DNA of 64,000 nt. Origin: a virus. The notes beneath the pieces were generated by a model. The model was given only the letters and a program-made list of their open reading frames with translations. It was not told the origin of the DNA and did not search any database. The stretch is from the IMG/VR virus record IMGVR_UViG_3300038441_001309, positions 62,001 through 126,000 of that record; one strand, written 5' to 3'. Shown here piece by piece: positions 1 through 64,000 of this stretch. Each line of letters begins with the position of its first letter. Positions within the stretch are counted from its first letter, which is position 1. A program made the translations under genes and the position numbers.

Positions 1-16
1 GCCCCATGCGCGGGTA

Positions 17-1069
17 TTACAGGAAGCTGCCAGATTCGCTCAGCTCATCACGCTCGCTGCGCTTGATCTCGTCGCCAGAGCTGGCCTGGGCCTGCTTGGC
101 TTGGATATCGTCGTACAGCTTCTGCTGCTTGGCCAGCTGGTTGGCCAGCTTGCCGGTACGGCCGGAGAACAGCTGGTACTGGACTTCCACGGTGTCGTGG
201 GTGAAGGTCAGACCATCGGACAGGTAACCACGAGTGGAGTAGCCGGTACCGGTTGGGAACTGCGGGGTAACGCCACGCTTGGACAGCAGGGACAGCGCCG
301 ATACCGGGGCATCTTCATCGTCCGGGAAGTCTTCCTTCTCGCCACGGGAAATCAGCGACAGGAAGCGCAGCTGACCCTGGCCCTTCAGGCCGCCTTCAGC
401 GTCGGTGCGGTAGTTCAGGAAGCGCAGCTGGTCCATGGTGTCCAGGGTGTCGTTGCCTGGATGGCCGATCATGATGATGTCTTCCAGGTTGGTCACGAAC
501 AGCTCGTCGGCACGCGCCTCGTCGATGTAGGTCTTGCCTTCCTCGCCTTCGACCGGGAAGCGGTTCTGGCCGTAGAACATGGCGAAGTTCTTGTCGGACA
601 GGCTCGCCTTGTGGCGGTAGGTTTTGATGGTCTTGACGGTGTTGCCCAGAGCCTCGGAGTCCTCGTCGGTACCCAGGATCATGGAGATCACGCGATGGCC
701 GCGCTTGGCCAGCAGTTCGTGCAGGTCGTCAGCGAACTTCGAACCCGAACCACCGGAGGCCGAGGACACGATGATGACCAGGCCGTTTTCGACACCGTTG
801 TCGTTGACGAAGTCGGTGGCAACGGCGGTGATGGCTTCGTGGTTTTCAGCGCGACGCTTGCCGGAGCCGTCGGCCTTTTCGACCAGCACCTTCTTGACCT
901 GCTTCTCGATGGCGGAGCCAGCGAAGCGCTTGAGGTTGGACTCGGAGGTGTCGAACGCGACCAGGTTCAGGGAGTCCTTGATCGATTCGAAGAGGGGGCG
1001 AGTGGACAGAGCCAGCATCATGTTTTGGCCAAAGCCGCCGCAAGCCAGAATGTTTACTTTACGAGTCAC
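17..1069 (-). CDS. Tubulin/FtsZ-like GTPase (PhuZ-like)
   Basis: 350 aa. The N-terminus has a GGFGQN stretch (res. 11-16) in the place of the FtsZ GGxGxN loop, FDTSESNL (39-46) resembles the FtsZ NTD loop, and SSASGGSGS (102-110) matches the tubulin signature G-box with Ser for Thr. NDTLDTMDQLRFLN further on could be the T7 catalytic loop, but this is less certain. In phiKZ-like phages such a protein (PhuZ) forms a dynamic spindle that centres the phage nucleus and carries capsids. The start is GTG at 1069: AAGGAG lies 7 nt upstream, while the first ATG (1108) has no Shine-Dalgarno. The call to the tubulin superfamily is fairly sure; orthology to PhuZ is inference. Confidence 0.8.
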   Translation of the reverse strand: MTRKVNILACGGFGQNMMLALSTRPLFESIKDSLNLVAFDTSESNLKRFAGSAIEKQVKKVLVEKADGSGKRRAENHEAITAVATDFVNDNGVENGLVIIVSSASGGSGSKFADDLHELLAKRGHRVISMILGTDEDSEALGNTVKTIKTYRHKASLSDKNFAMFYGQNRFPVEGEEGKTYIDEARADELFVTNLEDIIMIGHPGNDTLDTMDQLRFLNYRTDAEGGLKGQGQLRFLSLISRGEKEDFPDDEDAPVSALSLLSKRGVTPQFPTGTGYSTRGYLSDGLTFTHDTVEVQYQLFSGRTGKLANQLAKQQKLYDDIQAKQAQASSGDEIKRSERDELSESGSFL

Positions 1070-1151
1070 GGTATTGCTCCTTAGGGGAAATGTGGCATTC
1101 ATCAACATGTATTAGCTAATAAATACCTAATGGTCATTGCGAGTTTAAATC

Positions 1152-1973
1152 ATGAACGCCATTCAGCATACACTTAACGAACTGAAGCATCTGATTCCGA
1201 TGCCCATTCTTCGCGAAGCTTTTCAGAATGACCTGATCCGCCGAGAGACGTGGGGACGCCGTAACGCTCCCGTGGTCAGCATTGATCACGTGATCCGCGA
1301 CAAGGTGATTGAAGGCCGTGTGTTGCCCGGCATCAACCTCATCTCGGGTCAGCGTGAGCTGGTCTCCTTGGTTGGCCTGGTGCAAGAGCAACAAGACGAC
1401 TGGAGCCTGGTAATCACCATTCCAAAGAACCGTACCAACAACCGGTCGATCACTGCAGTCTATGCAATGGTAACCGGTACGCCGACAGGTGCCTTGGGCG
1501 GTTCGGTCTCGATGCAGTTTGGTGCAGCGAGTAGCCTGGTTGACTCCATGCGTGCCGTGAAGCAATCGCGTGAAGCCATGCCGCTGATGTCTGACAGCAA
1601 TCTTCAGATCATCGGCGACAACATGATCCTCATACGATCGCCTCTGCGCCTGGCAGGTACCATGTATCTGGATTGCCAGCTGGAGAACGACAGCACCCTG
1701 TCCCACATTCCACCTGCAGCCTGGCGCCATTTCAAGAAGTTGTGCGAGTTCGCCGTTAAAGCGTACATCTACAACAACATTGTCATCCCCATGGATGAGG
1801 CGCAGATCGCAGGCGGTATGTCCATTGGCCGCTTCAAGGAGATCGTTGACAGCTATTCCGATGCCAACGAACTCTACGAAGAGCAGATGAAGAAGTGGGA
1901 GAAGGTAGCTATCCTCTCCGATCCGCTTTCGCATTTGGATCACATTCAGTCCATTGTGGGTGGACTGCTTTGA
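1152..1973 (+). CDS. Hypothetical protein, possibly virion-associated
   Basis: 273 aa, the only plus-strand gene between two minus blocks, read divergently from the tubulin gene. I do not recognise it. The C-terminal third is amphipathic and ends in a charged helix (EQMKKWEKVAI). There is no signal peptide or membrane segment. The Shine-Dalgarno (GAG) before ATG 1152 is weak. It ends 15 nt before a convergent gene, separated by a strong bidirectional hairpin. Its lone orientation matches that of the structural blocks at 39 and 60 kb, so a particle component is possible but unproven. Confidence 0.75.
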   Translation: MNAIQHTLNELKHLIPMPILREAFQNDLIRRETWGRRNAPVVSIDHVIRDKVIEGRVLPGINLISGQRELVSLVGLVQEQQDDWSLVITIPKNRTNNRSITAVYAMVTGTPTGALGGSVSMQFGAASSLVDSMRAVKQSREAMPLMSDSNLQIIGDNMILIRSPLRLAGTMYLDCQLENDSTLSHIPPAAWRHFKKLCEFAVKAYIYNNIVIPMDEAQIAGGMSIGRFKEIVDSYSDANELYEEQMKKWEKVAILSDPLSHLDHIQSIVGGLL

Positions 1974-1979
1974 GCACTG

Positions 1980-2007
1980 GGGCCGGCCTTACGGCTGGCC
2001 TTTATGC
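1980..2007. terminator. Bidirectional hairpin terminator with TTTATG
   Basis: Stem 1981-1988/1993-2000 (GGCCGGCC, loop TTAC, GGCTGGCC), followed by TTTATGCC on the plus strand. It separates convergent genes and overlaps the stop codon of the minus gene. Confidence 0.7.
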
Positions 2008-2258
2008 CGCAGAGCCAAGCGGGTGATCGAGGTGTGGCCGCTTTTGACGATCAGTGGCTCTTGGCCACGAACCATACCACCATGCACGCCAGGCACTGGC
2101 TGACGAGCACCAACCGAACCTGGGTAGGACTTCGCACCCGTCATCATCATGCCGCGTGGCGCGATGCAGTTGCGAGCGGAGGCCATGGGATCGAGGGTGG
2201 CTTGCTTGGTGAAGTCGCCAAAGATATCAGCGAAGTCTTTGTTGAAACGATCGTTCAT
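1989..2258 (-). CDS. Small hypothetical protein
   Basis: 89 aa, begins MNDRFNKDFADIFGDF; Gly/Met-rich middle (APRGMMMTGAKSYPG). Not recognised. The start at 2258 is chosen because GGAAGG precedes it and it sits 1 nt after the stop of the upstream gene (2260), the spacing expected for coupled translation. A longer reading to 2378 would overlap the upstream gene by about 120 nt. Confidence 0.7.
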   Translation of the reverse strand: MNDRFNKDFADIFGDFTKQATLDPMASARNCIAPRGMMMTGAKSYPGSVGARQPVPGVHGGMVRGQEPLIVKSGHTSITRLALRHKGQP

Positions 2259-2259
2259 G

Positions 2260-3051
2260 TCAGAAACCTTCCACGTAGTTACGCAGGGTAGAAATTGGCA
2301 GGCGGAGGAGCTGGCGTACGTGCGGGTCTGCTGGGAGCAGGTGCTCGCTGTACATGTAGTTGACGCAGTCGCTAGCACGATGCATCATGGACCGCGAGCT
2401 ATCACGTGGATGACGGCTGCGTAGTGCACGTTCCACGCTATCCAGGATACCAGACCACTCGCCTTGGTAAGCTGGATCTTTCTGACCGCCATTGAAGCCC
2501 AAACGTTTGGCCAACTCGTCAGCCTTCACATCTGGGGAGAACAGCCAGTCAATGTTGGTGCGATTGTGGAACACCTCCAGCGCCATGACGTCCATCACCG
2601 TGGATTGTGGGGTAGCGCCATCGCGTGGGATGATGCATGGCTGGTACTTGAAGGTGTCGTACATGTTGCGGTAGATCGCCGCCATGCCTGCAGGTACAAA
2701 GGTTTCAACCTCTGGCAGGTACGGGTGGTGGTTGCGGGTATCGCTGCCGGTCTGCTCAACCTGGCGAACAAAGAAGAACGGCTTGCCCAGGTTAGGCATC
2801 AAATCCTGACGGCAGATCTGTGCAGGCAGTTCCTTGAAGGCTGCGTCAACGCTTTCGAAACGCACGATAGGCTGCTCGCCTACGTTTCGGTTGGAGAAGC
2901 CAACCTCCAACTCAAAGCCCGTACGGAACTCGTGGTCGAATTCGTAGGACTTGGGCGCCATGATCTGAATGACGCGCATGCGCTCCTGGGAGTGCTGCTT
3001 GGATTGTTGTTTTGCTTCGCGTGCTGCGTTTGGGTCGGTACCAATGGTCAC
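2260..3051 (-). CDS. Hypothetical protein
   Basis: 263 aa, unrecognised soluble protein. It has a Gln/Ala-rich basic N-terminus (REAKQQSKQHSQERMR), then a mixed alpha/beta body. The preferred start is GTG 3051 with AAGGA upstream; a more upstream ATG (3198) would run through the neighbouring gene. It is the middle of a three-gene minus unit (3424 to 1989). Confidence 0.75.
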   Translation of the reverse strand: MTIGTDPNAAREAKQQSKQHSQERMRVIQIMAPKSYEFDHEFRTGFELEVGFSNRNVGEQPIVRFESVDAAFKELPAQICRQDLMPNLGKPFFFVRQVEQTGSDTRNHHPYLPEVETFVPAGMAAIYRNMYDTFKYQPCIIPRDGATPQSTVMDVMALEVFHNRTNIDWLFSPDVKADELAKRLGFNGGQKDPAYQGEWSGILDSVERALRSRHPRDSSRSMMHRASDCVNYMYSEHLLPADPHVRQLLRLPISTLRNYVEGF

Positions 3052-3130
3052 GTTCGAATTCCTTGAATCAGTTGATTTTTCTTTGCGGTAATCTTGGAGC
3101 GCCTCTAAAAGTGCTCTCCAAATATACTGA

Positions 3131-3424
3131 CTACCCACGCTTGTAGGACTTGCGCGCAGTGCGCAGGTGCATGTCCGACCGTGGATTGATCGACCCATTA
3201 CCCAGGACGATCGTGAAGCTTGGCACGATCTTGAAAGACTTGCCCAACCGACGCTGTACCCGATCTTTCAGGTGAGCGATGGTGTGGTTGCCGTGCAGCG
3301 CTCGCGAGAAGCGATAGTTGCGGCAGATGAACTCTGGGTCCTTGTGAATCACGACCCGAACCTTATCGCGAACCCAGATCTCCTCGACCAGTTCAGCGAT
3401 GGTGATTTTCTTAGATGGTTTCAT
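3131..3424 (-). CDS. Small basic hypothetical protein
   Basis: 97 aa, strongly basic, beginning MKPSKKITIAELVEEIWVR and ending KSYKRG. The first segment reads like a short helical bundle, which with the charge could suit nucleic-acid binding (inference). Start fixed by AGGAG 6 nt before ATG 3424. About 25 nt upstream on the minus strand is ACTTATGCCC, the TATG element seen at most unit boundaries here. Confidence 0.75.
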   Translation of the reverse strand: MKPSKKITIAELVEEIWVRDKVRVVIHKDPEFICRNYRFSRALHGNHTIAHLKDRVQRRLGKSFKIVPSFTIVLGNGSINPRSDMHLRTARKSYKRG

Positions 3425-3497
3425 TACAACTCCTAAAGGTGCCCAAAGGGCATAAGTGAGTAAGTCCACTAGGGGCTACCTAGCAGACTACTCGGTT

Positions 3498-3968
3498 TCA
3501 ATACGTGTGGTGCACCCAGTTAACCTGAGGCACTTCTTCTACTTCTGCTTTCACCCATTCCGCATTACTCGCCCAGCCAGTCTGGCCAAAGCGTGCGAAC
3601 CAATCAGGATAGTGCTGCATCAGCGCTGCTTGTCCAAGCAACACGTAACGCTGAACCACCGGATCGTTGGGTACGGCAAAGATGATACCTGGGTGCAGAC
3701 CAACCAGAATCAGACTGTCCCAGTAAACGGTGTGGTAGAAGTCGCTGATCCAATACTGGGGATATTCAATCCCCGGCGTGAACCGTGTAAACAACTTCGG
3801 AGTGAAGTCCATCTCCAGGTTATCTGCTGGGAGCGCGTCCAGGTATTCCCAGACAGTCGTTCCCGGCATAGCAACAAGGAAAGCTTCCTTCCACCGTAGC
3901 AACATCATGTCTGCCATGCGACCCACACGAGGTGAGTCAAATCCATGAACCTTGATCACGCGTCCCAT
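3498..3968 (-). CDS. Hypothetical protein
   Basis: 156 aa, rich in Trp and Tyr (WEYLDAL, YPQYWISDFYHTVYWDS). Not recognised; no signal peptide. GGGAG lies upstream of ATG 3968. It is the first gene of the minus unit that starts in the 4-kb control region, with a candidate promoter element at 4018-4039. Confidence 0.75.
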   Translation of the reverse strand: MGRVIKVHGFDSPRVGRMADMMLLRWKEAFLVAMPGTTVWEYLDALPADNLEMDFTPKLFTRFTPGIEYPQYWISDFYHTVYWDSLILVGLHPGIIFAVPNDPVVQRYVLLGQAALMQHYPDWFARFGQTGWASNAEWVKAEVEEVPQVNWVHHTY

Positions 3969-4017
3969 GAGGGGTTCTCCCGGAAAATTTCTTTTTCGAA
4001 CAGCGCTTCACCAAGAT

Positions 4018-4039
4018 GATTTAGTTCTGAAGGAAAGTT
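4018..4039 (-). promoter_or_regulatory. Candidate phage promoter (ACTAAATCATC type)
   Basis: Minus strand reads AACTTTCCTTCAGAACTAAATC, a weaker copy of the element found at 10639, 27550, 31617, 59844 and 14649; about 50 nt upstream of the gene starting at 3968. Confidence 0.3.
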
Positions 4040-4294
4040 CAATCGAGGGCGCGCTGACGCCCCCGCACACACGCTAGCCCAGCCGCGCCCCCGCGCGTTT
4101 ACAAGCTTTGTTTAGGCGAAGCCTCAAGCTAAGGATACCAACCAAAGTTCCCCTTAAGGGAACCCAAAAGCAAAGAGAGAAAAGAGAAAGAAAAACTATT
4201 TTAATTTTAGCCCCACAGGGGCGTGTATATTGTAATGAGCAGGATATTGTAGAAGCAGCGTTACTAGACATTGTAATGACTGAAAGGAATGGAG

Positions 4295-4411
4295 ATGGCT
4301 GGTAAAGAGCGCTTCGTCCTAGGTAGGACTCCGCAGGAGGCCGCCAACCGGAGAATGCGCCCCAGGGGGGCGAAGCCCTTTTGTAGTAGTAGTAGTATTC
4401 ACAATGTATAA
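4295..4411 (+). CDS. Possible 38-aa peptide
   Basis: Open frame of 38 codons starting MAGKERFVLGRTPQEAANRR and ending in a Ser run encoded by tandem AGT codons. AAAGGAATGGAG precedes the ATG, and a terminator-like hairpin follows 33 nt after the stop, so a short transcript is plausible. There is no homology evidence; it may be chance. Confidence 0.35.
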   Translation: MAGKERFVLGRTPQEAANRRMRPRGAKPFCSSSSIHNV

Positions 4412-4443
4412 AACATCTGTTCAGAAATAATCCATCAAGTCCA

Positions 4444-4467
4444 GTCAGCCATCAGGCTGGCTTTTAT
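4444..4467 (+). terminator. Hairpin with TTTTATG
   Basis: Stem GTCAGCC/GGCTGGC with loop ATCA (4444-4461), then TTTTATGC. It lies between the small open frame at 4295 and the gene at 4535, so it could end a short leader transcript. Confidence 0.6.
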
Positions 4468-4534
4468 GCAGCACTTCAAATGACAAGGGGAGGAAAGATA
4501 GTCTAGCTACTTTCTAAACACGTTGGAGAATGCA

Positions 4535-5167
4535 ATGCAAACCAAGGTTCTTGAAATCACAGTAGAAGGCGAAGTCGGCACTGGCAAGAGCCATGTGCTT
4601 GCAAGTATCGAACAGGGACTCAAAGCAGCATACGGTCCCACAGTCCAGGTAGTCAGTCGCGACCTCGCTGAAGAGCGTAACCTGGTAGGTAGCGATCTGG
4701 AGATGAATCGCCCTAATCTCAACAACACCGTGTTCGTTCTGCGGGAGACCAACCCGAATGCACATGGCGACAACCGTCTGGCTGAATTGGAATATCAGCC
4801 AACACCAGTGGTTGCCCCCATCCGCAACTGGAAAGATGGCTTCCTGCAGGTGGTTGACTCGACCTACATCGTACTCTCGCCAGACGCAGTAATGAACGCG
4901 ATCGACCACGCTGTGGAAGAGCTGGGCTTCGGCAATTGGGCCAATGTGAGCGACGTGGTTCAAAGTTCCCTTCCGTCTGAGTTCCCATCGGTGATCAGCC
5001 TGGTCTATTCGGTTGGTCATTCCGGCGGGATGGCCCGAGCTGTTCTGGAAGACATCAAGCACAAAGCGTATCCTCAGTTCTTTGCCGATCTGACCGGTCA
5101 GCCATGTTCCGGTATCGAGCCACGGGCACCAATGGAACTTAAGCGAGATAGCATACAGCTCTGCTAA
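4535..5167 (+). CDS. P-loop NTPase domain protein
   Basis: 210 aa. A Walker A motif, GEVGTGKS, lies near the N-terminus after a beta strand (VLEITVE), so it should bind ATP or GTP. No convincing Walker B was found; VVDSTYIVLSPD is the best candidate. The exact family is not recognised: a small kinase-like or AAA-like fold is possible. The start is ATG 4535 with GGAG 6 nt upstream; a TTG at 4523 is in frame but less likely. First gene of a three-gene plus operon. Confidence 0.7.
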   Translation: MQTKVLEITVEGEVGTGKSHVLASIEQGLKAAYGPTVQVVSRDLAEERNLVGSDLEMNRPNLNNTVFVLRETNPNAHGDNRLAELEYQPTPVVAPIRNWKDGFLQVVDSTYIVLSPDAVMNAIDHAVEELGFGNWANVSDVVQSSLPSEFPSVISLVYSVGHSGGMARAVLEDIKHKAYPQFFADLTGQPCSGIEPRAPMELKRDSIQLC

Positions 5168-5176
5168 GGAGGCACC

Positions 5177-5419
5177 ATGAGCCATCCAAACTTTGAACAC
5201 ATCTTCGGGTCTGTCTACGTGGTCCGCACCCAAGCCGGGTTTAAGCAGGCCACCAGACATTACCTGAAAGGGGCAACTGATGTTGACCACTGCTGCGGAT
5301 ACCCAACCAGCTATCCATCCGTTGTTTCCTTCGACCACCGTTACGATGGTGGCGGGTACGCGTTGACCGCTCGTTGTGAACACTTGACGTTGGTCAAGGC
5401 AAAGTTGGAGAAGCACTAA
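5177..5419 (+). CDS. Small hypothetical protein
   Basis: 80 aa with a His/Cys patch (DVDHCCGYPTSYP, DHRYDGGGY, ARCEH) that could bind a metal. Strong Shine-Dalgarno AAGGAGG. Its stop overlaps the next start (TAATG), so translation is probably coupled. Confidence 0.75.
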   Translation: MSHPNFEHIFGSVYVVRTQAGFKQATRHYLKGATDVDHCCGYPTSYPSVVSFDHRYDGGGYALTARCEHLTLVKAKLEKH

Positions 5420-5736
5420 TGCACCCGTACCAACACCCCCGTCAGAAGTCCAAGGAAAACTCAGAAGTGGAATGCCATCCAGATTTTAACACACCTCCGG
5501 CCAAGCCCAAGCGTCCAAACAGCCTGTACCGGGTAACCTGCCACCTGGACAACAAGAAGCCAGGTGCGCTTAAGGAAGCCATGGTTATCTCTTGCTCATC
5601 CGAACACGCCAAGATGGGTCTGCATGTATCCACTGGCTACACTGCCGAACGTATCCCTGACGTCCAGTGCCAGGGGCAGGAAGGCCGTGTGTTGATGGCG
5701 ATCTATTACGCCCCGGAACAAAAAGAAAACGCGTGA
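5419..5736 (+). CDS. Hypothetical protein
   Basis: 105 aa. A basic, Pro-rich first 40 residues (PPAKPKRPNS) is followed by a beta-rich part with three Cys. Not recognised. Last gene of the operon; a long hairpin follows at once. Confidence 0.7.
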   Translation: MHPYQHPRQKSKENSEVECHPDFNTPPAKPKRPNSLYRVTCHLDNKKPGALKEAMVISCSSEHAKMGLHVSTGYTAERIPDVQCQGQEGRVLMAIYYAPEQKENA

Positions 5737-5741
5737 CAGTG

Positions 5742-5774
5742 GCCTCCCCTGCCGCAAGGCAGGGGAGGCTATGC
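5742..5774. terminator. Bidirectional hairpin terminator with TATG
   Basis: Perfect 12-bp stem 5742-5753/5758-5769 closed by a GCAA tetraloop, followed by TATGCC. Between convergent genes. Confidence 0.8.
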
Positions 5775-5776
5775 CG

Positions 5777-7075
5777 TTAGCTGAAGTAACCCAGACGAGT
5801 GAAGTCGTTGTGGATGATTTCACAGAGTTGGTCAACCAGGTAGATCACGCGGTTGGCCGACGGGCGCCGGTTACTACGACGTGCTGCGATCTCACCGCCT
5901 TCGCGGAAGAACTCTTCCTCGGAACTAGGCTCCCCGGTATAGTTTTCGCCGTGAAGGCTGACGGTGTAGTTGTTGCTGGTATTGCGGTTGGCGTACTTGG
6001 AGGCACGCAGTTTGAGAATGGGGATCAGATCCACATCAACGTTATCGTCCAGGTAGTTCATAGTCGCCAAGTGGCCTGGACTGACTGGTACCCCGCGCCA
6101 CTTCTGGGACTTGTAACGCGAGGTGTCTGCGTTGGTCAGTTCCATGTAAAGGATCGGCGCTAGGCCTTCGATCATCAAGTTGACCCGTTGGCGTTCAATG
6201 AAATTGATGAACCCATTGATCTGCATGATCAGGTCAGCGTATGGGGACTCGGCTTCACGGTCGTGAACGGGGAAGCCTGCCGACAGTGCACCTGCCATGA
6301 GCAGATCAATTGACTCTGGGGTCTTGATGCGGATAGCCCGATCAACGGAGCCCTTGCGGTCAGTGTGACCCCAACCAACAACCATGTCTTCCCAATGCCG
6401 AGCTTGGTCGACGGTGAGGCTGTGGAGATAACAGAAAGCCTCGAAGACGGCAGTGTCGCCGTTCATGAGGTTCTCTACTGCATTGGAGTTGTGGTCATCA
6501 TCACGCGGGTGACAACCGGCCTCCTGCAGTGTCTTTTGCAAACCAGTCCAGGTGGGGAAGTGTTCCTTCCACACCAGCATGTAAGTGTAGTCGGAGTTGG
6601 TGGAGAAGTAGCCACCCCACACCACCGAATCCAGCAGCTTAGGCAATTCCATCATGGCCTTACGAACACTGTCACCGCGAACGCGTCCCAGATCGCAGTC
6701 GAGGTAAGGACGGAACATGCCGTTCAGGTGGTAGAGATCGGCCAACACTGGGATGTTGTCACCCACTGCGTCCCAATTGATCTCCTGTTCGTGCTCCACG
6801 ATCTGCTCGGCCAGGACTTTGAGAACGGACATGTTGAACAATCCGGTGGTCAGGCGCAGGATCTGTTGCAGGCCCAGCTGAGTGCGCGCCATGTCCAGTG
6901 TGTGAATGGCGACGTTGTCAATGTCCTTTTGATCGGACGTATCGATATCACTGGACAGGGCCAGTTCGATACCATTGTCAAGGTCTGGGTGGTCGTTGAG
7001 CTGTTGGCGATACAGCATCTGGAACAGGTACAGACCAGTGATGATGTTGGTTTGAAATGCTTCTGGACGATCCAT
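5777..7075 (-). CDS. Hypothetical protein, 432 aa
   Basis: 432 aa, largely helical and acidic, with two Cys in the middle (AGCHPRDDD, EAFCYLHS) and no membrane segment. Not recognised. Start at ATG 7075 with GGAGA 5 nt upstream, just after a hairpin and TTATGCC, so it probably has its own transcript start. The C-terminus (RRSNRRPSANRVIYLVDQL) is basic then hydrophobic. Confidence 0.8.
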   Translation of the reverse strand: MDRPEAFQTNIITGLYLFQMLYRQQLNDHPDLDNGIELALSSDIDTSDQKDIDNVAIHTLDMARTQLGLQQILRLTTGLFNMSVLKVLAEQIVEHEQEINWDAVGDNIPVLADLYHLNGMFRPYLDCDLGRVRGDSVRKAMMELPKLLDSVVWGGYFSTNSDYTYMLVWKEHFPTWTGLQKTLQEAGCHPRDDDHNSNAVENLMNGDTAVFEAFCYLHSLTVDQARHWEDMVVGWGHTDRKGSVDRAIRIKTPESIDLLMAGALSAGFPVHDREAESPYADLIMQINGFINFIERQRVNLMIEGLAPILYMELTNADTSRYKSQKWRGVPVSPGHLATMNYLDDNVDVDLIPILKLRASKYANRNTSNNYTVSLHGENYTGEPSSEEEFFREGGEIAARRSNRRPSANRVIYLVDQLCEIIHNDFTRLGYFS

Positions 7076-7090
7076 GATTCTCTCCGATGG

Positions 7091-7121
7091 CATAAGGCCC
7101 ACTCCCGTGAGGGAGCAGGCC
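7091..7121 (-). terminator. Hairpin followed by TTATGCC (minus)
   Basis: CTCCC/GGGAG with loop GTGA inside a longer GGCC/GGCC stem. On the minus strand GGGCCTTATGCC follows, then the Shine-Dalgarno of the next gene, so it both ends one unit and precedes another. Confidence 0.65.
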
Positions 7122-7129
7122 AGACGCAT

Positions 7130-8296
7130 TTACTTGGCGGTTGGTTGTACAGCAGGTTTACGCGTACGTGGTTTACGCGCTGGAGCATTTGCTTCTTGTG
7201 CTACGGCGTTGAGTTGATCGCCGACTTGTGGCAGGGTAGTTCCGACATCATCGACGTGCTGGCGAGTGCAGGGGAGGTGAACCTCGGAACGGCCGAACAT
7301 CTCGCCGATGTCGAAGTTCTCACCATCCTGACCATCGCCCAACAGACCGAGAGCCACGTTGTGGACGAAGCCTTCGATGTTGAAGATGCGGCTGGTACCC
7401 ATGCCACTGGCACGAGATACCGCAAAGCGAGCAGCGCGGTTGACGGCGGCTTCCACTTCCATGCGGTTCGGGTGGTCGTGGGCCATCTTCAAGCCAGGTT
7501 GCAGAACAGATACCTGCTGATCAAAGATCCAGTGACCCTCGTGTTTCGGCCAGAGACTGCTGGCTTCACTGCGACTGCTTTGCGCTTCGTTGATCTTCTG
7601 CTCGAACATGACGCGCTCGGCATGGAACAGGCCAGCCAGCAGCTCGACCATGGCCTCGACGCGCATTGGTTCAACGATGCCCTTCTCTGCGTTCCAGGCG
7701 GCGCGCATCAGACGAGCAATGCTCAGGGCAGCAGGCAGCTTCTCTTCGTCGAAGGGCTGGTCCAGGTCGATGATGGTGGTCTCGCTACCGACGCCGTTTT
7801 CGTTGGGCACCTGCAGCGGGTACTTGCCAGTGGCCAGCCAGCCCTCGTGTTCGACCTCCATGCCCATGGCCAGGTCAGACAGGCGCTTACGCACTGGCGC
7901 TTCGTCGGATTCTTGCGGGGCGATCTGGCGAGAACGCTCTTCCAAAACCACGCCTTCAGACCACTCGGTCAGTAGCACCATGGCAACCTTGCGCAGGTCG
8001 CTCGGTGCATCGCCCTTGGTCATGAACATGCGCAGGGTATGGAAGACGCCTACTGGGTCGGCGGTGTGACCCAGGCGCGACAGCAGGCCCCAGTAGTTGA
8101 TACCTTGACGAACCACCTCGTAGATCTCGTCATCGGTAAAGGTATCGAAGTCCCACAGCAATGGAGCGCCGTCCAGTTTCATGCGGAAACCAGTGCGGTA
8201 GATTTCCGCCAAGGCTGCCGCCATGGTGTCAACTTCGAATGTGGTCAGTTTGTACTTGGGTCCCAGAACGGTACTCAGGTATTCGGCTTGTTTCAC
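7130..8296 (-). CDS. Hypothetical protein with basic C-terminal tail
   Basis: 388 aa, mostly helical. It ends in a Lys/Arg/Pro-rich tail (ARKPRTRKPAVQPTAK) of the kind that often contacts nucleic acid. GTG start at 8296 with AAGGGG upstream, 2 nt after the stop of the preceding gene. Not recognised. Confidence 0.8.
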   Translation of the reverse strand: MKQAEYLSTVLGPKYKLTTFEVDTMAAALAEIYRTGFRMKLDGAPLLWDFDTFTDDEIYEVVRQGINYWGLLSRLGHTADPVGVFHTLRMFMTKGDAPSDLRKVAMVLLTEWSEGVVLEERSRQIAPQESDEAPVRKRLSDLAMGMEVEHEGWLATGKYPLQVPNENGVGSETTIIDLDQPFDEEKLPAALSIARLMRAAWNAEKGIVEPMRVEAMVELLAGLFHAERVMFEQKINEAQSSRSEASSLWPKHEGHWIFDQQVSVLQPGLKMAHDHPNRMEVEAAVNRAARFAVSRASGMGTSRIFNIEGFVHNVALGLLGDGQDGENFDIGEMFGRSEVHLPCTRQHVDDVGTTLPQVGDQLNAVAQEANAPARKPRTRKPAVQPTAK

Positions 8297-8298
8297 AC

Positions 8299-8811
8299 TT
8301 AACCCCTTATGTCCCTTAGTTGTTGAAGCTCGTAGCGGTTGAACACATGACGAGCATTCACAGGCAGGTTGTCGAGCAGCGTGTCCGCAATGCCCTCACG
8401 AATAATCGCTCGATCAAACCCATTGAGTAGAGGACGGACTTTGTCCAGGCGACCAGCAAAGTCCTTCCCCACGTAACAGATATTGGCGCTGGGTACCGGC
8501 TTACGTTTGTGGTAGTCCGCTTCCAGATGGCTCTGCATGGCGAGGAACAATTCCTTCGCCAGTACACTGCCGTTGTTGATAAGGTCACCCATGCGGAAAG
8601 GCTCCATGACCGTGACATAGACAGTGCCACTGGGGATGGTCATGTGTGCCGCTTTGAGTTGTTCATGGTAGAGAGCCAACTGATTCTCATCAGCCAACTT
8701 CCGCCTGCCCACATAAACTCCTCGGCCGAAGAAACCCTCGACCAAGGAGAACTCAGCACTACCCTGCCCCATGCAGGAAGTGTAGAAGATTTCAGTCTTC
8801 TTTTTTGCCAT
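8299..8811 (-). CDS. Hypothetical protein
   Basis: 170 aa, begins MAKKKTEIFYTSCMGQG. The middle alternates strands and helices (SGTVYVTVMEP). Not recognised. It overlaps the upstream gene by 20 nt and has no clear Shine-Dalgarno, so it probably depends on translation of that gene. Confidence 0.7.
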   Translation of the reverse strand: MAKKKTEIFYTSCMGQGSAEFSLVEGFFGRGVYVGRRKLADENQLALYHEQLKAAHMTIPSGTVYVTVMEPFRMGDLINNGSVLAKELFLAMQSHLEADYHKRKPVPSANICYVGKDFAGRLDKVRPLLNGFDRAIIREGIADTLLDNLPVNARHVFNRYELQQLRDIRG

Positions 8812-9217
8812 TGTCTGTTCGGCCAGACACAGAGTGCCTGACCACTCCTATGTGGTTAAGTACCCGCTCATCGTTGGGTAGAAGCCTTTCGAACTTCGTC
8901 GGTTCGTTCAGGTTCTCGATGAACACCAAGTAGCCCGTGTCCGAGCTAATGTTGTATTCAGTGTCAATCACACCATAAGCCAAAAGGTTGGCGTAGGATG
9001 CAGGTTCGATCACGACAACTGAAAACGGGCACTGCGTATGGGATACGCGATGATCAGCCATGGTTGCATGGATTTGCAGTGTTTCGTTCATCGTCGGAGG
9101 ACGTCGATGCAGTAAGGCTACCTGCTCCACTCCAGTTTCCACAATTGCCACGTCAATGGACCCACCAGCTAGGAGGGTTTCAGGACTAGGCGGCTGGCCG
9201 AGATGTACGTTTGCCAT
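8792..9217 (-). CDS. Hypothetical protein
   Basis: 141 aa. Beta-rich, with strands such as VAIVETGVEQVALL and PFSVVVIEP. Not recognised. GAAGGAG precedes ATG 9217. Part of the run of tightly spaced minus genes from 10270 down to 7130. Confidence 0.75.
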   Translation of the reverse strand: MANVHLGQPPSPETLLAGGSIDVAIVETGVEQVALLHRRPPTMNETLQIHATMADHRVSHTQCPFSVVVIEPASYANLLAYGVIDTEYNISSDTGYLVFIENLNEPTKFERLLPNDERVLNHIGVVRHSVSGRTDNGKKED

Positions 9218-9229
9218 GGGGTTGCTCCT

Positions 9230-10270
9230 TCAGTTAAGCAGGTTGGACTCGCCTTCTGGGGCAAGGCAGAGTGCGAAGATAGAGCAAACTTGGAAGATCC
9301 GCATTTGCTCCATATCGTTCTGGTCTGTCAGAAGGTTGAACCCAAAGCGCTCATACATGCGCTTGCTTAACTCCACGGCACGAGGCTGCGGGATGGGTTC
9401 GGTGCGCATGACTTGCATGTACCGGATAAGCTCTTGGATCAGCTCATCGGTGTCCGGCATGATAAGGCCTTCCAGCGTAATGCACTTGTTAGTGATCAAC
9501 ACCGCACGCATGATGTTGAGTTGCATGTCCACAGAGAAAGGCATGGTCAGGTACAGCGGGCGACGAGTCTCGGCAGAGATCGCATTGAACGCGTAAGCCA
9601 TCAAGAACTCTTCACGCTCATCCTCCGGCAACACCCCACCAATCTCAGGGTCCAGGGAGAATGCATCGATCTGAGGGTCAGGGTTCTTCTCGTAGAAGTC
9701 CTGTAGCCGCCAGATACTGCCAACGCCGAGCTTTTCCCACTTACGGCAACCAATGAGGTTGGCTACCGCGAGAATGTCGTCCGATTCGCGCCAGACGCCG
9801 ATAGGGTTGTATGGCATGTTCATGTCTTGCAACAGCCCCTGTACCCACTCCTCACCTCGGCTCCACTGTGTATGGTCGTGGATGAAGTTGAGGATCTTGT
9901 ACGACACTCGCATAACCAGGTGCGGGTCACGAGTGACCTTTACCAGGAACGGTGGCAGTGCCCGAGGATGCATGCGCGCGCGGGTAATAACGATGTAGCA
10001 CAGGGTCAACAACCAACCGAAGTATGGATTAAGCTCAGGCTTGGTCCACGGTAGGTAATGGCGCCCATACTTCTGATAGTGATGCAGGACGTTATCGAAC
10101 TGACCACGCATCGCTCGCACAATGTCGCTGCCATCTTCAGTGACGCCCAACAGTCGCAGGACATCCGTTCGGGCAATGTTGTCCATGCCCATTTCCATCC
10201 AAGCAGATGATTCCTCACGGTACATCCGTTGGGTGCCTTTCAAGCGGCGCTTGAATACACTTGCTTCCAT
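9230..10270 (-). CDS. Hypothetical protein, 346 aa
   Basis: 346 aa with a basic N-terminus (FKRRLKGTQRMYREE) and a hydrophobic stretch (YFGWLLTLCYIVITRAR, about res. 83-100) that is more likely a buried helix than a membrane span. Not recognised. First gene of the unit running down to 7130. Confidence 0.8.
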   Translation of the reverse strand: MEASVFKRRLKGTQRMYREESSAWMEMGMDNIARTDVLRLLGVTEDGSDIVRAMRGQFDNVLHHYQKYGRHYLPWTKPELNPYFGWLLTLCYIVITRARMHPRALPPFLVKVTRDPHLVMRVSYKILNFIHDHTQWSRGEEWVQGLLQDMNMPYNPIGVWRESDDILAVANLIGCRKWEKLGVGSIWRLQDFYEKNPDPQIDAFSLDPEIGGVLPEDEREEFLMAYAFNAISAETRRPLYLTMPFSVDMQLNIMRAVLITNKCITLEGLIMPDTDELIQELIRYMQVMRTEPIPQPRAVELSKRMYERFGFNLLTDQNDMEQMRIFQVCSIFALCLAPEGESNLLN

Positions 10271-10323
10271 TTTGTCGTTCTCTGGAGAAGTAGTTTAATG
10301 CAACAACGGCTCACCTAGATGGT

Positions 10324-10605
10324 TTAGTTTTCAACCATGTTTGAATCAAAGCCGTCTGATGGGGTGGCCACGGAAGGATCATAGGCGTAATAGCCGTCCT
10401 TGTCGTAGCCGTCGATGACTACATAATCACCGTCTTCTGTATCGCGACACAGCCCATAGCGACACTGGGCTACAGCGAGGCCTTGATCCTTGGCGGCTTG
10501 GATCATCTTGACGATTGGATCAGGTTGCTCTTGCTGCAATTGACTCGTAGCCATAGCGCCCTGAGAGACCATCCCGAGAACTGCTACGACGATAAACTTG
10601 AACAT
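10324..10605 (-). CDS. Small secreted/exported protein
   Basis: 93 aa with a clear signal peptide: MFKFIVVAVLGMVSQGAMA, cleavage probably after AMA. The mature part is acidic, with a Cys pair (CRYGLC) that could form a disulphide and a Tyr-rich DGYDKDGYYAYDPS stretch. Start at 10605 with GGAG upstream. Export to the periplasm is inferred. It stands alone with its own candidate promoter (10639-10663) and follows a terminator. Confidence 0.75.
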   Translation of the reverse strand: MFKFIVVAVLGMVSQGAMATSQLQQEQPDPIVKMIQAAKDQGLAVAQCRYGLCRDTEDGDYVVIDGYDKDGYYAYDPSVATPSDGFDSNMVEN

Positions 10606-10638
10606 GTGTAACTCCATTACGCGGGTTAGATTCAAAGG

Positions 10639-10663
10639 GATAATTCAGGTTTGAATATTGGTT
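10639..10663 (-). promoter_or_regulatory. Candidate phage promoter element
   Basis: Minus strand reads AACCAATATTC then AAACCTGAATTATC. Same element upstream of genes at 27524, 31550 and 59777; here 34 nt before the start codon and preceded by a T-rich tract. Confidence 0.45.
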
Positions 10664-10680
10664 GAAACAAAAAGAAAAAG

Positions 10681-10726
10681 CATAGGCTAGCCCCCTGCCC
10701 GAAGGCAGGGGGCAGGGCCTTTATGC
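10681..10726. terminator. Bidirectional hairpin with CATA/TATG flanks
   Basis: 10-bp stem 10690-10699/10704-10713, loop CGAA. CATA lies to the left (TATG on minus) and TTTATGCC to the right; it overlaps the stop codon of the minus gene at 10721. Confidence 0.75.
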
Positions 10727-11005
10727 CTCGGCCTTCTCTACTTCCACACCACGAATGGTGGACATGTAGATGTTGCCAGCGCCTTGAGTCTTGTTGCCAT
10801 CGGCTTTCAGAATGCCGTAGCTGTGCCCACGCAGGCAGTGCTCAAGGCGACGCTTGAACGCCGACAGGGTGCGCTCGTTGGACAGACCTTTTGGCCATTT
10901 GGTTTTGTAAGACTCGAACAACTCACCAGGCTTGGCGGAGTGGACAACTACATCCACACCTTCGACTTCACGAATTTCAGCCTGCAGTTGGTTGACGCTG
11001 ATCAT
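10721..11005 (-). CDS. Small hypothetical protein
   Basis: 94 aa. An N-terminal alpha/beta piece (INQLQAEIREVEG-like, then VDVVVHSAK) is followed by a basic helix (LSAFKRRLEHCLRG). Not recognised. GAAGGA upstream; ATGA overlap with the stop of the preceding gene. Confidence 0.75.
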   Translation of the reverse strand: MISVNQLQAEIREVEGVDVVVHSAKPGELFESYKTKWPKGLSNERTLSAFKRRLEHCLRGHSYGILKADGNKTQGAGNIYMSTIRGVEVEKAEA

Positions 11006-11658
11006 TGCTTGGTTCCTTCCTGAGTAGCAAGAGATGCTTTAATGAGATCGATGTCTTTGAGCAGAGCATCGGGATAGACGTGTACAGTGTATTTGGTGTA
11101 CCCGCCGTGTTCGTTTGGATCTTGCAGCTTGAGCAGAATGTAGGAGTTCTTATCCTCCAGAGATTCTACCTTCAGGTTCGCCGACAATGCGGCAGTGCCC
11201 AGATTCGAGATCATGGGCTCCAGGCCACCCGACGGGAAATCCCGGTCAGATAGCATTTCAGCCAACCTGGCGTCCACCTCCTCGGGGAACAGGTTCTGTG
11301 TGATGTCAGGACGGATTCCATTCTGTTGTTGAATGGCCATGACAATCATGAATGGCTGACTAGGCGTGCCTGTGCATACCCAGCCTGCTTGCGTGCGGAA
11401 ACCAATCTCGTCACGCGTACTATCGGGAGACGCGAGAGATCCGAACTCCAGATCAATCAGGTCCCACCACAATCGACTGCCTTTGGTCAGCATCTCATTC
11501 ACGATGGATGCAGACAGCATGGCTGCCGAGGACCAGCCGCCATCACGGGCAGCTGCGTGACTTCTGCAAAGGGCCCGATAGAACCCCTTCAACTTGCTTG
11601 GCGAGTGGCGCGCTTGTTGGTGAAGCACCCCTTCGCGTATTTCAACTACGTTGTTCAT
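11002..11658 (-). CDS. Hypothetical protein
   Basis: 218 aa, soluble, not recognised. Ends with a strand-rich part (NSYILLKLQDPNEHGG). Start ATG 11658 (MNNVVEIREG) is favoured over the ATG 15 nt further upstream. It overlaps both neighbours by a few bases, as expected of one operon. Confidence 0.75.
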   Translation of the reverse strand: MNNVVEIREGVLHQQARHSPSKLKGFYRALCRSHAAARDGGWSSAAMLSASIVNEMLTKGSRLWWDLIDLEFGSLASPDSTRDEIGFRTQAGWVCTGTPSQPFMIVMAIQQQNGIRPDITQNLFPEEVDARLAEMLSDRDFPSGGLEPMISNLGTAALSANLKVESLEDKNSYILLKLQDPNEHGGYTKYTVHVYPDALLKDIDLIKASLATQEGTKQ

Positions 11659-12076
11659 CTTTATTGATCCCATGGGTGTCGAGCAAGGTTTGACCCTCGT
11701 CGAGAACGATGTGATTTACATTGGTATCGCGGAACGTTTGTAGCTTTTGCAGATCCGTACGCCAGTTGTGGATGGCGCGGTGGATCTGTTGCAACTGCAT
11801 GCCGTCCAATGCCATTGCCGTGGTAAACATACTGGGCGAAAGCATAGGGTCTGGGTATACCAGATCAAAGTCCTCGCAGATCAGATCGAGGCTATCGACC
11901 AGTTCTGGAGTTGCCGGAGCAATAATGACATCGGCATTGCCGTACTCACAAAGAAGCGATGCAGCGTCGGTGAAACCAGCACCAACCAGCACCACGTCCA
12001 TGCCCTTCTTCTGGCGCAGATGGTGGAACAGCCGAACACGTCCGGTACCATGAAACGCACAGATGATTTTTGCCAT
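11642..12076 (-). CDS. Hypothetical protein, Rossmann-like N-terminus
   Basis: 144 aa. Alternating strands and helices with MDVVLVGAGFTDAASLL suggest a Rossmann-type fold, though no full nucleotide-binding signature is present. It overlaps the next gene by 17 nt. The enzyme family is not recognised. Confidence 0.7.
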   Translation of the reverse strand: MAKIICAFHGTGRVRLFHHLRQKKGMDVVLVGAGFTDAASLLCEYGNADVIIAPATPELVDSLDLICEDFDLVYPDPMLSPSMFTTAMALDGMQLQQIHRAIHNWRTDLQKLQTFRDTNVNHIVLDEGQTLLDTHGINKDEQRS

Positions 12077-12765
12077 TATCCAACCACTCGAATAGTCTTG
12101 ACTACATTGGCCTCGTCCTGATCAGGGAAGGCCTCCTTGATATCCACCGCGCGGTGTCCTACCGAGCCCATGCGATGTGAGAATCCAGATTGCATGAAGA
12201 ACAGTACGTGACACTGAATGGTGGGGATGTCGAAAGCCGCACATGCAACATGTGCGGCCATGCGCATCAACTGGACTTCGTTTTCCTTGCCCCAGGTATG
12301 CGCTTCCTTATCTTCGGCGTACAGCTTGACCGGGTAGATAAGTCCTTCGTGGATCAGCAGGCCCTGATAGCCATCTTCCACAAATTGTTGCGTGGTCTCG
12401 TCCAGAGTGACGTAGTGCTCGGTCATCTGGGTGAGTACCTTGAACGGGAAAGGTGCGCGATAGATCGGGTCGAGCACGGTAGCCACGACAGCCACCTTTA
12501 CCCGGTCCTTAAGATCCCACACCTTTTCCAGGAACCGCTTGGGTTTGCCAGTGATACCGACCTGGCCGTGGAACTTTTCCATCAACGCCAGAATCAACAA
12601 AGTGTCCAGCGTGCTGAGTGGGTCTTGACGGGTCTTCTCCCGCCATGCTTCACGCTCCTCTGCAGCGATGCGCTTGGCTTCAGCGATCTCTGCTTCTTCC
12701 TTGGCCTTTTTAGCAGCAGCCGCTTGCACGGCTGCCTCCGCAAAGAACTTCTTTGCCTTTGACAC
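12076..12765 (-). CDS. Hypothetical protein with coiled-coil N-terminus
   Basis: 229 aa. Residues 1-45 are an Ala/Lys/Glu helix typical of a coiled coil (AAKKAKEEAEIAEAKR). The rest is globular and unrecognised. GTG start at 12765 with GGGGAG upstream; it lies 3 nt after the 607-aa gene and is likely co-translated with it. Confidence 0.8.
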   Translation of the reverse strand: MSKAKKFFAEAAVQAAAAKKAKEEAEIAEAKRIAAEEREAWREKTRQDPLSTLDTLLILALMEKFHGQVGITGKPKRFLEKVWDLKDRVKVAVVATVLDPIYRAPFPFKVLTQMTEHYVTLDETTQQFVEDGYQGLLIHEGLIYPVKLYAEDKEAHTWGKENEVQLMRMAAHVACAAFDIPTIQCHVLFFMQSGFSHRMGSVGHRAVDIKEAFPDQDEANVVKTIRVVG

Positions 12766-12768
12766 TGC

Positions 12769-14592
12769 TTACTCCCCTTGTTTGTTTTCTTCAACCAACT
12801 GACGGACCTTCTTATCCAACTCAGTCAGCTCTTCCAGTTCGAACATTTCGATGTAGCCCTTGCGCAGGTCTGCCACCGCGTGCTTGGCGTAGCCGGTCGC
12901 TTCTGCAACCTTGTCTTCGTCCCAGCCCAGGTCGTTGAACAGCTTGTTGACCCCGCGCAGCAAGCGGGAACGCAGATGTAGGTCCAATGCTTCGCCCTCA
13001 GTAAAGCCCAGATCAACCCAGTGCTTGAGCTGCTGCTCTTTCGGCCAGTACGGATCAGCCGGTTTGCTCAGCATAGCCATGGCCCGACGGATAGGGCGCA
13101 GGCGGTCACAGATCGCCTTGTACTTCTCAGGTGATTCTGGGCGAATGATGACGTACTGACCGAACTGCGGGAAACGACCGTCGACCGCTGGGCGAAGTTC
13201 ACCGTCATCGATCGAGGATTCGTGCCAGTGGCGCTGGCAGCGCGCCCTGGTTTCTTCCTTGGAGTCGAGCAGGTGAACTTCAGCCCAGGTCACGAACATT
13301 GGCGCATTTTCGCGGTATGGGTTGTTGATGTCCCATGGGTCCAACCAGCCGCCTTTGGCCCGATCAGCTGCAGGTACCTTTGGGTCGTGGGCGTAGTTGG
13401 TGTACCACTCGCCACCACGCTCGATCATCATCGCGTCTTTGGCGTGCTGTACGACAACGGCATTCTCATCCATCTCTTCGAGGATGCGATCGATGCCGTT
13501 GTCAAGCTTGGTGCACCCGTCGTAGAAACCTTCAGGCAAAACCATGACCAGCTTGGCACCCGCCACATCCTTGACCCGCAGAACGCCGCTGGAAACACAC
13601 ATTTGGATTTCTGGCTTTGCCTGAGCAACCCATTGAAGAGTCGCACCGCGCGGTTCGAACAACAATTCGAATGACTCGCGGCGAGTTTTACCTTCAGCCA
13701 GAGCCCAACCAGGCTTGACGGCGTCCAGCTGTTCGTCGGTGAGTTCTTCGAGCATGGCTACCTGACGAATCTCGGTGAAACCGGCTGCAATGTCGCCAGC
13801 GGAACCTGGATCAGCGAGATAGTCCCGCTTCATTGCCACGTCGCGCACATCGATCTCACCGCACTCGGCAACCAACTGCTCGATCTCGGCGAAGCCCACA
13901 CGACAGATAGCAGCGAACATGCTACCGCCCAGCTCGTTGATACGGTTGATCGCCGGCTGCGCCTTTTCCAGAGGCATAACGGCCAGGCTGTTTTCGAAGC
14001 CCTGGCCACGAGACTCCACCAGCGCCTTAGGCAACACGGTGTGGTTGATGACAACCATCTCCTGGCCCTGGCCGTCGGTGAACACGGAGCCATAAGGAAC
14101 CCATTTGCCGGCCACCTTGAAGTGACCTGGGTTCTTCTTGCGCTCGACTTCCAGGTTGTAGGCTTCGTTGCGTTTGTTCTGGATGGTATCGGCAAACTTA
14201 CAGGCCTTGTCCCAGTAGTCCTGGGTATTCCAGACATCCTTGACGTTCGGCGGAATCGCGGCCTCGTCAGTAACGTCGGCACCCATGCGAGCCAGGCAGG
14301 ATTTGAGCACATCACCAGCTACGCGCTGACTACCCAATTTGTCCTTGTACTCGTCGGCCAGCTCTGGGTAGTAACGCTTGGCCACGTAGACCGCCAGCAG
14401 AATGCGGATACGCGCATCGGTGAAGTAGGTGGAGTAGTCGGGCCACCACTTGCGGGTATCGTTGAGGTGATCGACCATGGCCGTGGTACCTTGCGGGGTA
14501 GCCAGGAAATGGTTGAAGTTGCCGGTAGCTTTTACCAGACCGACAATCGCATTGACCAGAGTCAGTTTGCGAACAACGTTAGTTTCAGACAC
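12769..14592 (-). CDS. Large hypothetical protein, 607 aa
   Basis: 607 aa, one of the longest genes in the window and not recognised. It is mostly helical and ends in a Leu/Glu-rich heptad-like region (FELEELTELDKKVRQLVEE). Before this, VAEATGYAKHAVADLRKGY looks like a helix-turn-helix. GTG start at 14592 with AAGGGAAC upstream. Candidate promoter at 14649-14670 would make it the first gene of the unit to 10721. No Walker or polymerase motifs were seen. Confidence 0.8.
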   Translation of the reverse strand: MSETNVVRKLTLVNAIVGLVKATGNFNHFLATPQGTTAMVDHLNDTRKWWPDYSTYFTDARIRILLAVYVAKRYYPELADEYKDKLGSQRVAGDVLKSCLARMGADVTDEAAIPPNVKDVWNTQDYWDKACKFADTIQNKRNEAYNLEVERKKNPGHFKVAGKWVPYGSVFTDGQGQEMVVINHTVLPKALVESRGQGFENSLAVMPLEKAQPAINRINELGGSMFAAICRVGFAEIEQLVAECGEIDVRDVAMKRDYLADPGSAGDIAAGFTEIRQVAMLEELTDEQLDAVKPGWALAEGKTRRESFELLFEPRGATLQWVAQAKPEIQMCVSSGVLRVKDVAGAKLVMVLPEGFYDGCTKLDNGIDRILEEMDENAVVVQHAKDAMMIERGGEWYTNYAHDPKVPAADRAKGGWLDPWDINNPYRENAPMFVTWAEVHLLDSKEETRARCQRHWHESSIDDGELRPAVDGRFPQFGQYVIIRPESPEKYKAICDRLRPIRRAMAMLSKPADPYWPKEQQLKHWVDLGFTEGEALDLHLRSRLLRGVNKLFNDLGWDEDKVAEATGYAKHAVADLRKGYIEMFELEELTELDKKVRQLVEENKQGE

Positions 14593-14648
14593 AGTTAAGT
14601 TCCCTTGTGTGAAAGAAGTGAAGACTTGGTATAGGTCTTCACTTCAAT

Positions 14649-14670
14649 GATCTAGGTTTCAGATTCGGTT
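14649..14670 (-). promoter_or_regulatory. Candidate phage promoter element
   Basis: Minus strand AACCGAATCTGAAACCTAGATC, a close relative of the element at 31617 and 59844, 57 nt upstream of the GTG at 14592. Confidence 0.4.
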
Positions 14671-15502
14671 ATTCGGAGGCGGGCTTTTCGAGGTACGCTT
14701 CCTTGCTGGTGTCGACATCGCAAGGAGCTTTCTCATCGTAACCGGCAGGTAGCGCGCGACGCATCAGTGCCTGGGTCTTCGGATGCAGTTCGGCCTTTGG
14801 GTTGGGATCAGCCTCATCCGCCGGCTCCTCGATCAGCTCGGAGGCACCGCACTCAGCCGATTCGCGCTCATTGCGCTCTGCCCGCTCGGCCTTGATCCGA
14901 GCTTCTTCGGCGATGTCCTTGTCATCCATCTCCTTGGTGATGATGTCAAACGTGGCCAGGGTGTTGATGAGCATGTGCCTCTTGCTCTCGTAACCGTACC
15001 GACTTTCTGCAGTGGAGCGCTGCGAGAATCGGAATGGACCACCCGCTTTCATGTATGCGATGAGATAGCCGTCACTGCCCTGGGCGAGTGCTGGGAAAAC
15101 AACGTCAGCCACTACCCAGGCACCTGGGGCTACATGCTGTCCGTTCAGCTCATTCACCACACGGGTCTTGGAGAACCGCGCTACACAACGACTATCGTCC
15201 AGCGTCATCAGACGCTTGAGTTTCTCGCTGTGCTCTTCTGGTAATTGTGGGTTGCCGTACTCCGCGAAGAAGAGCCCGTCTACCCCGCGGTTACACCAGC
15301 TGTAGATCGCGTCCAACGCGGATGGGCTGGCCGGATAGTAGACGTTGGTCCACGGACTCTCGTAATTGAGATGGAATATCCGCACGTTGTTCATGAAGAT
15401 ATTACCGTGGTCGTCAACGATGTGGTTGCCATCGGTCAGACGGAAATACTTGCCGTCGTCGTAGTTCGGGACAAGGACGAAATCCTTTTGGGCTTCAGAC
15501 AT
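14669..15502 (-). CDS. Hypothetical protein
   Basis: 277 aa. A beta-rich N-terminal half (res. 1-190) is followed by a charged helix (EARIKAERAERNERESAE) and an acidic, low-complexity tail. Not recognised. Start ATG 15502 with AAGGAG; it overlaps the end of the proteasome-like gene by 8 nt, so the two are translated together. Confidence 0.8.
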   Translation of the reverse strand: MSEAQKDFVLVPNYDDGKYFRLTDGNHIVDDHGNIFMNNVRIFHLNYESPWTNVYYPASPSALDAIYSWCNRGVDGLFFAEYGNPQLPEEHSEKLKRLMTLDDSRCVARFSKTRVVNELNGQHVAPGAWVVADVVFPALAQGSDGYLIAYMKAGGPFRFSQRSTAESRYGYESKRHMLINTLATFDIITKEMDDKDIAEEARIKAERAERNERESAECGASELIEEPADEADPNPKAELHPKTQALMRRALPAGYDEKAPCDVDTSKEAYLEKPASE

Positions 15503-16106
15503 GTTGCATCTCCTTGAGGTGGTCACGCATTTCCTGGTCAGACCAGGTGTCAGATTGCATACGGGGAACTTCGCCGTTCTCTGGGCGACAGTCCACGTAA
15601 TGGATAGCCCCGCCGGTTGATGGATCACTCAGCGAGGCAGCGCCCACCGCACCGAACGCAGTCATGTTCAGGTACTTGCAGGCAAACAGCGCAGCAGGTA
15701 AACCAGAGCCAATGGCCACTGGGAACTCTTTGACTTCGGTAACTGTCAGGGTGTCACGCACCTCGATCTGCCAGCAGCTTTCTTCGGTAACAACCAGAAT
15801 GCTGCAGTCCAGGCTGCCACCCGCCATCTTGATGACGTTGTGTACGTCTTCCAGTGGCATGTTCTTGTCCATTGCCCGGCTGAATGCTTTCATGGTTTTA
15901 AGCATGCCTGCACCGGCCCACGCTACAGTCTTCTGCCCACGGAACATCGCCTTGCCAGAAGGCGGTACTGCCAACTTCCTGACAACGCCGTAGGTCTTGT
16001 TGATCTCTTTGTCGCAGGACGGACAGCAACGATCCATCTCCGGCATTCTGGAAGTAACACGGGTATCGGCCGCCAGATACTTACCATCGAAAACTGCTGT
16101 AGTCAC
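15495..16106 (-). CDS. Proteasome beta/HslV-like Ntn-hydrolase
   Basis: 203 aa. The N-terminus MTTAVFDGKYLAADTRVT has the HslV/20S form: Met then a Thr that would be the nucleophile after Met removal, and Asp14 in AADTRVT. A Lys around 38-44 is in the place of the third active residue. Near the C-terminus, AIGSGLPAALFACKYL and AASLSDPSTGGAIHYVDC follow the pattern of proteasome beta subunits. An unusual C-C-P-S-C insertion (27-31) might bind metal. Such enzymes form rings and cleave peptides with a partner ATPase; none is seen nearby. Whether this one is an active protease is unknown. GTG start at 16106. Confidence 0.75.
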   Translation of the reverse strand: MTTAVFDGKYLAADTRVTSRMPEMDRCCPSCDKEINKTYGVVRKLAVPPSGKAMFRGQKTVAWAGAGMLKTMKAFSRAMDKNMPLEDVHNVIKMAGGSLDCSILVVTEESCWQIEVRDTLTVTEVKEFPVAIGSGLPAALFACKYLNMTAFGAVGAASLSDPSTGGAIHYVDCRPENGEVPRMQSDTWSDQEMRDHLKEMQHV

Positions 16107-16444
16107 GCCTCGTCCTCTTTCTTAACCAGAACAATTTTGGTGATGCCACCACTAGGGCTCTTCATCACTTTAAAGTCATGGGTGAGTGGCCAGCCTTCCG
16201 GCAAGGTCTTCTCTCCCGCACGGGGGATGACGGATGCGTACAGGAACCCGTCGCTAAACATGAAGCTGCGCAGATAACACACAACTTTCTTCGACCGAAT
16301 GTAAGGATCTTGCAAGTCACCCTCCCATTCGATGTGATGGATACCGTCATGAACAAAGTCATTGATGCGTTCTTCGGCATCCAGGTCATTCCGGTCGTAT
16401 TCCAGAATGACCGTGCGATGTATCACAAAGCCTTTCTTAGCCAT
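16103..16444 (-). CDS. Hypothetical protein
   Basis: 113 aa, beta-rich with one Cys (VVCYLRSFMFS). Not recognised. Stop overlaps the start of the proteasome-like gene (TGA/GTGA), so it may be functionally tied to it. AAGGAT upstream. Confidence 0.75.
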   Translation of the reverse strand: MAKKGFVIHRTVILEYDRNDLDAEERINDFVHDGIHHIEWEGDLQDPYIRSKKVVCYLRSFMFSDGFLYASVIPRAGEKTLPEGWPLTHDFKVMKSPSGGITKIVLVKKEDEA

Positions 16445-16446
16445 TG

Positions 16447-17058
16447 TTAATCCTTGTCCTGAGGCTTCGGCTCAGGTTCAGGGGGTTGTGGGTGATACGG
16501 TGGAGTGCATGGCTCGGGTTTGTGTCCAGCCCTTGCCGCTGCGATGCTTTCCTTGACCTTCTCAACGGCGGCCATGAAGCCATCCTTGTCGCCCGCAACG
16601 ATGTACGGGAGAGCGAATCTGGCTACGGCCTGGTAGTTATCGTACCACGTCCAACCTTCCCCACGAGATCCCCAGAGACTACCAGCATCCATCAGGTCGG
16701 CAATGGCTTGGGCCGAGTCGCCAGACAGAGAGAAGTCCGCGGTCATGTGCTTTGGAGAGAAGATCCATTCCAGATCACTGTGCCGCTTCTTTCTTTCTTC
16801 CGCTTGGGTGTTCCAGTCGTTGTAAAGGGCTTCCTGACCGGATGCGATGAGGGTGAGCTGGTTCTCGTTGTACCAGGCAGACTGACCACCACCTTTGAAG
16901 TAGAGACAATACTGGTGGGCGTGATGACGCCCACCGTACTTTTCCTTGTAGCTGTACAACACGATGGCTTCCACTCCAGACTTGAAGTGGGACATCGCTG
17001 AACCAAGATCTTCGGCAATCTTGATGTGATCAAAACGTTGGAACTTTTGAGTGCTCAT
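16447..17058 (-). CDS. Hypothetical protein with Pro-rich tail
   Basis: 203 aa. The globular part holds a His/Tyr-rich stretch (YGGRHHAHQYCLYF). The last 30 residues are Pro/Glu/Lys repeats (PEPEPKPQ), probably disordered. Not recognised. TGAGGAAG upstream of ATG 17058. Confidence 0.75.
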   Translation of the reverse strand: MSTQKFQRFDHIKIAEDLGSAMSHFKSGVEAIVLYSYKEKYGGRHHAHQYCLYFKGGGQSAWYNENQLTLIASGQEALYNDWNTQAEERKKRHSDLEWIFSPKHMTADFSLSGDSAQAIADLMDAGSLWGSRGEGWTWYDNYQAVARFALPYIVAGDKDGFMAAVEKVKESIAAARAGHKPEPCTPPYHPQPPEPEPKPQDKD

Positions 17059-17639
17059 GCTGCTTCCTCATGTTCCTCAAGGAATGCCAGGGCCCTGCCC
17101 AAACCTTGAGGTGTAGCTAGATTGATTACATCGATACCAAAGTGCAGTGCCAACGCAACTGCTGTGTTGGTTCCGCCAGATACCTTGCCTTCTTTGCCCA
17201 CTGGTTTCGCCCAGCAGACCAGGAACTTGATTGGAGTACAAAGATCCATGCCAAGCACCTGCATTGCGTTGCGTGCATGTAGGTCAATCTTACCCGGTGT
17301 ATCTAGGCCACGTAATGTCCCACGTGCCCCGATGCCCAATACCCTTGCCCGCTTGCGGCGGTAATTGTCCATGACGTAGATGTTGTTACCAGGCTTCTCA
17401 TACACCTTGACCTGGTTCTGTGTCTTGAATCCATTCCACGGAATGATGGCATTGAACATACCAGGGCCATAATTCTTACTAGCCCTGGCACCTTCATGGA
17501 AATACCAATCGGCACCAGGAGCCTCGCCAGAGTTACCAACCCATCCAAGGTCACACAACACTTTGGCCATGCGATACATCAGGTCCAGCATGTCTTGTGG
17601 GGTATCCCTTGACCCCACTCCGGCGTAAGTTTTAGGCAT
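17055..17639 (-). CDS. SLOG-superfamily (DprA/LOG-like) protein
   Basis: 194 aa. It opens with YAGVGSRDTPQDM, then a helix, then NSGEAPGADWYFHEGA, the Rossmann-like nucleotide-binding pattern of DprA/LOG/YpsA-type proteins (G-S-R, then S-G-x-A-x-G-A-D). Later, SGGTNTAVALALHFGIDVINL fits the second half of the fold. Family members bind nucleotides or single-stranded DNA, or hydrolyse nucleotides; the role in phages is not settled. Start ATG 17639 after GGAGG. Confidence 0.7.
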   Translation of the reverse strand: MPKTYAGVGSRDTPQDMLDLMYRMAKVLCDLGWVGNSGEAPGADWYFHEGARASKNYGPGMFNAIIPWNGFKTQNQVKVYEKPGNNIYVMDNYRRKRARVLGIGARGTLRGLDTPGKIDLHARNAMQVLGMDLCTPIKFLVCWAKPVGKEGKVSGGTNTAVALALHFGIDVINLATPQGLGRALAFLEEHEEAA

Positions 17640-17643
17640 GGCA

Positions 17644-17859
17644 CTACCTCCAGTAGGTTTCAAAAAGCACTGCACGACCAACCTGCAGTGCGCGCTTAGC
17701 CTCTGCCCGCGGTCTGGTCATCATACCGGTGCCAATGCCACACTGACCACAATCGCTGTAGCAGTCATCGCACTCGTACCGTTCCCGGATACGGTCCATC
17801 TCCCTGCGGTACTCTACCCCAAGCTTGAGCCAGTGGTAGATGTATTTAAGCAACTTCAT
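17644..17859 (-). CDS. Small Cys-cluster protein (CxxCxxxCxxC)
   Basis: 71 aa. A basic helix (res. 1-28) is followed by Cys30-x2-Cys33-x3-Cys37-x2-Cys40-Gly, a likely zinc or iron site. The same spacing and the CGQCG end occur in the gene at 18215. Function unknown; overlaps the upstream gene by 4 nt. Confidence 0.7.
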   Translation of the reverse strand: MKLLKYIYHWLKLGVEYRREMDRIRERYECDDCYSDCGQCGIGTGMMTRPRAEAKRALQVGRAVLFETYWR

Positions 17860-18215
17860 TGGGTGCGCCTTTCGATGAGGTTAAGTACCAGATTGGCCAA
17901 CATAGTGGAGCGAATATTTGCCTTGTCAAAGCAGTGATGCATGTACCCACTACGGGTGTTCATTGCATTCAAGCTGCGGGCAACTGCTGGCGCACTAGCG
18001 TTGTATTCCACACCAGGCACTAACTCAACCGACCCATCGACAATGGTCAGGCCAAACCGGCGAACCACCTCTTTGATGCGGCGAATCTTTTGGTACTTGC
18101 TCACCAGAACCTTGATGCGTCTCTCCCTGATGTCGCGTAGCTTCGAGTAGTACACGTAGGCCTTGGTTGTGCGATCCACTGTCCTGTCGAAAACAGACAA
18201 ATTTACCCTGGCCAT
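17856..18215 (-). CDS. Basic hypothetical protein
   Basis: 119 aa, very Arg/Lys-rich in the middle (DIRERRIKVLVSKYQKIRR), with a later YMHHCFDKAN. Not recognised. Its ATG overlaps the previous stop (TAATG), which fixes the start at 18215. Confidence 0.7.
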   Translation of the reverse strand: MARVNLSVFDRTVDRTTKAYVYYSKLRDIRERRIKVLVSKYQKIRRIKEVVRRFGLTIVDGSVELVPGVEYNASAPAVARSLNAMNTRSGYMHHCFDKANIRSTMLANLVLNLIERRTQ

Positions 18216-18490
18216 TACGCGTGCCTCTTGAACGATTCCAACGTGATCTGGTGACAGGCATTGAGCGTGTCGTACTCCTTGGTCAGAGTATGCATGCGGA
18301 TGCTGGAGCCACATTGACCGCAGTTGGACATGCACTGGTCGCACACCACCTGGGAATCATCCAGCAGCGTGTAGCCTTCGTCCTGGATACGCTTGAGGAA
18401 CTCTGCACGACTCTTCTCGTGCTCGGCCTCCAGGCGCTTAATCAGGCGCCAACGACGAATGCTCTTAAGCATTTCATGAAACACGTTCAT
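18215..18490 (-). CDS. Small Cys-cluster protein (CxxCxxxCxxC)
   Basis: 91 aa. A basic coiled-coil-like helix (res. 8-38) is followed by Cys50-x2-Cys53-x3-Cys57-x2-Cys60-Gly, the same spacing as in the protein at 17644, so the two are likely paralogs. GGAGAGA precedes ATG 18490. Confidence 0.7.
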   Translation of the reverse strand: MNVFHEMLKSIRRWRLIKRLEAEHEKSRAEFLKRIQDEGYTLLDDSQVVCDQCMSNCGQCGSSIRMHTLTKEYDTLNACHQITLESFKRHA

Positions 18491-18779
18491 CGCAATCTCT
18501 CTCCAGTTTCTCAATGACGTCAAGTGTGTTCTTGACATCGTTGTGATGTAGTTCATGAATACGGCGCAGTTCTGCCCGCACCTTGGCTAGCTTGTCGTTG
18601 CGGTAATCCCCACAGCGACACTCGGTACAATGACAGAACCCACAGTAGACTTTAAGGTTGCCGGTGATACCAATGCCGTAAGGCTGAATGTCAACGCGAA
18701 GCTGCTCAATCCAGAGCGTGCGAATGTATGCGAAGTGCTTCTTAGCCCGACGCATACCCCACCACTTACGCAGGTTCAT
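18474..18779 (-). CDS. Small Cys-rich protein
   Basis: 101 aa. Basic N-terminal helix, then CGFCHCTECRC (five Cys, res. 46-56), then a charged helix. The layout is that of the other two Cys-cluster proteins in this operon, but the spacing differs. Probable metal binding; role unknown. Confidence 0.7.
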   Translation of the reverse strand: MNLRKWWGMRRAKKHFAYIRTLWIEQLRVDIQPYGIGITGNLKVYCGFCHCTECRCGDYRNDKLAKVRAELRRIHELHHNDVKNTLDVIEKLERDCDERVS

Positions 18780-19248
18780 CCTGCCCCTCCATCATGTCAC
18801 GATGCAGGCCATGGACTTCGTCACCACCCCCCAACTGACTGAGACGAACGCGGGTGACACAGTCGCGGGGATTGTTGAGCCGAGGAGTGAATTCCACATG
18901 GGCTTCCCAGTTCTGGTTGTCGAAGTCCACCTCGTCAGAAGTGGCCTCAAACTCCATGTAGGGTCCATCACTTGCCGACATGAAGAAGCCGGTAACCTGC
19001 CCGACCTTTACAGGCATCGGGCGCAGAGGTTGCGGGTCGTCACATGGAACGACCAGCGTGTCAGCAGTCATGGCCTGCGGGTGGAGGTTCTCAGGCTTGG
19101 GCTTGTAACGCTCATTGCCAAGGAACAGGGGGAACATGTAGAGTTCCCTCCAGTCACTTTCAATCAGGTCAGCCACAACCTGACCCTCCGATTGAAAAGT
19201 GGTAAAGAAAGTGCCGATGCGTAGGGGGATTCGATATTGCTTTGTCAT
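18766..19248 (-). CDS. Hypothetical protein
   Basis: 160 aa, beta-rich and acidic; contains GQVTGFFMSASDGPYMEFEAT. Not recognised. Start ATG 19248 after GGAGAG; overlaps both neighbours by a few nt. Confidence 0.75.
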   Translation of the reverse strand: MTKQYRIPLRIGTFFTTFQSEGQVVADLIESDWRELYMFPLFLGNERYKPKPENLHPQAMTADTLVVPCDDPQPLRPMPVKVGQVTGFFMSASDGPYMEFEATSDEVDFDNQNWEAHVEFTPRLNNPRDCVTRVRLSQLGGGDEVHGLHRDMMEGQDEPA

Positions 19249-19751
19249 TCTGCTTCTCTCCATTCTTCCCGGCAGCGGACTACGTCTGCCTTAAGAGAAC
19301 GATTGTTGATGGCCTTGACAATGCAGGATGCATCGCCTAGTTCTTTACTTGACTTACTGCGCAGGTGGATGTCACCCACCACGCAAACAACACGAGCGAA
19401 ACGGGAGTTGGGGACAACCCGCATCACTTCCAGCATTCGTTTCTCGCGCCGAGCAAATTGTTTGGCCAGCGAGAGATCCCGTAGACTGTCCAGCTCAGTC
19501 TGCGACAGGTCACACCCAAATACAGGGATCTTCAACCGACTGGCCAAGCGGAACACGTCGATGTTGACACGTGGGTCACACCAGTCCTTACCATCGCAGT
19601 GGCTCAGTTGGATTTTGACATCGGTGGCCGACAGTACCGCGTCGTTAAGTAGCTCGTGGATCAGAACTTGTGGACGGATACGTTCGATTTCGGCGTGGAT
19701 AAACTTGACCGACTCCGGTTGAAAGTGTGCTTCCCCGTAAATGTAGAGCAT
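19245..19751 (-). CDS. TraB/ChaN-like (EreA-TIKI superfamily) protein
   Basis: 168 aa. Three landmarks of this superfamily are present: GEAH near the N-terminus (res. 6-9), RPQVLIHELL about 25 residues on (a Glu after strand 2), and VVGDIHL near res. 123. ARREKRMLEVM sits where TraB proteins have their conserved Arg helix. Members include metalloproteases, haem-binding ChaN and erythromycin esterase; which activity applies here cannot be told. AAGGA precedes ATG 19751. Soluble, without a signal peptide, so it would act in the cytoplasm. Confidence 0.55.
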   Translation of the reverse strand: MLYIYGEAHFQPESVKFIHAEIERIRPQVLIHELLNDAVLSATDVKIQLSHCDGKDWCDPRVNIDVFRLASRLKIPVFGCDLSQTELDSLRDLSLAKQFARREKRMLEVMRVVPNSRFARVVCVVGDIHLRSKSSKELGDASCIVKAINNRSLKADVVRCREEWREAE

Positions 19752-19754
19752 GAT

Positions 19755-20642
19755 CTATTCCTTGGTTATCGTGACCAGAAGTCTGACTTCCAGTTCTGTG
19801 TGCGGGGTGATGTAGCGCTTGGTATATTTGCGCCCACTACGTTTAGTATCGTAACGTTGACGCGGGATAATAACCACCCCCATCTCCAGGCTGTGCCATT
19901 CGGTGGGATCGATCAGCGAGGCGTCTACGGTGATGTAGCCGTTCTCCAGTCGAGCGTTGTCGTAGGTGCCCACAATGCGTTCAGCATGCGCAGGTCCCCA
20001 GAAGATCGGTTTACCGTGACGGTTACGCATCAGCTCGTGGATAATGCGCTCATCCGAATACTTGTCGAACACCTTAAGCTGTGCTTCGTCAAAGTCCGGT
20101 ACTTGTAACGGTATTGGCAGTGGGGTGTGCGCGCCAATCAGCGTGGCGTCACTCACCAGGATGTGGCCCCACAACGCCAGCTTGACCAGAGACTGAGGTG
20201 TGGCGAAGGTAATCACCAAAGGCTCGCGTTTTGTCCAGTCCCCGACCTCGATGTTCCAGATCAGGTTGTTCTTGTTGTGGTAAAGAACTGTCGCGTAAGT
20301 CATGAACGGTACTAGGAGCGCCGCTACTTCGTTGTAACGCGTCCCGAGATACTCATTGATACCGAAGTTGACCTTCCACCCTTCGACGTTAATGAGCTTA
20401 AATGGAAGCCTCTCAGCCTGAATCTGGAAGAAAGGCAGGTCATCAACCTTACCACCCAGTTTGCCAGCAAGGTTGCTGAACAGGCCGATGGTAGTGCCTT
20501 GACGCTTGGTGTGGTGGTAGGCCACTTCCAAGTTCTTCTTCCATGTGACCAGGCCAGGCTCCTTTGCCCAGTTGGCCATGATGTTGGTAAAGACCGATGC
20601 AACCAGATCGTTCTTGGCTGCCTTCAATGCTACGAGATTCAT
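19755..20642 (-). CDS. Hypothetical protein
   Basis: 295 aa, alternating hydrophobic strands and helices (VTFATPQSLVKLALWGHILV-like middle). Not recognised. First gene of the unit 20642-14669, following a terminator; GGGAAA upstream of ATG 20642. Confidence 0.8.
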   Translation of the reverse strand: MNLVALKAAKNDLVASVFTNIMANWAKEPGLVTWKKNLEVAYHHTKRQGTTIGLFSNLAGKLGGKVDDLPFFQIQAERLPFKLINVEGWKVNFGINEYLGTRYNEVAALLVPFMTYATVLYHNKNNLIWNIEVGDWTKREPLVITFATPQSLVKLALWGHILVSDATLIGAHTPLPIPLQVPDFDEAQLKVFDKYSDERIIHELMRNRHGKPIFWGPAHAERIVGTYDNARLENGYITVDASLIDPTEWHSLEMGVVIIPRQRYDTKRSGRKYTKRYITPHTELEVRLLVTITKE

Positions 20643-20695
20643 AACACATTTCCCAAAACAGTTTTACCATTAGGGCAAAAATTTACAGTTGACGA

Positions 20696-20732
20696 CATAG
20701 GCTCCCGCCCCTTGGAGGGGGCGGGAGTTATG
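20696..20732. terminator. Bidirectional hairpin with CATA/TATG flanks
   Basis: CTCCCGCCCC (20702-20711) pairs with GGGGGCGGGAG (20717-20727). CATA on the left and TTATGC on the right. Confidence 0.8.
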
Positions 20733-20736
20733 CTTG

Positions 20737-21960
20737 TTACTCGACCGAACCTAACAGCTGATTGGCCAGAGTAGCGCCGATGTTTTTGCTAACCATCAGG
20801 GACTCCAGTTCGTCAGGGCCTGGCTTCAACAGCTCATACTGCTTCGCCATAGCGTGTACGGTGCCGTAGGCGACCAACCATGGTCGTGGTAGACTGGCCA
20901 CCTCACGCCCAGCCATGATAACCTCAACCTCTTCGGCCAAACCCACCCAGGGGCGCAGCACGTTGGGGTGAAGGTTCAGGTACTCGCGGTGAACCCGATC
21001 ACACCAGGCGTTCATGCGCGAGTCGTAGTCGGTTGGTGCATCTGTGGACTTGACTGCCAGAACTTCCTTGGCGCTCATCTGGATCTCCTCACCAACGTGA
21101 GCAGTGCCAACGAGGTTGTTGTCCTGATCCAGAACAGGAATCGCCGATTCCAGAGCCATGCCATAGGTACGGCCTTCCACTGGGTTAGGGTGGCCGATCT
21201 CTTCTGGGGTGGCAGGACGAGGCTTAGGTGCTACAGTGATCAATTCCTGATCCTCACCAACATCAACCCGATCTTTCAACACCCGCTCCAAGAACAGGTC
21301 ACCCTTCGCACGGGCATCTTGGATGATCTCTGCCCACATGGCAGCGTTACGGAAGTAACGGTCGTCCGGTTCCATTCGATGGTTGACCATGTGGGTCAGG
21401 ACACCATACAGGCGGAAAGCCCGTGGAGGCAGGGTGATCGTTTCGGCCTCACCGATGTCATTGTGCAGTTCATTGAACAACAGCTGCCAATCGACGTCGA
21501 AGGCAACGTCCGGCTTACCCAGACATTCTTCAACGTAGTCACACCAGGCAGACACATCAAACCCTGACCGATGCTCCTTGGCCGTTGCTTCGACCTTGGC
21601 GTCTACTTTCGCATGGAGCGCATCGCAGACGTCTTGGATGGTCTGTACCGGTTGCGTGAGAAGTTCCCATAGAGGACCCAGGCAGACGTAAAGGGCTTCG
21701 GCACCCACCTGTTTGACCACGTAGTCGCCCGGAGACGCCAACACAGCCTCACCATTACCCACGTTAACAGCCCATACCGCGTGCTCGGTAGCGTCACCAG
21801 ACACCATCGATACCAGGCCAGCCGAGATCGCGCCATGAATCCAGCCATCGCCGTCATCACCCTCGAACGGAGCGCCTGTAAACGCCTGACCGCTAAACGC
21901 CACATGGTTGATGCGAATAGCGTCGAAACGGATTTTGCCATCTTTAGATTCGAATTGCAT
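20737..21960 (-). CDS. Hypothetical protein, 407 aa
   Basis: 407 aa, acidic, with a Trp-containing middle (DVSAWCDYVEECLG) and a central linker rich in Pro (VAPKPRPATPEEIGHP). Not recognised; no enzyme motif seen. AAGGGG upstream of ATG 21960, 1 nt after the preceding stop. Confidence 0.8.
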   Translation of the reverse strand: MQFESKDGKIRFDAIRINHVAFSGQAFTGAPFEGDDGDGWIHGAISAGLVSMVSGDATEHAVWAVNVGNGEAVLASPGDYVVKQVGAEALYVCLGPLWELLTQPVQTIQDVCDALHAKVDAKVEATAKEHRSGFDVSAWCDYVEECLGKPDVAFDVDWQLLFNELHNDIGEAETITLPPRAFRLYGVLTHMVNHRMEPDDRYFRNAAMWAEIIQDARAKGDLFLERVLKDRVDVGEDQELITVAPKPRPATPEEIGHPNPVEGRTYGMALESAIPVLDQDNNLVGTAHVGEEIQMSAKEVLAVKSTDAPTDYDSRMNAWCDRVHREYLNLHPNVLRPWVGLAEEVEVIMAGREVASLPRPWLVAYGTVHAMAKQYELLKPGPDELESLMVSKNIGATLANQLLGSVE

Positions 21961-21961
21961 T

Positions 21962-22288
21962 TCACAGCCCCTTCTTCATGTTCTCTTCGGCAACCAGTTT
22001 CCAGTTCCTATCTGGGAAAAGGCTGAAGGCTTCACCTGCACAAGTCTCTGGAGCATCGCCCACCAACTTGGGCATCTGGCGACACTCTCCGTAATACTGG
22101 GTACGACGCATGTTGTTGTCGTGTTCGAGCCAGACGGCACTGCCTTTGGTTTTGGCAAAGTGTGCCTTGTTGATCTGGTAATGGGCCAGGTCCGGCAGGT
22201 ACATCAGCCCACCGACGATGATCAGGAACAGGCCGAAGTAGATACCCAGCTTGTGCCACCCGGTCAAATCGAACTTATTGTTTCTCAT
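21962..22288 (-). CDS. Small inner-membrane protein
   Basis: 108 aa with one membrane helix (about res. 12-33, LGIYFGLFLIIVGGLMYLP). The C-terminal 75 residues carry two Cys and probably lie in the periplasm or cytoplasm. Start ATG 22288 after GGAGATG. Function unknown. Confidence 0.75.
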   Translation of the reverse strand: MRNNKFDLTGWHKLGIYFGLFLIIVGGLMYLPDLAHYQINKAHFAKTKGSAVWLEHDNNMRRTQYYGECRQMPKLVGDAPETCAGEAFSLFPDRNWKLVAEENMKKGL

Positions 22289-22335
22289 CACATCTCCAAC
22301 GATCATAGAGAGACGCCGGGTTGCCCCGGCGCCAG

Positions 22336-22836
22336 TCACTTACTTGCCTTCTTTTTTGTCCCGCTCTTTGCGATCGGCTTCGACGTACTCTCTGGCAACG
22401 TCTTGGGGGATTCCGACTTTGTCCGCGAACTCTTTGTCGTGGGCTGCGGCTCGCATTGTGCGGGCTTGCTTTTCGCTTTTGCTGGGCATGGTTTCTTCCT
22501 CGTTAGGTTATCCCCTAGAAAAAGATACGCTGGCTCCACGCTGCCTTTGATCTCTTTGGCGATCTTCTCAGCCGCCGCGGCAGTCTTGGTTGGATAAACA
22601 TGAACTCGCAACTCTGGGTCTCGTTTGCAGACCTCGTTCATGTGTTTGTTCTTGTGGGTCTCGCCGTACAGTTGGTTGAGGTTTTGGTTCACCTCATCCG
22701 TTACATGATCAGAGACACCCACAATGACTTTGCCTGTGCTGACATGCTCCAGCACAAAACAACCCTTGTCCACTTCCTTTACTGCACGGGTAGAAGTGGA
22801 GGAGTAACTGCTACCCTCAGCTTTTGTCTCGAACAT
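22336..22836 (-). CDS. Hypothetical protein, GIY-YIG-like first half
   Basis: 166 aa. Residues about 27-100 (CFVLEHVSTGKVIVGVSD, later THKNKHMNEVCK) have the strand-helix order of a small GIY-YIG domain, but the GIY, YIG and catalytic Arg are not preserved, so nuclease activity is unlikely. The last 50 residues are a Lys/Ser/Pro-rich disordered tail. GAGGGAG precedes ATG 22836. Confidence 0.7.
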   Translation of the reverse strand: MFETKAEGSSYSSTSTRAVKEVDKGCFVLEHVSTGKVIVGVSDHVTDEVNQNLNQLYGETHKNKHMNEVCKRDPELRVHVYPTKTAAAAEKIAKEIKGSVEPAYLFLGDNLTRKKPCPAKAKSKPAQCEPQPTTKSSRTKSESPKTLPESTSKPIAKSGTKKKASK

Positions 22837-22850
22837 GACTCCCTCGTGTA

Positions 22851-23729
22851 TTAGCCTTTGCACATAGCGTCATGGGTGATGGTGCGAACGCGTGGCTGAC
22901 CCTTGCCAGTATTCACGACGAAGGTGTAGACATCGGCATCCTTGAGGATCTGGATACCGCGCTCTCCTGCGCCCACATTGATCGACCAATCTTCTGATTG
23001 CAGGAGTTGCTTGCCTTTGAGACCAACGATGGTCATGGCATCGCCGCGTACATCTACCACGGTGCGCTCAGAGATCTTGCTGGTGTCCACCATGCGGAAG
23101 CCATAGATCTCTTTGAATGGGTAGTTGAAGGTACGCTTACCGCCCACCACCATGTCGCCACCAAAGTCGATGGCACAAGGGCGCTCGTCCGACAGGTGGC
23201 CAGTCACCATGGTCTTGTAGCCATAGGAGACCACCAGAGCCGCACAGATGATGGTAAGCGAGATAGCCACCCAGATAGACCAGCGGATCAATTGAGCAGT
23301 CTTACGGGCAGCCGTACGAGCGGCTAGCTTGGCCTTGGCTGCGAGTCCCTTGTCGTCTTCTGGCTTTTCCTCAACCTGAACGTGGACAAGTCCTGCACCC
23401 ATGGTCAGTTCGTCCATGTGAATGCCGCCGGCCTTGTTCTGCTGATCGCGCTCCAGGTCTGCAGACCATGCGCTCCAGGCGTCGCCGTTAACTTGCTCAT
23501 GGACCCAATTGAGTGTCTTGTAGTCTACGGAAGTAACAAGCATGTGGTAGCCGTCTTCGAACCAAGGAACAAATACCCGATCCCCGGCATTCGGCAACAC
23601 ATCGCCGGTAAAGCGATTGTCGCCTTGCTTGTACAGGTCAGCCGCACTGAATACCTGTTTACCGCGGTCGATATCTACCTTTACGGACTTCTCGGAGGTT
23701 GGGTTATTCTGGGTAGCAACTACGGTCAT
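22851..23729 (-). CDS. Single-span membrane protein
   Basis: 292 aa. A soluble N-terminal part (res. 1-155) with a Lys/Ala/Arg helix is followed by one membrane helix (about 157-180, WSIWVAISLTIICAALVVSY) and a beta-rich C-terminal domain of about 110 residues. Start ATG 23729 is favoured (AAGGA upstream). Family not recognised; envelope location inferred. Confidence 0.75.
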   Translation of the reverse strand: MTVVATQNNPTSEKSVKVDIDRGKQVFSAADLYKQGDNRFTGDVLPNAGDRVFVPWFEDGYHMLVTSVDYKTLNWVHEQVNGDAWSAWSADLERDQQNKAGGIHMDELTMGAGLVHVQVEEKPEDDKGLAAKAKLAARTAARKTAQLIRWSIWVAISLTIICAALVVSYGYKTMVTGHLSDERPCAIDFGGDMVVGGKRTFNYPFKEIYGFRMVDTSKISERTVVDVRGDAMTIVGLKGKQLLQSEDWSINVGAGERGIQILKDADVYTFVVNTGKGQPRVRTITHDAMCKG

Positions 23730-23792
23730 GATGTTTTCCTTGATAGTCAAATGCGGGCTGGGAGATTGCCCAGCCCGATTGAGAAATACAGC

Positions 23793-24248
23793 TTAAGCTT
23801 CTTTAGCGCCTTGGCCGACAGAGCAGTGAGCCAGGATCAGAACCTTGGCACGTTCGAAGCAGCTCTTGGCCCCATAGGAGCCTGGAGCCATTATCACCAG
23901 GTTGAGATAGTGCAGTGCCTGCTCTACCGGATGTGGCGAATGTGCGTTCTTGGCGAAGCCTTTCTTGGTCCAGTTGTCGAAGATCGACTTGGCCTGAACT
24001 TCGATAGGGTCATCGTTGAACGACGGGCGGTTGAACACAGTGAAGTACGCCTGCTCCCAGGCGAAGTCTTCGTGCTTACCGTCTTGGATATCCAGCGCAT
24101 TGGCGTCAACCAATACATGGATCAGAACGGTGTCACCCAGATCCTGCAATGGATCTTCTGGGATGATGACACCAGGACCGCATTGATTGACAGAACAAGG
24201 CTTGCCCAGCTCGGTCTGAATGCGGCGAATCTTTTCTGCAAGTTCCAT
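23793..24248 (-). CDS. Hypothetical protein
   Basis: 151 aa, with VLIHVLVDANALDIQDG in the middle and four Cys. Not recognised. AAGGGG precedes ATG 24248; the ATG overlaps the stop of the previous gene. Confidence 0.75.
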   Translation of the reverse strand: MELAEKIRRIQTELGKPCSVNQCGPGVIIPEDPLQDLGDTVLIHVLVDANALDIQDGKHEDFAWEQAYFTVFNRPSFNDDPIEVQAKSIFDNWTKKGFAKNAHSPHPVEQALHYLNLVIMAPGSYGAKSCFERAKVLILAHCSVGQGAKEA

Positions 24249-24499
24249 TACGAATCCCCTTCGCTAATTGAACAGGTAGCCATCTTGACAATGGTACGTC
24301 CGGCCACCTCTATCTGAGACGAACCTTCATTGCCCATAAGCTTGAAGTTGCTTTGGCCAATGAAGTCTTTGACGCCCTGCATGCAGTCGGCCTTGGATTC
24401 CACGTGGGTGGCATTGGAGGCGACAGCGGTGTTGGCACTATTGCCGTGACCACCTAACACCATTGTGGTTGTGAACAACAGATATGCATAGCCGCTCAC
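24248..24499 (-). CDS. Small exported protein (probable signal peptide)
   Basis: 83 aa. The first 20 residues are hydrophobic (YAYLLFTTTMVLGGHG) and look like a weak signal peptide; two Cys in the mature part could pair. GTG start at 24499, overlapping the stop of the upstream ATPase-like gene. Confidence 0.6.
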   Translation of the reverse strand: MSGYAYLLFTTTMVLGGHGNSANTAVASNATHVESKADCMQGVKDFIGQSNFKLMGNEGSSQIEVAGRTIVKMATCSISEGDS

Positions 24500-25230
24500 A
24501 GTTTAACCCTCACTTCCTCGGTGAAGTCGACCTCGACGTGGCGCAGCTTACCGCGTAGGGCGGTGTACTCGTCAGGACCAGATAGATACACCATTGCTTC
24601 GGCGTCGAACTCCTGAGCCAGGGTACGCGTTCCGTTGTACCATCCAGGTGGAAGTACATCTTCATACGCCACGTCGTTCAGACGCTTGTCGAGTGGGTGA
24701 TGAACAATTAAGCAGTAACCCCACTTGCAGAAGGTACCGCGCAGATAGCGATAGAACGCGTTGATCGGCGACCAAGTATTACGCTCGATCTCAGGGCGAT
24801 CACGCTCGGCTACCTCCCCTATCAGTTGCTCGGTCCGCTGCACAATGCTCTCCACATACTCGTTGGTAACCAGCTCGTCCAGCACTAACCCAACTACCCG
24901 GTAACCTTCCCTGTTGACGCGCTCGAATTCAAAGATAATTTGCGCTGCCAAGACTTTGAGCTGCATCAGGTCCTCGGTCACATGAACCGTTTCGATTTTG
25001 CAGTCTTTGGGTCCGTCGATTTCAAGGTTGTTGGTTTGGGTAGAGAAGCAAAGTAGAAGCTTCGGTCGCGGGTCAAGTTCGGCATCACCAACAATGAAAC
25101 CGTCCAGTATTTTCTTGATCACGGTCTTACCAGAAATGGTCTGCCTACTTGACAACAACCAAGACTGATAGGGGGTGATACACCCAACTGGTTCAGTGAG
25201 GGGTATAACCTGCGTGCGTGGAATGATCAT
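24496..25230 (-). CDS. P-loop ATPase-like protein, degenerate Walker A
   Basis: 244 aa. SSRQTISGKT is a Walker A-like site with the first Gly replaced by Ser. VVGLVLDELV fits a Walker B with Asp-Glu about 90 residues later, and CLIVHHP fits the following strand. The order is that of ASCE ATPases, so it may bind ATP, but the changed P-loop lowers confidence. AGGAG precedes ATG 25230, shortly after a terminator and TATG element. Confidence 0.55.
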   Translation of the reverse strand: MIIPRTQVIPLTEPVGCITPYQSWLLSSRQTISGKTVIKKILDGFIVGDAELDPRPKLLLCFSTQTNNLEIDGPKDCKIETVHVTEDLMQLKVLAAQIIFEFERVNREGYRVVGLVLDELVTNEYVESIVQRTEQLIGEVAERDRPEIERNTWSPINAFYRYLRGTFCKWGYCLIVHHPLDKRLNDVAYEDVLPPGWYNGTRTLAQEFDAEAMVYLSGPDEYTALRGKLRHVEVDFTEEVRVKL

Positions 25231-25246
25231 GTAATTCTCCTAGTGT

Positions 25247-25280
25247 CATAAAGGCCAGGGGTCATCCCCCTGGCCGTATG
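25247..25280. terminator. Hairpin with CATA/TATG flanks
   Basis: GGCCAGGG/CCCTGGCC stem (25253-25275), CATA to the left (TTTATG on minus), GTATG to the right. Confidence 0.75.
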
Positions 25281-25284
25281 CGGT

Positions 25285-25602
25285 TTACCGATAACCGATT
25301 TGCAGGTCAACCAAGAACTGATGTCTTGAGATAGCTGCAAACAACTCATCGGGACGGGGCAGGTCAAAACCAGCGATGCCCTTGTACTTCCTGAGAGCCT
25401 CCGCCACCTGTACGCGATGTTCGTTCAAGTAGATACCACGCAGGCCATCGGGGGTCAGGATACGGGGGATCTGGTAGAGACCCGTGTGAACAAGAAAGCC
25501 ATAGCCCTGCGAAGAGAATGCAAACAGGTGGACAGGATACCCCTTACCGTCTGTCTCCTCACTCAGACCACGACCATCGTAGACCGCAATGTCGCAAGTC
25601 AT
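25285..25602 (-). CDS. Small hypothetical protein
   Basis: 105 aa, beginning MTCDIAVYDGRGLSEE. Not recognised. ATGA overlap with the stop of thymidylate synthase makes it the last gene of that unit and suggests coupled translation. Confidence 0.75.
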   Translation of the reverse strand: MTCDIAVYDGRGLSEETDGKGYPVHLFAFSSQGYGFLVHTGLYQIPRILTPDGLRGIYLNEHRVQVAEALRKYKGIAGFDLPRPDELFAAISRHQFLVDLQIGYR

Positions 25603-26969
25603 ACTGCCACCGGTGCGCCGATCTTCGGCCCATGGTCATAGTTGATGAGTTCGAAGTCTTCAACCTTGAAGTCCTCGATACGCTTGACATCTGGGTTGAT
25701 GTTGACCCATGGCAGAGGACGATCGCCCTTCTGTTCCAGCAGGGTCTTCGCCGCTTCGATGTGGTTCTTGTAGAGGTGTAGGTTGCCGTTGACCAGAACG
25801 AATTCGCCTGGATGCATGTTCACCACCTGGGCCACCATGCGGGTCAGCAAAGCGTACTGGGTGATGTTGAATGGACGCCCGAGGAAGCTGTCGTTCGAAC
25901 GCATGTAGAGCAGGCAGCTCAGTTTGCGAGTGGGGACACGTTTGGACTCTGCAAACTCGTAGATGAATTCGTAGAAGTCCGGCGAACGGAACCCACGGCC
26001 ATTGCGGGCCTCGATCCAGTCTTCCGCCTCTTTCTTGAGGGAGGACTTGCCCTGAATGCGCTCATCCCACTCGTCCCAGTGTTCGGACTCAGTGATGTCG
26101 CTCAGCACCTCGTCCCATGGACGACGCTCAGTGTCGAACTGGAACAGGGTGTGACAAGGGCGCAGGGCCATCTGGTCCAGATCAGGCACATGCCAGGCGT
26201 TGACGATAATACCGCGATCGTCTGGTTTGTTGATGAGCTGGTCGATGACGTTCTGCAGCTGATCGATCTTGCGCTCAACGATGGCTACCTTGGCACTGCT
26301 CTTGATCCGAGTACCGGTGCGTATCATGCGGCGGCCTCGACCACGCCGTCCACGTCCAGGAGTGTGCTGGGAGTTGCCAGACTCTTTCAGTACACCGACA
26401 AAGCGGTAGCCGCGTTTGACGTAGCCTTCAACCTCACTCAAGGTAACGCGACGAGTATCGACGATGCTGCGCCACTGCTGACCGTACACAGGACCCAGTT
26501 CACCGTCGAGTAGTTCATGGGTGTGGATGTTGAAGTTCTCAAGCATCAGCTCATGGGCTTCAACATCCATCACCGCATTCGGATGCATCTCCATCCAAAT
26601 GTCGACGTACTGATCGACGGCCTCTTTCTGGATCTTGCCTTCTTCGCACTTACGCTTGAAGATCTCCAGGCGCTCCTTGTAGGTATACTCACGTCCCCAC
26701 ACTTCAGTGCCAGGCTTGACCCATTCATCCCACACATGGCACTTGTGTTCCTTGAGGAACTTCAGGCGAGTAGAGCCCGAGATGATCCAGATCAACTCAG
26801 CCACGTTGATCTTGAACGGGGTGAACTTCGCATTCTCATGTGGATGACCTGCTTCGAGGTCCCAGCGGTCAATATGGCCGAACTGTGCCAGGGTGCCGAC
26901 CCCAGTACGATCGGAGCGCTCCACGCCGTTTTCCAGCAGGTTACGGATGGTTGCTTGCAATTTGTTCAT
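25599..26969 (-). CDS. thyA: Thymidylate synthase with large insertions
   Basis: 456 aa against about 264 in E. coli. Makes dTMP from dUMP with methylene-tetrahydrofolate. Clear landmarks: DRTGVGTLAQFGH near the N-terminus, GELGPVYGQQWR, DRGIIVNAWHVPDLDQMAL, the nucleophile Cys272 in RPCHTLFQF, RSNDSFLGRPFNI, and the C-terminus GAPVAV. Extra length lies in three insertions (about res. 90-150, 170-232 and 280-345), the second very Arg-rich (PGRGRRGRGRRM). The core residues are intact, so it should be active. Start ATG 26969 after AGGAA. DHFR, which regenerates the folate, is at 36.2 kb. Confidence 0.95.
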   Translation of the reverse strand: MNKLQATIRNLLENGVERSDRTGVGTLAQFGHIDRWDLEAGHPHENAKFTPFKINVAELIWIISGSTRLKFLKEHKCHVWDEWVKPGTEVWGREYTYKERLEIFKRKCEEGKIQKEAVDQYVDIWMEMHPNAVMDVEAHELMLENFNIHTHELLDGELGPVYGQQWRSIVDTRRVTLSEVEGYVKRGYRFVGVLKESGNSQHTPGRGRRGRGRRMIRTGTRIKSSAKVAIVERKIDQLQNVIDQLINKPDDRGIIVNAWHVPDLDQMALRPCHTLFQFDTERRPWDEVLSDITESEHWDEWDERIQGKSSLKKEAEDWIEARNGRGFRSPDFYEFIYEFAESKRVPTRKLSCLLYMRSNDSFLGRPFNITQYALLTRMVAQVVNMHPGEFVLVNGNLHLYKNHIEAAKTLLEQKGDRPLPWVNINPDVKRIEDFKVEDFELINYDHGPKIGAPVAV

Positions 26970-27056
26970 GACGATTCCTAGTGGAGAAAGGAGATAACTG
27001 ATAGACCGCAAATGCCCAGGCTTACGACCAGGACAAGTGCGCATAACCAAGGCTCT

Positions 27057-27524
27057 CTACTTGACGACGGAGAGAGATGGTCTTCCGATTGGGGTTGGTG
27101 GAGTTGGTTCATCCTTTACAGCCTCGTACTCATAGGGAGGGAAGCCAGAGAAGCCCATGGGCGCTTGGCCCGTGTTATTCTCGTCAAGTACAAACGCCTG
27201 CATGAATGCCGCCCAAGGAACGACGACATGTTGATCTACGCCGCCGAAGCGCGCATCGAAGTAGATCCCATACTCGGTATCGCCAAAGCCACGGATAGCT
27301 TCCGGCGACAGGTTGAGGATCACTTGATGGATTTCGGTGTTGTACAGCGGGTGCAGTGTCTTGGTTGCGTATGACTCCAAGAACGGCACATCGATCATCT
27401 GACTGTAGTCAACAACCAGATGGATCTTTTCCAACGTTTCGCGGTTCTCCAGATACCAGGCGTAGTAACCCGAGAACAGACGACGGCAAAGCGAGGTACG
27501 AAAGCGACGATATTCCGGCATCAC
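27057..27524 (-). CDS. SspB-like ClpXP adaptor
   Basis: 155 aa, close to the length of E. coli SspB (165). The order matches SspB: an N-terminal helix (LFSGYYAWYLEN), HLVVDY, IDVPFLESYA, VILNLSPEA, the hallmark FDARFGG followed by VVVPWAAFMQAF, then a Pro-rich linker. The end, GRPSLSVVK, is nearly the ClpX-binding tail of SspB (GRPALRVVK). SspB tethers ssrA-tagged or other substrates to ClpXP. A phage copy could redirect host proteolysis or compete with the host adaptor (inference). GTG 27524 has AAGGA 6 nt upstream; ATG 27521 is an alternative. Confidence 0.85.
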   Translation of the reverse strand: MMPEYRRFRTSLCRRLFSGYYAWYLENRETLEKIHLVVDYSQMIDVPFLESYATKTLHPLYNTEIHQVILNLSPEAIRGFGDTEYGIYFDARFGGVDQHVVVPWAAFMQAFVLDENNTGQAPMGFSGFPPYEYEAVKDEPTPPTPIGRPSLSVVK

Positions 27525-27549
27525 ATGAATTCCTTCGGTTAGTCAAGTC

Positions 27550-27574
27550 GATAATTTAGGTTTGTAAATCAGTT
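27550..27574 (-). promoter_or_regulatory. Candidate phage promoter element
   Basis: Minus strand AACTGATTTAC then AAACCTAAATTATC, 26 nt before the SspB-like gene and preceded by a T-rich tract as at 10639. Confidence 0.45.
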
Positions 27575-27596
27575 GAAACAAAAGAAAATCCTAGAC

Positions 27597-27624
27597 CATA
27601 AACCTCCTCCCCGTAGGGAGGAGG
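27597..27624 (-). terminator. Hairpin followed by TTTATGG (minus)
   Basis: CCTCCTCCC/GGGAGGAGG perfect 9-bp stem, loop CGTA (27603-27624). On the minus strand TTTATGG follows. Confidence 0.75.
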
Positions 27625-27631
27625 CAGGCGG

Positions 27632-28321
27632 TTACTTCTTGACTGCGACCTTGCCCAAGTTCTTCTTGTTCACGGCTTTGGCGTGATTGCCGAACGCGTG
27701 ATTGAAGACTGCCTCGCGCGCCTTGTCATTGGCGATCAGTTCACGGCCAGCCACTTCGAAATGGGTACGGCCTTCTTCTGCCACTGGTCCACTGCTCTTG
27801 ACAGGTTTGGTCTTCCATTGCGATGGCTGGTCGTGATGGCGCTCGCGCTCCACTTCCAATCGTGGCTCCTGCACTTGGCCAAACCCGATGCCGATCTCTG
27901 GGAAGAAGCAGTTGGAGATAACCTTAATGCGGCCGATGGACAGTTCGGCAACACTGTCGTCTGGTATCACCTCGTACAGGGCCAGGGTGAAGGACTTGCG
28001 TTTGTCCTGGTCGAACTGGTCACGGCGCAGGGTGGTGTTGGTCAGTTGCTCCTGGAACACGGACAGGTTGGCTGCCATGGTTGCCGGTATACCCAGGCGC
28101 ACCGTGAAAGCGTTCGGATCGCGGTTGCTTTCGCCGAACTCCCGGCGACCATCGCGACCCAGATCAACTGGCGGGCGCGGGTGTTTGACGGCCCAATCGA
28201 AATAGTTGATCGACACCACGTTCTCTTCGAAGAGAGTACGCAATGCCTTCTCGTAACCTTCCATATCCTCGTGATCGGTGGACAACACCATCAGTCGGAC
28301 TTGAACTTCTTTGTTTTCCAT
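27632..28321 (-). CDS. Hypothetical protein
   Basis: 229 aa. Beta-rich first 150 residues; the last 90 are charged and end with a basic tail (KKNLGKVAVKK). Not recognised. Start ATG 28321 after AGGAG. Bracketed by terminators on both sides, so a single-gene unit. Confidence 0.8.
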   Translation of the reverse strand: MENKEVQVRLMVLSTDHEDMEGYEKALRTLFEENVVSINYFDWAVKHPRPPVDLGRDGRREFGESNRDPNAFTVRLGIPATMAANLSVFQEQLTNTTLRRDQFDQDKRKSFTLALYEVIPDDSVAELSIGRIKVISNCFFPEIGIGFGQVQEPRLEVERERHHDQPSQWKTKPVKSSGPVAEEGRTHFEVAGRELIANDKAREAVFNHAFGNHAKAVNKKNLGKVAVKK

Positions 28322-28336
28322 TTCTGCTCCTGGGGT

Positions 28337-28376
28337 CATAAAGCAAAGGAGGGAGGTACCTCAATAGATACCTCCC
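28337..28376 (-). terminator. Hairpin with TTTATG downstream (minus)
   Basis: GGGAGGTA (28351-28358) pairs with TACCTCCC (28369-28376). TTTATG lies 10 nt further on the minus strand. Confidence 0.65.
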
Positions 28377-28388
28377 AAAATTGACAGA

Positions 28389-28955
28389 TCAATACGCCCG
28401 GATGTGGTGACGGATCTGCTCCTCTGTCCTGCGCAAAGACGGGAAAGAGGCAAAGCATGCGGCTAGTTGTTGTATCGCTACGACGCGGATAAAATCCGGT
28501 TCCCTGAGAACAGCTCCTTGAGAATCTGACACAACGGAGACGTTCAGAACTTGTCTGGCGATTGCGGTACAGGTTCTACCAAATGCCTGGAAATCTTCCC
28601 GACGATTGTGACTTAAGAAGTCCTGCACCATGTAGGTCATCTCGACATCGTTAAAGACCTCGAATAAGACCCACCACGTTTTACGGTCAGCTGCAACCTC
28701 AACGTGTTCTTCCATTTTCCGATCAAATCGCCTAAGCGTATCATTAGAACCTACACGTTCCATGATCGCCGTTTCCGCAATGGCACTGAGTGCCAACATC
28801 CTTTTCCAACGCTTACCCTCTTCCGTGAAGTGGCGATAGACGAAAGAGAACAGTCGTCTTAACCCTAGTCGGTGAGTTAAACGCAAGGTGGCCAAAGTGA
28901 AGCGCCCTGCGGTGATCGTGTCCCCCGTTACCTTGGTGTAAAACGACTTGTCCAT
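28389..28955 (-). CDS. Hypothetical helical protein
   Basis: 188 aa, helical and basic, with FGRTCTAIARQVLNV and a C-terminal SLRRTEEQIRHHIRAY. Not recognised. AGGAC upstream of ATG 28955. Single gene between hairpins. Confidence 0.75.
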   Translation of the reverse strand: MDKSFYTKVTGDTITAGRFTLATLRLTHRLGLRRLFSFVYRHFTEEGKRWKRMLALSAIAETAIMERVGSNDTLRRFDRKMEEHVEVAADRKTWWVLFEVFNDVEMTYMVQDFLSHNRREDFQAFGRTCTAIARQVLNVSVVSDSQGAVLREPDFIRVVAIQQLAACFASFPSLRRTEEQIRHHIRAY

Positions 28956-28997
28956 GGTAAAGGTCCTGGCCGAGCTACAAAAAATTAACAGTGGTAA

Positions 28998-29015
28998 GGG
29001 GGGATTCCTCCCCCC
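28998..29015 (-). terminator. G6/C6 hairpin
   Basis: GGGGGG...CCCCCC stem with a short loop just after the stop of the gene at 29027. No TATG directly beside it. Confidence 0.5.
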
Positions 29016-29026
29016 AAACTCAACTG

Positions 29027-29890
29027 TTACCCTTGGGCTGCACCCATACCGATGGTGCTGGCAAGTCTTTTGAGCAGGCCAGGTTTCTCAGGCGCCGACA
29101 GATCAACCGGCTGTTGCTCAACCTGGACAGGTTCCGGTGCCGCATCGATCACGTCTTCTTTCACGGCGCGTTTGCTCAGCACGTAGGACTTCAGGTCTTC
29201 GAACCGATCGCTTGGGAAAGCTTGCAGTTCTTTGTGGCCTGGGTCTGCGTGCTCCACGAAGTGTTCCAGGCACGCCGAGATGATGCCCGGAGTGACTTTC
29301 TTCTTGTGAGGGCGCCATGCGGTGCGCTCTTCGTGCTTGTAACCCCATACCGGCGGTTCTTCGCCCAGGTAGAACTTCACCAGGGAATCGGAGGCAACGG
29401 CCAGGGTGAAGTTCCCGTCCATTGCATCCAGGGCTTCAATGTCGCCGTCCAGGATCTGGAAGTTGGTTTCGATTGGCTGGGCGAACACGCCCACGCCGTT
29501 GGCGAAGTCGGCAACGCGGTAGCCAGAGCCGAAGGTGTGACGCCAGATGGCCTGGGTCATGGTTGGACCCATCGGCAGGTCGTCGGTTATCATCATGTCA
29601 CTTTTGGCCAGATACTCCTTGACCGTGGTGACGATCTTGTCGACCACGAACTTGTGGTCAATGCCGACGCCCTTGCGGGACTGCAGTCGGCCGTGCAGGG
29701 CGAAACGCTCTTTGGTGCGCTCACCGGTTTTGGTGTTGGTAGCGGTCACGTAGAAGCGGAAGCAGCTTTCGTGATCATCCATCTTTTTAGCGTCGGTGTT
29801 ACCCGCTTCGATGGCGTACAGATTCAACCCTTCGAGAACCGGAACCGTCTCGGCGATGTTGAGTAGGATAACTGGTTTTGGTTCAGTCAT
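29027..29890 (-). CDS. Hypothetical protein
   Basis: 287 aa. Begins with a hydrophobic strand (KPVILLNIAETVPVLEG). The last 40 residues are Pro/Glu/Val-rich then a short basic-hydrophobic end (LLKRLASTIGMG), which may be an anchoring helix. Not recognised. GGAGAG upstream of ATG 29890. Confidence 0.8.
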   Translation of the reverse strand: MTEPKPVILLNIAETVPVLEGLNLYAIEAGNTDAKKMDDHESCFRFYVTATNTKTGERTKERFALHGRLQSRKGVGIDHKFVVDKIVTTVKEYLAKSDMMITDDLPMGPTMTQAIWRHTFGSGYRVADFANGVGVFAQPIETNFQILDGDIEALDAMDGNFTLAVASDSLVKFYLGEEPPVWGYKHEERTAWRPHKKKVTPGIISACLEHFVEHADPGHKELQAFPSDRFEDLKSYVLSKRAVKEDVIDAAPEPVQVEQQPVDLSAPEKPGLLKRLASTIGMGAAQG

Positions 29891-29903
29891 TTGCTCTCTC
29901 CGT

Positions 29904-29930
29904 CGACGCAGGCGATAAGGCTCAGCGTCG
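29904..29930 (-). terminator. Weak hairpin
   Basis: CGACGC (29904-29909) pairs with GCGTCG (29925-29930) between two minus genes; a TTAT lies in the loop, not after the stem. Function uncertain. Confidence 0.3.
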
Positions 29931-30482
29931 TCACGTCAGAATAGTGTCTATTACCTCCCCTCGGCTCTCTCGAATCTCTTCAAGGAACCTGATCACCCAC
30001 ATGCTGCGGTCAGCGGTTCTAACCAATGGGTTAGGGCAACGCTTGCCGTACACGTAGTAGTGAGCCAATGGGAGGGTTGAGTTCAGTAACCGAGCCAAGA
30101 TTTCAGGATATGTCTTGTACTTGAGTGCTATCGCATATTTGATTTCATGCTTGAACGACTCAAGGGTCACCTTCGGCAACGATGATCCACGCTTACGCGC
30201 TTCAAATCCATTACACGTCCTAAAATAGTCATCGGTCATACCCGTTGACAACCACCACCAAAATCCTTCAAGGGTCTTGAAATAACCAATGGGCTTTAGC
30301 TCTGCCGAGTAAGGCCCCTTGACAAGGATCAGTCTAGGGTTGTCAGTTGGTGTTCTGTCGTACAGGTTACTAGCCTCCCTGCCGACAACTGTGTTTCCCC
30401 CGGTATACACGTTTATGTGCGTGATACCATCCATGCTGGGATCTAAGGTGATCCCGTTTCGAATAATGGGTTCTTGAAGCAT
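29931..30482 (-). CDS. NADAR-like (YbiA-like) protein
   Basis: 183 aa. The order of motifs fits the NADAR fold: EASNLYDRTP (SNxY/F), then YFKTLEGFWWW with the conserved Glu of the YxTxEH region, then a long helix with KYAIALKYKTYPEILARLL, and a late Trp (SMWVIRFLEEIRE). NADAR proteins cleave N-glycosidic bonds, in riboflavin intermediates or in ADP-ribosylated guanine set by DarT-type toxins. A phage copy could reverse such defence marks (inference). The usual His after the Glu is Gly here. AAGGAG precedes ATG 30482. Confidence 0.55.
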   Translation of the reverse strand: MLQEPIIRNGITLDPSMDGITHINVYTGGNTVVGREASNLYDRTPTDNPRLILVKGPYSAELKPIGYFKTLEGFWWWLSTGMTDDYFRTCNGFEARKRGSSLPKVTLESFKHEIKYAIALKYKTYPEILARLLNSTLPLAHYYVYGKRCPNPLVRTADRSMWVIRFLEEIRESRGEVIDTILT

Positions 30483-30495
30483 TCATTGCTCCTTA

Positions 30496-30531
30496 GGACA
30501 ACCAGGCCGATCTGTGCCGACTGAGTTGTCC
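30496..30531 (-). promoter_or_regulatory. Leader stem-loop before NADAR-like gene
   Basis: Minus strand GGACAAC ... GTTGTCC, a 7-bp stem ending directly before TAAGGAGCA and the ATG. It may end the upstream unit or modulate translation. Confidence 0.4.
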
Positions 30532-30544
30532 GATAGTGGAAGTG

Positions 30545-31000
30545 TTACAGACCTGATGCTTGTGCCAGCACCTGACCTGGAGTAAGAACGTTCTTACGCT
30601 CATACTCTGCTTCCGCCTGTTGACGAACCAAGTATGCAGTGGCTAGACTGCGTACATCCTCTTTGGTTTCGTATGGACAGGTTACGTGGTACGGATAGAA
30701 GCCTGCCTTCTTGTAGACTCCCACCATCCCCGTTGGATTTTGTTTATCGCGACGCTCACGCTTACGCAAGGCATTGCCCGTGCGAATAACCCCGTGCTCC
30801 TGTTGCAGTGTCTCCAACGCCAACTTCAGTGGCTCCAAACCGTTGTCGTTGTAGATGCCGAAATAGTGCGTAACTTGCTTGCCCTTGACAACGAGATATT
30901 GCCGGTTACCGTTCTTGGTCAAACGCAGATACCGAATGTACGGAATGATCCCTACCTCTGGAATGAAGAGGCGACGGTCACTCAAACGAAAAGCTGGCAT
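30545..31000 (-). CDS. Hypothetical protein, AP2-like segment
   Basis: 151 aa. A basic middle (GNALRKRERRDKQN) leads into PTGMVGVYKKAGFYPYHV, which resembles the three-strand start of the AP2 DNA-binding domain of phage homing-type proteins; the helix after it (LATAYLVRQQAEAEYE) fits too. No nuclease domain was recognised. GGGGGAG precedes the ATG. Confidence 0.6.
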   Translation of the reverse strand: MPAFRLSDRRLFIPEVGIIPYIRYLRLTKNGNRQYLVVKGKQVTHYFGIYNDNGLEPLKLALETLQQEHGVIRTGNALRKRERRDKQNPTGMVGVYKKAGFYPYHVTCPYETKEDVRSLATAYLVRQQAEAEYERKNVLTPGQVLAQASGL

Positions 31001-31061
31001 AGTTACAACTCCCCCAGTAAATGGGTAAAATATCTAAAAGGATGGATCGAGGCTAAGCGAC

Positions 31062-31550
31062 TTATTCGTCGTTAGGATCGATTGGTTCGCCGTCTTCGTC
31101 GGCGTCACCGAAGCCCGCTTCGACATTGATCTCGTCGTCGTAGGGGTCGTCGATTTTGTCTGGCATGTCCACTGCACGAACGTATTCGCTCAGCAGATCG
31201 TACCAGTAGTCGTAGCGCTCGTCGATGGCTACAACGTCCAGCGGGTCCTGTTCAGCCACACCGTCAGGCAGGGTGAACTCACCGTTACGGCCAAAGATGG
31301 CCCAACCCATGACGTTGAACACGGCGATGTGCTCAATGCCATTCTCATCGAGGCCATAAGCAAGCTCGCCCTCAGCGTGCTTGACGATGTTTGGCTTGAT
31401 GAGGTCTTCGGGGATGTGGAAGTACGGCAGGCTTCCAGATTGCAGGGCTTCGATGTCAACCCCCATGTTTTCCACCAGGGCATCGAAGGTAGTGCGGATG
31501 CGTTCGAGCGCTGTGTTATTCAGATGCTCGTCGATGGAACGTACAGTCAT
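31062..31550 (-). CDS. Acidic hypothetical protein
   Basis: 162 aa, net strongly acidic; the last 35 residues are almost all Asp/Glu/Gly/Pro (FGDADEDGEPIDPNDE). Such tails occur in DNA-mimic proteins, but nothing here proves that role. Start ATG 31550 after AAGGA. Confidence 0.75.
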   Translation of the reverse strand: MTVRSIDEHLNNTALERIRTTFDALVENMGVDIEALQSGSLPYFHIPEDLIKPNIVKHAEGELAYGLDENGIEHIAVFNVMGWAIFGRNGEFTLPDGVAEQDPLDVVAIDERYDYWYDLLSEYVRAVDMPDKIDDPYDDEINVEAGFGDADEDGEPIDPNDE

Positions 31551-31594
31551 GAAACTAATTCCTTGTAGGTATTGGACAATAAGAAAAACCAATC

Positions 31595-32259
31595 ATTACT
31601 GACGGTCATTCAGAGTGATAATTCAGGTCTGAGATTTGGTTTAAACGGGCCAAGGGCATAAGTAAACGTGTACCCGACGAGTACCCTACCGGACTCAAGG
31701 CCACACAAGCTCTCAGTGAAACCAACCAGCCGTCAGCCTGCTGGTGGTGCTAGAGAGTCAAGGAAGCAGCTCTTCACGTATCCCCCACGGGGACGTGTTG
31801 GCCTTACTTGGACTGGGGGTACCGCCGGGGGGTCACTACCTAGGTCTGGGTGCGCTCAAGGGCTGAGTCCGTGGGAACTCAGTTTAACCCAAGGCTACAC
31901 GAGCAGAACATCTGTGCAGATATACAAGAGAAAACCGGAGGTCTCTTAATGGGGTCCATTTAAACCCCCTGCTTTCGGCAATGCGGCCTGTGAGTTTGTC
32001 AGGCAGTCGCTTGGAAAGTATTCAGGTTTGGATTAGGCGATTTGCCAATCCCAGCCAACACACTTTTCCATACCAGCCTCGCACACCCGGTACACGTTTC
32101 CACAAGCCCGACCCCAACGGTCCAAGGCAAGAGAACGGTAGTGTTCCGCGTGAGCACAACTGGTATTGCGACCACTGACCCGATTAGCAATGCTAACCAG
32201 TAAAGCCAGTAGTTCGTGGGATGCTCCTATTTCACTTATGGGCCGGATTTGATAGTGGG
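31595..32259. other. Gene-poor region with several hairpins
   Basis: No open frame here has both a good Shine-Dalgarno and a protein-like composition. Stem-loops are seen at 31775-31797 (CACGT..CCCC/GGGG..ACGTG), 31863-31882 (CTGAGT/ACTCAG) and 31951-31968 (GGGGT/ACCCC). TTATG-type motifs occur near 31652 (minus), 32236 and 32262 (plus). No tRNA was recognised. Confidence 0.5.
31617..31641 (-). promoter_or_regulatory. Candidate phage promoter element
   Basis: Minus strand AACCAAATCTC then AGACCTGAATTATC, 67 nt upstream of ATG 31550. The best consensus copy; nearly the same as at 59844. Confidence 0.45.
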
Positions 32260-32544
32260 CTATGCCGGCGTTACACCCTTGAGTTCAAAAGGTCTTCTCG
32301 GACTGTGCGCGACCCCAGCTGTCCATACACTGTCCTTTACAGTGCGGTACGGTTGAAGGCGCGCAGGTACCGGTCGACACAGCCCCGCACATGGTCGGGA
32401 GAACTTGGAACCAGGCTCATAGTCGGCCTCATAGTCGAAGTCGACGCCGCTCACGGCATCGCACTCAACCACAGGCATGGCGACCTCGCGCAAAAGCGCC
32501 CTCGCCAGAGCCATTCCAAACCCTCCCACGATCAGTGTTCGCAT
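32260..32544 (-). CDS. Possible small protein, uncertain
   Basis: 94 aa. The start is convincing (AAGGAT, then MRTLIVGGFGMALARALL, like the first strand-turn-helix of a Rossmann fold), but the C-terminal half is Arg/Pro/Cys-rich and unlike a folded protein. Possibly a truncated or decaying gene. Confidence 0.45.
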   Translation of the reverse strand: MRTLIVGGFGMALARALLREVAMPVVECDAVSGVDFDYEADYEPGSKFSRPCAGLCRPVPARLQPYRTVKDSVWTAGVAHSPRRPFELKGVTPA

Positions 32545-32587
32545 CGTGCGATCCTTATAATTCCTGCTAATACATCTAGCAAGGCCC

Positions 32588-32845
32588 TTAGAAGGTTAAT
32601 GCAACCTTACCAATCTGCTCTGCCGGATACCAGAGCACGGGGCCAAACTTGAAGGCCGCACCTGGATGGATCTTCAGGAACTCATCCTTGATCTTGCGCA
32701 GAGCATGGTCAGCACACAGGGCTTCCACATTGACGGTCAGATGCTCGGTAGCAAACTCACCACCTTCATCTACACCCTCAGGACCATTGGCCACCAGATA
32801 GGTGATAGAGAAGTTGACCTTGGCTGGCCATTGACGCATTACCAT
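32588..32845 (-). CDS. Small hypothetical protein
   Basis: 85 aa, begins MVMRQWPAKVNFSITYLV. Not recognised. Start at 32845 sits in GTT-TGA-A-ATG, in which TGA is the stop of the preceding gene; GGAG is 8 nt upstream. Confidence 0.75.
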   Translation of the reverse strand: MVMRQWPAKVNFSITYLVANGPEGVDEGGEFATEHLTVNVEALCADHALRKIKDEFLKIHPGAAFKFGPVLWYPAEQIGKVALTF

Positions 32846-32846
32846 T

Positions 32847-33353
32847 TCAAACGCTCCAAATAGTGCCGCCCAGAATACGGGCAAGGCGAACAAAACGAGT
32901 GGCCGAATGCTCTTCCAACAACCGCGCCCCAACCACAATAGAATTGAAGCAGGCATGTGGGTCGAGGTTTGCGCTGAACTTCTTGATCAGCTCACGATCG
33001 TTGAAGGTCAGACATTGGCCGCGGGCATCGGGGTAGGACTTCATGACCATGGTGATCGGAATGACACCAGAGTGACCAGACGAGATCTGCACAGCTCGAT
33101 AATGATGCGGCTTGAGGAAGTCCAGAATCTCCTGAACCTGGTCCAAGTCCGCATAGTGGGCGCGAGTCATGAAGTCTTCTTTGGTGCGAGTGTACTCAAC
33201 ACCAGTGCGGGGATCAACGTAGGTCACAAGCTGCGGCATCTTGTCACGACGCAACTGACCAGCCGGCAGACTCACAGCAGTAACGAAGTAGATCGCTCCA
33301 TCAATCTGCATCGGGGAATAACGACAAACCAACCACGGATCTTCAGCACGCAT
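32847..33353 (-). CDS. Hypothetical protein
   Basis: 168 aa with a mixed fold; contains YVDPRTGVEYTRTKEDFM. Not recognised. Starts in the same GTT-TGA-A-ATG junction as the next gene, with GGGGG upstream. Confidence 0.75.
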   Translation of the reverse strand: MRAEDPWLVCRYSPMQIDGAIYFVTAVSLPAGQLRRDKMPQLVTYVDPRTGVEYTRTKEDFMTRAHYADLDQVQEILDFLKPHHYRAVQISSGHSGVIPITMVMKSYPDARGQCLTFNDRELIKKFSANLDPHACFNSIVVGARLLEEHSATRFVRLARILGGTIWSV

Positions 33354-33354
33354 T

Positions 33355-33597
33355 TCAAACCCCCAGAGACAGTGTCTTCTTACGCATGGTCAACCCCCAG
33401 TTACAGCCCTGCATCCAGAGAGCAAGCTCTGCCGCAGTACCTCCCTTCTGCTCGAAGCGCTTGCGAATGCGCTCTTCGATGTCGGGCGGGGTAACATCGG
33501 TAAGGACCACGTCGACCTTGTCGTCACCAATACCAATGGTCAGAGCATTTGCACGCCCTTCGCTAAGTTGCAGTCTGGACATTTCAAACCCTGCCAT
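33355..33597 (-). CDS. Small hypothetical protein
   Basis: 80 aa from ATG 33597 (or 75 from ATG 33582, which lies in the same GTTTGAAATG context as the two following genes). Contains a charged helix (IEERIRKRFEQKGG). Not recognised; last 25 residues include WMQGCNWGLTMRKK. Confidence 0.7.
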   Translation of the reverse strand: MAGFEMSRLQLSEGRANALTIGIGDDKVDVVLTDVTPPDIEERIRKRFEQKGGTAAELALWMQGCNWGLTMRKKTLSLGV

Positions 33598-33599
33598 AA

Positions 33600-34250
33600 T
33601 TACACCTTTGCGTGAGTGATACCGAGTTGGCCCTGATACTTGCCGCCACGATCCTTGTAGGACACGGAGCAAACTTCGTCACCCAGACCGAACAGGAACT
33701 GGCTGATGCCCTCGTCGACGTAGATCTTCTGCGGCACACCCGAGGTGTTAGAGATCTCGATGACCACCTGACCTTCCCATTCCGGTTCCAGTGGGGTCAC
33801 GTTGACGATGATGCCTTCGCGGGCGTAGCTGGACTTGCCCAGGCAGATGACAATGATGTCGCGTGGGATGCGGAAGTATTCCACGGTGTGGCCCAACATG
33901 AAGCCACCGGCAGGCAACCATGCAAAGCGACCGCCCCATTCGTCGGTCAGGATCTCGGCCTTGACCTTGTTACCCTTATCTGGTCGCTTGGCGTCGCCGC
34001 TGACATTGTTGATGTTGGTGAAGATCTCCAGACCATCGGCCAACCGCACGTCGTAGCCGTAGCTGGACAGACCATACGAGAACACGTCAACTGGAATGCG
34101 CACATCGCCCACTTCGCGCATTTCTGATTTGACCGATTGTGCGTAGAACGGCTCGATCATGCCGGGTAGCCACTTGGTGGTTTCACCGACGAAGTTGGTG
34201 TCGGGGATAAGGCAGCGTCGGGTAATGGAGTTGTCAGAAAGGAAAGCCAT
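33600..34250 (-). CDS. dcd: dCTP deaminase
   Basis: 216 aa. Converts dCTP to dUTP, feeding dUMP to thymidylate synthase. Landmarks: SSYGYDVRL (res. 62-70), [23 protein letters not shown] (around 138-160) with the conserved Ser and Arg, and a Glu in VVIEISN matching the catalytic Glu of the trimeric dCTP deaminase/dUTPase family. The length is slightly above the usual 190. Whether it also hydrolyses dUTP cannot be told. Start ATG 34250 after GGAG; upstream ATGs lie in the divergent promoter region. Confidence 0.9.
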
Positions 34251-34335
34251 GGTATTGCTCCGTATGTGAGGTCTGATAGATTGTCTCCAGAGCGTGGTGG
34301 TTGAAGAATGGTATGCACACACTCAGGAGGTCGCC
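34251..34335. promoter_or_regulatory. Divergent intergenic region
   Basis: 85 bases between the dCTP deaminase gene (minus) and a structural paralog (plus). On the plus strand TATG occurs at 34272 and again at 34312, the latter about 24 nt before ATG 34336. Confidence 0.35.
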
Positions 34336-34851
34336 ATGCCGACGCTAAAACCACATAAGGAGATATTGCTCGATATCGTCTTTGAGGCGAGTAAGTTCAG
34401 TATCCCTTACGCCGACCTACACGTCGGCGAACCACGGGTCAATGATGACCCAGAGCGTGTAGGAGACACGGCAGTCACCATCACCTCGTTGATCCCCAAG
34501 AAGTACACCGGCAGCGTGGTAGCCACTTTCGACAAGATTGACCTTGAGTGGATCTTCTCCACTTACCTCGGCATCGAACACCTGTCCTTGCAGACTCGTG
34601 CCGACTCCGTTCATGATCTGATCCCAGCCCTACAGATCAACTACGGAATGAACGTCACAGAAGCAGATCTTATTGACGACCCGATCACTTGGGAGGACAA
34701 TGAGGCAATCATCGCCGTCCGTGCATCGCCTGATTCCATGTACTACAAAGGAGAGATCCTGACAGAAGTCCTCAGACCCCAACTGATCGACCTGTCCGAG
34801 ATCATCCAAGTCCGCCAGTTGGGCGGTCTGAATTACCCACTGCCGGCATAA
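34336..34851 (+). CDS. Virion-type paralog, single domain
   Basis: 171 aa. A member of the family that fills 39-52 kb: helix LLDIVFEAS at the start, AVTITSLIPKKYTGSVVATF in the middle (the Y-T/R-G-S/x-V turn), DLIPALQINYGMNVTEADLI, and the ending IQVRQLGGLNYPLPA. It stands alone among nucleotide genes, 4 kb from the array. AGGAGG precedes ATG 34336; a strong terminator follows. Structural role inferred from its relatives. Confidence 0.75.
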   Translation: MPTLKPHKEILLDIVFEASKFSIPYADLHVGEPRVNDDPERVGDTAVTITSLIPKKYTGSVVATFDKIDLEWIFSTYLGIEHLSLQTRADSVHDLIPALQINYGMNVTEADLIDDPITWEDNEAIIAVRASPDSMYYKGEILTEVLRPQLIDLSEIIQVRQLGGLNYPLPA

Positions 34852-34885
34852 GTGCTCTCCGCTCCTACGGGGGCGGAGAGTATGC
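34847..34885. terminator. Bidirectional hairpin with CATA/TATG flanks
   Basis: CTCTCCGCTCC (34855-34865) pairs with GGGCGGAGAG (34871-34880); CATAA on the left, GTATGCCC on the right. Confidence 0.8.
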
Positions 34886-34887
34886 CC

Positions 34888-35316
34888 TTATCGCAACTTC
34901 ACATCATTGACGCCATCCTTAAACGACATCACAACCACCCGCTGGTCTTGAACACCTTGCAGCACTGCCTTGGTCATCCCCACGGCAAACTTGGTAAGTC
35001 CACATGGTTGCTGGGTAACCACTGGGGGCAGCACATGCTGGCCGATCAGTCGATAGAAGAAGACAAGCCCTGCCTTCAACACTTCCCAGTCCACGGGGTG
35101 ACGCTTATCGGAAATGCCATACGCCACAACTTCTGGAGTAGCGTTCTTGTGGTGATGGTGAATCAGGATGCCATAGACAGACAACTCGATCTCCAAACCA
35201 GAGGACGGATCTTCATAGTGCGGTTGATACTTGTAGCGCCATTCCATACCCAGAGCCAGACCAACATCGTTGACCAGCTCTTCCAGCACAGAGTTGATAG
35301 GTGTCATCTCACACAT
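34888..35316 (-). CDS. Hypothetical protein
   Basis: 142 aa; contains a His run (ILIHHHHKN) and a Tyr-rich patch. Not recognised. The start overlaps the stop of the upstream gene by 8 nt (ATG 35316); ATG 35307 is an alternative. Confidence 0.7.
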   Translation of the reverse strand: MCEMTPINSVLEELVNDVGLALGMEWRYKYQPHYEDPSSGLEIELSVYGILIHHHHKNATPEVVAYGISDKRHPVDWEVLKAGLVFFYRLIGQHVLPPVVTQQPCGLTKFAVGMTKAVLQGVQDQRVVVMSFKDGVNDVKLR

Positions 35317-35860
35317 CCTGTCCCATCAGCTCCCGCACGTTACGACGCCACGACCGGTTGGTGTGGTAGGCTTGATTGCCGATACGGATCTCGCCAGGCT
35401 GGACAACAATGTCAATGCAACCATTGTTCAGCCATGACTTGATTACTTGGTCGGCAAAGTAGACACGACTGTTCATGATCGGCGCATGTGCCCCGCGGCG
35501 TTTATGATGCATGTCAATGCGAGTACACTTGGAGATGTATGTGTCCCAGAAGCGCTCGAACGTGTTCTGCAGTCGGCCAATGGACATGATGGAATTGCGG
35601 CTGATGTCGATATGGGTGCAGGCCGCATCCAGGAGCCAACGGGCTACGGTGTCATCGGCACTAGTAGCAATCAGCTCAAGGGCACCAAATTTGGTTACCG
35701 CAAAGTGAATGCACAGATCCGATACACCAGAAGGAATGGGGTGCATCGCATCCATCAACTCCTTCTCGCATTCCCATTCACCCTCACGCAGAGAGTGAAC
35801 AATGTCACACACAAGCCCGCGATAAAGCTTGTGCGTTTGATAAGCGTAGTGGTTGCTCAT
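35309..35860 (-). CDS. Hypothetical protein
   Basis: 183 aa with four Cys and many His; contains DDTVARWLLDAACTHIDIS and a basic end. Not recognised. GGGGG before ATG 35860; ATGA overlap with the preceding stop. Confidence 0.75.
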   Translation of the reverse strand: MSNHYAYQTHKLYRGLVCDIVHSLREGEWECEKELMDAMHPIPSGVSDLCIHFAVTKFGALELIATSADDTVARWLLDAACTHIDISRNSIMSIGRLQNTFERFWDTYISKCTRIDMHHKRRGAHAPIMNSRVYFADQVIKSWLNNGCIDIVVQPGEIRIGNQAYHTNRSWRRNVRELMGQDV

Positions 35861-36231
35861 GATGCCCCCTTTGTAAGTTCACCCATGTAGGTAAACTCAA
35901 TGCCCTCTTGTTCGCAGAACTCTTTGAATATCTCAATCAAGAGTTTGCGGTGACAGAAGTCGCCAACTTTACAATAGCAGGCAACGGCTACCTCTTCCAT
36001 TCGGACAAGAGACAGCCACTCTTCTCGATTAATGTGTTGCGACAGCACCATCATTGGAACGTATTGCACGATGTATTCGGCGTCACTAATTACACGTGCC
36101 TTGTGGCCTTTTACCATCTCCCAGGTCGGTGCAAGCCAGGACAACCCAGACATCACCGTGGTGTTGACCATGGGGATATTTCTTTCCTTAGCCACTCGCC
36201 ACTGCCCGAGCTGGATTGTCCATAGCTTCAT
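35857..36231 (-). CDS. DUF488-like protein
   Basis: 124 aa. AVACYCKVGDFCHRKLLIEIF (res. 83-103) is the Cys-Lys...Cys-His-Arg signature of the DUF488 family, whose function is unknown. The N-terminal MKLWTIQLGQWR also fits. Start ATG 36231 after AAGGTG, just 2 nt after the DHFR stop. Confidence 0.75.
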   Translation of the reverse strand: MKLWTIQLGQWRVAKERNIPMVNTTVMSGLSWLAPTWEMVKGHKARVISDAEYIVQYVPMMVLSQHINREEWLSLVRMEEVAVACYCKVGDFCHRKLLIEIFKEFCEQEGIEFTYMGELTKGAS

Positions 36232-36233
36232 TG

Positions 36234-36929
36234 TTACACCTTCTTGGCCAGCACGTGGAATACGTGGGTGATGTTTTCCTTGTCGTCGCGCATGGTCTGT
36301 TTGGCTAACTGCCGCCACTCGGCGCCCTGGAGTTCGAACGGGAACTTGGTGTCACCATCAACTTCGTTTTCGACGATGGTCAGGTGCAGCAGTTCCATCT
36401 TGTCCCAGAACGCCTCGTACAGCTTGGCGCCGCCAGCCACGTACAGATTGCCCTTGCCCTCGCGCTGCCAAATGGCGATCGCTTCTTCGGGGGAGCGCGC
36501 TACGCGAATGTTGGGGTTGCTGCTAGGCTCCACCATGGTGGTCGAAACCACGATGGTCAAGCGGTTGGGTAGCGAGTGCGGGAAGTACACCGGATCGATC
36601 AGCCCCAAGGATTGGTCGCAGCGGAACTGTGCCTGTTGAATCAGGCGCTTCTGCTTGGCTTCCGAGTGGCCAGCAGCAATGATCTCTACTTTGACCTTAT
36701 CGAAGTTATCCCAGGCTTCCTTGACCTTTCGGTCATGGGTGCGCACGGCCGCCCCGCGAAACTCCTGAATGGACTCGTGGGTGCGCAGGCCGATGACCAT
36801 GGTGTTGCCCGACACGATGCGCTTAAAACGCGCCAGGTCGTCTGGTAGATGCCACGGCAACTTACCATTGTGGCCGATCACGCCTTTCTTGTTGATGGCG
36901 AGGATGCAGCAGATTTTACGTTCGGTCAT
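36234..36929 (-). CDS. folA: Dihydrofolate reductase with insertion
   Basis: 231 aa against 159 in E. coli. Reduces dihydrofolate left by thymidylate synthase. Landmarks: GVIGHNGKLPWHLPDDL with the proton-donor Asp31, TMVIGLRTHESI, VVSTT, LYVAGGAKLYE and GDTKFP. About 55 extra residues lie between ESI and the VVST strand. ATGA overlap with the upstream gene; no strong Shine-Dalgarno, so it is probably translated by coupling. Confidence 0.92.
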   Translation of the reverse strand: MTERKICCILAINKKGVIGHNGKLPWHLPDDLARFKRIVSGNTMVIGLRTHESIQEFRGAAVRTHDRKVKEAWDNFDKVKVEIIAAGHSEAKQKRLIQQAQFRCDQSLGLIDPVYFPHSLPNRLTIVVSTTMVEPSSNPNIRVARSPEEAIAIWQREGKGNLYVAGGAKLYEAFWDKMELLHLTIVENEVDGDTKFPFELQGAEWRQLAKQTMRDDKENITHVFHVLAKKV

Positions 36930-38263
36930 TTCACGTCGCTCTTGGTGGCGCTCTTGATGTAGTCAACGAGAGCGAAGGGTTGATCGTTGCGGATGGCTTC
37001 TTCCAACTTGCCCAACTCAGCGCTGCTGATGTGGACCGTCTTCGGTTTTTCCTGAGCCGCCACTTGGGTCATGGTGTGGTACATCAGCGCAGCAAAGCCG
37101 CCCTTGGAGGTATGGCCCCAGGTAGTGGCAAACCATTCAGGCATGTGGTTGATGGACAGGTCACCACGCACCGCTGCCTGAGAGCGCAGTTCCGATGCCA
37201 TGTGCTCGCCTTGACCATAGGAGATCAGGTAACCACGAACGGAGTCGACAACATTGCCTGGTAGATTGTTGGAGCTAGGTACAATGATGTAACCTTCCTT
37301 ACCTAGGTTGTGGAAGCCTGGGTTGTTGGCAACGATCGAGTTCAGCCACAGTGCCACTTCTTTCAGTGCTGTCTGGTCGATATCCAGCGGGTGGTCATTG
37401 GCCGCCGACATTACTGCGCCAAGCGAGTGAACCGTGCGCGACTCGGTGGTCACCTGGGCATCGACGGCGACTGGAACGTCTTCACCAATGTGCTGAGCAA
37501 TGATCTTGTCCAGGGACTCGATCATGTTGGCCATGTCGAACTTCACATGGCTAGCCAGGCTTTCTGCCTCAACCCAATCACGCATGATCTCAACGATCTT
37601 CTTCAGGTCCAGCACGGGCTTCGTGTTATGTCGGACACTGGTGACCATGACGAGAACGTCCTTTACAAACTCGCGAGCAGTTTCAGCCGCATTCTTGAGT
37701 TCGTGGTAATCGTTACCTTCCAGAGCTGCGTCGAGCACCTCTTGGACACGCTTGATGATGTTGACATCGTCATCGTAGGTTACCTCCGGCTTGACCAACC
37801 CACGACCGAGTTTCTCGGCAATGTTGGTTTCTTCAGTGCTGGAGGTGAAGCTTTCGATCTGCTCCTGGTAGCCCTTGCTGCAAGTAGCCCAAGCGAGAAC
37901 CTGACGAATCCAGGACTTGGCTGCTTCGGCTGGATTTTCAGCCACCGGATCATGCCCCTGCGTGTAGTCCAGTTTCAGGAACCCTTCAAGCCCTGCGAGA
38001 ATATCCGCACGATGGGTCGGGTTGTTGACAAAGTCCACCGGGTTCAGTTCGTAGGGGTGTTTTTGTTGCTCTTGCGCTGATCGTTCGGCTCGAAGGCGAT
38101 CGGTACGGGCGGTCAGTTTGACCAGGTCGATCTTGCCGGTTTCGTCGGTGATCTCCGCCATGAACTCATCACGCTGTACATCTGCCATAGCTTGCAGACC
38201 TTGATAACTGGTCAGCAGACCACCCAGGATTTCGTTCAGCTTTTCATTGCCTTCATGCGACAT
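36926..38263 (-). CDS. Hypothetical protein, 445 aa
   Basis: 445 aa, helical and acidic, between thymidylate kinase and DHFR. N-terminal 60 residues are coiled-coil-like. No enzyme motif seen. GGGAGAAG precedes ATG 38263. Its place in the operon suggests a link to DNA metabolism, but that is only context. Confidence 0.8.
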   Translation of the reverse strand: MSHEGNEKLNEILGGLLTSYQGLQAMADVQRDEFMAEITDETGKIDLVKLTARTDRLRAERSAQEQQKHPYELNPVDFVNNPTHRADILAGLEGFLKLDYTQGHDPVAENPAEAAKSWIRQVLAWATCSKGYQEQIESFTSSTEETNIAEKLGRGLVKPEVTYDDDVNIIKRVQEVLDAALEGNDYHELKNAAETAREFVKDVLVMVTSVRHNTKPVLDLKKIVEIMRDWVEAESLASHVKFDMANMIESLDKIIAQHIGEDVPVAVDAQVTTESRTVHSLGAVMSAANDHPLDIDQTALKEVALWLNSIVANNPGFHNLGKEGYIIVPSSNNLPGNVVDSVRGYLISYGQGEHMASELRSQAAVRGDLSINHMPEWFATTWGHTSKGGFAALMYHTMTQVAAQEKPKTVHISSAELGKLEEAIRNDQPFALVDYIKSATKSDVK

Positions 38264-38921
38264 CGTACTTCTCCCTTACCAGGGCCGCTGCCTCTGGTGT
38301 AATTAAGTTGTCATTCAACAGGTGGTCAAGATACTGCTTGCGTACTTCTGGAATCGGTGGAGTGGCGTCCACAATTCGGAAACGTCCTGAAGTATCTTCC
38401 TTGGCTCGTGTCAGAAAACCGTTACGGGCCCTGTGGAAGAAGTCCATCTTCTCCTGTTCAATGCGGTCCAGTTGCCCACGAGCACTTGCCCGACGCATGC
38501 CGATCTCTGGATCAATGTCCAGAATAAAGGTGTAGTCAGGTACCGGTGGATTGAATAGTGCCACAAGGCCGTCAATAAACTCCTTAGACAATCCCCGCGC
38601 ATAGTGCTGATACGCATAGGTGCTGTCCGTGAACCGCTCACAGAGCACCACAGAGCCTTTGGCCATCCGTGGGAGAATGACCTTCTCCACATGCTGCATG
38701 CGAGAACCAAACATGAGCAATAGCTCAGTATTGGTACACATGGTCTCGTCACTGGGAGCTAGCAGTAGCTCCCGAATTCGTTCCGCCAGTGGCGTGCCAC
38801 CTGGTTCACGAGTCAGCGTAGTGGTTCTCCCAGCCGCTTTAAAGCAGTCGTCGAGGAACCCGCGAGAGGTACCCTTCCCAGCCCCCTCTGTGGCCTCCAG
38901 CGTTACAAATAGCCCCTGCAT
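38253..38921 (-). CDS. tmk: Thymidylate kinase
   Basis: 222 aa, normal length. Phosphorylates dTMP to dTDP. P-loop EATEGAGKGT (res. 9-18), REPGGTPLAERIRELLL, CERFTDSTYAYQ (the DR-H/Y motif, with Glu for Asp) and a lid-like RASARGQLDRIEQE are all present. First gene of the unit running down to 33355; AGGAG before ATG 38921, facing a divergent structural gene. Confidence 0.95.
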   Translation of the reverse strand: MQGLFVTLEATEGAGKGTSRGFLDDCFKAAGRTTTLTREPGGTPLAERIRELLLAPSDETMCTNTELLLMFGSRMQHVEKVILPRMAKGSVVLCERFTDSTYAYQHYARGLSKEFIDGLVALFNPPVPDYTFILDIDPEIGMRRASARGQLDRIEQEKMDFFHRARNGFLTRAKEDTSGRFRIVDATPPIPEVRKQYLDHLLNDNLITPEAAALVREKYDVA

Positions 38922-38949
38922 TTTTGTGCTCCTAACGTTATCTATAACC

Positions 38950-38959
38950 TTACTATGGT
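38950..38959 (+). promoter_or_regulatory. Candidate late promoter TTACTATGGT
   Basis: TTACTATGGT followed directly by another TATG, 64 nt before the first gene of the structural array. The same ten bases recur at 39648-39657. Confidence 0.4.
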
Positions 38960-39022
38960 ATGTGGTCTTTTACTTAGGCCCTTATAAACCCCAACCACAC
39001 ACATCGCGAGCACAGGTGCCAC

Positions 39023-39574
39023 ATGGCTGGACATGTCAGTGATTTCAAAAAGGCTCCCGAAGAGATCATCTTCGACCTCATCAACTACGATAACCCTGGC
39101 AAGACCATCTCCAGCGCGGTGATGGGCCTGGGCGTACCCGTTGCAGCAGCCGGTCAAAACCCGGTTGCCAACACCACATTGGAAGTGACCGCCCTGCCGG
39201 ATTCCGGTTATACCGGTGCCGTTACCGTGACCTACAACCGCCTGGCCCTCGACGGCTTCATCGCCGCCGCCGGTATCCAGGGTGACCTGATCCTTCCGAT
39301 CGGCGACGCCGAGAAGTACAAGGATCTGATCCCAGAGATCAACACTGCTCTGGGTATCAACCTGACCGACAAGGACTACGTCGATGGCGACATCGGTTCC
39401 TGGGCAGGTACCCCGAACGAAACCAAGACCATTCAGATCCCGGCTCATGCCGACTCCTACGTGTTCTTGGAATCGCTCACTCTGACCCTGCAGTCCGAGG
39501 ACATCCCACTGGCCCAGGTCATCACCGTAACCACCCTGAGCGGTCTGAACTACCCGGTAGCGCCGGCCGCCTAA
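39023..39574 (+). CDS. Virion-type paralog 1, single domain
   Basis: 183 aa. Shows the family pattern most clearly: IIFDLINYDNPGKTISSAVM, a repeat-like TTLEVTALPDSGYTGAVTV, YNRLALDGFI, a helix ending LGINLTDKDY, and the closing VTTLSGLNYPVAP. Such beta-rich domains are probably particle surface proteins (inference). It is Ala/Thr/Pro-rich, with very regular codon use, hinting at high expression. Followed by its own terminator. Confidence 0.8.
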   Translation: MAGHVSDFKKAPEEIIFDLINYDNPGKTISSAVMGLGVPVAAAGQNPVANTTLEVTALPDSGYTGAVTVTYNRLALDGFIAAAGIQGDLILPIGDAEKYKDLIPEINTALGINLTDKDYVDGDIGSWAGTPNETKTIQIPAHADSYVFLESLTLTLQSEDIPLAQVITVTTLSGLNYPVAPAA

Positions 39575-39602
39575 GGCCAAGCAACCCTGAGTGGCTGAGA
39601 GT

Positions 39603-39633
39603 GAGTGGCCGTGAGGCCACTCGCTTTTATGCC
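39603..39633 (+). terminator. Hairpin with TTTTATG
   Basis: GAGTGGCC/GGCCACTC perfect 8-bp stem with GTGA loop (39603-39622), then GCTTTTATGCC. Confidence 0.8.
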
Positions 39634-39647
39634 GCCCATCCATTATT

Positions 39648-39657
39648 TTACTATGGT
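39648..39657 (+). promoter_or_regulatory. Candidate late promoter TTACTATGGT
   Basis: Second copy of the element at 38950, 72 nt before the gene at 39729; another TATG follows at 39665. Confidence 0.4.
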
Positions 39658-39728
39658 CTAATCCTATGTGAATGTTTTGCCCACCGCACGCATTCCTTCC
39701 CTTCAGACCACGGTTTCAGGAGAGAAAA

Positions 39729-40565
39729 ATGATCCTTGTCCCTGGAAAGGGCAAGGACGTTTTGGTTGATCTTATCAATCAACAGAACGTTCTTCCCTCC
39801 CCGTTGAACCCGGACGATGTAATCTTCACCACGCCTAAGTTTGTCCAGGGGCCCCTTCCGACCCTGGTGACTAGCACCGTCATCCCCGTGCCCGATTCTG
39901 CGTACGAGGGCATGGTCCCTGTTCAATATGAACGGATGGACCTGACCAGTGCCTTCGGCGAATATCGTCCGCGTATCACGGGGTTGAGTAACGGTAACCT
40001 GCACTCGATGCTCCCTTATATCAGCCAGGAGCTTGGGCTCCAGTTGGATGCGGACGACTTCGACCAGGTTGACTACAGCTGGCTCGGCGAGAACGAGGAA
40101 GTCAACATCCCTCTCATCGCCTTAACCACCTCACTGTCCTACATTGGTAAGTTCAGTGTCCAGTTTACTCGGCGTCGCATCCAGTTGTCGGAGGCTATCC
40201 AGATCTCTGACTTGGATGTGCACCTGCACCCCGGCCAAAAGACAACCACGCTGGCGAAGACACCGATCACGCTGTTCACTTATTCGCGCGATTGGTCCGA
40301 GCATTACGACGCCATTCGTAGGCACCCGTACGCCGCCATCCTGAACAACCCGAACGGGATGCGTGCGCTGATGGCTGGCTTCGGTTTCTCCAACTGGCCG
40401 CAAGGCTACTGGAACCCGGTGTACGACTACCCAACGTCGGAGGTGCCCGAGGCCAACAAGGATTACGACCGTGTCCTTATTCAGGTGATCGAGGACAAGC
40501 AACCTATCGGTCAGGTTTTGCCTTATGCAGGCAAGGCCTACTTCCATTACAACGTCATTTCCTAA
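39729..40565 (+). CDS. Virion-type paralog 2, two domains
   Basis: 278 aa. N-domain (res. 1-165) with VLVDLINQQNVLPSPLNPDD and the strand pattern of the family; C-domain (about 175-278) starting at ITLFTYSRDWSEHYDAIRR and ending GKAYFHYNVIS. This second domain recurs in the next five genes. AGGAG precedes ATG 39729; a longer frame to 39672 lacks a ribosome site. Confidence 0.8.
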   Translation: MILVPGKGKDVLVDLINQQNVLPSPLNPDDVIFTTPKFVQGPLPTLVTSTVIPVPDSAYEGMVPVQYERMDLTSAFGEYRPRITGLSNGNLHSMLPYISQELGLQLDADDFDQVDYSWLGENEEVNIPLIALTTSLSYIGKFSVQFTRRRIQLSEAIQISDLDVHLHPGQKTTTLAKTPITLFTYSRDWSEHYDAIRRHPYAAILNNPNGMRALMAGFGFSNWPQGYWNPVYDYPTSEVPEANKDYDRVLIQVIEDKQPIGQVLPYAGKAYFHYNVIS

Positions 40566-40577
40566 AAGGGCAAGTCT

Positions 40578-41420
40578 ATGGCGCTTTACAAACCCTCGAT
40601 GGATGTGATGGTGGATTCGATCAACCGCCTGAACAAACTCGACCTGGTTGTCGCCGAGTACGTCTGGTCTGCTCCTGCCGAGGTAACTCCGGCGGTGGGG
40701 CTGCTCAATACGTCCATCAAAATCACGGCGAAGAACCAGCAGTCGGCTTACGCTGGCGAAATGACCCTCCGCTATCACCGTAACCCCTTGTCCGACCTGG
40801 CTACCCAAGTCGAGTTGATTGTTCCAGTGAAGGAACTCAACACCACCAAGGATATCATCGATGCCATGAACAAACGCTTCGGCACGGTCTTTACCGCCGA
40901 GGACATTGTTGTTCGTGACCTCACCACGGAAGAAAAGGTTGTAGGTACCCCGATCCAACTGGACGCCGTCCCAACCAGTTTGGCGTGGATTGGCTCGACC
41001 ATGGTGGGTACTCGTACAGGTGGCCTGATCCTGGGCGACTACCTGAAGAACACCCGCCTCAATGGCCTGAACTATCCATCGCCAACCACCACTCGACCTT
41101 ATGCCCAGATCTATTCGTACTGGCGCAACATGTCGACGTCCTACAATCAGTTGAAGGACATTGTGGTCGGCACCGACCAGTTGTCGATCATCCGCGATGT
41201 ACTGGCTTTCCAGACTAACGACCCATGGCTGCTGACCGGTAGTGGGCGATACAGTCTACAAGGCGCTGAGGTGACCGCTGTTGGTCTTTGCCGGGATAAC
41301 CCGGACATCTCCAACACCAAGTACGACTTCTTCATCAAGGTGCGTCTGAGCGACACCTACAGCATCGGCTTGACGGGTGATCTGACTCTCCACTTCGACG
41401 AGCCTGTCATCCAGGCCTGA
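40578..41420 (+). CDS. Virion-type paralog 3, two domains
   Basis: 280 aa. N-domain: MVDSINRLNKLDL, NTSIKITAKNQQSAYAGEMT, YHRNPLSDL, RLNGLNYPSPTT. C-domain from YSYWRNMSTSYNQLKD to LTLHFDEPVIQA, with the GAEVTAVGL strand shared by relatives. Best resembles the gene at 42216 in its N-terminal half. Confidence 0.8.
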   Translation: MALYKPSMDVMVDSINRLNKLDLVVAEYVWSAPAEVTPAVGLLNTSIKITAKNQQSAYAGEMTLRYHRNPLSDLATQVELIVPVKELNTTKDIIDAMNKRFGTVFTAEDIVVRDLTTEEKVVGTPIQLDAVPTSLAWIGSTMVGTRTGGLILGDYLKNTRLNGLNYPSPTTTRPYAQIYSYWRNMSTSYNQLKDIVVGTDQLSIIRDVLAFQTNDPWLLTGSGRYSLQGAEVTAVGLCRDNPDISNTKYDFFIKVRLSDTYSIGLTGDLTLHFDEPVIQA

Positions 41421-41431
41421 GGAGGGGTGTC

Positions 41432-42205
41432 ATGAACACTAACAGTGAACGGATGATCATTGTCCTCAACGACATGTTCAATCCACCCAAGGAGTTTACG
41501 GATAAGCGCCTTGCGTTCTCGGTCCCCCAGCCGACTACGGAAAACGATCGAAACACTTTGGTGACCATCTCCGGCATTCCTGGACGCGGCTACTACGGTG
41601 AAGTCGATGTGTATTACAACCGCATGGACATTGCAGAGTATGCGCCTGACTTTGCGTTCCGCTCGTTGACCGAGTTGAACCGAGATGCGCTGACTCAGGC
41701 CCTCATCAACCTGTTCAAGATTCAAATCAACCCAGAAGACTTTGTAGCTTTCGAGCCACCTGTCCTGGCTGATGGCGAATCCACTGAACTGACGATGGCC
41801 ATCGAGGAGAACTCCCTGCAATGGTTCGGTAGTATCACCGCCGCACTTTCGTTTGGCCCATCGTGGCTGGACTCGGTGATTGGCAATGCTGATCTGGATA
41901 TCTACAAGCACCCCAACACTGTCCTCAACAAGCAGTCGGCCCGTATGTGGACGTGGGGCGCGGACTTCTCGGGTATCCAGGCCGCGCTCAAGCCCAATGC
42001 CAAAGGCGACTACACTGACTGGGCTCTGGTTCAATCGGTTTGTCGTCGAATGGGCATCCCTGACTTCCTCAAGGGCAAGGTCGTGGATCGTGCAACGGCT
42101 GACGTGCCGGATGCCAACCCTGCCTTCCAGCGCGTCTTTATCCAGACAGCTGTTACGAGCGGCCAACTCGCCGGCGCCCTGTACTTCCACTACAATCCAG
42201 CCTAG
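41432..42205 (+). CDS. Virion-type paralog 4, two domains
   Basis: 257 aa, the shortest intact two-domain member. N-domain with IPGRGYYGEVDVYYNRMDI; C-domain from WTWGADFSGIQAAL to GALYFHYNPA. The GLNYP end of the N-domain is replaced by ADLDIYKHPN, as in paralog 2, which groups these two. GGAGGGG precedes the ATG. Confidence 0.8.
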   Translation: MNTNSERMIIVLNDMFNPPKEFTDKRLAFSVPQPTTENDRNTLVTISGIPGRGYYGEVDVYYNRMDIAEYAPDFAFRSLTELNRDALTQALINLFKIQINPEDFVAFEPPVLADGESTELTMAIEENSLQWFGSITAALSFGPSWLDSVIGNADLDIYKHPNTVLNKQSARMWTWGADFSGIQAALKPNAKGDYTDWALVQSVCRRMGIPDFLKGKVVDRATADVPDANPAFQRVFIQTAVTSGQLAGALYFHYNPA

Positions 42206-42215
42206 GTAAACGCCC

Positions 42216-43127
42216 ATGCCAATTTTCAAAGGTACAAACTTCAACGAGGTGATCGCGCAAATCAATGCCGATAACCCGAACATGCCTTGGCCAATCGATG
42301 CGGACAATTTCCTCTATGGTCCGCCCACCGCACTGGCCACTCCAGTCGGCAAGCTGAACACTTCCATCAAGATCACTGCCAAGGACTCGTCCAAGTACCG
42401 CGGCATGGTCGAGGTACAGTACCATCGCCGGGTGCTGGGTGACCTGTTCCGTGGCCAAACCGTGCAGTTTACCCGTTGGGTGAATGATGGCGGCACCATG
42501 ACCAAGGCTGCGGCCATCGACATCATCAACCAGATGTACGGTATCAATCTTGAAGATGCCAAGATCACTGGTTCTGCCTGGGCTGCAGTGCAGGATGGCA
42601 TCGTCCGCACTTGGACTGCAAACGCAGACAACTATGCTTACACCGGCAGCGTTTCTGTCAAGTGGAACCGTGGCCTGCAACAGATCGGCCTAGACATCCT
42701 GACCGTGCAGGAACTCGCAGGCGCCGTGTGGCCCGATGGCAACGACTTCATCGCCATCCCGGATCGCAAATACGACGGTCGCTTCCTGCTGGCTGGTCTG
42801 GATTGCACCGAGTGGGCGCTCAACAACGCTTGGACGGCATCGACGAACCTGGGCGTCATCAACTCCACGGGCAACCAGGGGCTGCTGAACTGGATCAACG
42901 GCAAGACGGGTCTCAACCTCAACCTCAGTCCGTACAACGTCGACACCAACCCAATGGGTCTGGGCAACGCCAGCGCAAGCTTTGGTGTCCCGGTCGCTCT
43001 GCCGGCCGGTGCGACCAACGCACTGCGCACGCACTTCGTCAAGCCGGGCTTCGCGTACGCCATCCCGATGGACCTGCGCACGCATCCGCTTATCAAAGCG
43101 TTCGTCCCACTGTACTTCAACATCTAA
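42216..43127 (+). CDS. Virion-type paralog 5, two domains
   Basis: 303 aa. N-domain: VIAQINADNPNMPWPID, NTSIKITAKDSSKYRGMVEV, YHRRVLGDLF, and LTVQELAGAVWP in place of LNGLNYP. C-domain longer than usual, with LLNWINGKTGLNLNLSPYN, ending FVPLYFNI. Asn/Gly/Ala-rich. Confidence 0.8.
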   Translation: MPIFKGTNFNEVIAQINADNPNMPWPIDADNFLYGPPTALATPVGKLNTSIKITAKDSSKYRGMVEVQYHRRVLGDLFRGQTVQFTRWVNDGGTMTKAAAIDIINQMYGINLEDAKITGSAWAAVQDGIVRTWTANADNYAYTGSVSVKWNRGLQQIGLDILTVQELAGAVWPDGNDFIAIPDRKYDGRFLLAGLDCTEWALNNAWTASTNLGVINSTGNQGLLNWINGKTGLNLNLSPYNVDTNPMGLGNASASFGVPVALPAGATNALRTHFVKPGFAYAIPMDLRTHPLIKAFVPLYFNI

Positions 43128-43139
43128 GAGGAGACAGTC

Positions 43140-44021
43140 ATGTCTGTTTTCATTGATTCCAATCAGGCCCTCCTCAACTACCTGAACACGGCGAACAGTA
43201 CCACCATGTTCACGTTGACGAACTTGCTGTGGTCGTCCCCTGCGCCGATTGCAGGTACCTGGATGGAAGGTACTACCACCAAGAACACCTACATGAAAGT
43301 GACCGCTGCTGCGGGCGCTGGATTCGAAGGTAAGGCAACCATCAAGTACGACCGCTTGAAGCTGAGCGACTTCGCTGCCTTCAAGCCGACCCGTACCCTG
43401 AAGTGCTACAAGCCGGTTACCACCCATGATCTGCTGCCGAACATCCTGTACTACTTCGGTCTGGTAATCGGCAAGCAGGACATCGTCGACGAGCCACTCA
43501 CCCTGGTAGATGGCGTGGGTACAGTTACTCTCAAGGCCAAGGCGACCTCGCCATTGTGGTTGGATCAACTGACCTTCGACGTTATTGAAGGCGGCGCCAA
43601 CCTGGCCGACCAGCTGACTGTCAAAGCGCTCAATGGTCTGAACTACCCGGTAACTGACCCGACCACCCAGACCTCGGCACTGCTGTACACCTACCCACTC
43701 AACCTCACCGCTTATCGCGACGAGTTGTTGGCCATGGTGGAAGGCACCCTGACCCAGGCCCAGGCAGATCGTCTGGTAGTGATGCTCAAGGCTCTCGACA
43801 AAGGTCCAGGTGCCACGCTGTGGAACTCCGACGGCTCCAGCAAGTCGTGGTCGGTGGCAGGTGCCAAGGTTATCTTCTGCGGTCTGAACTCCATGGTCTT
43901 CCCGACCAACCAGTCGTACAAGTACGTCATGTGCTTGGAACTGCGTGCTGACGTGACCGTACCTACTGGTCGCTTCTACCTGCACTTCAACGACCCTGAC
44001 AACCCTAACTCGGCTGACTGA
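43140..44021 (+). CDS. Virion-type paralog 6, two domains
   Basis: 293 aa. N-domain starts FIDSNQALLNYLNTANS and ends LTVKALNGLNYPVTD. C-domain from YTYPLNLTAYRDELLAMVEG through AGAKVIFCGLNSMVF to RFYLHFNDPDNP. This C-domain is the best match to the separate short gene at 45462. AGAGGAG precedes the ATG. Confidence 0.8.
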   Translation: MSVFIDSNQALLNYLNTANSTTMFTLTNLLWSSPAPIAGTWMEGTTTKNTYMKVTAAAGAGFEGKATIKYDRLKLSDFAAFKPTRTLKCYKPVTTHDLLPNILYYFGLVIGKQDIVDEPLTLVDGVGTVTLKAKATSPLWLDQLTFDVIEGGANLADQLTVKALNGLNYPVTDPTTQTSALLYTYPLNLTAYRDELLAMVEGTLTQAQADRLVVMLKALDKGPGATLWNSDGSSKSWSVAGAKVIFCGLNSMVFPTNQSYKYVMCLELRADVTVPTGRFYLHFNDPDNPNSAD

Positions 44022-44024
44022 CGG

Positions 44025-44049
44025 CATAGTGGCCGGGTAGCCCCCGGCC
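44025..44049 (+). terminator. Hairpin with CATA upstream
   Basis: GGCCGGG (44031-44037) pairs with CCCGGCC (44043-44049) in the 52-nt gap; CATA at 44025. No TATG on the plus side, so it may be partial or act on the other strand. Confidence 0.5.
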
Positions 44050-44073
44050 CTTCTCCAAACTTGGGATGAAAAG

Positions 44074-44955
44074 ATGGACATCGACTATCGAAAAGAATCC
44101 TCCCAGTTGGTCTATGACCTGATCAACCGGGATAACCCTGACCTAAAGGTGCCCGTCTCTCCAGATAACTGCAAGCTGGGTACTCCAGTTGCGATTACTG
44201 GTCAGGGTATCCGTAACACCCAGATCCCCGTGATGGCCGTCGATGGCGGCTTCTACATGGGTGCCTCAACTCTGACGTATCGCCGGCTTGCACCGCTGAC
44301 CATGTTCGCTCAGGGCGTGCCACAGCTTGACGACTATGCGTACCCAGCCGATCTGTCTGGCAACAACATCAAGGTTGAGGCTGTTTGTCGTTGGGTGAAC
44401 CAGAAATACGGCACTGCCTTTGTTCCAGCCGACTTCAGTACAACCGTCATCGGTGCGGCCCCGGCCCTGAGGGGCTTGGTCCTAATGGGTAACAACCCTG
44501 CCTGGATTGGGCAACTCAACGTTAACCGACTGGCCAGCAAAAAGCCGGTGTCTGAACAAGTACCCGAGGCTACCCCGGCAGTGGTTGCACTGGTGTCTGG
44601 TGCTGCACCAGGCGGTAGTCAAACCAACTTGGCAGACTTCATGACCTACGGGACTGACTTCACCAAGTTTAAGGACTTGCTGAACACCTTCACGGCACTG
44701 ACCATCATGGCAAATACCGCCGCGCTGCGCGAGCTGGTAACTTACATGGCTGCCGTGTCTGGCCGACCACTAGACTTTGACGGTGTTGCCAGCGTTGAGA
44801 ACGGGATGGCGGGGTGCAGGATCATTCGCTACGCCCTGCCCAACGTTAACGTCCCAGAGGCTAACTCGGTGGACTACACCCACGTTGCCGTGGTTACGCC
44901 TCCTGTTGCCGGCGGTTGGTTCGCTGGTCGTTTCTTCCTGCATTACAAGGGCTAG
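44074..44955 (+). CDS. Virion-type paralog 7, two domains
   Basis: 293 aa. Starts with LVYDLINRDNPDLKVPV, close to paralog 1, then a variant middle (FYMGASTLTYRRLAP). C-domain from FMTYGTDFTKFKDLLNTF to GRFFLHYKG. Two Cys in the middle are unusual for the family. Confidence 0.8.
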   Translation: MDIDYRKESSQLVYDLINRDNPDLKVPVSPDNCKLGTPVAITGQGIRNTQIPVMAVDGGFYMGASTLTYRRLAPLTMFAQGVPQLDDYAYPADLSGNNIKVEAVCRWVNQKYGTAFVPADFSTTVIGAAPALRGLVLMGNNPAWIGQLNVNRLASKKPVSEQVPEATPAVVALVSGAAPGGSQTNLADFMTYGTDFTKFKDLLNTFTALTIMANTAALRELVTYMAAVSGRPLDFDGVASVENGMAGCRIIRYALPNVNVPEANSVDYTHVAVVTPPVAGGWFAGRFFLHYKG

Positions 44956-44962
44956 GTGAATT

Positions 44963-45460
44963 ATGGACTTTAAACAAGGTTCCAAAATGAGCCTGCTCAT
45001 TCAACTGCAGGCGGCACACACACTGATCCCAGGCACGCTGGCCGACTGGTTGTTCAGTCCCCCGGTTGCATTGGCCAACGACCCAGACGGTTACAACACC
45101 AAGATCAAGTTGACGGCGGTCACAGGTAATGTGAACTACACGGGTAACCGCACCTTCCGGTACAACCGCAACAGTCTGGAGACGCTCAAGCTCAATGCTC
45201 CGGCGAACCCATCGGTGACCATGTCCGCGGCCACCAAGGTCTACGACTGTTTCCCCTACTTGCTCAAAATGCTGGGTGTGTTGTTCGACCAGGACGACTT
45301 AGAAAACGGGGACGTCGTGGACAATGGTGATGGCACCTACACCATCCCACTCGTGGCCAAGTCTACCTGCATCCTCTGGAAAGGTAGCTGGCAATACAAG
45401 ACTGGTCGTTTGCCCCACATCAACACGGCCATCACTCAACCCTACTTCGATTGGGCCTGA
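44963..45460 (+). CDS. Virion-type paralog 8a, N-domain half of a split gene
   Basis: 165 aa: a complete N-domain (KIKLTAVTGNVNYTGNRTF, YNRNSLETL, LGVLFDQDDLENGD) that ends FDWA where relatives continue into a C-domain (for example YSRDWSEHYD). The TGA stop at 45458 is followed after one base by an ATG in another frame that opens the missing C-domain. AGGTGAATT precedes ATG 44963. Confidence 0.75.
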   Translation: MDFKQGSKMSLLIQLQAAHTLIPGTLADWLFSPPVALANDPDGYNTKIKLTAVTGNVNYTGNRTFRYNRNSLETLKLNAPANPSVTMSAATKVYDCFPYLLKMLGVLFDQDDLENGDVVDNGDGTYTIPLVAKSTCILWKGSWQYKTGRLPHINTAITQPYFDWA

Positions 45461-45461
45461 T

Positions 45462-45797
45462 ATGAACACACTGCACAACTTCTTCCGCGCAGACTTCACC
45501 CAGTCTGCAGAATACCTGCTGGCGGTTTCCTTGGGTCCGTTGTCCGAGGATTGCGCTACTTCCTTTGCCGCCATGCTGGGTGAGATGGACCCTACCGAAG
45601 AAGGTAAGGGTAACTGGGTGGCCACTGGCGATGGTAACTACACGCTGGATGAGGCCGAGGTTATTTACGTCGGCAACAACCACGAAGACCTCCCCACTCA
45701 CCCAGGCTTTAAGTACGCCGTGGGTGTACGACTGCGTCCAAATGCCGACGGTGCTCGTCGTCTGTATCTGCAGTTTAACGATCCAGTTACCGAATAA
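45462..45797 (+). CDS. Virion-type paralog 8b, free C-domain
   Basis: 111 aa, begins MNTLHNFFRADFTQSAEYLL and contains EAEVIYVGNN, FKYAVGVRLRPNADGARR and LYLQFNDPVTE, the full C-domain of the family. Together with the gene at 44963 it equals one ordinary member. Weak Shine-Dalgarno; expression probably by coupling across the 1-nt gap. Confidence 0.75.
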   Translation: MNTLHNFFRADFTQSAEYLLAVSLGPLSEDCATSFAAMLGEMDPTEEGKGNWVATGDGNYTLDEAEVIYVGNNHEDLPTHPGFKYAVGVRLRPNADGARRLYLQFNDPVTE

Positions 45798-45806
45798 GGG
45801 GGCGAC

Positions 45807-46928
45807 ATGAAGATTCTCGATTTCTTCGGGTTCGATAACGTGCCGCCTGGCAACATTGCTGCTCCAGCCAACGGCGCCACCCTGGCCAGTACCCGTCTAC
45901 AATTCCGCCAGAACGCTATCGGTAGCTATGCGAGTTGCGCCTACTCCAAGCAGGTACCCAATCCTGATGAGGGCGCCTGGATCAGAACGAACTGCGGCAC
46001 TGCCACGTACCCTAACCCGTTCAACGGTATGCTGGCTATTCCGTTTGATGATATCCAGCCAGGGCTCAAGGACGCCACTTCCAAGCTGACCATGGGCGTT
46101 CGCCAAGTCTTGCGCGCCTACAGCAACATGCTGTCCTCGAACATGACTATCGGCGTCTTGCATGAGAACGACACGGTTACCCGCGTTTGTCAGTTCACCG
46201 ACTGGAACTCGATCACCCTCGGCTTGATGCACTATTGGGAAGCGGTGTTTGACCGCGTCAACGGCAAGGTCAAACTCGTTCGTGATGGTTTGGTTGTCAG
46301 AACAGTGGATGTCGCCGCAGCGATCACCGCCTACGGCAAGGTCAAGGCCTTCACCTTCGGACACTCTGGTCAATCCTCCGACTACGGTAACGGCAGCTGT
46401 GCAGTTGACCACCGCGATGTCTACCTGGCCCTGATCGAAGACGGTGATCCCACTGATCGCTTGGGTTCACAGATCGTCAAACGTCTGCCTGTGGCCAGCG
46501 TTGATGCCGGTTGGTCTGTTAACGTGGCTGGTTCTACTCTGGTGGATTCCCTCAACGATACCCAGACAAGCCCCATCTCGGTACCTGCGGCAGCCGCTAT
46601 GACGTTTGTGAACGTGGATGAGGCCGACCCCAAGGGTCTGATCAGTTTCTCCACCGCAGGCCTCGCAGCGAACGACCGCGTAAATGCGATCAACATGCAG
46701 TTGGACGCCATTGGCACCGCAGGTGCCAGTTCCCTGGATGCCATCGCAATGCGTGGGGCAACCGTGGAGTCGACCAAGCAATTCACCTTCACCCAAACCT
46801 TCGACTACACTAAGACCCCTTTGCTGAGCAACTTCGCCAAAGCGGCGTTCTTGCGTCAGTGGACTGGTACTCCGGGGACCAAGGCTGACGTCGATAGCTA
46901 CAAGCTCCGCCTCAAAGCGAGTAGCTAA
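45807..46928 (+). CDS. Virion-type protein, lectin-like family, member A
   Basis: 373 aa, different from the flanking family. Beta-rich; YWEAVFDRVNGKVKLVRDG followed by DHRDVYLALIEDGDPTDRLGS and IVKRLPVASVDAGW looks like a concanavalin/LamG-type sandwich. The later part is a second beta domain (VNVDEADPKGLISF). Shares the ...RxG...ISSVP/VKRLPV layout with the genes at 48380 and 49409. Glycan or receptor binding is a guess. Confidence 0.75.
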   Translation: MKILDFFGFDNVPPGNIAAPANGATLASTRLQFRQNAIGSYASCAYSKQVPNPDEGAWIRTNCGTATYPNPFNGMLAIPFDDIQPGLKDATSKLTMGVRQVLRAYSNMLSSNMTIGVLHENDTVTRVCQFTDWNSITLGLMHYWEAVFDRVNGKVKLVRDGLVVRTVDVAAAITAYGKVKAFTFGHSGQSSDYGNGSCAVDHRDVYLALIEDGDPTDRLGSQIVKRLPVASVDAGWSVNVAGSTLVDSLNDTQTSPISVPAAAAMTFVNVDEADPKGLISFSTAGLAANDRVNAINMQLDAIGTAGASSLDAIAMRGATVESTKQFTFTQTFDYTKTPLLSNFAKAAFLRQWTGTPGTKADVDSYKLRLKASS

Positions 46929-46939
46929 AGGAGTTACAC

Positions 46940-47866
46940 ATGGGAACGATCAAGGTTGACCAGGTGTCTGCCTACGCGCTGACTACGCAGAACAAGGTGA
47001 TCTCTGTCGACTCTGTGTCGGCGTACGCCTTGGTCTCTGCGCGGTCAGCGGCCGGCTTCACCCTCGACTACAAACAGCACATTGCCAACTCGATCAAGGC
47101 GAACCACAACGTCACCTTGGCCTTGTCGGACTTTGACCTGGGAACTCCGATCACCAAGGTAGCTGGTCGCTTCAATGCCGAGATCCAGCTCAGTGTGAAG
47201 CCGTCCTCTGGATTCCGCGGTTCGGTGAACCTGGCGTATACACGCTACCCCATCGATGATCTCGCCTATGGTCGGAACCTGGATACATTCAAGTTTGTTC
47301 CAGGGGCACTTACCACAGGCGACATGCTCGACGCATTCAACGCCAAGTTTGGTACCAAGGTTGCTCGCTCGGAGATCGTGGATGAGGCACTGAATCAGTC
47401 TGGCGATACCTACTTCAAGGCGTCTGCCAGCTCGGTGTTCTTCGAGCCTGGGTCTCAGGTCAACATGGGTGTCATTGTACCTTCGGCGCGTGACTGGGAA
47501 TTGGTTGGTCTTGACTGGCCAACAGAGACCCAGCTGTATCCTCTCCTCACCCAGGGCTTGGACTTCACATCTCTGCGCACTGATCTGAACACGTTCTCGG
47601 CGACCGACGTAAACATCTCGGCCGCCTTCGCAGACGTTTTGGCCAACACTGCCAACGCGCTGGGTGGCCACAGTGGGTTTGTTCCAGGTCAGGCGGCGAC
47701 GGTCAAAGGCGGCCTTCGCTCCACCCGTGGCAAGTTGATCGACCTGCCCAATGCCGCTTACCCCCAATGTGATCAGACTGGGCGCTTCGACAGGGCACTT
47801 GTGGTGACCACCTCGGTTGCCAGCCCGTGGTTCACTGAACCTTTCATTTTCCAGTACAACCGCTGA
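46940..47866 (+). CDS. Virion-type paralog 9 with N-terminal short repeats
   Basis: 308 aa. Residues 1-36 hold two near-identical repeats (VDQVSAYALTTQNKV, VDSVSAYALVSARS). A family N-domain follows (IANSIKANHNVTLAL, SSGFRGSVNLAYTRYPIDDL) and then a C-domain from LTQGLDFTSLRTDLNTF to PFIFQYNR. The repeats may bind another virion part; a second gene with such repeats is at 50470. AAGGAG before the ATG. Confidence 0.8.
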   Translation: MGTIKVDQVSAYALTTQNKVISVDSVSAYALVSARSAAGFTLDYKQHIANSIKANHNVTLALSDFDLGTPITKVAGRFNAEIQLSVKPSSGFRGSVNLAYTRYPIDDLAYGRNLDTFKFVPGALTTGDMLDAFNAKFGTKVARSEIVDEALNQSGDTYFKASASSVFFEPGSQVNMGVIVPSARDWELVGLDWPTETQLYPLLTQGLDFTSLRTDLNTFSATDVNISAAFADVLANTANALGGHSGFVPGQAATVKGGLRSTRGKLIDLPNAAYPQCDQTGRFDRALVVTTSVASPWFTEPFIFQYNR

Positions 47867-47874
47867 GGTGACGC

Positions 47875-48369
47875 ATGCTTGCCCCCTTCTCCAAGGCAGG
47901 CTTCGTGACTTTGATTTCGAATCTGGTTGGAAGAACGCTTGACCCTACCAAGGTTACCTTGCAGGATCAGGTTGTTCCTTCCACCGGCTTCGGTACCAAG
48001 CGCGAAGTCCAGATGGTGGTCACCTACCCGGATGCTGCTGGCACTGGCACGTTGACCAAAACCTTTTACTACAACCGCCGACAACTCAAGGACCTTGAGA
48101 CCCTCCTGTTGAACAAGGGTACCCTCTTCCCAGAGGACACCACGGTCCACAAGGTGCTCAAGCAACTGGAGCGACACACAGGTATCCTGTTCACCACCTT
48201 CGATCTGGAAGATGATCCAGTGGTGGCCCAGGGTTCGTTGGCCAACTTCACAATTACCTTGCGTGCCAAGTCCGGCTCCCCGTTCTACAAGGGCTCGTGT
48301 ACGTTGACAGTTGGGCGCAAACCACTGACGTCCACTCTGTTTACCAACTCCGACATTGGTTACATCTAA
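47875..48369 (+). CDS. Virion-type paralog 10, single domain
   Basis: 164 aa: a single N-domain (FVTLISNLVGRTLDPTKV, then KTFYYNRRQLKDLETLLL, TFDLEDDP, CTLTVGRKPL). No C-domain follows; the next gene belongs to the lectin-like family. GAGGTGA before the ATG. Confidence 0.8.
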   Translation: MLAPFSKAGFVTLISNLVGRTLDPTKVTLQDQVVPSTGFGTKREVQMVVTYPDAAGTGTLTKTFYYNRRQLKDLETLLLNKGTLFPEDTTVHKVLKQLERHTGILFTTFDLEDDPVVAQGSLANFTITLRAKSGSPFYKGSCTLTVGRKPLTSTLFTNSDIGYI

Positions 48370-48379
48370 GGAGATAGCC

Positions 48380-49408
48380 ATGAGTCTTCAATTTGCGATG
48401 GCCGTTCACCACATGGGGGTTAGCGGCCTGGAGTTCCCTGCACTGGGTCTCAACAAGTTCGGTGCGTTCGACACCGCCTTTGGCAGTGCCCCACCAGAAA
48501 CCGTCACCCAAAAGGGTAAGATGGCCTCCCTGAACCGGGGCACCTCGGGCCAACATGGTTGGACCATGCTGCCAAACTTCATCGTCCCAACTGCGGTGAA
48601 GAAGATCTACTTCGGTTGCCGCTTCACTGGGTTGGTTAAGCACCTGGGAGACGTCAACACTGCCCCACTTTATCTGAACATCGGTGGCGGTAAGCTTTAC
48701 CTGTTCCAGTCGGTCGCCAACTCGGCACAGGTTCCGCCGACCGACTGCTACCTTGAGGTGGAGATCGATCGCGATCAGGGTACCGTCACTGGATACATTG
48801 ACGGCGTATCGGTTGGGGTCATCGCCAACATCAGTGGTGGCACCAGTGCCAACCTTACCACTGCTGGCTTCACATTGGGCATAGCTGCCCGCAACTACAA
48901 CGATGCCCGCGCACTGTTTACGAGCGACGCTTACATCGCTTGGAACGACGGTGTTTACCCAAGCGCACGACTGGGTCCGGTCAAAATCAGCTCCGTACCG
49001 GTCAAGGTATCGTCTGTCAGCGGCTTCGACAAGACAGCGGCAGAACTGGAAACAATTGTCAATACCCGCATCGTCAATACCCAAGGCCAGCCTCTGACCA
49101 AAGGTACCGTCGCCAAGGCCAACGCAGCAGCGGCAGAGGTCAACTTCAGCCTCGACCTGACCGGCATCGATGTTAGTCGCCAACTGGCAGCCGGTATTTT
49201 TGTAGGTGCTCAGCGTACCGGCAGTCAGACTGTGACGGCAACCCTTGAGCGCAAGCTCGATGCGGTAACCACCACCGATCAGGCAGTAGACCTGACCACG
49301 CGCAGCGCGGATCGATTGAACTTCATCGCCCCGCTGGCTGCTCGTACGGCTTCGACTACTCGGTCGCTGAACGACATCACTCACAAGCTCAAGTTCGTGG
49401 AGGCGTAA
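48380..49408 (+). CDS. Virion-type protein, lectin-like family, member B
   Basis: 342 aa. CYLEVEIDRDQGTVTGYIDG and RLGPVKISSVPVKVSSVSGF match the same places in member C (49409). The fold looks like a concanavalin-type sandwich followed by an Ala/Thr-rich domain (GTVAKANAAAAEVNFSLDL). Start ATG 48380 after AAGGAGA. Particle surface role inferred. Confidence 0.75.
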   Translation: MSLQFAMAVHHMGVSGLEFPALGLNKFGAFDTAFGSAPPETVTQKGKMASLNRGTSGQHGWTMLPNFIVPTAVKKIYFGCRFTGLVKHLGDVNTAPLYLNIGGGKLYLFQSVANSAQVPPTDCYLEVEIDRDQGTVTGYIDGVSVGVIANISGGTSANLTTAGFTLGIAARNYNDARALFTSDAYIAWNDGVYPSARLGPVKISSVPVKVSSVSGFDKTAAELETIVNTRIVNTQGQPLTKGTVAKANAAAAEVNFSLDLTGIDVSRQLAAGIFVGAQRTGSQTVTATLERKLDAVTTTDQAVDLTTRSADRLNFIAPLAARTASTTRSLNDITHKLKFVEA

Positions 49409-50446
49409 ATGGCCATCGTTCTAGCTGAAAACTTCAAGGGCCTGGGCCTTGCCGCGGGGGTGAACTACAACACCCAAGACCCGAAACCATACGGGGCCTG
49501 CCCAGGTGTCTACGCGTTGATCACCACTGGCGCAACCATGGTTGGTAAAACCGACATCATCAACGTGGAAGTGGCCAACGGCAAATCCTGGTTGGCACCC
49601 TACAACGCCGGTCACCGAGTGGTTGGTCCTCTCACCAGTAGTTTGGGTATTGCGGTCGGTAATTCGACCATTGTCATCGGCGCGCGTTTCCGTGCTCAGG
49701 TCCCGCAAGCCGGCATCGTCAGTGCCTTCCCGGTGTTCCGATTGATTGGCACCAACTTCATCTACAACGTTCCAGCAGGCGTGGCTGAGTTCTACGCAGA
49801 GCTTGTGATTAATCGCGAGACCGGTACGGTCGAGCTGTGGATCGACAACAAGCTGAACGCCACCTGGCCTAACCTCTACCAAGGTACCAACCTGACCACC
49901 CTGCGGAACAATGGTGCTGATTTCTACTTCGGCCTGGGTAGCGTGGCATACTTCATGCATACCGACGTGCTGATCATCTACGATGCCGGTGATGACGGGA
50001 TTAATACCCGCACGGGTCCCGTGGATATCTCCAGTGTTCCGCTGAAGATGGTGTCCAGTCAAGGCTTCAATGTGGATGCCCTTACTGACGTACTGACCCG
50101 CAAGGACTACGCCACTGACTCCGGCACTCGCGTCAAGGGCGCTGCTGGTTCGGTGCCCCCCGAACTTAAGATGACCAAGGCTGATGGCTACGTCCTCCCC
50201 AACGACACTCCAGTGCTCGGCACTTTTGTAGTGGCCAAGTCCAACTATACCGTCGGTCAGCCAGGCGACCTCAAGGTTACACATAAGCGTGGTCCTAGCA
50301 CCAAGGAAGTGACGGCCATCCAGCCACCGGTGCTGCCAGTGCTGCCAAACCTTCTCATGGGGGTCAGTTCGCGTTCGGCAGCTGAGCAGACTGCAGCCAC
50401 TGCAATGGATGGTCTGGAGATCTCCCTGAAGGTCGCGGATCGCTAA
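49409..50446 (+). CDS. Virion-type protein, lectin-like family, member C
   Basis: 345 aa, starting directly after the previous stop (TAA-ATG). EFYAELVINRETGTVELWID and RTGPVDISSVPLKMVSSQGF align with member B, showing a tandem duplication. The C-terminal part is Pro/Val-rich (IQPPVLPVLPNLLM) and differs from B. Confidence 0.75.
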   Translation: MAIVLAENFKGLGLAAGVNYNTQDPKPYGACPGVYALITTGATMVGKTDIINVEVANGKSWLAPYNAGHRVVGPLTSSLGIAVGNSTIVIGARFRAQVPQAGIVSAFPVFRLIGTNFIYNVPAGVAEFYAELVINRETGTVELWIDNKLNATWPNLYQGTNLTTLRNNGADFYFGLGSVAYFMHTDVLIIYDAGDDGINTRTGPVDISSVPLKMVSSQGFNVDALTDVLTRKDYATDSGTRVKGAAGSVPPELKMTKADGYVLPNDTPVLGTFVVAKSNYTVGQPGDLKVTHKRGPSTKEVTAIQPPVLPVLPNLLMGVSSRSAAEQTAATAMDGLEISLKVADR

Positions 50447-50469
50447 GTTTCTAGACGAGGTTACACAAC

Positions 50470-51207
50470 ATGGAAACTGATCTCTTTAGCCTTCAGGGCG
50501 TCGTTGTGGAGAAGGAACTCCCAGCGGTTGACCTGTTCTCGCTGCAAGGTATCGTGATTGAAAAGGCGCCTGGTTCCACCGAGGTCAGTCGCCTCAGTGC
50601 ATCGGTCATCCAAAAGACACCTGCACAGGTAGAGTTGGCTGGCCTGCGCATGATGGTCATCCAGATGTCCGATGGGTCGATCACCCTACCGTTGGATATT
50701 ACTCCAATCGACGGCGTCAAGAAATTGATTCAGTCGAAAGCCAGCGCCACCATCCCGTGGCAGCTGTACTCGTTGTCCAAGCCCCGCAAGGTCAACGAGA
50801 CAGGTAAGACTCAGTTGGACCTGACCCCAGGCTTCGATGCACCAACCAGAGTTAGCCACACACTGACCTACGGGCGTCGTTCCATCGGCGCGCTGGCAAC
50901 GCTTAAGCTCAATGCTGCAAACTACTCCAGTCTGGCAGATGTAATTGCTGACCTGCGTAGCCGTAGTCTGCTGGTGGACGCATCTGATTTCGACATGACC
51001 AAATCGAAGTTGACTGCAACCACACTGATGCTGGTATCTAATCCAGATAGCTACCTGTTCTACCCAGGCACGGTAACCTTCGGATCCATGCCAACTCTGG
51101 CCAGCGAGTTCACTAATACTGACCTCAATGGCTTCGAGGCGGTGCCACTTCTGTCTTTGGCAGAGGCGTTTACCAACACTGACCTCAATGGGTTTACCCC
51201 TGCATGA
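50470..51207 (+). CDS. Virion-type paralog 11 with four N-terminal repeats
   Basis: 245 aa. Residues 1-65 are four degenerate 17-residue repeats (DLFSLQGVVVEKELPAV, DLFSLQGIVIEKAPGS, VSRLSASVIQKTPAQ, LAGLRMMVIQMSDG). A family N-domain follows (VKKLIQSKASATIPW, YGRRSIGALATLKL). The end is doubled: EFTNTDLNGFEAVP and AFTNTDLNGFTPA. Last gene of the plus array. Confidence 0.8.
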   Translation: METDLFSLQGVVVEKELPAVDLFSLQGIVIEKAPGSTEVSRLSASVIQKTPAQVELAGLRMMVIQMSDGSITLPLDITPIDGVKKLIQSKASATIPWQLYSLSKPRKVNETGKTQLDLTPGFDAPTRVSHTLTYGRRSIGALATLKLNAANYSSLADVIADLRSRSLLVDASDFDMTKSKLTATTLMLVSNPDSYLFYPGTVTFGSMPTLASEFTNTDLNGFEAVPLLSLAEAFTNTDLNGFTPA

Positions 51208-51208
51208 G

Positions 51209-51247
51209 CATAAGCCCCCGGCCCTACGTGGAGGCCGGGGGCTTATG
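51209..51247. terminator. Fully symmetric bidirectional terminator
   Basis: 15-nt arms (51209-51223 and 51233-51247) pair perfectly and include CATAA at one end and TTATG at the other; 9-nt loop. Lies between convergent structural genes. Confidence 0.85.
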
Positions 51248-51254
51248 TTGTCAC

Positions 51255-51776
51255 TTACTGAGCAGCATCGAAGCCGTTCAGGTCGGTCACGGTGAAGGTT
51301 TCAGCCAGGGTAGGCTCTGCTTCAGCCGGCAGGGTCAGCTCGATGACCACTTCATCACCGACGTACAGCACGGAGCTGGCCTTCGGAGTCAGGGTGATCA
51401 TACCTGGGGTGGTGTCGTCGGTCGGGGCAGCGTAGTCGCTGGCATCGACTTCGGAAGCCAGGATGCCCAGGGCGGTGATGACCTTGGCCAGGGAGGCAGC
51501 TTGGTCGTCGCCTTCGGCAACTTGAACGGAAGTGACCGGTACAGCTTTGCCGCTGGTCAGGGCCAGACGGGTGTAGCGGAAGGTCACGTCGCCAGCGCCG
51601 TAGCCCTGGCCAACGACAGCCGACAGAACGATGCTGGAGTTCAGCTCGCCTACCGGAGTGATGGCTGCAGGGGCTGCGGCGGTGAACTGATTGGCTGCCA
51701 GCGACTTACCAGGGTTGGCGTCGATGATCAAGTCGATCAGGTTTTCCTGTGCGGTTTTAGCCACATTGATTTGCAT
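51255..51776 (-). CDS. Virion-type paralog 12, single domain, opposite strand
   Basis: 173 aa. ENLIDLIIDANPGKSLAA, GQGYGAGDVTFRYTRLALTS and the end ETFTVTDLNGFDAAQ match the family; the ending is closest to that of the gene at 50470 across the terminator. Ala-rich and with very regular codons, like paralog 1. AAGGAG before ATG 51776. Confidence 0.8.
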   Translation of the reverse strand: MQINVAKTAQENLIDLIIDANPGKSLAANQFTAAAPAAITPVGELNSSIVLSAVVGQGYGAGDVTFRYTRLALTSGKAVPVTSVQVAEGDDQAASLAKVITALGILASEVDASDYAAPTDDTTPGMITLTPKASSVLYVGDEVVIELTLPAEAEPTLAETFTVTDLNGFDAAQ

Positions 51777-51824
51777 GGAACATCTCCTTGGGGTAGGAAT
51801 GCGACAGGGTATCGCATACTATTA

Positions 51825-52331
51825 TCACTGGGCGCCTGGGTACTCTGGCGTTACCAAGTCAACCAACTGATACCCAGAGTTGAAATCAAGGTACAGCAGG
51901 CTGCCAGGCTTACCACTGAGTACGCAGGTAGTGGTGCCCTGACCACTTGGACGGTACTGGGAATCGGCGATGTCGGTCAACATGGCATCAGAGATGAGCA
52001 TCTCGTCTGGGTTGACATTGAAGGCCACGGCCACCTTATTACGGATGGACACCCCGTCTTCACCGTTTTCGATCACGATGAATGCAGGCGGGTTTTGCTT
52101 GACCTGATTGCCAATCATGCGGGAGTAATAGAACTCCTCGGGATCGCCACCGTAGCCTTTGCCAGTCACTGGGTAAACGAGGATGGAGGTGTTCTCCTCA
52201 CTTGGGTGGTCCTGGATTGGTGTGGGGGTGCCAAAGGTCACCTGGTCCACAGTGAGATTCTTGCCGGGGTTACGGCTATTGATGAGGGCGACCAGAACTT
52301 CTGGCCCACTCAGTGTGCGGTCGATGACCAT
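51825..52331 (-). CDS. Virion-type paralog 13, single domain, opposite strand
   Basis: 168 aa. VLVALINSRNPGKNLTVDQV, NTSILVYPVTGKGYGG and YYSRMIGNQV place it in the family; the end (LVDLVTPEYPGAQ) diverges. Start ATG 52331 after AGGAG. The frame continues upstream without stop but through a structured non-coding region. Confidence 0.75.
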   Translation of the reverse strand: MVIDRTLSGPEVLVALINSRNPGKNLTVDQVTFGTPTPIQDHPSEENTSILVYPVTGKGYGGDPEEFYYSRMIGNQVKQNPPAFIVIENGEDGVSIRNKVAVAFNVNPDEMLISDAMLTDIADSQYRPSGQGTTTCVLSGKPGSLLYLDFNSGYQLVDLVTPEYPGAQ

Positions 52332-52376
52332 GTCGTGTCTCCTGTATACAGGTTTATCCTGCATAGCATCTGGCGG

Positions 52377-52404
52377 CATAAGGGTCAGCCCGAAGGCTGA
52401 CCCG
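52377..52404 (-). terminator. UUCG-capped hairpin with TTATGCC
   Basis: Minus strand GGGTCAGCC-TTCG-GGCTGACCC, then TTATGCC. Ends the structured stretch at 52405-52640. Confidence 0.8.
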
Positions 52405-52644
52405 AATACCGGTACACGATGGGGAGTCACCCCACAGAACGCTAAGCGGCAGGGCAAGGGCGGAGCCCAACGTTCTGTAGGCTGCACAACCCAGCGGTCC
52501 ACAGGGGACGGCAGGCATCGCACAACTTGCGGTGGCTAAAAGGACATTTAAAAATCCACCGCCGCACCCATCTTGCCAACAAGGCCTGGCATCCCAGGTC
52601 ACAAGTCGACTCCTCAGGGTAAGGATCTAGCCGCAGCAACGCGT
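52405..52644 (-). ncRNA. Candidate structured non-coding RNA
   Basis: About 240 bases with no supported gene but dense pairing: ACAGAACG (52434-52441)/CGTTCTGT (52471-52478) enclosing an inner GGGC/GCCC stem; GCGGTGG (52529-52535)/CCACCGC (52556-52562); CCTGG/CCAGG (52585-52598); GGGG/CCCC near 52423-52433. It lies on the minus transcript between the macrodomain gene and a strong terminator. Orientation is inferred from that terminator. Confidence 0.45.
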
Positions 52645-53091
52645 CTATATACATAAGGTTACTTCCACATCTTCCTCGCTGAATATAGACTCAATCAGTG
52701 GCTGCACATCCTTTAGGTCCAACCCACCGTTTCCGCAGCCTGGAGGGGGAAGGCCAATATCATCCAAACACAGTCGATGACAATGGGCGAGCAGATCCTT
52801 AAGGCCTGACTCGATCCAATCAAACTCACTATTACGTCGCCAGCGGTCTTTGGTGGGGAACAGGATGATGTATCGCCCATCTGACAGTTGGTAACAGTCC
52901 TCGTTACTGATGTGACCAGGTTTCAACTTGCCGCTCTTGCAACGCCGGAAGTAATCGATGTAAACATTCGGATACAAACGCTTGCAAACTTCAGCGACGC
53001 CCTTGCCCATGAAGCCTTCACAGTTTACGGTTACGACGGTGGCTTGAAAGCTTTGAGCAAAGAGACTTTGATAAGCGACAAGTAAGCCCAT
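52645..53091 (-). CDS. Macrodomain protein (DarG/TARG1-like)
   Basis: 148 aa. VVTVNCEGFMGKGVAEVCKR (res. 19-38) is the ADP-ribose-binding loop of the DarG-type macrodomain (Asn-Cys, then G-x-MGKG). KLKPGHI and, near the end, LPPPGCGNGGLDLKDVQPLIE complete the pattern. DarG removes ADP-ribose from DNA and acts as antitoxin to DarT, a known anti-phage toxin; a phage macrodomain of this type could neutralise it (inference). Length fits a lone macrodomain without the DarT-binding C-terminus. AGGGCG upstream. Confidence 0.85.
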   Translation of the reverse strand: MGLLVAYQSLFAQSFQATVVTVNCEGFMGKGVAEVCKRLYPNVYIDYFRRCKSGKLKPGHISNEDCYQLSDGRYIILFPTKDRWRRNSEFDWIESGLKDLLAHCHRLCLDDIGLPPPGCGNGGLDLKDVQPLIESIFSEEDVEVTLCI

Positions 53092-53093
53092 GA

Positions 53094-53489
53094 TTAACGC
53101 CCTACGATGCGGACAAGGTGTGTGATGGTGTCGGTCATCGCAGCCCTAACCGTGGATAGTGTATTTAGGTACACTATATCTGAACTTCCTCCTTGTTGAA
53201 TGATGGACTGGATATCTCTATCCAACTTCCTAAGGATAGACGGCGCTTGCGCAACATATTTGTCCAAAACAGATTGGGGAATGTCGGTTTCGAACTTACG
53301 GCAAAGGTCGCCCCTTTCCTTAGCTAACTGCGCCATGTACAGCGCGGTGCTATGCTTTTCCGACAGCATAGCTTCGAGGCCACGAAAGTCCTGCCAGTAG
53401 GAAGCGCAGGCTGGGCCCCTGCCATCCAACACGTAGCGAGACTGAGTCGAGGACTCGATACGTTCAACCAATGCCAATGCCATGGCCAA
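53094..53489 (-). CDS. Small helical hypothetical protein
   Basis: 131 aa, nearly all helix, with three Cys. Not recognised. GGAG upstream of ATG 53489; stop is 2 nt before the macrodomain gene, so the two are co-translated and may work together. Confidence 0.75.
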   Translation of the reverse strand: MAMALALVERIESSTQSRYVLDGRGPACASYWQDFRGLEAMLSEKHSTALYMAQLAKERGDLCRKFETDIPQSVLDKYVAQAPSILRKLDRDIQSIIQQGGSSDIVYLNTLSTVRAAMTDTITHLVRIVGR

Positions 53490-53587
53490 ACTCCGTACAT
53501 AAGGGGTTGACGAGGTACTTCATAAGTTAACCCATGTAAAACTGGCATCAATGAGCCACCACGCAACAAAAAAAAACAGCATACGAT
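53490..53587. other. Intergenic leader
   Basis: About 100 bases upstream of the macrodomain operon; holds CATAA motifs at 53498 and 53522 (TTATG on minus) and an A9 run (53569-53577). No gene seen. Confidence 0.4.
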
Positions 53588-53618
53588 CCTCCTCTCCCAA
53601 ACGGGAGGGGAGGTTATG
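53579..53618. terminator. Bidirectional hairpin with CATA/TATG flanks
   Basis: CCTCCTCTCCC (53588-53598) and GGGAGGGGAGG (53603-53613), loop AAAC; CATA to the left, TTATGC to the right. Confidence 0.75.
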
Positions 53619-54120
53619 CGGGCTCTAACACGGGTCTTTTCCGATTGAGATGATTCTTCCAGTAGTCTCGCCTGACCTTGCCCCTGCCCGGGATGTAGTC
53701 TTGGCGGATATCAATATCCAGACCAATCACGTCTTGTTCGAATCGGTGACGGTCTGGACCTACTGAGGCAATGCGCAATCGCTTGAACAACCTTTCCACA
53801 TTGTGATCTCGGATGAGGATGAGTTCACCCTCAACCACCATGTACCACACTTGATGGCGATCAGCATTCAGCGTGTCAACCATCTGCGGGCTGAAGTGGA
53901 AGCATGGTAGCTTCAACCGCATCCCTTCTTCCTCTACGTCGATGTCCTTACGGTCAACCAAGTAGAGGTGTGTGCTGGAATCCAGATGAATTGAAACAAA
54001 AAATAAACTGGACAGACAACCCACTGACTCCCAACGCTTGAGAGTCAGTGAGCGTCCATTCCATTTAAGGCCATAGTGGTTGGCAATGACGGAGGACGCA
54101 GTTTCGATGTGTTTCTTCAT
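53614..54120 (-). CDS. Hypothetical protein
   Basis: 168 aa with a beta-rich core (YMVVEGELILIRDHN) and a very basic C-terminus (GRGKVRRDYWKNHLNRKR). Not recognised. GAGGAGG before ATG 54120. Confidence 0.75.
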   Translation of the reverse strand: MKKHIETASSVIANHYGLKWNGRSLTLKRWESVGCLSSLFFVSIHLDSSTHLYLVDRKDIDVEEEGMRLKLPCFHFSPQMVDTLNADRHQVWYMVVEGELILIRDHNVERLFKRLRIASVGPDRHRFEQDVIGLDIDIRQDYIPGRGKVRRDYWKNHLNRKRPVLEPA

Positions 54121-54137
54121 ACGTCCTCCTCATTGGG

Positions 54138-54482
54138 TTAGTGGGTTTCGATGTGGGGGTTGGCCATCAGGTACGCACACGCGGTGTCGGGATCGATGAC
54201 ACGAGTAAACGAAAGGCCATTGCAAGCCAGGGTGACGCGATGGGTGTCACGCTCGTAAGCTGCATGGAACTCGGCAGCATCGAGCAGGTGAATAACCGCA
54301 TCGGCAGCGGGGTGATCTTCCTGGGTGAGCAGCATGGCGAGGTAGTACATCAGCCCCTCATGCTCTTTCTCTACGACAGGCCCGTTTTGACTGACATCTG
54401 CATGCCAGCTACGAGCCATACCCAGAAGACCAGTGGTGCAGGCATGACCATCTACGATCACGTTTTCAGTAGCTGATTCCAT
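54138..54482 (-). CDS. Hypothetical protein
   Basis: 114 aa. Contains DAVIHLLDAAEFHAAYERDTHRVTLACNG; not recognised. Start ATG 54482, preceded by a stem-loop that shows TAAGGA in its loop (54489-54502). Confidence 0.75.
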   Translation of the reverse strand: MESATENVIVDGHACTTGLLGMARSWHADVSQNGPVVEKEHEGLMYYLAMLLTQEDHPAADAVIHLLDAAEFHAAYERDTHRVTLACNGLSFTRVIDPDTACAYLMANPHIETH

Positions 54483-54488
54483 TTCTTC

Positions 54489-54502
54489 GTCCTCCTTAGG
54501 AC
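54489..54502 (-). promoter_or_regulatory. Shine-Dalgarno displayed in a stem-loop
   Basis: Minus strand GTCC-TAAGGA-GGAC: 4-bp stem, 6-nt loop carrying the ribosome site, 6 nt before the ATG. Confidence 0.5.
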
Positions 54503-54526
54503 ATGGGAATATGGTCGCCTTAAGAT

Positions 54527-54883
54527 TTAGGCGACTTGTGCTTCTTCACGGCCACAGAGATTGGCCAGGACCTTCAGCTTGCGGCGCACCCATGCATCGG
54601 GTGGCGCTTGCTTGCCGAGGCGTTCCGCTGCTTGCTTGCGCTCGCGCTCTGTGCGGAAGAGGTAGGGTAGTGGGTAGAACATGAGTTTGTCCTCCCCATT
54701 CGGCCCGTGGAGCGTGTGAGATACCAGCAGCGGCCCCACCAAGTCCGCGTACTTCGAACCGTAGTCCAGCACGTACTTGAGCTTGGCCAGCCACTTCGGA
54801 TCATCATCCACAGGGATGTGACGCATAGTGGCTTTGGGATCGTCGTTCTTGATGAAAACAATTGCTTGGCTTGGGTTTACCAT
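54527..54883 (-). CDS. Hypothetical protein
   Basis: 118 aa. Basic C-terminal helices (RTERERKQAAERLGKQ, WVRRKLKVLANLCG). Not recognised. Start ATG 54883 after GGAGG, 1 nt after the stop of the small membrane protein gene. Confidence 0.75.
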   Translation of the reverse strand: MVNPSQAIVFIKNDDPKATMRHIPVDDDPKWLAKLKYVLDYGSKYADLVGPLLVSHTLHGPNGEDKLMFYPLPYLFRTERERKQAAERLGKQAPPDAWVRRKLKVLANLCGREEAQVA

Positions 54884-54884
54884 G

Positions 54885-55052
54885 TCAACCTCCGGTCTCA
54901 TGGATGTTTACTTTGAACAGTAGCTGGGATACTACACCAGCTACGATGGTAACTACAGACGCAGCGATCAGGATGAGGATCGTGCGCGGGCCACCGAGCA
55001 TGAGCACAGTGGCGAAGAAGATCAGGCTTGCCTTAGACAATAAGAATCGCAT
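54885..55052 (-). CDS. 55-aa membrane protein
   Basis: 55 aa: MRFLLSKASLIFFATVLM, then a second hydrophobic stretch (ILILIAASVVTIVAGVVS), so probably two membrane helices with a Gly-Pro-Arg turn between. GGAGG lies 6 nt before ATG 55052, and the TGA is 1 nt before the next start. The coding frame and coupling make it credible despite its size. Function unknown; small phage membrane proteins often interfere with superinfection or the envelope. Confidence 0.7.
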   Translation of the reverse strand: MRFLLSKASLIFFATVLMLGGPRTILILIAASVVTIVAGVVSQLLFKVNIHETGG

Positions 55053-55066
55053 TGTAGCCTCCATGG

Positions 55067-55450
55067 CTATCCAGCTGTTAAAGGCGCCTGTGCAAGTTTC
55101 TGCAGGGTGTGCCCGACATTGTCATTGCCCCAAAGACCCAGTAGACATTCCAACTGGTCTTCAGGAACATTCCCTTTGCCCCACAGTCTTTCGAGCATGG
55201 GGGTGGTACGCAGGATAACCGTGCGTGCTGAGCGATCAACCTCTTCCAGTAAGACATTGCCGAATGGCGTCACGATGACGATCATGCGGCTACCCGATGG
55301 GGCGAGTGTGTAGATCACGTCGCCCGATTGAGTGTGTTCGATCTGGTCATTGATCAAGCCTTTCCAGCCCCCCGTTGGAGTGAACCAGTGATCCTGGTGT
55401 TCCATTTTGCGGGTGGAAGACAGGCTAATCATTACGTCAAACAGATCCAT
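55067..55450 (-). CDS. Hypothetical protein
   Basis: 127 aa, beta-rich (SRMIVIVTPFGNVLLEEVD). Not recognised. Start ATG 55450 after AGGAG; the frame to 55501 would overlap the upstream gene. Confidence 0.75.
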   Translation of the reverse strand: MDLFDVMISLSSTRKMEHQDHWFTPTGGWKGLINDQIEHTQSGDVIYTLAPSGSRMIVIVTPFGNVLLEEVDRSARTVILRTTPMLERLWGKGNVPEDQLECLLGLWGNDNVGHTLQKLAQAPLTAG

Positions 55451-55472
55451 GGTATTTCTCCTGCGGGTATGG

Positions 55473-55658
55473 TTAGAAGGCGACGACTTGAGCACGAGCA
55501 CCGGCGTAGGTGATCATCGACTGACCCATGGGGGTAATACGATGACCAGTAGCCACTTCCTCTTGTGCTTGTGCTTTAGGCTCCTGCATCAGCGAGGAGT
55601 TCAAAACAACAGTCATGCCAACAACAATACCGAAAGCCAGGATAGCAAAATTCTTCAC
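55473..55658 (-). CDS. 61-aa exported protein
   Basis: 61 aa beginning MKNFAILAFGIVVGMTVVL, a signal peptide or anchor, then Gln/Glu-rich and Ala-rich residues. No lipobox Cys. GTG start 55658, with the stem-loop-borne Shine-Dalgarno at 55664-55677. Confidence 0.7.
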   Translation of the reverse strand: MKNFAILAFGIVVGMTVVLNSSLMQEPKAQAQEEVATGHRITPMGQSMITYAGARAQVVAF

Positions 55659-55663
55659 AGCGT

Positions 55664-55677
55664 GTCCTCCTTAGGAC
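55664..55677 (-). promoter_or_regulatory. Shine-Dalgarno displayed in a stem-loop
   Basis: Minus strand GTCC-TAAGGA-GGAC, same form as at 54489, 5 nt before the GTG. Confidence 0.5.
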
Positions 55678-55687
55678 GTGGGTATAA

Positions 55688-56443
55688 TTAACGATTGAAC
55701 AGCGATTTGAAGAAACGACCTACGCGGCTTTCTGCCACGCGTTCCATGAGGACTTCGCAACGGTAACCCATGCGGGCCCAGAAGCTGACCTTGCGAGGTA
55801 CATAGCCAGGCATCCGAATCTTGGTGTGGAAGTATTCGGAATCCTTCAACGGAGCCTTGTTCATGATCAAGGCCTTTGTCGCACTGATCGACTCTTGGTT
55901 GGCGTGAGCCCCAATGGTTGCCAACGCCTCCGGGCTGAGCGTGAGTGCCTCCAGCGGGTAGTTGGAGTTGTACTCGGTCTCACCGTGCATGCGTGCTGGG
56001 CTAATGCGACCCATCCCCGTTTGGGAGTGCTTGGGTTGGCTGGCGTAAGCAGGGTCAGTGATACGACGGCCACCCGTTAGTGGGGTGACTGGCCCACGAC
56101 GACGCTCTACCGAAGCACGGCGCATGCCTTCGAGCAGCTCTGTGCTACCCACCATGATGTCCAGCATGCCGACGTATTCGGACGACTGGTCCAACTTGAC
56201 GCCAACCACAGACCGGACGATGTCGCCATTCGGATTGAGAATGAGCGGCCGCATGTCCATGTCGATGCCTGGGTTGGTAACAGGACAGATGTACTCTGCC
56301 CCGCGATGACGAATGACGCTCACCCGTTTACAGACGGTGGTCTCGCCATCCATGTAAGTCCCCGTGCGCATTTGCAACAGCAACAGAATGTTGCGGTTCT
56401 CTGGCGTCATGGATTCAATCATTGCGCGTTTTGCTTTGGACAT
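55688..56443 (-). CDS. Hypothetical protein
   Basis: 251 aa. Basic N-terminus, a beta-rich middle (VCKRVSVIRHRGAEYICP), Arg-rich linker (ASVERRRGPVTPLTGGRR) and a basic amphipathic end (VGRFFKSLFNR) that could touch membrane. Not recognised. Confidence 0.75.
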   Translation of the reverse strand: MSKAKRAMIESMTPENRNILLLLQMRTGTYMDGETTVCKRVSVIRHRGAEYICPVTNPGIDMDMRPLILNPNGDIVRSVVGVKLDQSSEYVGMLDIMVGSTELLEGMRRASVERRRGPVTPLTGGRRITDPAYASQPKHSQTGMGRISPARMHGETEYNSNYPLEALTLSPEALATIGAHANQESISATKALIMNKAPLKDSEYFHTKIRMPGYVPRKVSFWARMGYRCEVLMERVAESRVGRFFKSLFNR

Positions 56444-56445
56444 CT

Positions 56446-56461
56446 GATCCTCCTTAGGATC
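56446..56461 (-). promoter_or_regulatory. Shine-Dalgarno stem-loop, covarying form
   Basis: Minus strand GATCC-TAAGGA-GGATC: 5-bp stem differing from the GTCC/GGAC version on both sides. The TAA in the loop is also the stop codon of the upstream gene. Confidence 0.55.
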
Positions 56462-56813
56462 TGGGAATTACTAGCTTTTTGGATAATTCATAAAGCCAAT
56501 GGATTTCAATAATCCCGTATGGCCTGAATGGTTGTGGAAACTCCAGCTGATAAAGGCGTTCCTGCTCAAGGAACGCCTCCTCAACAGATACGTCGGCACC
56601 GGTTGGCAATCGCTCAACCAATGCATACATCTCCATGGACTTGATCTGGGTCCTGGCTACGCAGGTCCGATGCTTGGCACGCCACACTGCAACGAAGGCC
56701 TTGGCCAATCGAGCATTGTGTTCGAGATCGTCGTCGAGGCTGCGCAGTCTGAGCATTCCGGTTTGAATACCATCAAAGATGATGAACCGAGCTTCCTTTA
56801 CCTCGCGGTTCAT
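56454..56813 (-). CDS. Hypothetical protein
   Basis: 119 aa, helical, not recognised; contains FVAVWRAKHRTCVARTQI. ATGA overlap with the preceding gene; its stop lies inside the ribosome-site loop of the next gene. Confidence 0.75.
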   Translation of the reverse strand: MNREVKEARFIIFDGIQTGMLRLRSLDDDLEHNARLAKAFVAVWRAKHRTCVARTQIKSMEMYALVERLPTGADVSVEEAFLEQERLYQLEFPQPFRPYGIIEIHWLYELSKKLVIPRS

Positions 56814-57715
56814 TCGTCTTTGTCACTGATTGGGGTGACGAGGACGAGTCGATTAGTACGCAGTTCTGGGTTACGACCCAACTGCACTTTCTCCAACAGG
56901 CCGCTGGCATGGGTATCGGTTGGACGAGGTGGGTTGATGTCGAACATGCAGATGCCGTCGCTGTCTGGATACTCGAAGTCCACACCACCACGCGGATTAA
57001 CCGAAACCCCACCAGTCTCTTGCAGCCATTGGTCACGAGTCTCGTAGGGGTAGTAGCCGGCATTGCGGGTCAGGTACTCCTTGACCACCTTGGCATCGCG
57101 AGCCTTCCCCTCTGGAGTGCCATCCAGCTCCAGCTTGATCTCACCACGGGCCAGTGCCAGCATCAGGCGATTGGTAACCTTGTCTTCGAAGGTCGGCGCA
57201 GGCTTCTGCATCTCTGGCATCCGACGGACGTTATCCAGATTCAGTAGAGGCTCTTCTTCCGCCCTTTGCAGGAGTTCCCCCGTCACGTAGGAATGCTGGA
57301 CAGGCTTGGCGAATATATCCGCATTCAGTTCGCTGACATCCCATGGGAGGCCAGTCGGGTTGAGCACCTGCAGCACCTGGCCCAGGAGCTTGTCGTAATC
57401 ACCGCCAGATAGTGCGCGAGTATCGAAGTTCTCACTGATGTAAGCCTTGGCCTCGGTGACCTGCTTTTCGTTGTACCGCTTAGGTACTTGGTTGAGCACC
57501 TCTTCGGGGAAAGGTTTGTAGTCCGCTGGCGGGGTGTGCATGTTCAGCGGTACGCCTCCCTTAAGCTCGATGACACGCGGAGCCCTACGCAGTTCAAGCA
57601 CCTGCTTAACTGCCTTGGCGAAGCCCTCTTCGCTCATGGGACCGCATTCATTGCGAACCCAGGCTTTGGCCGACTCGATGTCTTGTGGTTCGAATTGCTT
57701 TTCCAGATCTTTCAT
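56810..57715 (-). CDS. Hypothetical protein, 301 aa
   Basis: 301 aa. Two similar helical blocks at the start (FEPQDIESAKAWVRNECG and EKQVTEAKAYISENFDT, each followed by a Leu-rich VKQVLEL/LGQVLQVL) suggest an internal duplication. The rest is Pro-rich and unrecognised. Preceded by a stem-loop ribosome site. Confidence 0.75.
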   Translation of the reverse strand: MKDLEKQFEPQDIESAKAWVRNECGPMSEEGFAKAVKQVLELRRAPRVIELKGGVPLNMHTPPADYKPFPEEVLNQVPKRYNEKQVTEAKAYISENFDTRALSGGDYDKLLGQVLQVLNPTGLPWDVSELNADIFAKPVQHSYVTGELLQRAEEEPLLNLDNVRRMPEMQKPAPTFEDKVTNRLMLALARGEIKLELDGTPEGKARDAKVVKEYLTRNAGYYPYETRDQWLQETGGVSVNPRGGVDFEYPDSDGICMFDINPPRPTDTHASGLLEKVQLGRNPELRTNRLVLVTPISDKDE

Positions 57716-57717
57716 AA

Positions 57718-57731
57718 GTCCTCCCTAGGAC
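57718..57731 (-). promoter_or_regulatory. Shine-Dalgarno displayed in a stem-loop
   Basis: Minus strand GTCC-TAGGGA-GGAC; loop differs by one base from the other copies. Confidence 0.5.
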
Positions 57732-57770
57732 GTGGGTATCAAACTTTTATACACACTCCCCATGAATGTG

Positions 57771-57798
57771 CATAAGAGTGGGCCCTCGTTAGAAGGCC
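57771..57798 (-). terminator. Hairpin followed by TTATGC (minus)
   Basis: GGGCC (57780-57784) with GGCCC (57794-57798); on the minus strand CTCTTATGCAC follows. Confidence 0.55.
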
Positions 57799-57805
57799 CT
57801 GGGTG

Positions 57806-58315
57806 TTACGCGGCTGCCGCTGGTGCAGTGCCGGCTGGAGCAGTCTGGTTCACTGCAGCTTCAGCCGCAGTAGAGACCGCTGCCGCTGCCTCGTCTTTCG
57901 GTACCAACACCACCGGCGGCTCGTAGATTGGAGGTTCGGTGCGCACAGCTTCGTTGACCTTGTCCTGAGTGGTCATGAACATGGCCAGGTGACCATTACC
58001 TTCGGTGACCACCGACTCGAACCACTGGTGGCCAATCGATTTGGCCTTGCCGACAGCTTTCATGGTCACCACCAGCTTGCCTTCACGCAGAACGATTGGA
58101 GTCAGCTCGAACTCCATGTCGTTGAAGCATGGCACCACATACTGCTCGGCGCTGTCGACAAACAGCAGGCCGACGCCCAGCAGCTGATGCTTCTTGTTGG
58201 AGGCACCTTCGCGCTCGATACGAGCCTGATAGTCGCAGGCCTGCAGGGCTTCCAGAACCGCATCTACGTTGTGGTTCCAGTTGTTGTGGTTGTTGCCGAA
58301 GATTGCGTTCATCAT
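57806..58315 (-). CDS. Hypothetical protein with Ala/Pro-rich tail
   Basis: 169 aa. Begins with an Asn/His-rich stretch (FGNNHNNWNHN), then a beta-rich core, then Pro/Glu and Ala-rich tail (APAGTAPAAAA). Not recognised. AGGAG upstream of ATG 58315 (ATG 58312 also possible). Confidence 0.75.
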   Translation of the reverse strand: MMNAIFGNNHNNWNHNVDAVLEALQACDYQARIEREGASNKKHQLLGVGLLFVDSAEQYVVPCFNDMEFELTPIVLREGKLVVTMKAVGKAKSIGHQWFESVVTEGNGHLAMFMTTQDKVNEAVRTEPPIYEPPVVLVPKDEAAAAVSTAAEAAVNQTAPAGTAPAAAA

Positions 58316-58333
58316 GATGTATCTCCTAATGCG

Positions 58334-58374
58334 GGCATAAGTTGGAGCCCCCTCATGGAGGCCCCGGAGGAAAG
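58334..58374 (-). terminator. GC hairpin with TTATGCC (minus)
   Basis: GGGGCCTCC...GGGGGCTCC can fold with a small loop on the minus strand, followed by AACTTATGCCCGC and then the next gene. Confidence 0.5.
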
Positions 58375-58379
58375 GTGGA

Positions 58380-58796
58380 TTAAGCGGTAGTGCCTTCGCG
58401 CCAGTGAACCATCTGTGCTTCACGGATACGTTTGATCAGCACAACAGACAGACACAGGCCAGTGAAGAACGCGAACCACCAGCCAAGCAGCGCCAGCGAG
58501 AACAGTGCCGAGATGTTCATCAGGCACATGAAAGCACGAATCCGATAAGCGTGCTTATGAGCCCACAGGGATTTGTGCAGGTCGTGTAGATACTTGCGCA
58601 GCTCCATCGGATTCTTGCGCATCCGCCACTCGGTATACACGATCATTACAATGCTCATCAGGCAGAGGATGTTTGTTGCCGATTGACCGACCCACTTGTA
58701 GATGCCCAGAGTCACCCAGACGCAGCCAACTGCCAGCAGGGCAATTGCAGTGAAGCCGACGATCAGTTCTTTAGTATCGAAATCTTTCATAGCCAT
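58380..58796 (-). CDS. Polytopic membrane protein
   Basis: 138 aa with about four membrane helices (near res. 11-33, 40-55, 87-105 and 106-122), a basic central loop (WRMRKNPMELRKYLHDLHK) and a charged end. Function unknown. Preceded by a small stem-loop holding its ribosome site (58803-58815). Confidence 0.75.
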   Translation of the reverse strand: MAMKDFDTKELIVGFTAIALLAVGCVWVTLGIYKWVGQSATNILCLMSIVMIVYTEWRMRKNPMELRKYLHDLHKSLWAHKHAYRIRAFMCLMNISALFSLALLGWWFAFFTGLCLSVVLIKRIREAQMVHWREGTTA

Positions 58797-58802
58797 TGCA
58801 GT

Positions 58803-58815
58803 GTTCTCCTAGAAC
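58803..58815 (-). promoter_or_regulatory. Shine-Dalgarno stem-loop, covarying form
   Basis: Minus strand GTTC-TAGGA-GAAC: the stem differs from GTCC/GGAC on both sides and stays paired. Confidence 0.5.
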
Positions 58816-58865
58816 TTGAAATTGACCTAGCCCACCACCATTGGCAGGCTAGGGTGTTGCGGGTA

Positions 58866-59777
58866 TTACTTCATCCATTCCATGTCGGAAAGGATTTCAA
58901 CGGTAGGCTTCCAGCTGAGGCCAACGTCGGTGAACTGTTTGTCAGTCCACTCGGCTTTGCCGACCGAGTACGGGAAGTTGTTATCGTACCGGTAGACCCG
59001 GCAACGGAAACCGTTATCCTCGTACTTGCACCACTCGATCTTCCCCAGCAGCCAGGCGTTCAGGGCATCCCGATCCGGGAACTCGGTAGTGGAGTCCTCT
59101 TGATCCCAGCCGCATGGCCAGGTCTTCTGAGCAAACACCACCTTGTACGAGCCGTCCTTCGGTGGCTCGGGAGCCTTGGCTAAGGCCACCGCAGCTGGGG
59201 CGATCAGCACAGGCTCATCCGCAGGGACGAGAACCTTCTCCTCCTCACCGAACTCCCAGTCGGTGTCGCACTGGGCCATCGGTACCAGAGTAGCCGAGTA
59301 CATGAGGAACTTCATATCCTCATCGGCCTGCAGGTCCTTCAAAGCTTCCTGCACCTCTTTGGCGGACAGGTCGCTCTTACGCAGAACCCGAGCCATGGCC
59401 AGCATGCCATCGATCAACCCGATGCTGATGCCGTCTGGTTTGCGGCAATCGGATTTGCTGATGGTTGAGATAGCCAGGTCATCCAGCTCATCCCGCTGCT
59501 TCACCAGGTCTTGGACCTCCACCAGCGTATCGATCTTGATGTGGGCCAGATCGAACACGATAAAGTCCATGCCCTCCTGAGTGGCCTTGGTGCCCACCAG
59601 CTCGTACTCACGGTTGGCGGCGTCGCCAACCAACGCCTGCCACCTGCCATTGGCATCAGTGCGGACGCCGTACACGAACCCATCCTTACGACCAGCGTAA
59701 AGGAAGTTGCGACCCTCATGGCTGAACATCAGGGCGCCTTCAACGGATTCAGTGAAAGTGAGGTTAGCTTCTTGCAT
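58866..59777 (-). CDS. Hypothetical protein, 303 aa
   Basis: 303 aa. N-terminal 60 residues are beta-rich (GRNFLYAGRKDGFVYGVRT), then a helical middle, a Pro/Ala linker (VALAKAPEPPKDG) and a C-terminal domain with several Trp and two Cys. Not recognised. First gene of the minus unit, with a stem-loop ribosome site and an upstream promoter candidate. Confidence 0.8.
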   Translation of the reverse strand: MQEANLTFTESVEGALMFSHEGRNFLYAGRKDGFVYGVRTDANGRWQALVGDAANREYELVGTKATQEGMDFIVFDLAHIKIDTLVEVQDLVKQRDELDDLAISTISKSDCRKPDGISIGLIDGMLAMARVLRKSDLSAKEVQEALKDLQADEDMKFLMYSATLVPMAQCDTDWEFGEEEKVLVPADEPVLIAPAAVALAKAPEPPKDGSYKVVFAQKTWPCGWDQEDSTTEFPDRDALNAWLLGKIEWCKYEDNGFRCRVYRYDNNFPYSVGKAEWTDKQFTDVGLSWKPTVEILSDMEWMK

Positions 59778-59781
59778 GATT

Positions 59782-59797
59782 AGTCCTCCTTAGGACT
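59782..59797 (-). promoter_or_regulatory. Shine-Dalgarno stem-loop, 5-bp form
   Basis: Minus strand AGTCC-TAAGGA-GGACT, 4 nt before the ATG. Confidence 0.5.
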
Positions 59798-59843
59798 TGG
59801 GAAAATAATGAAATGACAAAGATTATTCTCGTCATTCAAGTAG

Positions 59844-59866
59844 GTATTATAGGTCTGAGATTTGGT
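59844..59866 (-). promoter_or_regulatory. Candidate phage promoter element
   Basis: Minus strand AACCAAATCTCAGACCTATAAT, nearly the same as at 31617; 67 nt upstream of the gene at 59777, in the divergent gap. Confidence 0.45.
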
Positions 59867-59912
59867 TAAATCGCCTCCTATCGTATAGCCACCTTAACCG
59901 GGGATACCCACT

Positions 59913-61238
59913 ATGTTTTCGGAACAAACGTCGACGTTTATCTTCGACCAAGAATGGGACGCCTCACACCGTCTTAACCTTGAACCACAAATGGCGCTCG
60001 AAGCACTGGGTGCCACTGGCGATGCAATCAAGCGGGTCTACGACGAACTGTGTGAAGACCTGACTGTCGACAACTATTTGATCGACCGCATCCGCCGCTA
60101 CAAGCTGGGTTTCATCAACAAGAACGAAGACCACATTGCGTTCTTTGGTGGTAACCTGCTTGGTGTGGAAATCGTGCGCCACACCAAGATTGACCGTGAC
60201 GTGTTCTTTGAAGACGTCTTGGGTATCAGCGAACACGATGCTCGCCAACGCATTATCCAGACGCCGTTGATCGAATCTGACTTCGCTCGTCTGTCCGACC
60301 CGTACAACACCGCGGCCCTGTACCTGATCCATCGTATTCATACCTCCTCTAAGCTTTCTATCAAGGCCAAGGAACAGGGTAAGATCGATGCGTTCTACAT
60401 GCTGCAGGTTAAGCTGTTCACGTCGCTCCTGTCGCATTGGTACGACAAGCCTGCCTCCATCGAAGAGGCCAAAGCCACTTATGCCTCCCTCGATTTGAAG
60501 TGGGGTATCAAGCAGGCTGGTAGCTGGGACGCATGGTTCACGACCCGTGCTGAGAACTTCCTGCAACCCAACGCCATTCACGCACGCGTGGTGACGCACT
60601 TTGCTCCCGACAGCCGTGTAACCTACGCGGTAACCGAGCCTCAGGACCGTCTGCGTGAAGTGGTCAAGAAGATCTTCCAAGTCCACATGGACATTCGTCG
60701 CAATGGTGGGCGTATTCGCACCGTGACTTCTACTCTCGTCATTGACGGCGAGCTGATGGTTAAGTCTAACCTCGACAACAACAAGCGTTATGTCACCTAC
60801 ATCCAGTCGGTGATGAACGACCCTAACACGTTCATTCGTGATGAGGTCGTGACGCTGGTACGAGAGTTGGTCTCTACGGCCTCAGAGAAGCTCCTGTGGG
60901 ATCTTTTGAAGTGGGTGTGCGAGGCACACAAGGGTCGCACCAAAGTCCCCACCAACGAGCTGTCTGAAGAGCTGGTGCTGCACGCCATCGAGTACATCCA
61001 AGTTAACCGCATTGACATCAAGTCTGTGGACAACATGGCTCTGCTCGTAAGCAAGCTCAAAGACCTCTACGGTGCCTCCCGTATGAAAGACCAAGGCCTG
61101 ATCAAGGCCCGCGGTTATGCGGAAGACATCGTCAAGAAGTCCAAGCTGTCCAAGTCCGATTCACAAATCGCATCGCTGCGCACCGCGTTGGAACTTTATA
61201 TCGTGGTCCGCGCACTCACCATGAACTACTACAAATAG
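59913..61238 (+). CDS. Large virion-type or helical protein
   Basis: 441 aa, almost wholly helical and charged, with no membrane helix. Not recognised by motif. It opens the plus unit with two proteins that look like internal virion components, has the same length as them (441, 441, 439) and similar codon use. Weak ribosome site (GGGGATA). Structural role is by context only. Confidence 0.7.
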   Translation: MFSEQTSTFIFDQEWDASHRLNLEPQMALEALGATGDAIKRVYDELCEDLTVDNYLIDRIRRYKLGFINKNEDHIAFFGGNLLGVEIVRHTKIDRDVFFEDVLGISEHDARQRIIQTPLIESDFARLSDPYNTAALYLIHRIHTSSKLSIKAKEQGKIDAFYMLQVKLFTSLLSHWYDKPASIEEAKATYASLDLKWGIKQAGSWDAWFTTRAENFLQPNAIHARVVTHFAPDSRVTYAVTEPQDRLREVVKKIFQVHMDIRRNGGRIRTVTSTLVIDGELMVKSNLDNNKRYVTYIQSVMNDPNTFIRDEVVTLVRELVSTASEKLLWDLLKWVCEAHKGRTKVPTNELSEELVLHAIEYIQVNRIDIKSVDNMALLVSKLKDLYGASRMKDQGLIKARGYAEDIVKKSKLSKSDSQIASLRTALELYIVVRALTMNYYK

Positions 61239-61255
61239 GCCCGGAGCATCCCGCC

Positions 61256-62581
61256 ATGGATCTGCGAGAAAAATACAAGCACGTAACACTGGAGCATTTG
61301 CTCACGTTGGATGAGCGGGGCATTGAAGTCCTGCGTCGGGATATCGATCGTGACCATGGCAAGGTCATCATGTACATGGAGAACATGCAGGAAGTGGGCG
61401 GCATCTCCAAAGACGTCGCCATGCAAATGCGTGAACTCCTGCCACCTACCATGGCGATGGAAGGCTTCACTGACCGCCCAAGCTACAACGGCTACTGGAT
61501 GGTGGAAGAATCCCTGTCCACCACTGCCAAGGTGCTGGTAGGTGTTGCTGTCGTTGCGGTGTTTGGTTCGCTGCTGTACTGGGCACTGAAGACCGCGAAC
61601 AAGAAGACTGCCACCCTCAATGCCAAGACGGCCGAGGATGAGAAGAAGGCACGTGAAGCTCGTGTAGCTTGGGAAAGCAACATGGCCAAGATGCGTGCCA
61701 ACGAGGCCCAGGCTGCGCGTGACGCCGAGAAGGCTCGTGCAGACAGTCGTGAACAAGGTATCCAGCGCTTCGTTGCTTCCAAGCCCAACGCCTACACCAT
61801 GCGTTATTTGGAGCAGCTCTTCTACAAAGATGTGAAGATCGGCGCCTCGCTCACCCAGCTGATTGAACGAGCCAACATCAACACCTACAAGGACTACCAC
61901 GAGAAGCTGGTACCCGCCATCGATGAGATCATCAAGTTCGCCAAGAACCCAAATGGCCTAATCACCCCAGGCTTCATGAAAGCCCATGCCACCATCGGTC
62001 GTGTTGACCACACAGAGACGGCTAAGCTTGATCACTGGTGCGCCGAGCAGTTCAAAGAACTGCACTACGGTAGCGTGGGTACCAACACCATGTTGGGCAA
62101 GAAGATCGACTTCGAAACCTTCATGTCCTGGGCCCGTGGCGACAACGGTTTCAGCGTCGAGATGACCCGTGTTGTCTTCGACCGCATGAACAAGCAACCC
62201 AACAAAGAAGTCAAGTCGCCGACCAAGTTGGCTGAGCAGTACAAGATGCTCAACGACATCTCCAAGATCGCCCAAGACCTGCCCAAGCAGGAGAAGCGTC
62301 TGGAAGGTGTTGACGCTGACCTTCCACCAGACTTCAAGAAAGGTTTGACTGCACTGATCGAGGACATCCGCGACTCGGTCAAGTACGTGGACAAACTGAT
62401 CGACCTGATCAACTTGGAAATCGCAACCTATACCCACGTCGCTCAAGCGGTGACCGCCATCAACGTGATGGAAGTCAAGGGTATCAAGATTGCGCTGGAA
62501 TACATCATCAACGACCCGAACACCGACGAGAAGATCCGCGAAGGTATCCGCGAGTCCATCAAGTCTCTGCCCAGGATTTAA
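61256..62581 (+). CDS. Internal-virion-type protein with propeptide and membrane helix
   Basis: 441 aa. A helical N-terminal part (res. 1-68) is followed by AMEGF (E69-G70), which fits the A/S-x-E cleavage site of phage prohead proteases. A hydrophobic helix (about 91-111) and a long coiled-coil body (ANKKTATLNAKTAEDEKK, ARDAEKARADSREQG) follow. The next gene has the same plan. In phiKZ-like phages several paralogous inner-head proteins are trimmed like this; the role here is inferred. Confidence 0.7.
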   Translation: MDLREKYKHVTLEHLLTLDERGIEVLRRDIDRDHGKVIMYMENMQEVGGISKDVAMQMRELLPPTMAMEGFTDRPSYNGYWMVEESLSTTAKVLVGVAVVAVFGSLLYWALKTANKKTATLNAKTAEDEKKAREARVAWESNMAKMRANEAQAARDAEKARADSREQGIQRFVASKPNAYTMRYLEQLFYKDVKIGASLTQLIERANINTYKDYHEKLVPAIDEIIKFAKNPNGLITPGFMKAHATIGRVDHTETAKLDHWCAEQFKELHYGSVGTNTMLGKKIDFETFMSWARGDNGFSVEMTRVVFDRMNKQPNKEVKSPTKLAEQYKMLNDISKIAQDLPKQEKRLEGVDADLPPDFKKGLTALIEDIRDSVKYVDKLIDLINLEIATYTHVAQAVTAINVMEVKGIKIALEYIINDPNTDEKIREGIRESIKSLPRI

Positions 62582-62590
62582 GGAACCTCT

Positions 62591-63910
62591 ATGAACATTC
62601 CCGGAATTACCGACATCACGCCTGAAGAGATGGCAGGCATGACGTTGGAGCAGTTGGAAGAACTGCGCGACTTGGCAGACTCCCAGGGCAAGGAGTTCCA
62701 GATGCAGCTGGAATCTTTGGAAATGGCAGGCGGTGTGTCCATTGCCCACGCCACCCAGTTCAAAGGCATCCTGCCGTCTCAGGTAGTGCTGGAATCCTTC
62801 ACCAGTCAAGTTACGCACACCAACTACGCCGTGGCCACCGAGTCTCTCAAGACGGCTGTTAAGGTCGCTGCTGTGGTTGGCGCGGTCGCTGCCATCGGTG
62901 CCATTGGTTTCCTCATCACCAAGATGATGTCCCGTGGCGATAAAGCCGCTAAGCAACAGGAAATGACCAAGCGATGCGTCACTGTCTACCAGACGGTGTT
63001 CGATCAGAACGACCCGGCCATGCGCGAGAAGATTCAGGAAGCCGTACAGAAGCGCATGGAGCAATTGGTTGAGGAGGGTGTCACTCGTGGTGAGTTGATG
63101 GCCTGGGCGGCAATGCCTGCGCTGGACGCTGCCAGCAAGTTGAGTGCCGACAATTGCAGGATGGTGTCGTACCTTGATAAGTTCTTTGCCGATAACGTTG
63201 GCGGCGACATTGACCTTATCTCCAAGGGTAACGTCGATAAACTTACGCTGCGCGACTTACCTTCCTTCAGCGGTAGGGAAGCCTTCACGTACGATAACAT
63301 CAAAGCCAACCTTGATGCGAAGTCGATGTATTGTACGGTCGACTGGGAGAAGAAACTCAACAAGCGTGGTGCCACCATCGAGGAATTCAACGCTTATCTC
63401 GAAAGCTATGAATCTGTCATCCGCATGAAGGTGACCCCAGACGACCTGAAGGGTAGTTCTCCGCTGGCCAAATTCTACAAGGACGCATCGCCACCTTCCT
63501 CCACCTACCTGGGCGTTGAGTTGCAGGTTGCTTTAGGTTGGCTTGGGTTTGTTGGGCAGATTGACGAAAAGCTGGCCAAGGCCCAAAAGTCTGTGGCAGA
63601 GGCTCAGAAGAAACTGGACGACGCTACAGACGTACCGAAAGACGTCATGGAGCACATTCGTAAGAAGGCCAGAGACTTCGAAGGCATGCTGCGCGTCATC
63701 AACAACCTGATGGTTGCGGCCGACTTGGAGATGCGGGAAATGACCATGGGCTTTAAGCGTTTCGCCCAGGACATGACCGTGGCTTACAAGGAACTCTACG
63801 AACACACTGCCAAGATGCTGTCGCATGACGATCTGGACCCGGCCATTAAGGCCAAGCTGAAAAAGAGTGTCGAAGCTGTTCGTAGCGACATTTCCAAAAT
63901 GAAAGGGTAA
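62591..63910 (+). CDS. Internal-virion-type protein, paralog of the preceding gene
   Basis: 439 aa. Same layout as the gene at 61256: N-terminal 68 residues with paired PEEMAGMTLEQLEELRDL-type helices, a VLESF site (E68-S69), a hydrophobic helix at about 89-110 (VAAVVGAVAAIGAIGFLI), then a charged coiled-coil body. AAGGAA before the ATG, 9 nt after the previous stop. Confidence 0.7.
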   Translation: MNIPGITDITPEEMAGMTLEQLEELRDLADSQGKEFQMQLESLEMAGGVSIAHATQFKGILPSQVVLESFTSQVTHTNYAVATESLKTAVKVAAVVGAVAAIGAIGFLITKMMSRGDKAAKQQEMTKRCVTVYQTVFDQNDPAMREKIQEAVQKRMEQLVEEGVTRGELMAWAAMPALDAASKLSADNCRMVSYLDKFFADNVGGDIDLISKGNVDKLTLRDLPSFSGREAFTYDNIKANLDAKSMYCTVDWEKKLNKRGATIEEFNAYLESYESVIRMKVTPDDLKGSSPLAKFYKDASPPSSTYLGVELQVALGWLGFVGQIDEKLAKAQKSVAEAQKKLDDATDVPKDVMEHIRKKARDFEGMLRVINNLMVAADLEMREMTMGFKRFAQDMTVAYKELYEHTAKMLSHDDLDPAIKAKLKKSVEAVRSDISKMKG

Positions 63911-63913
63911 CGG

Positions 63914-63948
63914 CATAGCCCCCTCCCCAGGTGGGGAGGGGGCGTATG
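63914..63948. terminator. Bidirectional hairpin with CATA/TATG flanks
   Basis: 11-bp perfect stem 63918-63928/63933-63943, loop AGGT; CATA to the left, GTATG to the right. Confidence 0.85.
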
Positions 63949-63983
63949 TTGTCAGCACGACATTGGAGGAGGGGTCCATTGCG

Positions 63984-64000
63984 ATGGTTGACGACTGTAC
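63984..64000 (+). CDS. Start of a further gene (cut by window end)
   Basis: ATG at 63984 preceded by GGAGGAGGGG; only five codons are inside the window and nothing can be said of the product. Confidence 0.4.

Follow-up and report, generated by a model that had tools for sequence, protein, structure and literature searches.

The SspB-like gene

The window analysed here, a stretch of 64,000 nucleotides, comprises positions 62001-126000 of the viral record IMGVR_UViG_3300038441_001309 (140,672 bp), and coordinates refer to the window unless they are marked as those of the record. On its minus strand, an open reading frame at 27057-27524 counts 155 codons from a GTG at 27524. Translation likely starts at the next codon, the ATG at 27521, which is preceded by GAAGGAA, giving an sspB-like gene at 27057..27521 with a product of 154 amino acids that was recognised by Pfam, PHROG, a phmmer search of the PDB and a fold search. 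The product of the reading frame matches the Pfam family SspB (PF04386) with E=1.1e-7 and 32.4 bits, above the curated cut-off of 27. It also matches PHROG 8945, "Sspb-like" (E=3.3e-6), and E. coli-type SspB chains of the PDB (phmmer, E=3.4e-7 to 9.1e-7), and in the phmmer alignment with 8et3 the phage tail pairs residue for residue with GRPALRVVK.

In bacteria, SspB is an adaptor that delivers other proteins to the protease ClpXP. The initial annotation had pointed to an SspB signature, FDARFGG, and to a ClpX-binding-type tail, GRPSLSVVK, at the C-terminus. Both are found in the product, and the Pfam, PHROG and PDB matches agree with this assignment. The whole record has 958 stop-to-stop frames that reach 60 codons or more, and a P.[LF].[VIL][VI]K ending is carried by the sspB frame alone. 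At the level of sequence, it is thus confirmed that the resemblance to SspB is not due to chance, and the phage gene product is supported as a true, highly diverged SspB homologue. The protein had been described as an SspB mimic, and while a phage-encoded SspB with an intact tail is indeed what we find, the word mimic understates the relationship, because the protein is a homologue. A protein search of IMG/VR returned no close relatives, and the gene is very diverged.

Predicted fold

Structure prediction, which the initial annotation had proposed as a check, retrieved the SspB fold with two AlphaFold2 models, both of low confidence. The alignment for model 1 contained 11 sequences including cellular SspBs, which makes this fold test partly circular; the model had a mean pLDDT of 55.8 and a pTM of 0.50. 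In a fold search of the PDB, its best 13 matches were all SspB, with E=4e-5 to 1e-3, a probability of 1.00 and moderate TM-scores. Because cellular SspBs had been part of this alignment, the prediction was repeated with phage sequences only, three in number. This second model (mean pLDDT 49.1) again had SspB for all of its best 13 PDB matches. Since the scoring of Foldseek draws on sequence as well, the fold matches of these low-confidence models are support rather than proof of an SspB fold.

Tail, linker and groove region

The C-terminal tail GRPSLSVVK (27060..27086, minus strand) is of the ClpX-binding (XB) type, as judged from its match to cellular tails and to 8et3. Cellular SspBs end in GRPALRVVK in 61 of 110 cases and in GRPSLRVVK in a further 19 (80/110 together), and nearly all the remaining ones have close variants. 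The tail is joined to the domain by a poorly conserved linker containing proline and acidic residues (27087..27155, minus strand), as seen in the alignments and in the low pLDDT of both models. The XB peptide by itself binds and activates ClpX (PMC12373786).

To examine the residues of the domain, 33 diverse cellular SspBs were aligned with 13 phage proteins, namely the protein studied here and 12 others. In the beta/groove block around VILNLSPEAIRGFGDTEYGIYFDARFGGVDQHVVVPWAA (27207..27326, minus strand), the equivalents of E. coli L53, N54, A59, F72, A74, R75, F76, G78 and P86, which are invariant or nearly so in cellular SspBs, are all kept (9/9). We take this set of residues to lie on the peptide-binding face, i.e., the ssrA groove. 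The N-terminal helix is predicted in AlphaFold2 model 1 (low confidence), and the equivalents of P11, Y12, R15 and A16, which are invariant in cellular SspBs, are altered in the phage protein. As a consequence of these changes, dimerisation through the N-terminal helix, as in SspB, is unsure from the sequence. The protein thus shares with the gammaproteobacterial SspB of E. coli the domain order, the groove-region residues, a flexible linker and an RPxLxVVK tail. It differs in that it is phage-encoded, has only about 33% core identity, carries an insert at about residues 44-64 and is changed at the four helix positions.

The phage carrying the gene

The record encodes phiKZ-type subunits of multisubunit RNA polymerases and a phiKZ-type DNA polymerase. 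Furthermore, it carries a chimallin homologue at record positions 47950-49425 (minus strand), which matches phiKZ gp54 with E=1.5e-27 and 25% identity and adjoins RNA polymerase and DNA polymerase genes, the same neighbourhood as in phiKZ. Chimallin together with the phiKZ-type RNA and DNA polymerases points to a phage of the nucleus-forming type, and by its gene content it is a distant relative of the nucleus-forming (Chimalliviridae-like) jumbo phages. At 140,672 bp, the record may be incomplete when compared to the genome size of >200 kb expected of Chimalliviridae. Among 50,697 phage records, none gave a near DNA match to the central 20 kb of the window. As to a possible source of tags, no tRNA or tmRNA was found in the record.

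Phage relatives

SspB proteins of phages were known before, and the present gene is not new in kind. Pseudomonas phage pf16 gp18 was published in 2017 (PMC5587285), and Erwinia phage RAY gp039 was published in 2023 as an SspB-like ClpXP adaptor (PMC10299810). Database entries for EL, Moabite, RVTF4, Churi and several Erwinia phages also use SspB names. When models of viral proteins were searched by structure, matches came from proteins of Noxifer, Phabio, Psa21, PhiEaH1, PA7, PhiPA3 and 201phi2-1, several of them labelled "uncharacterized", and a protein search reaches phiKZ gp232 (PHIKZ232), which is unnamed in the phiKZ record. It matches Pfam SspB with E=6e-5, below the cut-off, and its C-terminal end is TPKLTVIKGGKK. 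The gene is thus a member of an old family that is widely shared among jumbo phages and includes phiKZ gp232.

Outside the tail, identity to other phage SspBs is only about 19-31%, and the tail is nonetheless kept. All 17 phage sequences carry one of two related tail types. The first, PxLx[VI]VK, is found in the phage studied here, RAY (KKPTLTVVK), AH06, pf16 (KKPTLRVVK), NCTB (KKPTLSVVK) and two further jumbo phages, L022 (GRPTLSVVK) and L023 (GRPFLKVVK). The second is a variant in which IxGGK forms the end or closely precedes it; this type occurs in phiKZ, Phabio, Psa21, RVTF4, EL, FBKp24, MJ359, Moabite, Totoro and PhiEaH1, and we infer that it binds ClpX likewise. L022 and L023 came from a scan of IMG/VR for the tail pattern, which gave 15 loci. 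These two were SspB-like, undetected by Pfam and from records that both encode chimallin; the others are apparently chance matches or other proteins.

The individual relatives differ in how much they share with the present protein. RAY gp039 likewise combines a nucleus-forming phage, an SspB domain and the PxLxVVK-type tail, whereas identity is about 21%. The proteins of phiKZ (gp232), Phabio, Psa21 and RVTF4 have an SspB-like domain (with a Pfam match above the cut-off in Psa21 and below it in the other three), but carry the GGK variant tail and a long insert before it. NCTB BN7874_154 and the L022 and L023 proteins have the PxLxVVK-type tail and group weakly with the phage protein in the tree, but NCTB has no chimallin match.

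Two phage integrase-like proteins, L028 (end 3318, plus strand) and L030 (11229-11258, minus strand), end in GRPTLRVVK and GRPALKVVK, respectively. Given the size of the scan, these SspB-like tails may be chance.

Gene neighbourhood

Directly downstream of sspB lies a thymidylate synthase gene (25599..26969, minus strand; PHROG 160, E=1e-88). Other phages also have sspB upstream of the thymidylate synthase gene and on its strand. The two genes are separated by about 90 bases in the present phage, by 0.2 kb in Phabio, by 0.8 kb in NCTB and by 1.6 kb in phiKZ, and the gap is larger in PhiEaH1 (about 4.8 kb) and Psa21 (5.9 kb). Without common descent, it would be difficult to account for the two genes lying this near each other, in this order, in four phages that are only distantly related. 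In RAY, where the genes are not adjacent (16 kb), and in FBKp24 and MJ359, the distance is 16-19 kb, and in L022 and L023 thymidylate synthase lies about 23-25 kb off, on the other side of the sspB-like gene. No thymidylate synthase match was found in Moabite, Totoro or pf16. In a Pfam scan, the genes directly upstream of sspB matched no families, and no functional partner was found among them.

The thymidylate synthase itself has about 456 amino acids, and its relatives align with about residues 10-181 and 230-457, flanking a basic stretch of little similarity. Another gene, at 29931-30482 (minus strand), is 32-34% identical to genes near or adjoining sspB in MJ359, FBKp24 (Klebsiella) and Moabite (Serratia). 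The Moabite relative is annotated as a YbiA-type N-glycosidase, and the window gene itself has no Pfam match. A dCTP deaminase is encoded at 33600-34322 (minus strand), and in the jumbo phages G002 and G003 relatives of this gene are found at a distance of about 1-2 kb from the one for the SspB-like protein. Nucleotide-metabolism genes thus recur close to phage sspB genes.

Promoter-like motif and transcription

About 22 bases before the ATG of sspB there is a perfect copy of a recurrent promoter-like motif, AAACCTAAATTATCnnnnTGA (27563-27543, minus strand). The record contains 12 high-scoring sites; all of them have minus-strand orientation, and each is followed by an open reading frame at a distance of 11-55 nt. 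The genes behind them include chimallin (site at record position 50030) and a 707-aa RNA polymerase gene (34945), and further examples in the window are at 10652, 31630, 14659 and 59856. The scoring matrix was trained on the same 12 sites, such that the pattern of strand and position is the better evidence. The motif is a candidate promoter of a phage RNA polymerase. A promoter scan found no sigma-70 promoter in the sspB region, and the record lacks what we take to be the early-promoter word of phiKZ, TATATTAC.

The gene upstream of sspB is followed, directly behind its stop codon, by a hairpin sequence, CCTCCTCCCTACGGGGAGGAGG (27601..27624, minus strand), a possible terminator isolating sspB. 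It is GC-rich and has a short T run, and the terminator scan did not call it. In this position, the hairpin suggests that sspB may be a separate transcription unit. The initial annotation had placed the gene in a unit of its own with a candidate promoter, and this accords with the perfect copy of a motif that precedes 11 other minus-strand genes and is not of the sigma-70 type. The sspB gene is probably expressed early and by way of a phage-specific promoter common to chimallin and an RNA polymerase gene, the timing being read solely from the motif that it has in common with chimallin.

Origin of the gene

The presence of an SspB gene in a viral record could in principle mean that the phage has recently picked up host sspB, or that the assembly includes host DNA. 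Recent captures do occur, since in the tree pf16 gp18 nests inside the cellular SspBs; it is close to them (Pfam E=1.1e-34), has the PxLxVVK-type tail as well and probably represents a later, separate capture. However, of 185 genomes sampled, 163 have a gammaproteobacterial SspB, and those listed mostly reach 94-155 bits with the Pfam family, versus 28.7 bits for the phage protein. Moreover, the DNA around the gene is that of a phage, the gene has a phage promoter-like motif and shares its synteny with thymidylate synthase with other phages, and its product groups with other jumbo-phage proteins outside the cellular ones, though support is weak and branches are long. On the grounds of the low Pfam score and the position in the tree, recent host capture is rejected as extremely improbable.

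Possible function

In nucleus-forming phages, a shell encloses the phage DNA, but host proteolysis stays outside it in the cytoplasm. We consider it quite likely that the gene encodes a diverged SspB homologue of a nucleus-forming jumbo phage that acts as a ClpXP adaptor. In this reading, the globular domain would hold a peptide in its groove, and the C-terminal RPSLSVVK, at the end of a flexible linker, would dock on the zinc-binding domain of ClpX, such that proteins bound by the adaptor would be handed to host ClpXP. The site of action would be the cytoplasm rather than the phage nucleus. Analogues for this location are RAY gp039, which is diffuse in the cytoplasm (PMC10299810), and PHIKZ232, one of the six fusions described below.

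The main rival to a working adaptor is a decoy that occupies the zinc-binding domain of ClpX or pairs with host SspB in mixed dimers, which would block host SspB or other ClpX adaptors and spare phage proteins from ClpXP. An identical tail type would compete for one site on ClpX, and for pf16 gp18 competitive inhibition, involving the RseA path, has been proposed on the basis of docking (PMC5587285). However, a protein that does nothing but block could do without the groove-region residues, and all nine that were examined are kept here. The XB tail, moreover, stimulates ClpX rather than merely blocking it (PMC12373786). Since both the tail and the groove-region residues are retained, a delivering adaptor is favoured over a pure blocker, and we regard the decoy as unlikely.

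It is less probable still that the protein is a peptide-binding or shell-associated protein on the SspB fold for which ClpX binding is no longer the main job. Such a role would fit the enrichment of PHIKZ232 with the phage shell in fractionation (PMC10449902), as well as the long inserts between domain and tail in some relatives (Psa21 248 aa, phiKZ 302 aa). In microscopy, though, most of the six fusions tested, PHIKZ232 included, were diffuse outside the shell (PMC10449902), and the tail here has the cellular form, with one or the other of the two related types present in 17/17 phage sequences.

With respect to the substrates of a delivering adaptor, a search of the available phage proteins for ssrA-like C-termini or AANDENY-like motifs gave at best 5/11 matches and no clear substrate. 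As no ssrA-like tag was seen in this part of the phage proteome, tagged phage proteins are less likely substrates, and host proteins or ssrA-tagged rescue products are the likelier ones. It is possible, as a hypothesis, that the phage adaptor brings about the destruction of host or defence proteins. By redirecting ClpXP with an adaptor of its own, a phage would have a simple means of reshaping the host proteome.

More speculatively, and on balance doubtfully, SspB-type adaptors might be an ancestral, mostly unrecognised takeover gene of nucleus-forming jumbo phages (phiKZ gp232 included) that lies by thymidylate synthase, is co-expressed with chimallin, has two tails fitted to ClpX and has grooves that select host proteins over ssrA tags. 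What is added here to the earlier reports is the family link to phiKZ gp232, the thymidylate synthase neighbourhood, the two tail types, the promoter-like motif and the L022 and L023 proteins. With the link to gp232 of phiKZ, the best-studied model phage, and with the common neighbourhood, the old suggestion concerning phage SspBs becomes testable in the laboratory.

Elsewhere in the window, at 59913-63910 (plus strand), there are three tandem open reading frames of 441, 441 and 439 amino acids, which are possibly paralogues.

Follow-up and report, generated by a model that had tools for sequence, protein, structure and literature searches.

Six genes on the minus strand of a 64-kb stretch of viral DNA are each preceded by a small stem-loop that presents the Shine-Dalgarno (SD) sequence in its loop. 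This raises the question of whether these hairpins have arisen by coincidence, act as promoters in the DNA, or belong to a shared device of translational control. The stretch, referred to below as the window, comprises bases 62001-126000 of a virus record of 140,672 bases (phage A). All six hairpins claimed in an earlier note were found at their respective starts (54482, 55658, 56443, 57715, 58796 and 59777), as follows.

59782..59797, minus strand: hairpin AGTCC-TAAGGA-GGACT of gene 59777, within a 27-nt element at 59781-59807
58803..58815, minus strand: hairpin GTTC-TAGGA-GAAC of gene 58796, element 58801-58826
57718..57731, minus strand: hairpin GTCC-TAGGGA-GGAC of gene 57715, element 57716-57742
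56446..56461, minus strand: hairpin GATCC-TAAGGA-GGATC of gene 56443, element 56445-56471
55664..55677, minus strand: hairpin GTCC-TAAGGA-GGAC of gene 55658, element 55662-55688
54489..54502, minus strand: hairpin GTCC-TAAGGA-GGAC of gene 54482, element 54487-54513

The stems differ and yet stay paired, as had been reported: GTCC/GGAC serves at 54482, 55658 and 57715, GATCC/GGATC at 56443, AGTCC/GGACT at 59777 and GTTC/GAAC at 58796. The loop is TAAGGA in four cases, with the near variants TAGGGA at 57715 and TAGGA (5 nt) at 58796. In one case the loop TAA was said also to be the stop codon of the upstream gene. This is true at 56443 (56456-56454, ORF 56454-56813), but the overlap is incidental, because the related phages lack this small ORF. 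The conserved 5' CCCA, the copies in further phages and the early promoters, all described below, were not part of the earlier note. Just upstream of the gene 57715 element, at 57742-57775 on the minus strand, lies a further conserved hairpin, TATGCACATTCATTGGGAGTGTGCATA, which is present in phages A and B and less perfectly in C (see below), with a counterpart in contig L012 at 7940-7972.

A family of hairpins in related jumbo phages

Judged by its encoded proteins, the window's record derives from a phiKZ-like jumbo phage, of which it is a fragment. The window codes for relatives of phiKZ-type virion proteins, and an nvRNAP beta'-like protein encoded elsewhere in the record shows 33-36% identity to those of named jumbo phages. 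The right-hand 14 kb of the window found no near DNA match among 50,697 phage records, and for those hairpin-region proteins that were searched the only relatives in the same records were confined to a short stretch in Elvirus EL and its kin. Protein and DNA searches yielded three more jumbo phages.

Phage B: IMGVR 3300011774_000001, 230,984 bases
Phage C: IMGVR 3300042923_000474, 231,724 bases
Phage E: IMGVR 3300046810_000338, 228,499 bases

Record A is collinear with phage B across 84-222 kb of the latter. All four phages come from metagenomes, and their genes were called with a simple caller written for this analysis.

The hairpins proved to be shared, as the earlier note had proposed, in the sense that all belong to one family, found in certain early operons only. 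There are 37 copies: six in A, 11 in B, 10 in C and 10 in E, where a borderline extra copy (219595-219623, E 0.79) has the loop UAAGGC and lacks GGAG. In B and C the orthologs of the six window genes all carry the element, and both phages have a second element cluster outside the part represented by the window's fragment. A covariance model built on A-C recovers exactly its 27 copies in 604 kb, and a four-phage model run over 832 kb of A, B, C and E returned, beyond the known copies, weak matches only. The element at 58796, which is without CCCA, is the most diverged in the window, and scores E 0.064 with the A-C model and E 0.005 with the four-phage model.

The element spans about 27 nt and has the form [AT]TNCCCA-N-(4-6 bp stem, loop UAAGGA, stem)-N2-7-AUG, in which the loop is the core of a near-perfect SD. 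The consensus of A-C is NNNATNCCCA-N-GTCC-TAAGGA-GGAC-A, and the start codon comes 5-9 nt past the G that closes the loop. GGAG is invariant across the 37 modelled copies. The unpaired 5' [AT]TNCCCA, with its one variable base, is conserved in A-C; phage E keeps stem and loop but has a weaker CCCA. CCCA or ACCA is found at the fixed position in 26 of 28 stem-bearing leaders, compared with 4 of 96 leaders that have the loop motif only. Two roles for the CCCA were considered and rejected: pairing with the start codon (CCAU/AUGG), which was seen in single folds, since the second codon is not conserved; and a pseudoknot between CCC and the GG of the loop, since the loops are too short.

That the stems are under selection for structure, as the earlier note argued, is now strongly supported. 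Among 36 distinct copies with four stem pairs each, all 144 stem cells are paired, with double changes at three of the four pairs; the pair types are GC, AU, GU and UA at one, UA, AU and UG at another, CG and UA at a third, and invariant CG at the last. There are 21 double changes against 6.1 in shuffles, although copies are related within and between phages, so that such counts are not independent events, and ortholog comparisons give at least three. The covariation score is 0.448 against 0.194; with the partner displaced by one column, pairing falls to 32-51%. Compensatory differences between orthologs occur in the 58796 family (GTTC/GAAC, GATC/GATC and GTTC/GAAC), in the 56443 family (GATCC/GGATC versus GTCC/GGAC), and between B32606 and C90877 (GTCC/GGAC versus GTTC/GAAC). 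Phage E adds the new paired stems ATTC/GAAT and TTTC/GAAA, which come close to an independent test because E was found through protein alignment and not through the motif, its rows then being picked by the loop motif.

A search of the whole genomes, and a comparison with shuffled leaders, had been proposed as a check, and stemmed TAAGGA-type leaders turned out to be far above the shuffled frequency. Leaders with a TAAGGA-type loop enclosed by a stem of at least 4 bp numbered 7 of 159, 11 of 246 and 10 of 246 in three phages, where dinucleotide-shuffled leaders gave means of 0.020, 0.024 and 0.026 by the same measure, and at most 2. When 5' arms were swapped among leaders with the same loop, the 28 observed stems compared with a mean of 3.3 and a largest value of 10. 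For the exact core TCCTAAGGAGGA there are four occurrences in the window where shuffles give 0.02; these four are also the total for the whole of record A, and all lie in this cluster. Hairpins of a generic kind, with SD-like letters of any sort in the loop, arise often by chance (some 11% of the leaders in EL), and the significance therefore belongs to this hairpin family and not to the presence of a hairpin as such. The six window hairpins are thus shown, by sequence comparison, to be copies of one cis-acting RNA element marking translation starts.

Beyond these phages, the covariance model found no convincing copy in EL, LucasX, 201phi2-1, Noxifer or FLC9, the strict pattern had no match in bacterial genomes, and Rfam gave no match in the window at the curated cut-off. 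Near-perfect matches in two small contigs (L019/L047 and L013/L048), and matches of the GTTC form in two others (L058 and L059), were set aside as chance or convergent, being in unrelated contigs or not at demonstrated starts. The exception as to the start is L047, an unrelated viral contig of 10.6 kb, in which a single near-perfect element (6713-6739), again by chance or convergence, stands at the start of a small gene for a hydrophobic, holin-like product.

Early promoters and the genes that carry the element

The first gene of the window cluster lies behind a promoter of a type known from EL.

59844..59854, minus strand: core of an EL-type early promoter, ACCTATAATAC; the first operon gene (59777) starts 77 nt downstream

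This core matches the 'putative phage promoter' annotations of EL (AAACCTANATTA), and the first element copy lies inside the RNA because the promoter sits 77 nt upstream. In A-C, every element operon has, 76-77 or about 219 nt ahead of its first gene, the form RAACCTANATTA, which the EL annotators regard as phage promoters. All 27 A-C copies fall within the 54 of 654 genes that lie behind strict early promoters with ACCTANANTAC (Fisher 3.5e-33, the borders of the co-directional runs having been set after looking). A relaxed promoter pattern revealed further EL-type promoters, mostly ending in TTATC and not TACC, whose genes are without the element, and the idea that it marks all early genes was withdrawn on this account. 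Within the element operons about half of the genes lack it. The element marks a subset of probable early operons, 'early' being judged by promoter resemblance; taken with the shuffling results, it is best described as an early-regulon translation-initiation element, and as neither a coincidence nor a promoter.

There appear to be two subclasses of EL-type promoter: those ending in TACC seem to head element operons, and those ending in TTATC/T genes without the element. The sites concerned are B 31203, 34188 and 100589, C 89424, 92464 and 159770, and 59854 on the minus strand of the window.

The genes of the element operons are small, variable and nearly all without assigned function. Those in the window that carry the element are the following.

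58866..59777, minus strand: gene of 303 aa, without Pfam family, resembling Elvirus EL ORF162 over a stretch of 58 aa
58380..58796, minus strand: gene of 138 aa, membrane-like
56810..57715, minus strand: gene of 301 aa, no Pfam family over the cut-off
55688..56443, minus strand: gene of 251 aa, no Pfam family
55473..55658, minus strand: gene of 61 aa, one N-terminal hydrophobic stretch
54138..54482, minus strand: gene of 114 aa, family structure model

The model of the 54482 family folds fairly well and found no convincing relative in the PDB, while that of the 59777 family is poor; with Pfam and PHROGs no regulator could be named. The element itself would offer a sequence-only marker for probable takeover genes. 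Starts that bear it are separated from the preceding gene by a larger gap (median 51 vs 22 nt), and stand as if at ribosome entry points.

A separate pattern concerns intergenic TTATG, which directly follows a GC-rich hairpin of at least 6 bp in 14/43, 39/79, 33/73 and 43/87 cases in the four phages, compared with 6-10% for control pentamers. Examples in the window are 52381-52403 (-), 20702-20728 (+) and 25252-25275 (-), and such sites occur in both tandem and convergent gaps. The late promoters of phiKZ consist of TATG only (PMC7598289), and by analogy a terminator and a late promoter may be fused at these sites.

Possible modes of action

The SD:anti-SD duplex averages -10.6 kcal/mol for genes with the element and -6.0 kcal/mol for the rest; the predicted stability of the hairpins averages -5.6 kcal/mol (range -7.9 to -2.0). 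Studies of ribosome-binding sites have found that strong SDs tolerate hairpins of roughly this stability. It is tempting to suggest, and quite possibly correct, that the element is a poised translational operator, read by a trans-acting factor that controls these operons together, probably to shut them off. Ribosomes would pair with the loop of the marginally stable stem through the very strong SD and open it, so that translation would proceed efficiently shortly after infection. The trans-acting factor, which the phage itself most likely encodes, would read the 5' CCCA, loop and hairpin, and would stabilise or cut the hairpin, and the takeover genes would then be switched off together as infection moves on; the sign of this control, repression, is inferred. 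What speaks for a dedicated reader is the 5' CCCA, whose constancy in A-C would not follow from ribosome binding. Against an operator, the CCCA is poorly kept in phage E and at A58796, about half of the operon genes do without the element, and other EL-type promoters are followed by none. In the phages searched for a binding factor there was no Pfam match to CsrA, RegA, RegB or ParE/RelE. The earlier note had offered a translational switch, a processing site or a ribosome standby device. With the SD itself placed in the loop, the sequences do not sit well with a classic standby site upstream; a switch or operator would suit them better, as would SD-directed cleavage.

Ribosome binding alone could account for part of the result. 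A purely positive loading device, in which the hairpin keeps the SD single-stranded, shields the leader from nucleases and mispairing, and lets early mRNAs outcompete host mRNAs for ribosomes without a dedicated factor, would draw on the much stronger SD of the element genes, the short and regular distance to the start, and the larger upstream gaps. We nevertheless think it rather unlikely, as it leaves unexplained both the fixed CCCA of A-C and the restriction to few operons, and other genes, presumably well translated too, manage without the element. In T4 the endonuclease RegB inactivates early mRNAs at the GGAG of the SD, preferring GGA unpaired and the fourth G constrained (PMC3014915), and a similar enzyme cutting GG^AG in the loop would find here GGA in the loop and the fourth G in the closing pair. 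Moreover, GGAG-R-A-Y is present in 25/27 element leaders against 5/222 other GGAG leaders, although the RAY match is partly a consequence of the stem. The resemblance to T4 thus extends to GGAG in early-gene SDs ('early' here by promoter type) and to the downstream RAY; it ends at the covarying stem and conserved 5' CCCA, which T4 sites lack. The borderline UAAGGC copy of phage E has no GGAG, and neither RegB (PF10715, E<=1, G000/G001/G002) nor ParE/RelE (PF05016) was matched in the phages searched, although RegB relatives diverge strongly. On balance, such cleavage appears improbable.

A binding site for host CsrA/RsmA is more doubtful still. The A-N-GGA in a hexaloop over the SD does follow the general CsrA design, AAGGA in an SD-overlapping hexaloop (PMC4894983), but in sites of high affinity, CANGGANG, the loop opens with the A and has one base after GGA. 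The loop of the element, C-UAAGGA-G, is shifted by one, so that CANGGANG in an apical hexaloop is not present; CCCA is foreign to CsrA sites, the covariation runs the length of the stem, and no CsrA gene was found in the phages searched. Least credible is a promoter or operator palindrome in the DNA ([AT]TNCCCA plus an inverted repeat) in place of an RNA structure. Given the brevity of phiKZ late promoters, the short TATNCCCA could be a start site, and it directly follows a hairpin in C90877 and B32606. However, the arms co-vary around a constant loop, a pattern not to be expected from a protein that reads the letters of DNA; the coupling to an SD and a start codon is fixed, and the first gene has a separate early promoter, 77 nt upstream.

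The element bears on how nucleus-forming jumbo phages select early mRNAs for translation and later stop them. Such phages produce their early mRNAs in a vesicle, from which export to host ribosomes must follow (PMC12908238), and by analogy the element is a possible tag for export or translation of such mRNAs. Perhaps, then, a class of early mRNAs is tagged by a covarying SD-loop hairpin, and a dedicated phage factor gives post-transcriptional control of a takeover regulon (shut-off, selective translation or vesicle export) where transcription and translation are separated. A covarying, repeated element names the regulon, provides a bait for the factor, and predicts the behaviour of compensatory mutants.

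Set beside known systems, the element would be a new form of control by a hairpin at the ribosome-binding site. The operators of T4/RB69 gene 43 and of RNA-phage coat proteins are likewise small hairpins at ribosome-binding sites, and the element may, like them, be stabilised by protein; they exist as one or a few autoregulatory copies, whereas the element has about ten copies per genome, at unrelated genes. The site of T4 RegA is unstructured and A+U-rich, unlike the structured element, and PF01818 had no match in the phages searched. The early operons of EL share the early promoter type, and early ORF162 resembles part of the 59777 protein, but EL has no copy of the element. RNA thermometers (fourU, ROSE) also place a hairpin at the SD; there the SD is buried in the stem, whereas in most copies of the element UAAGGA forms the loop.
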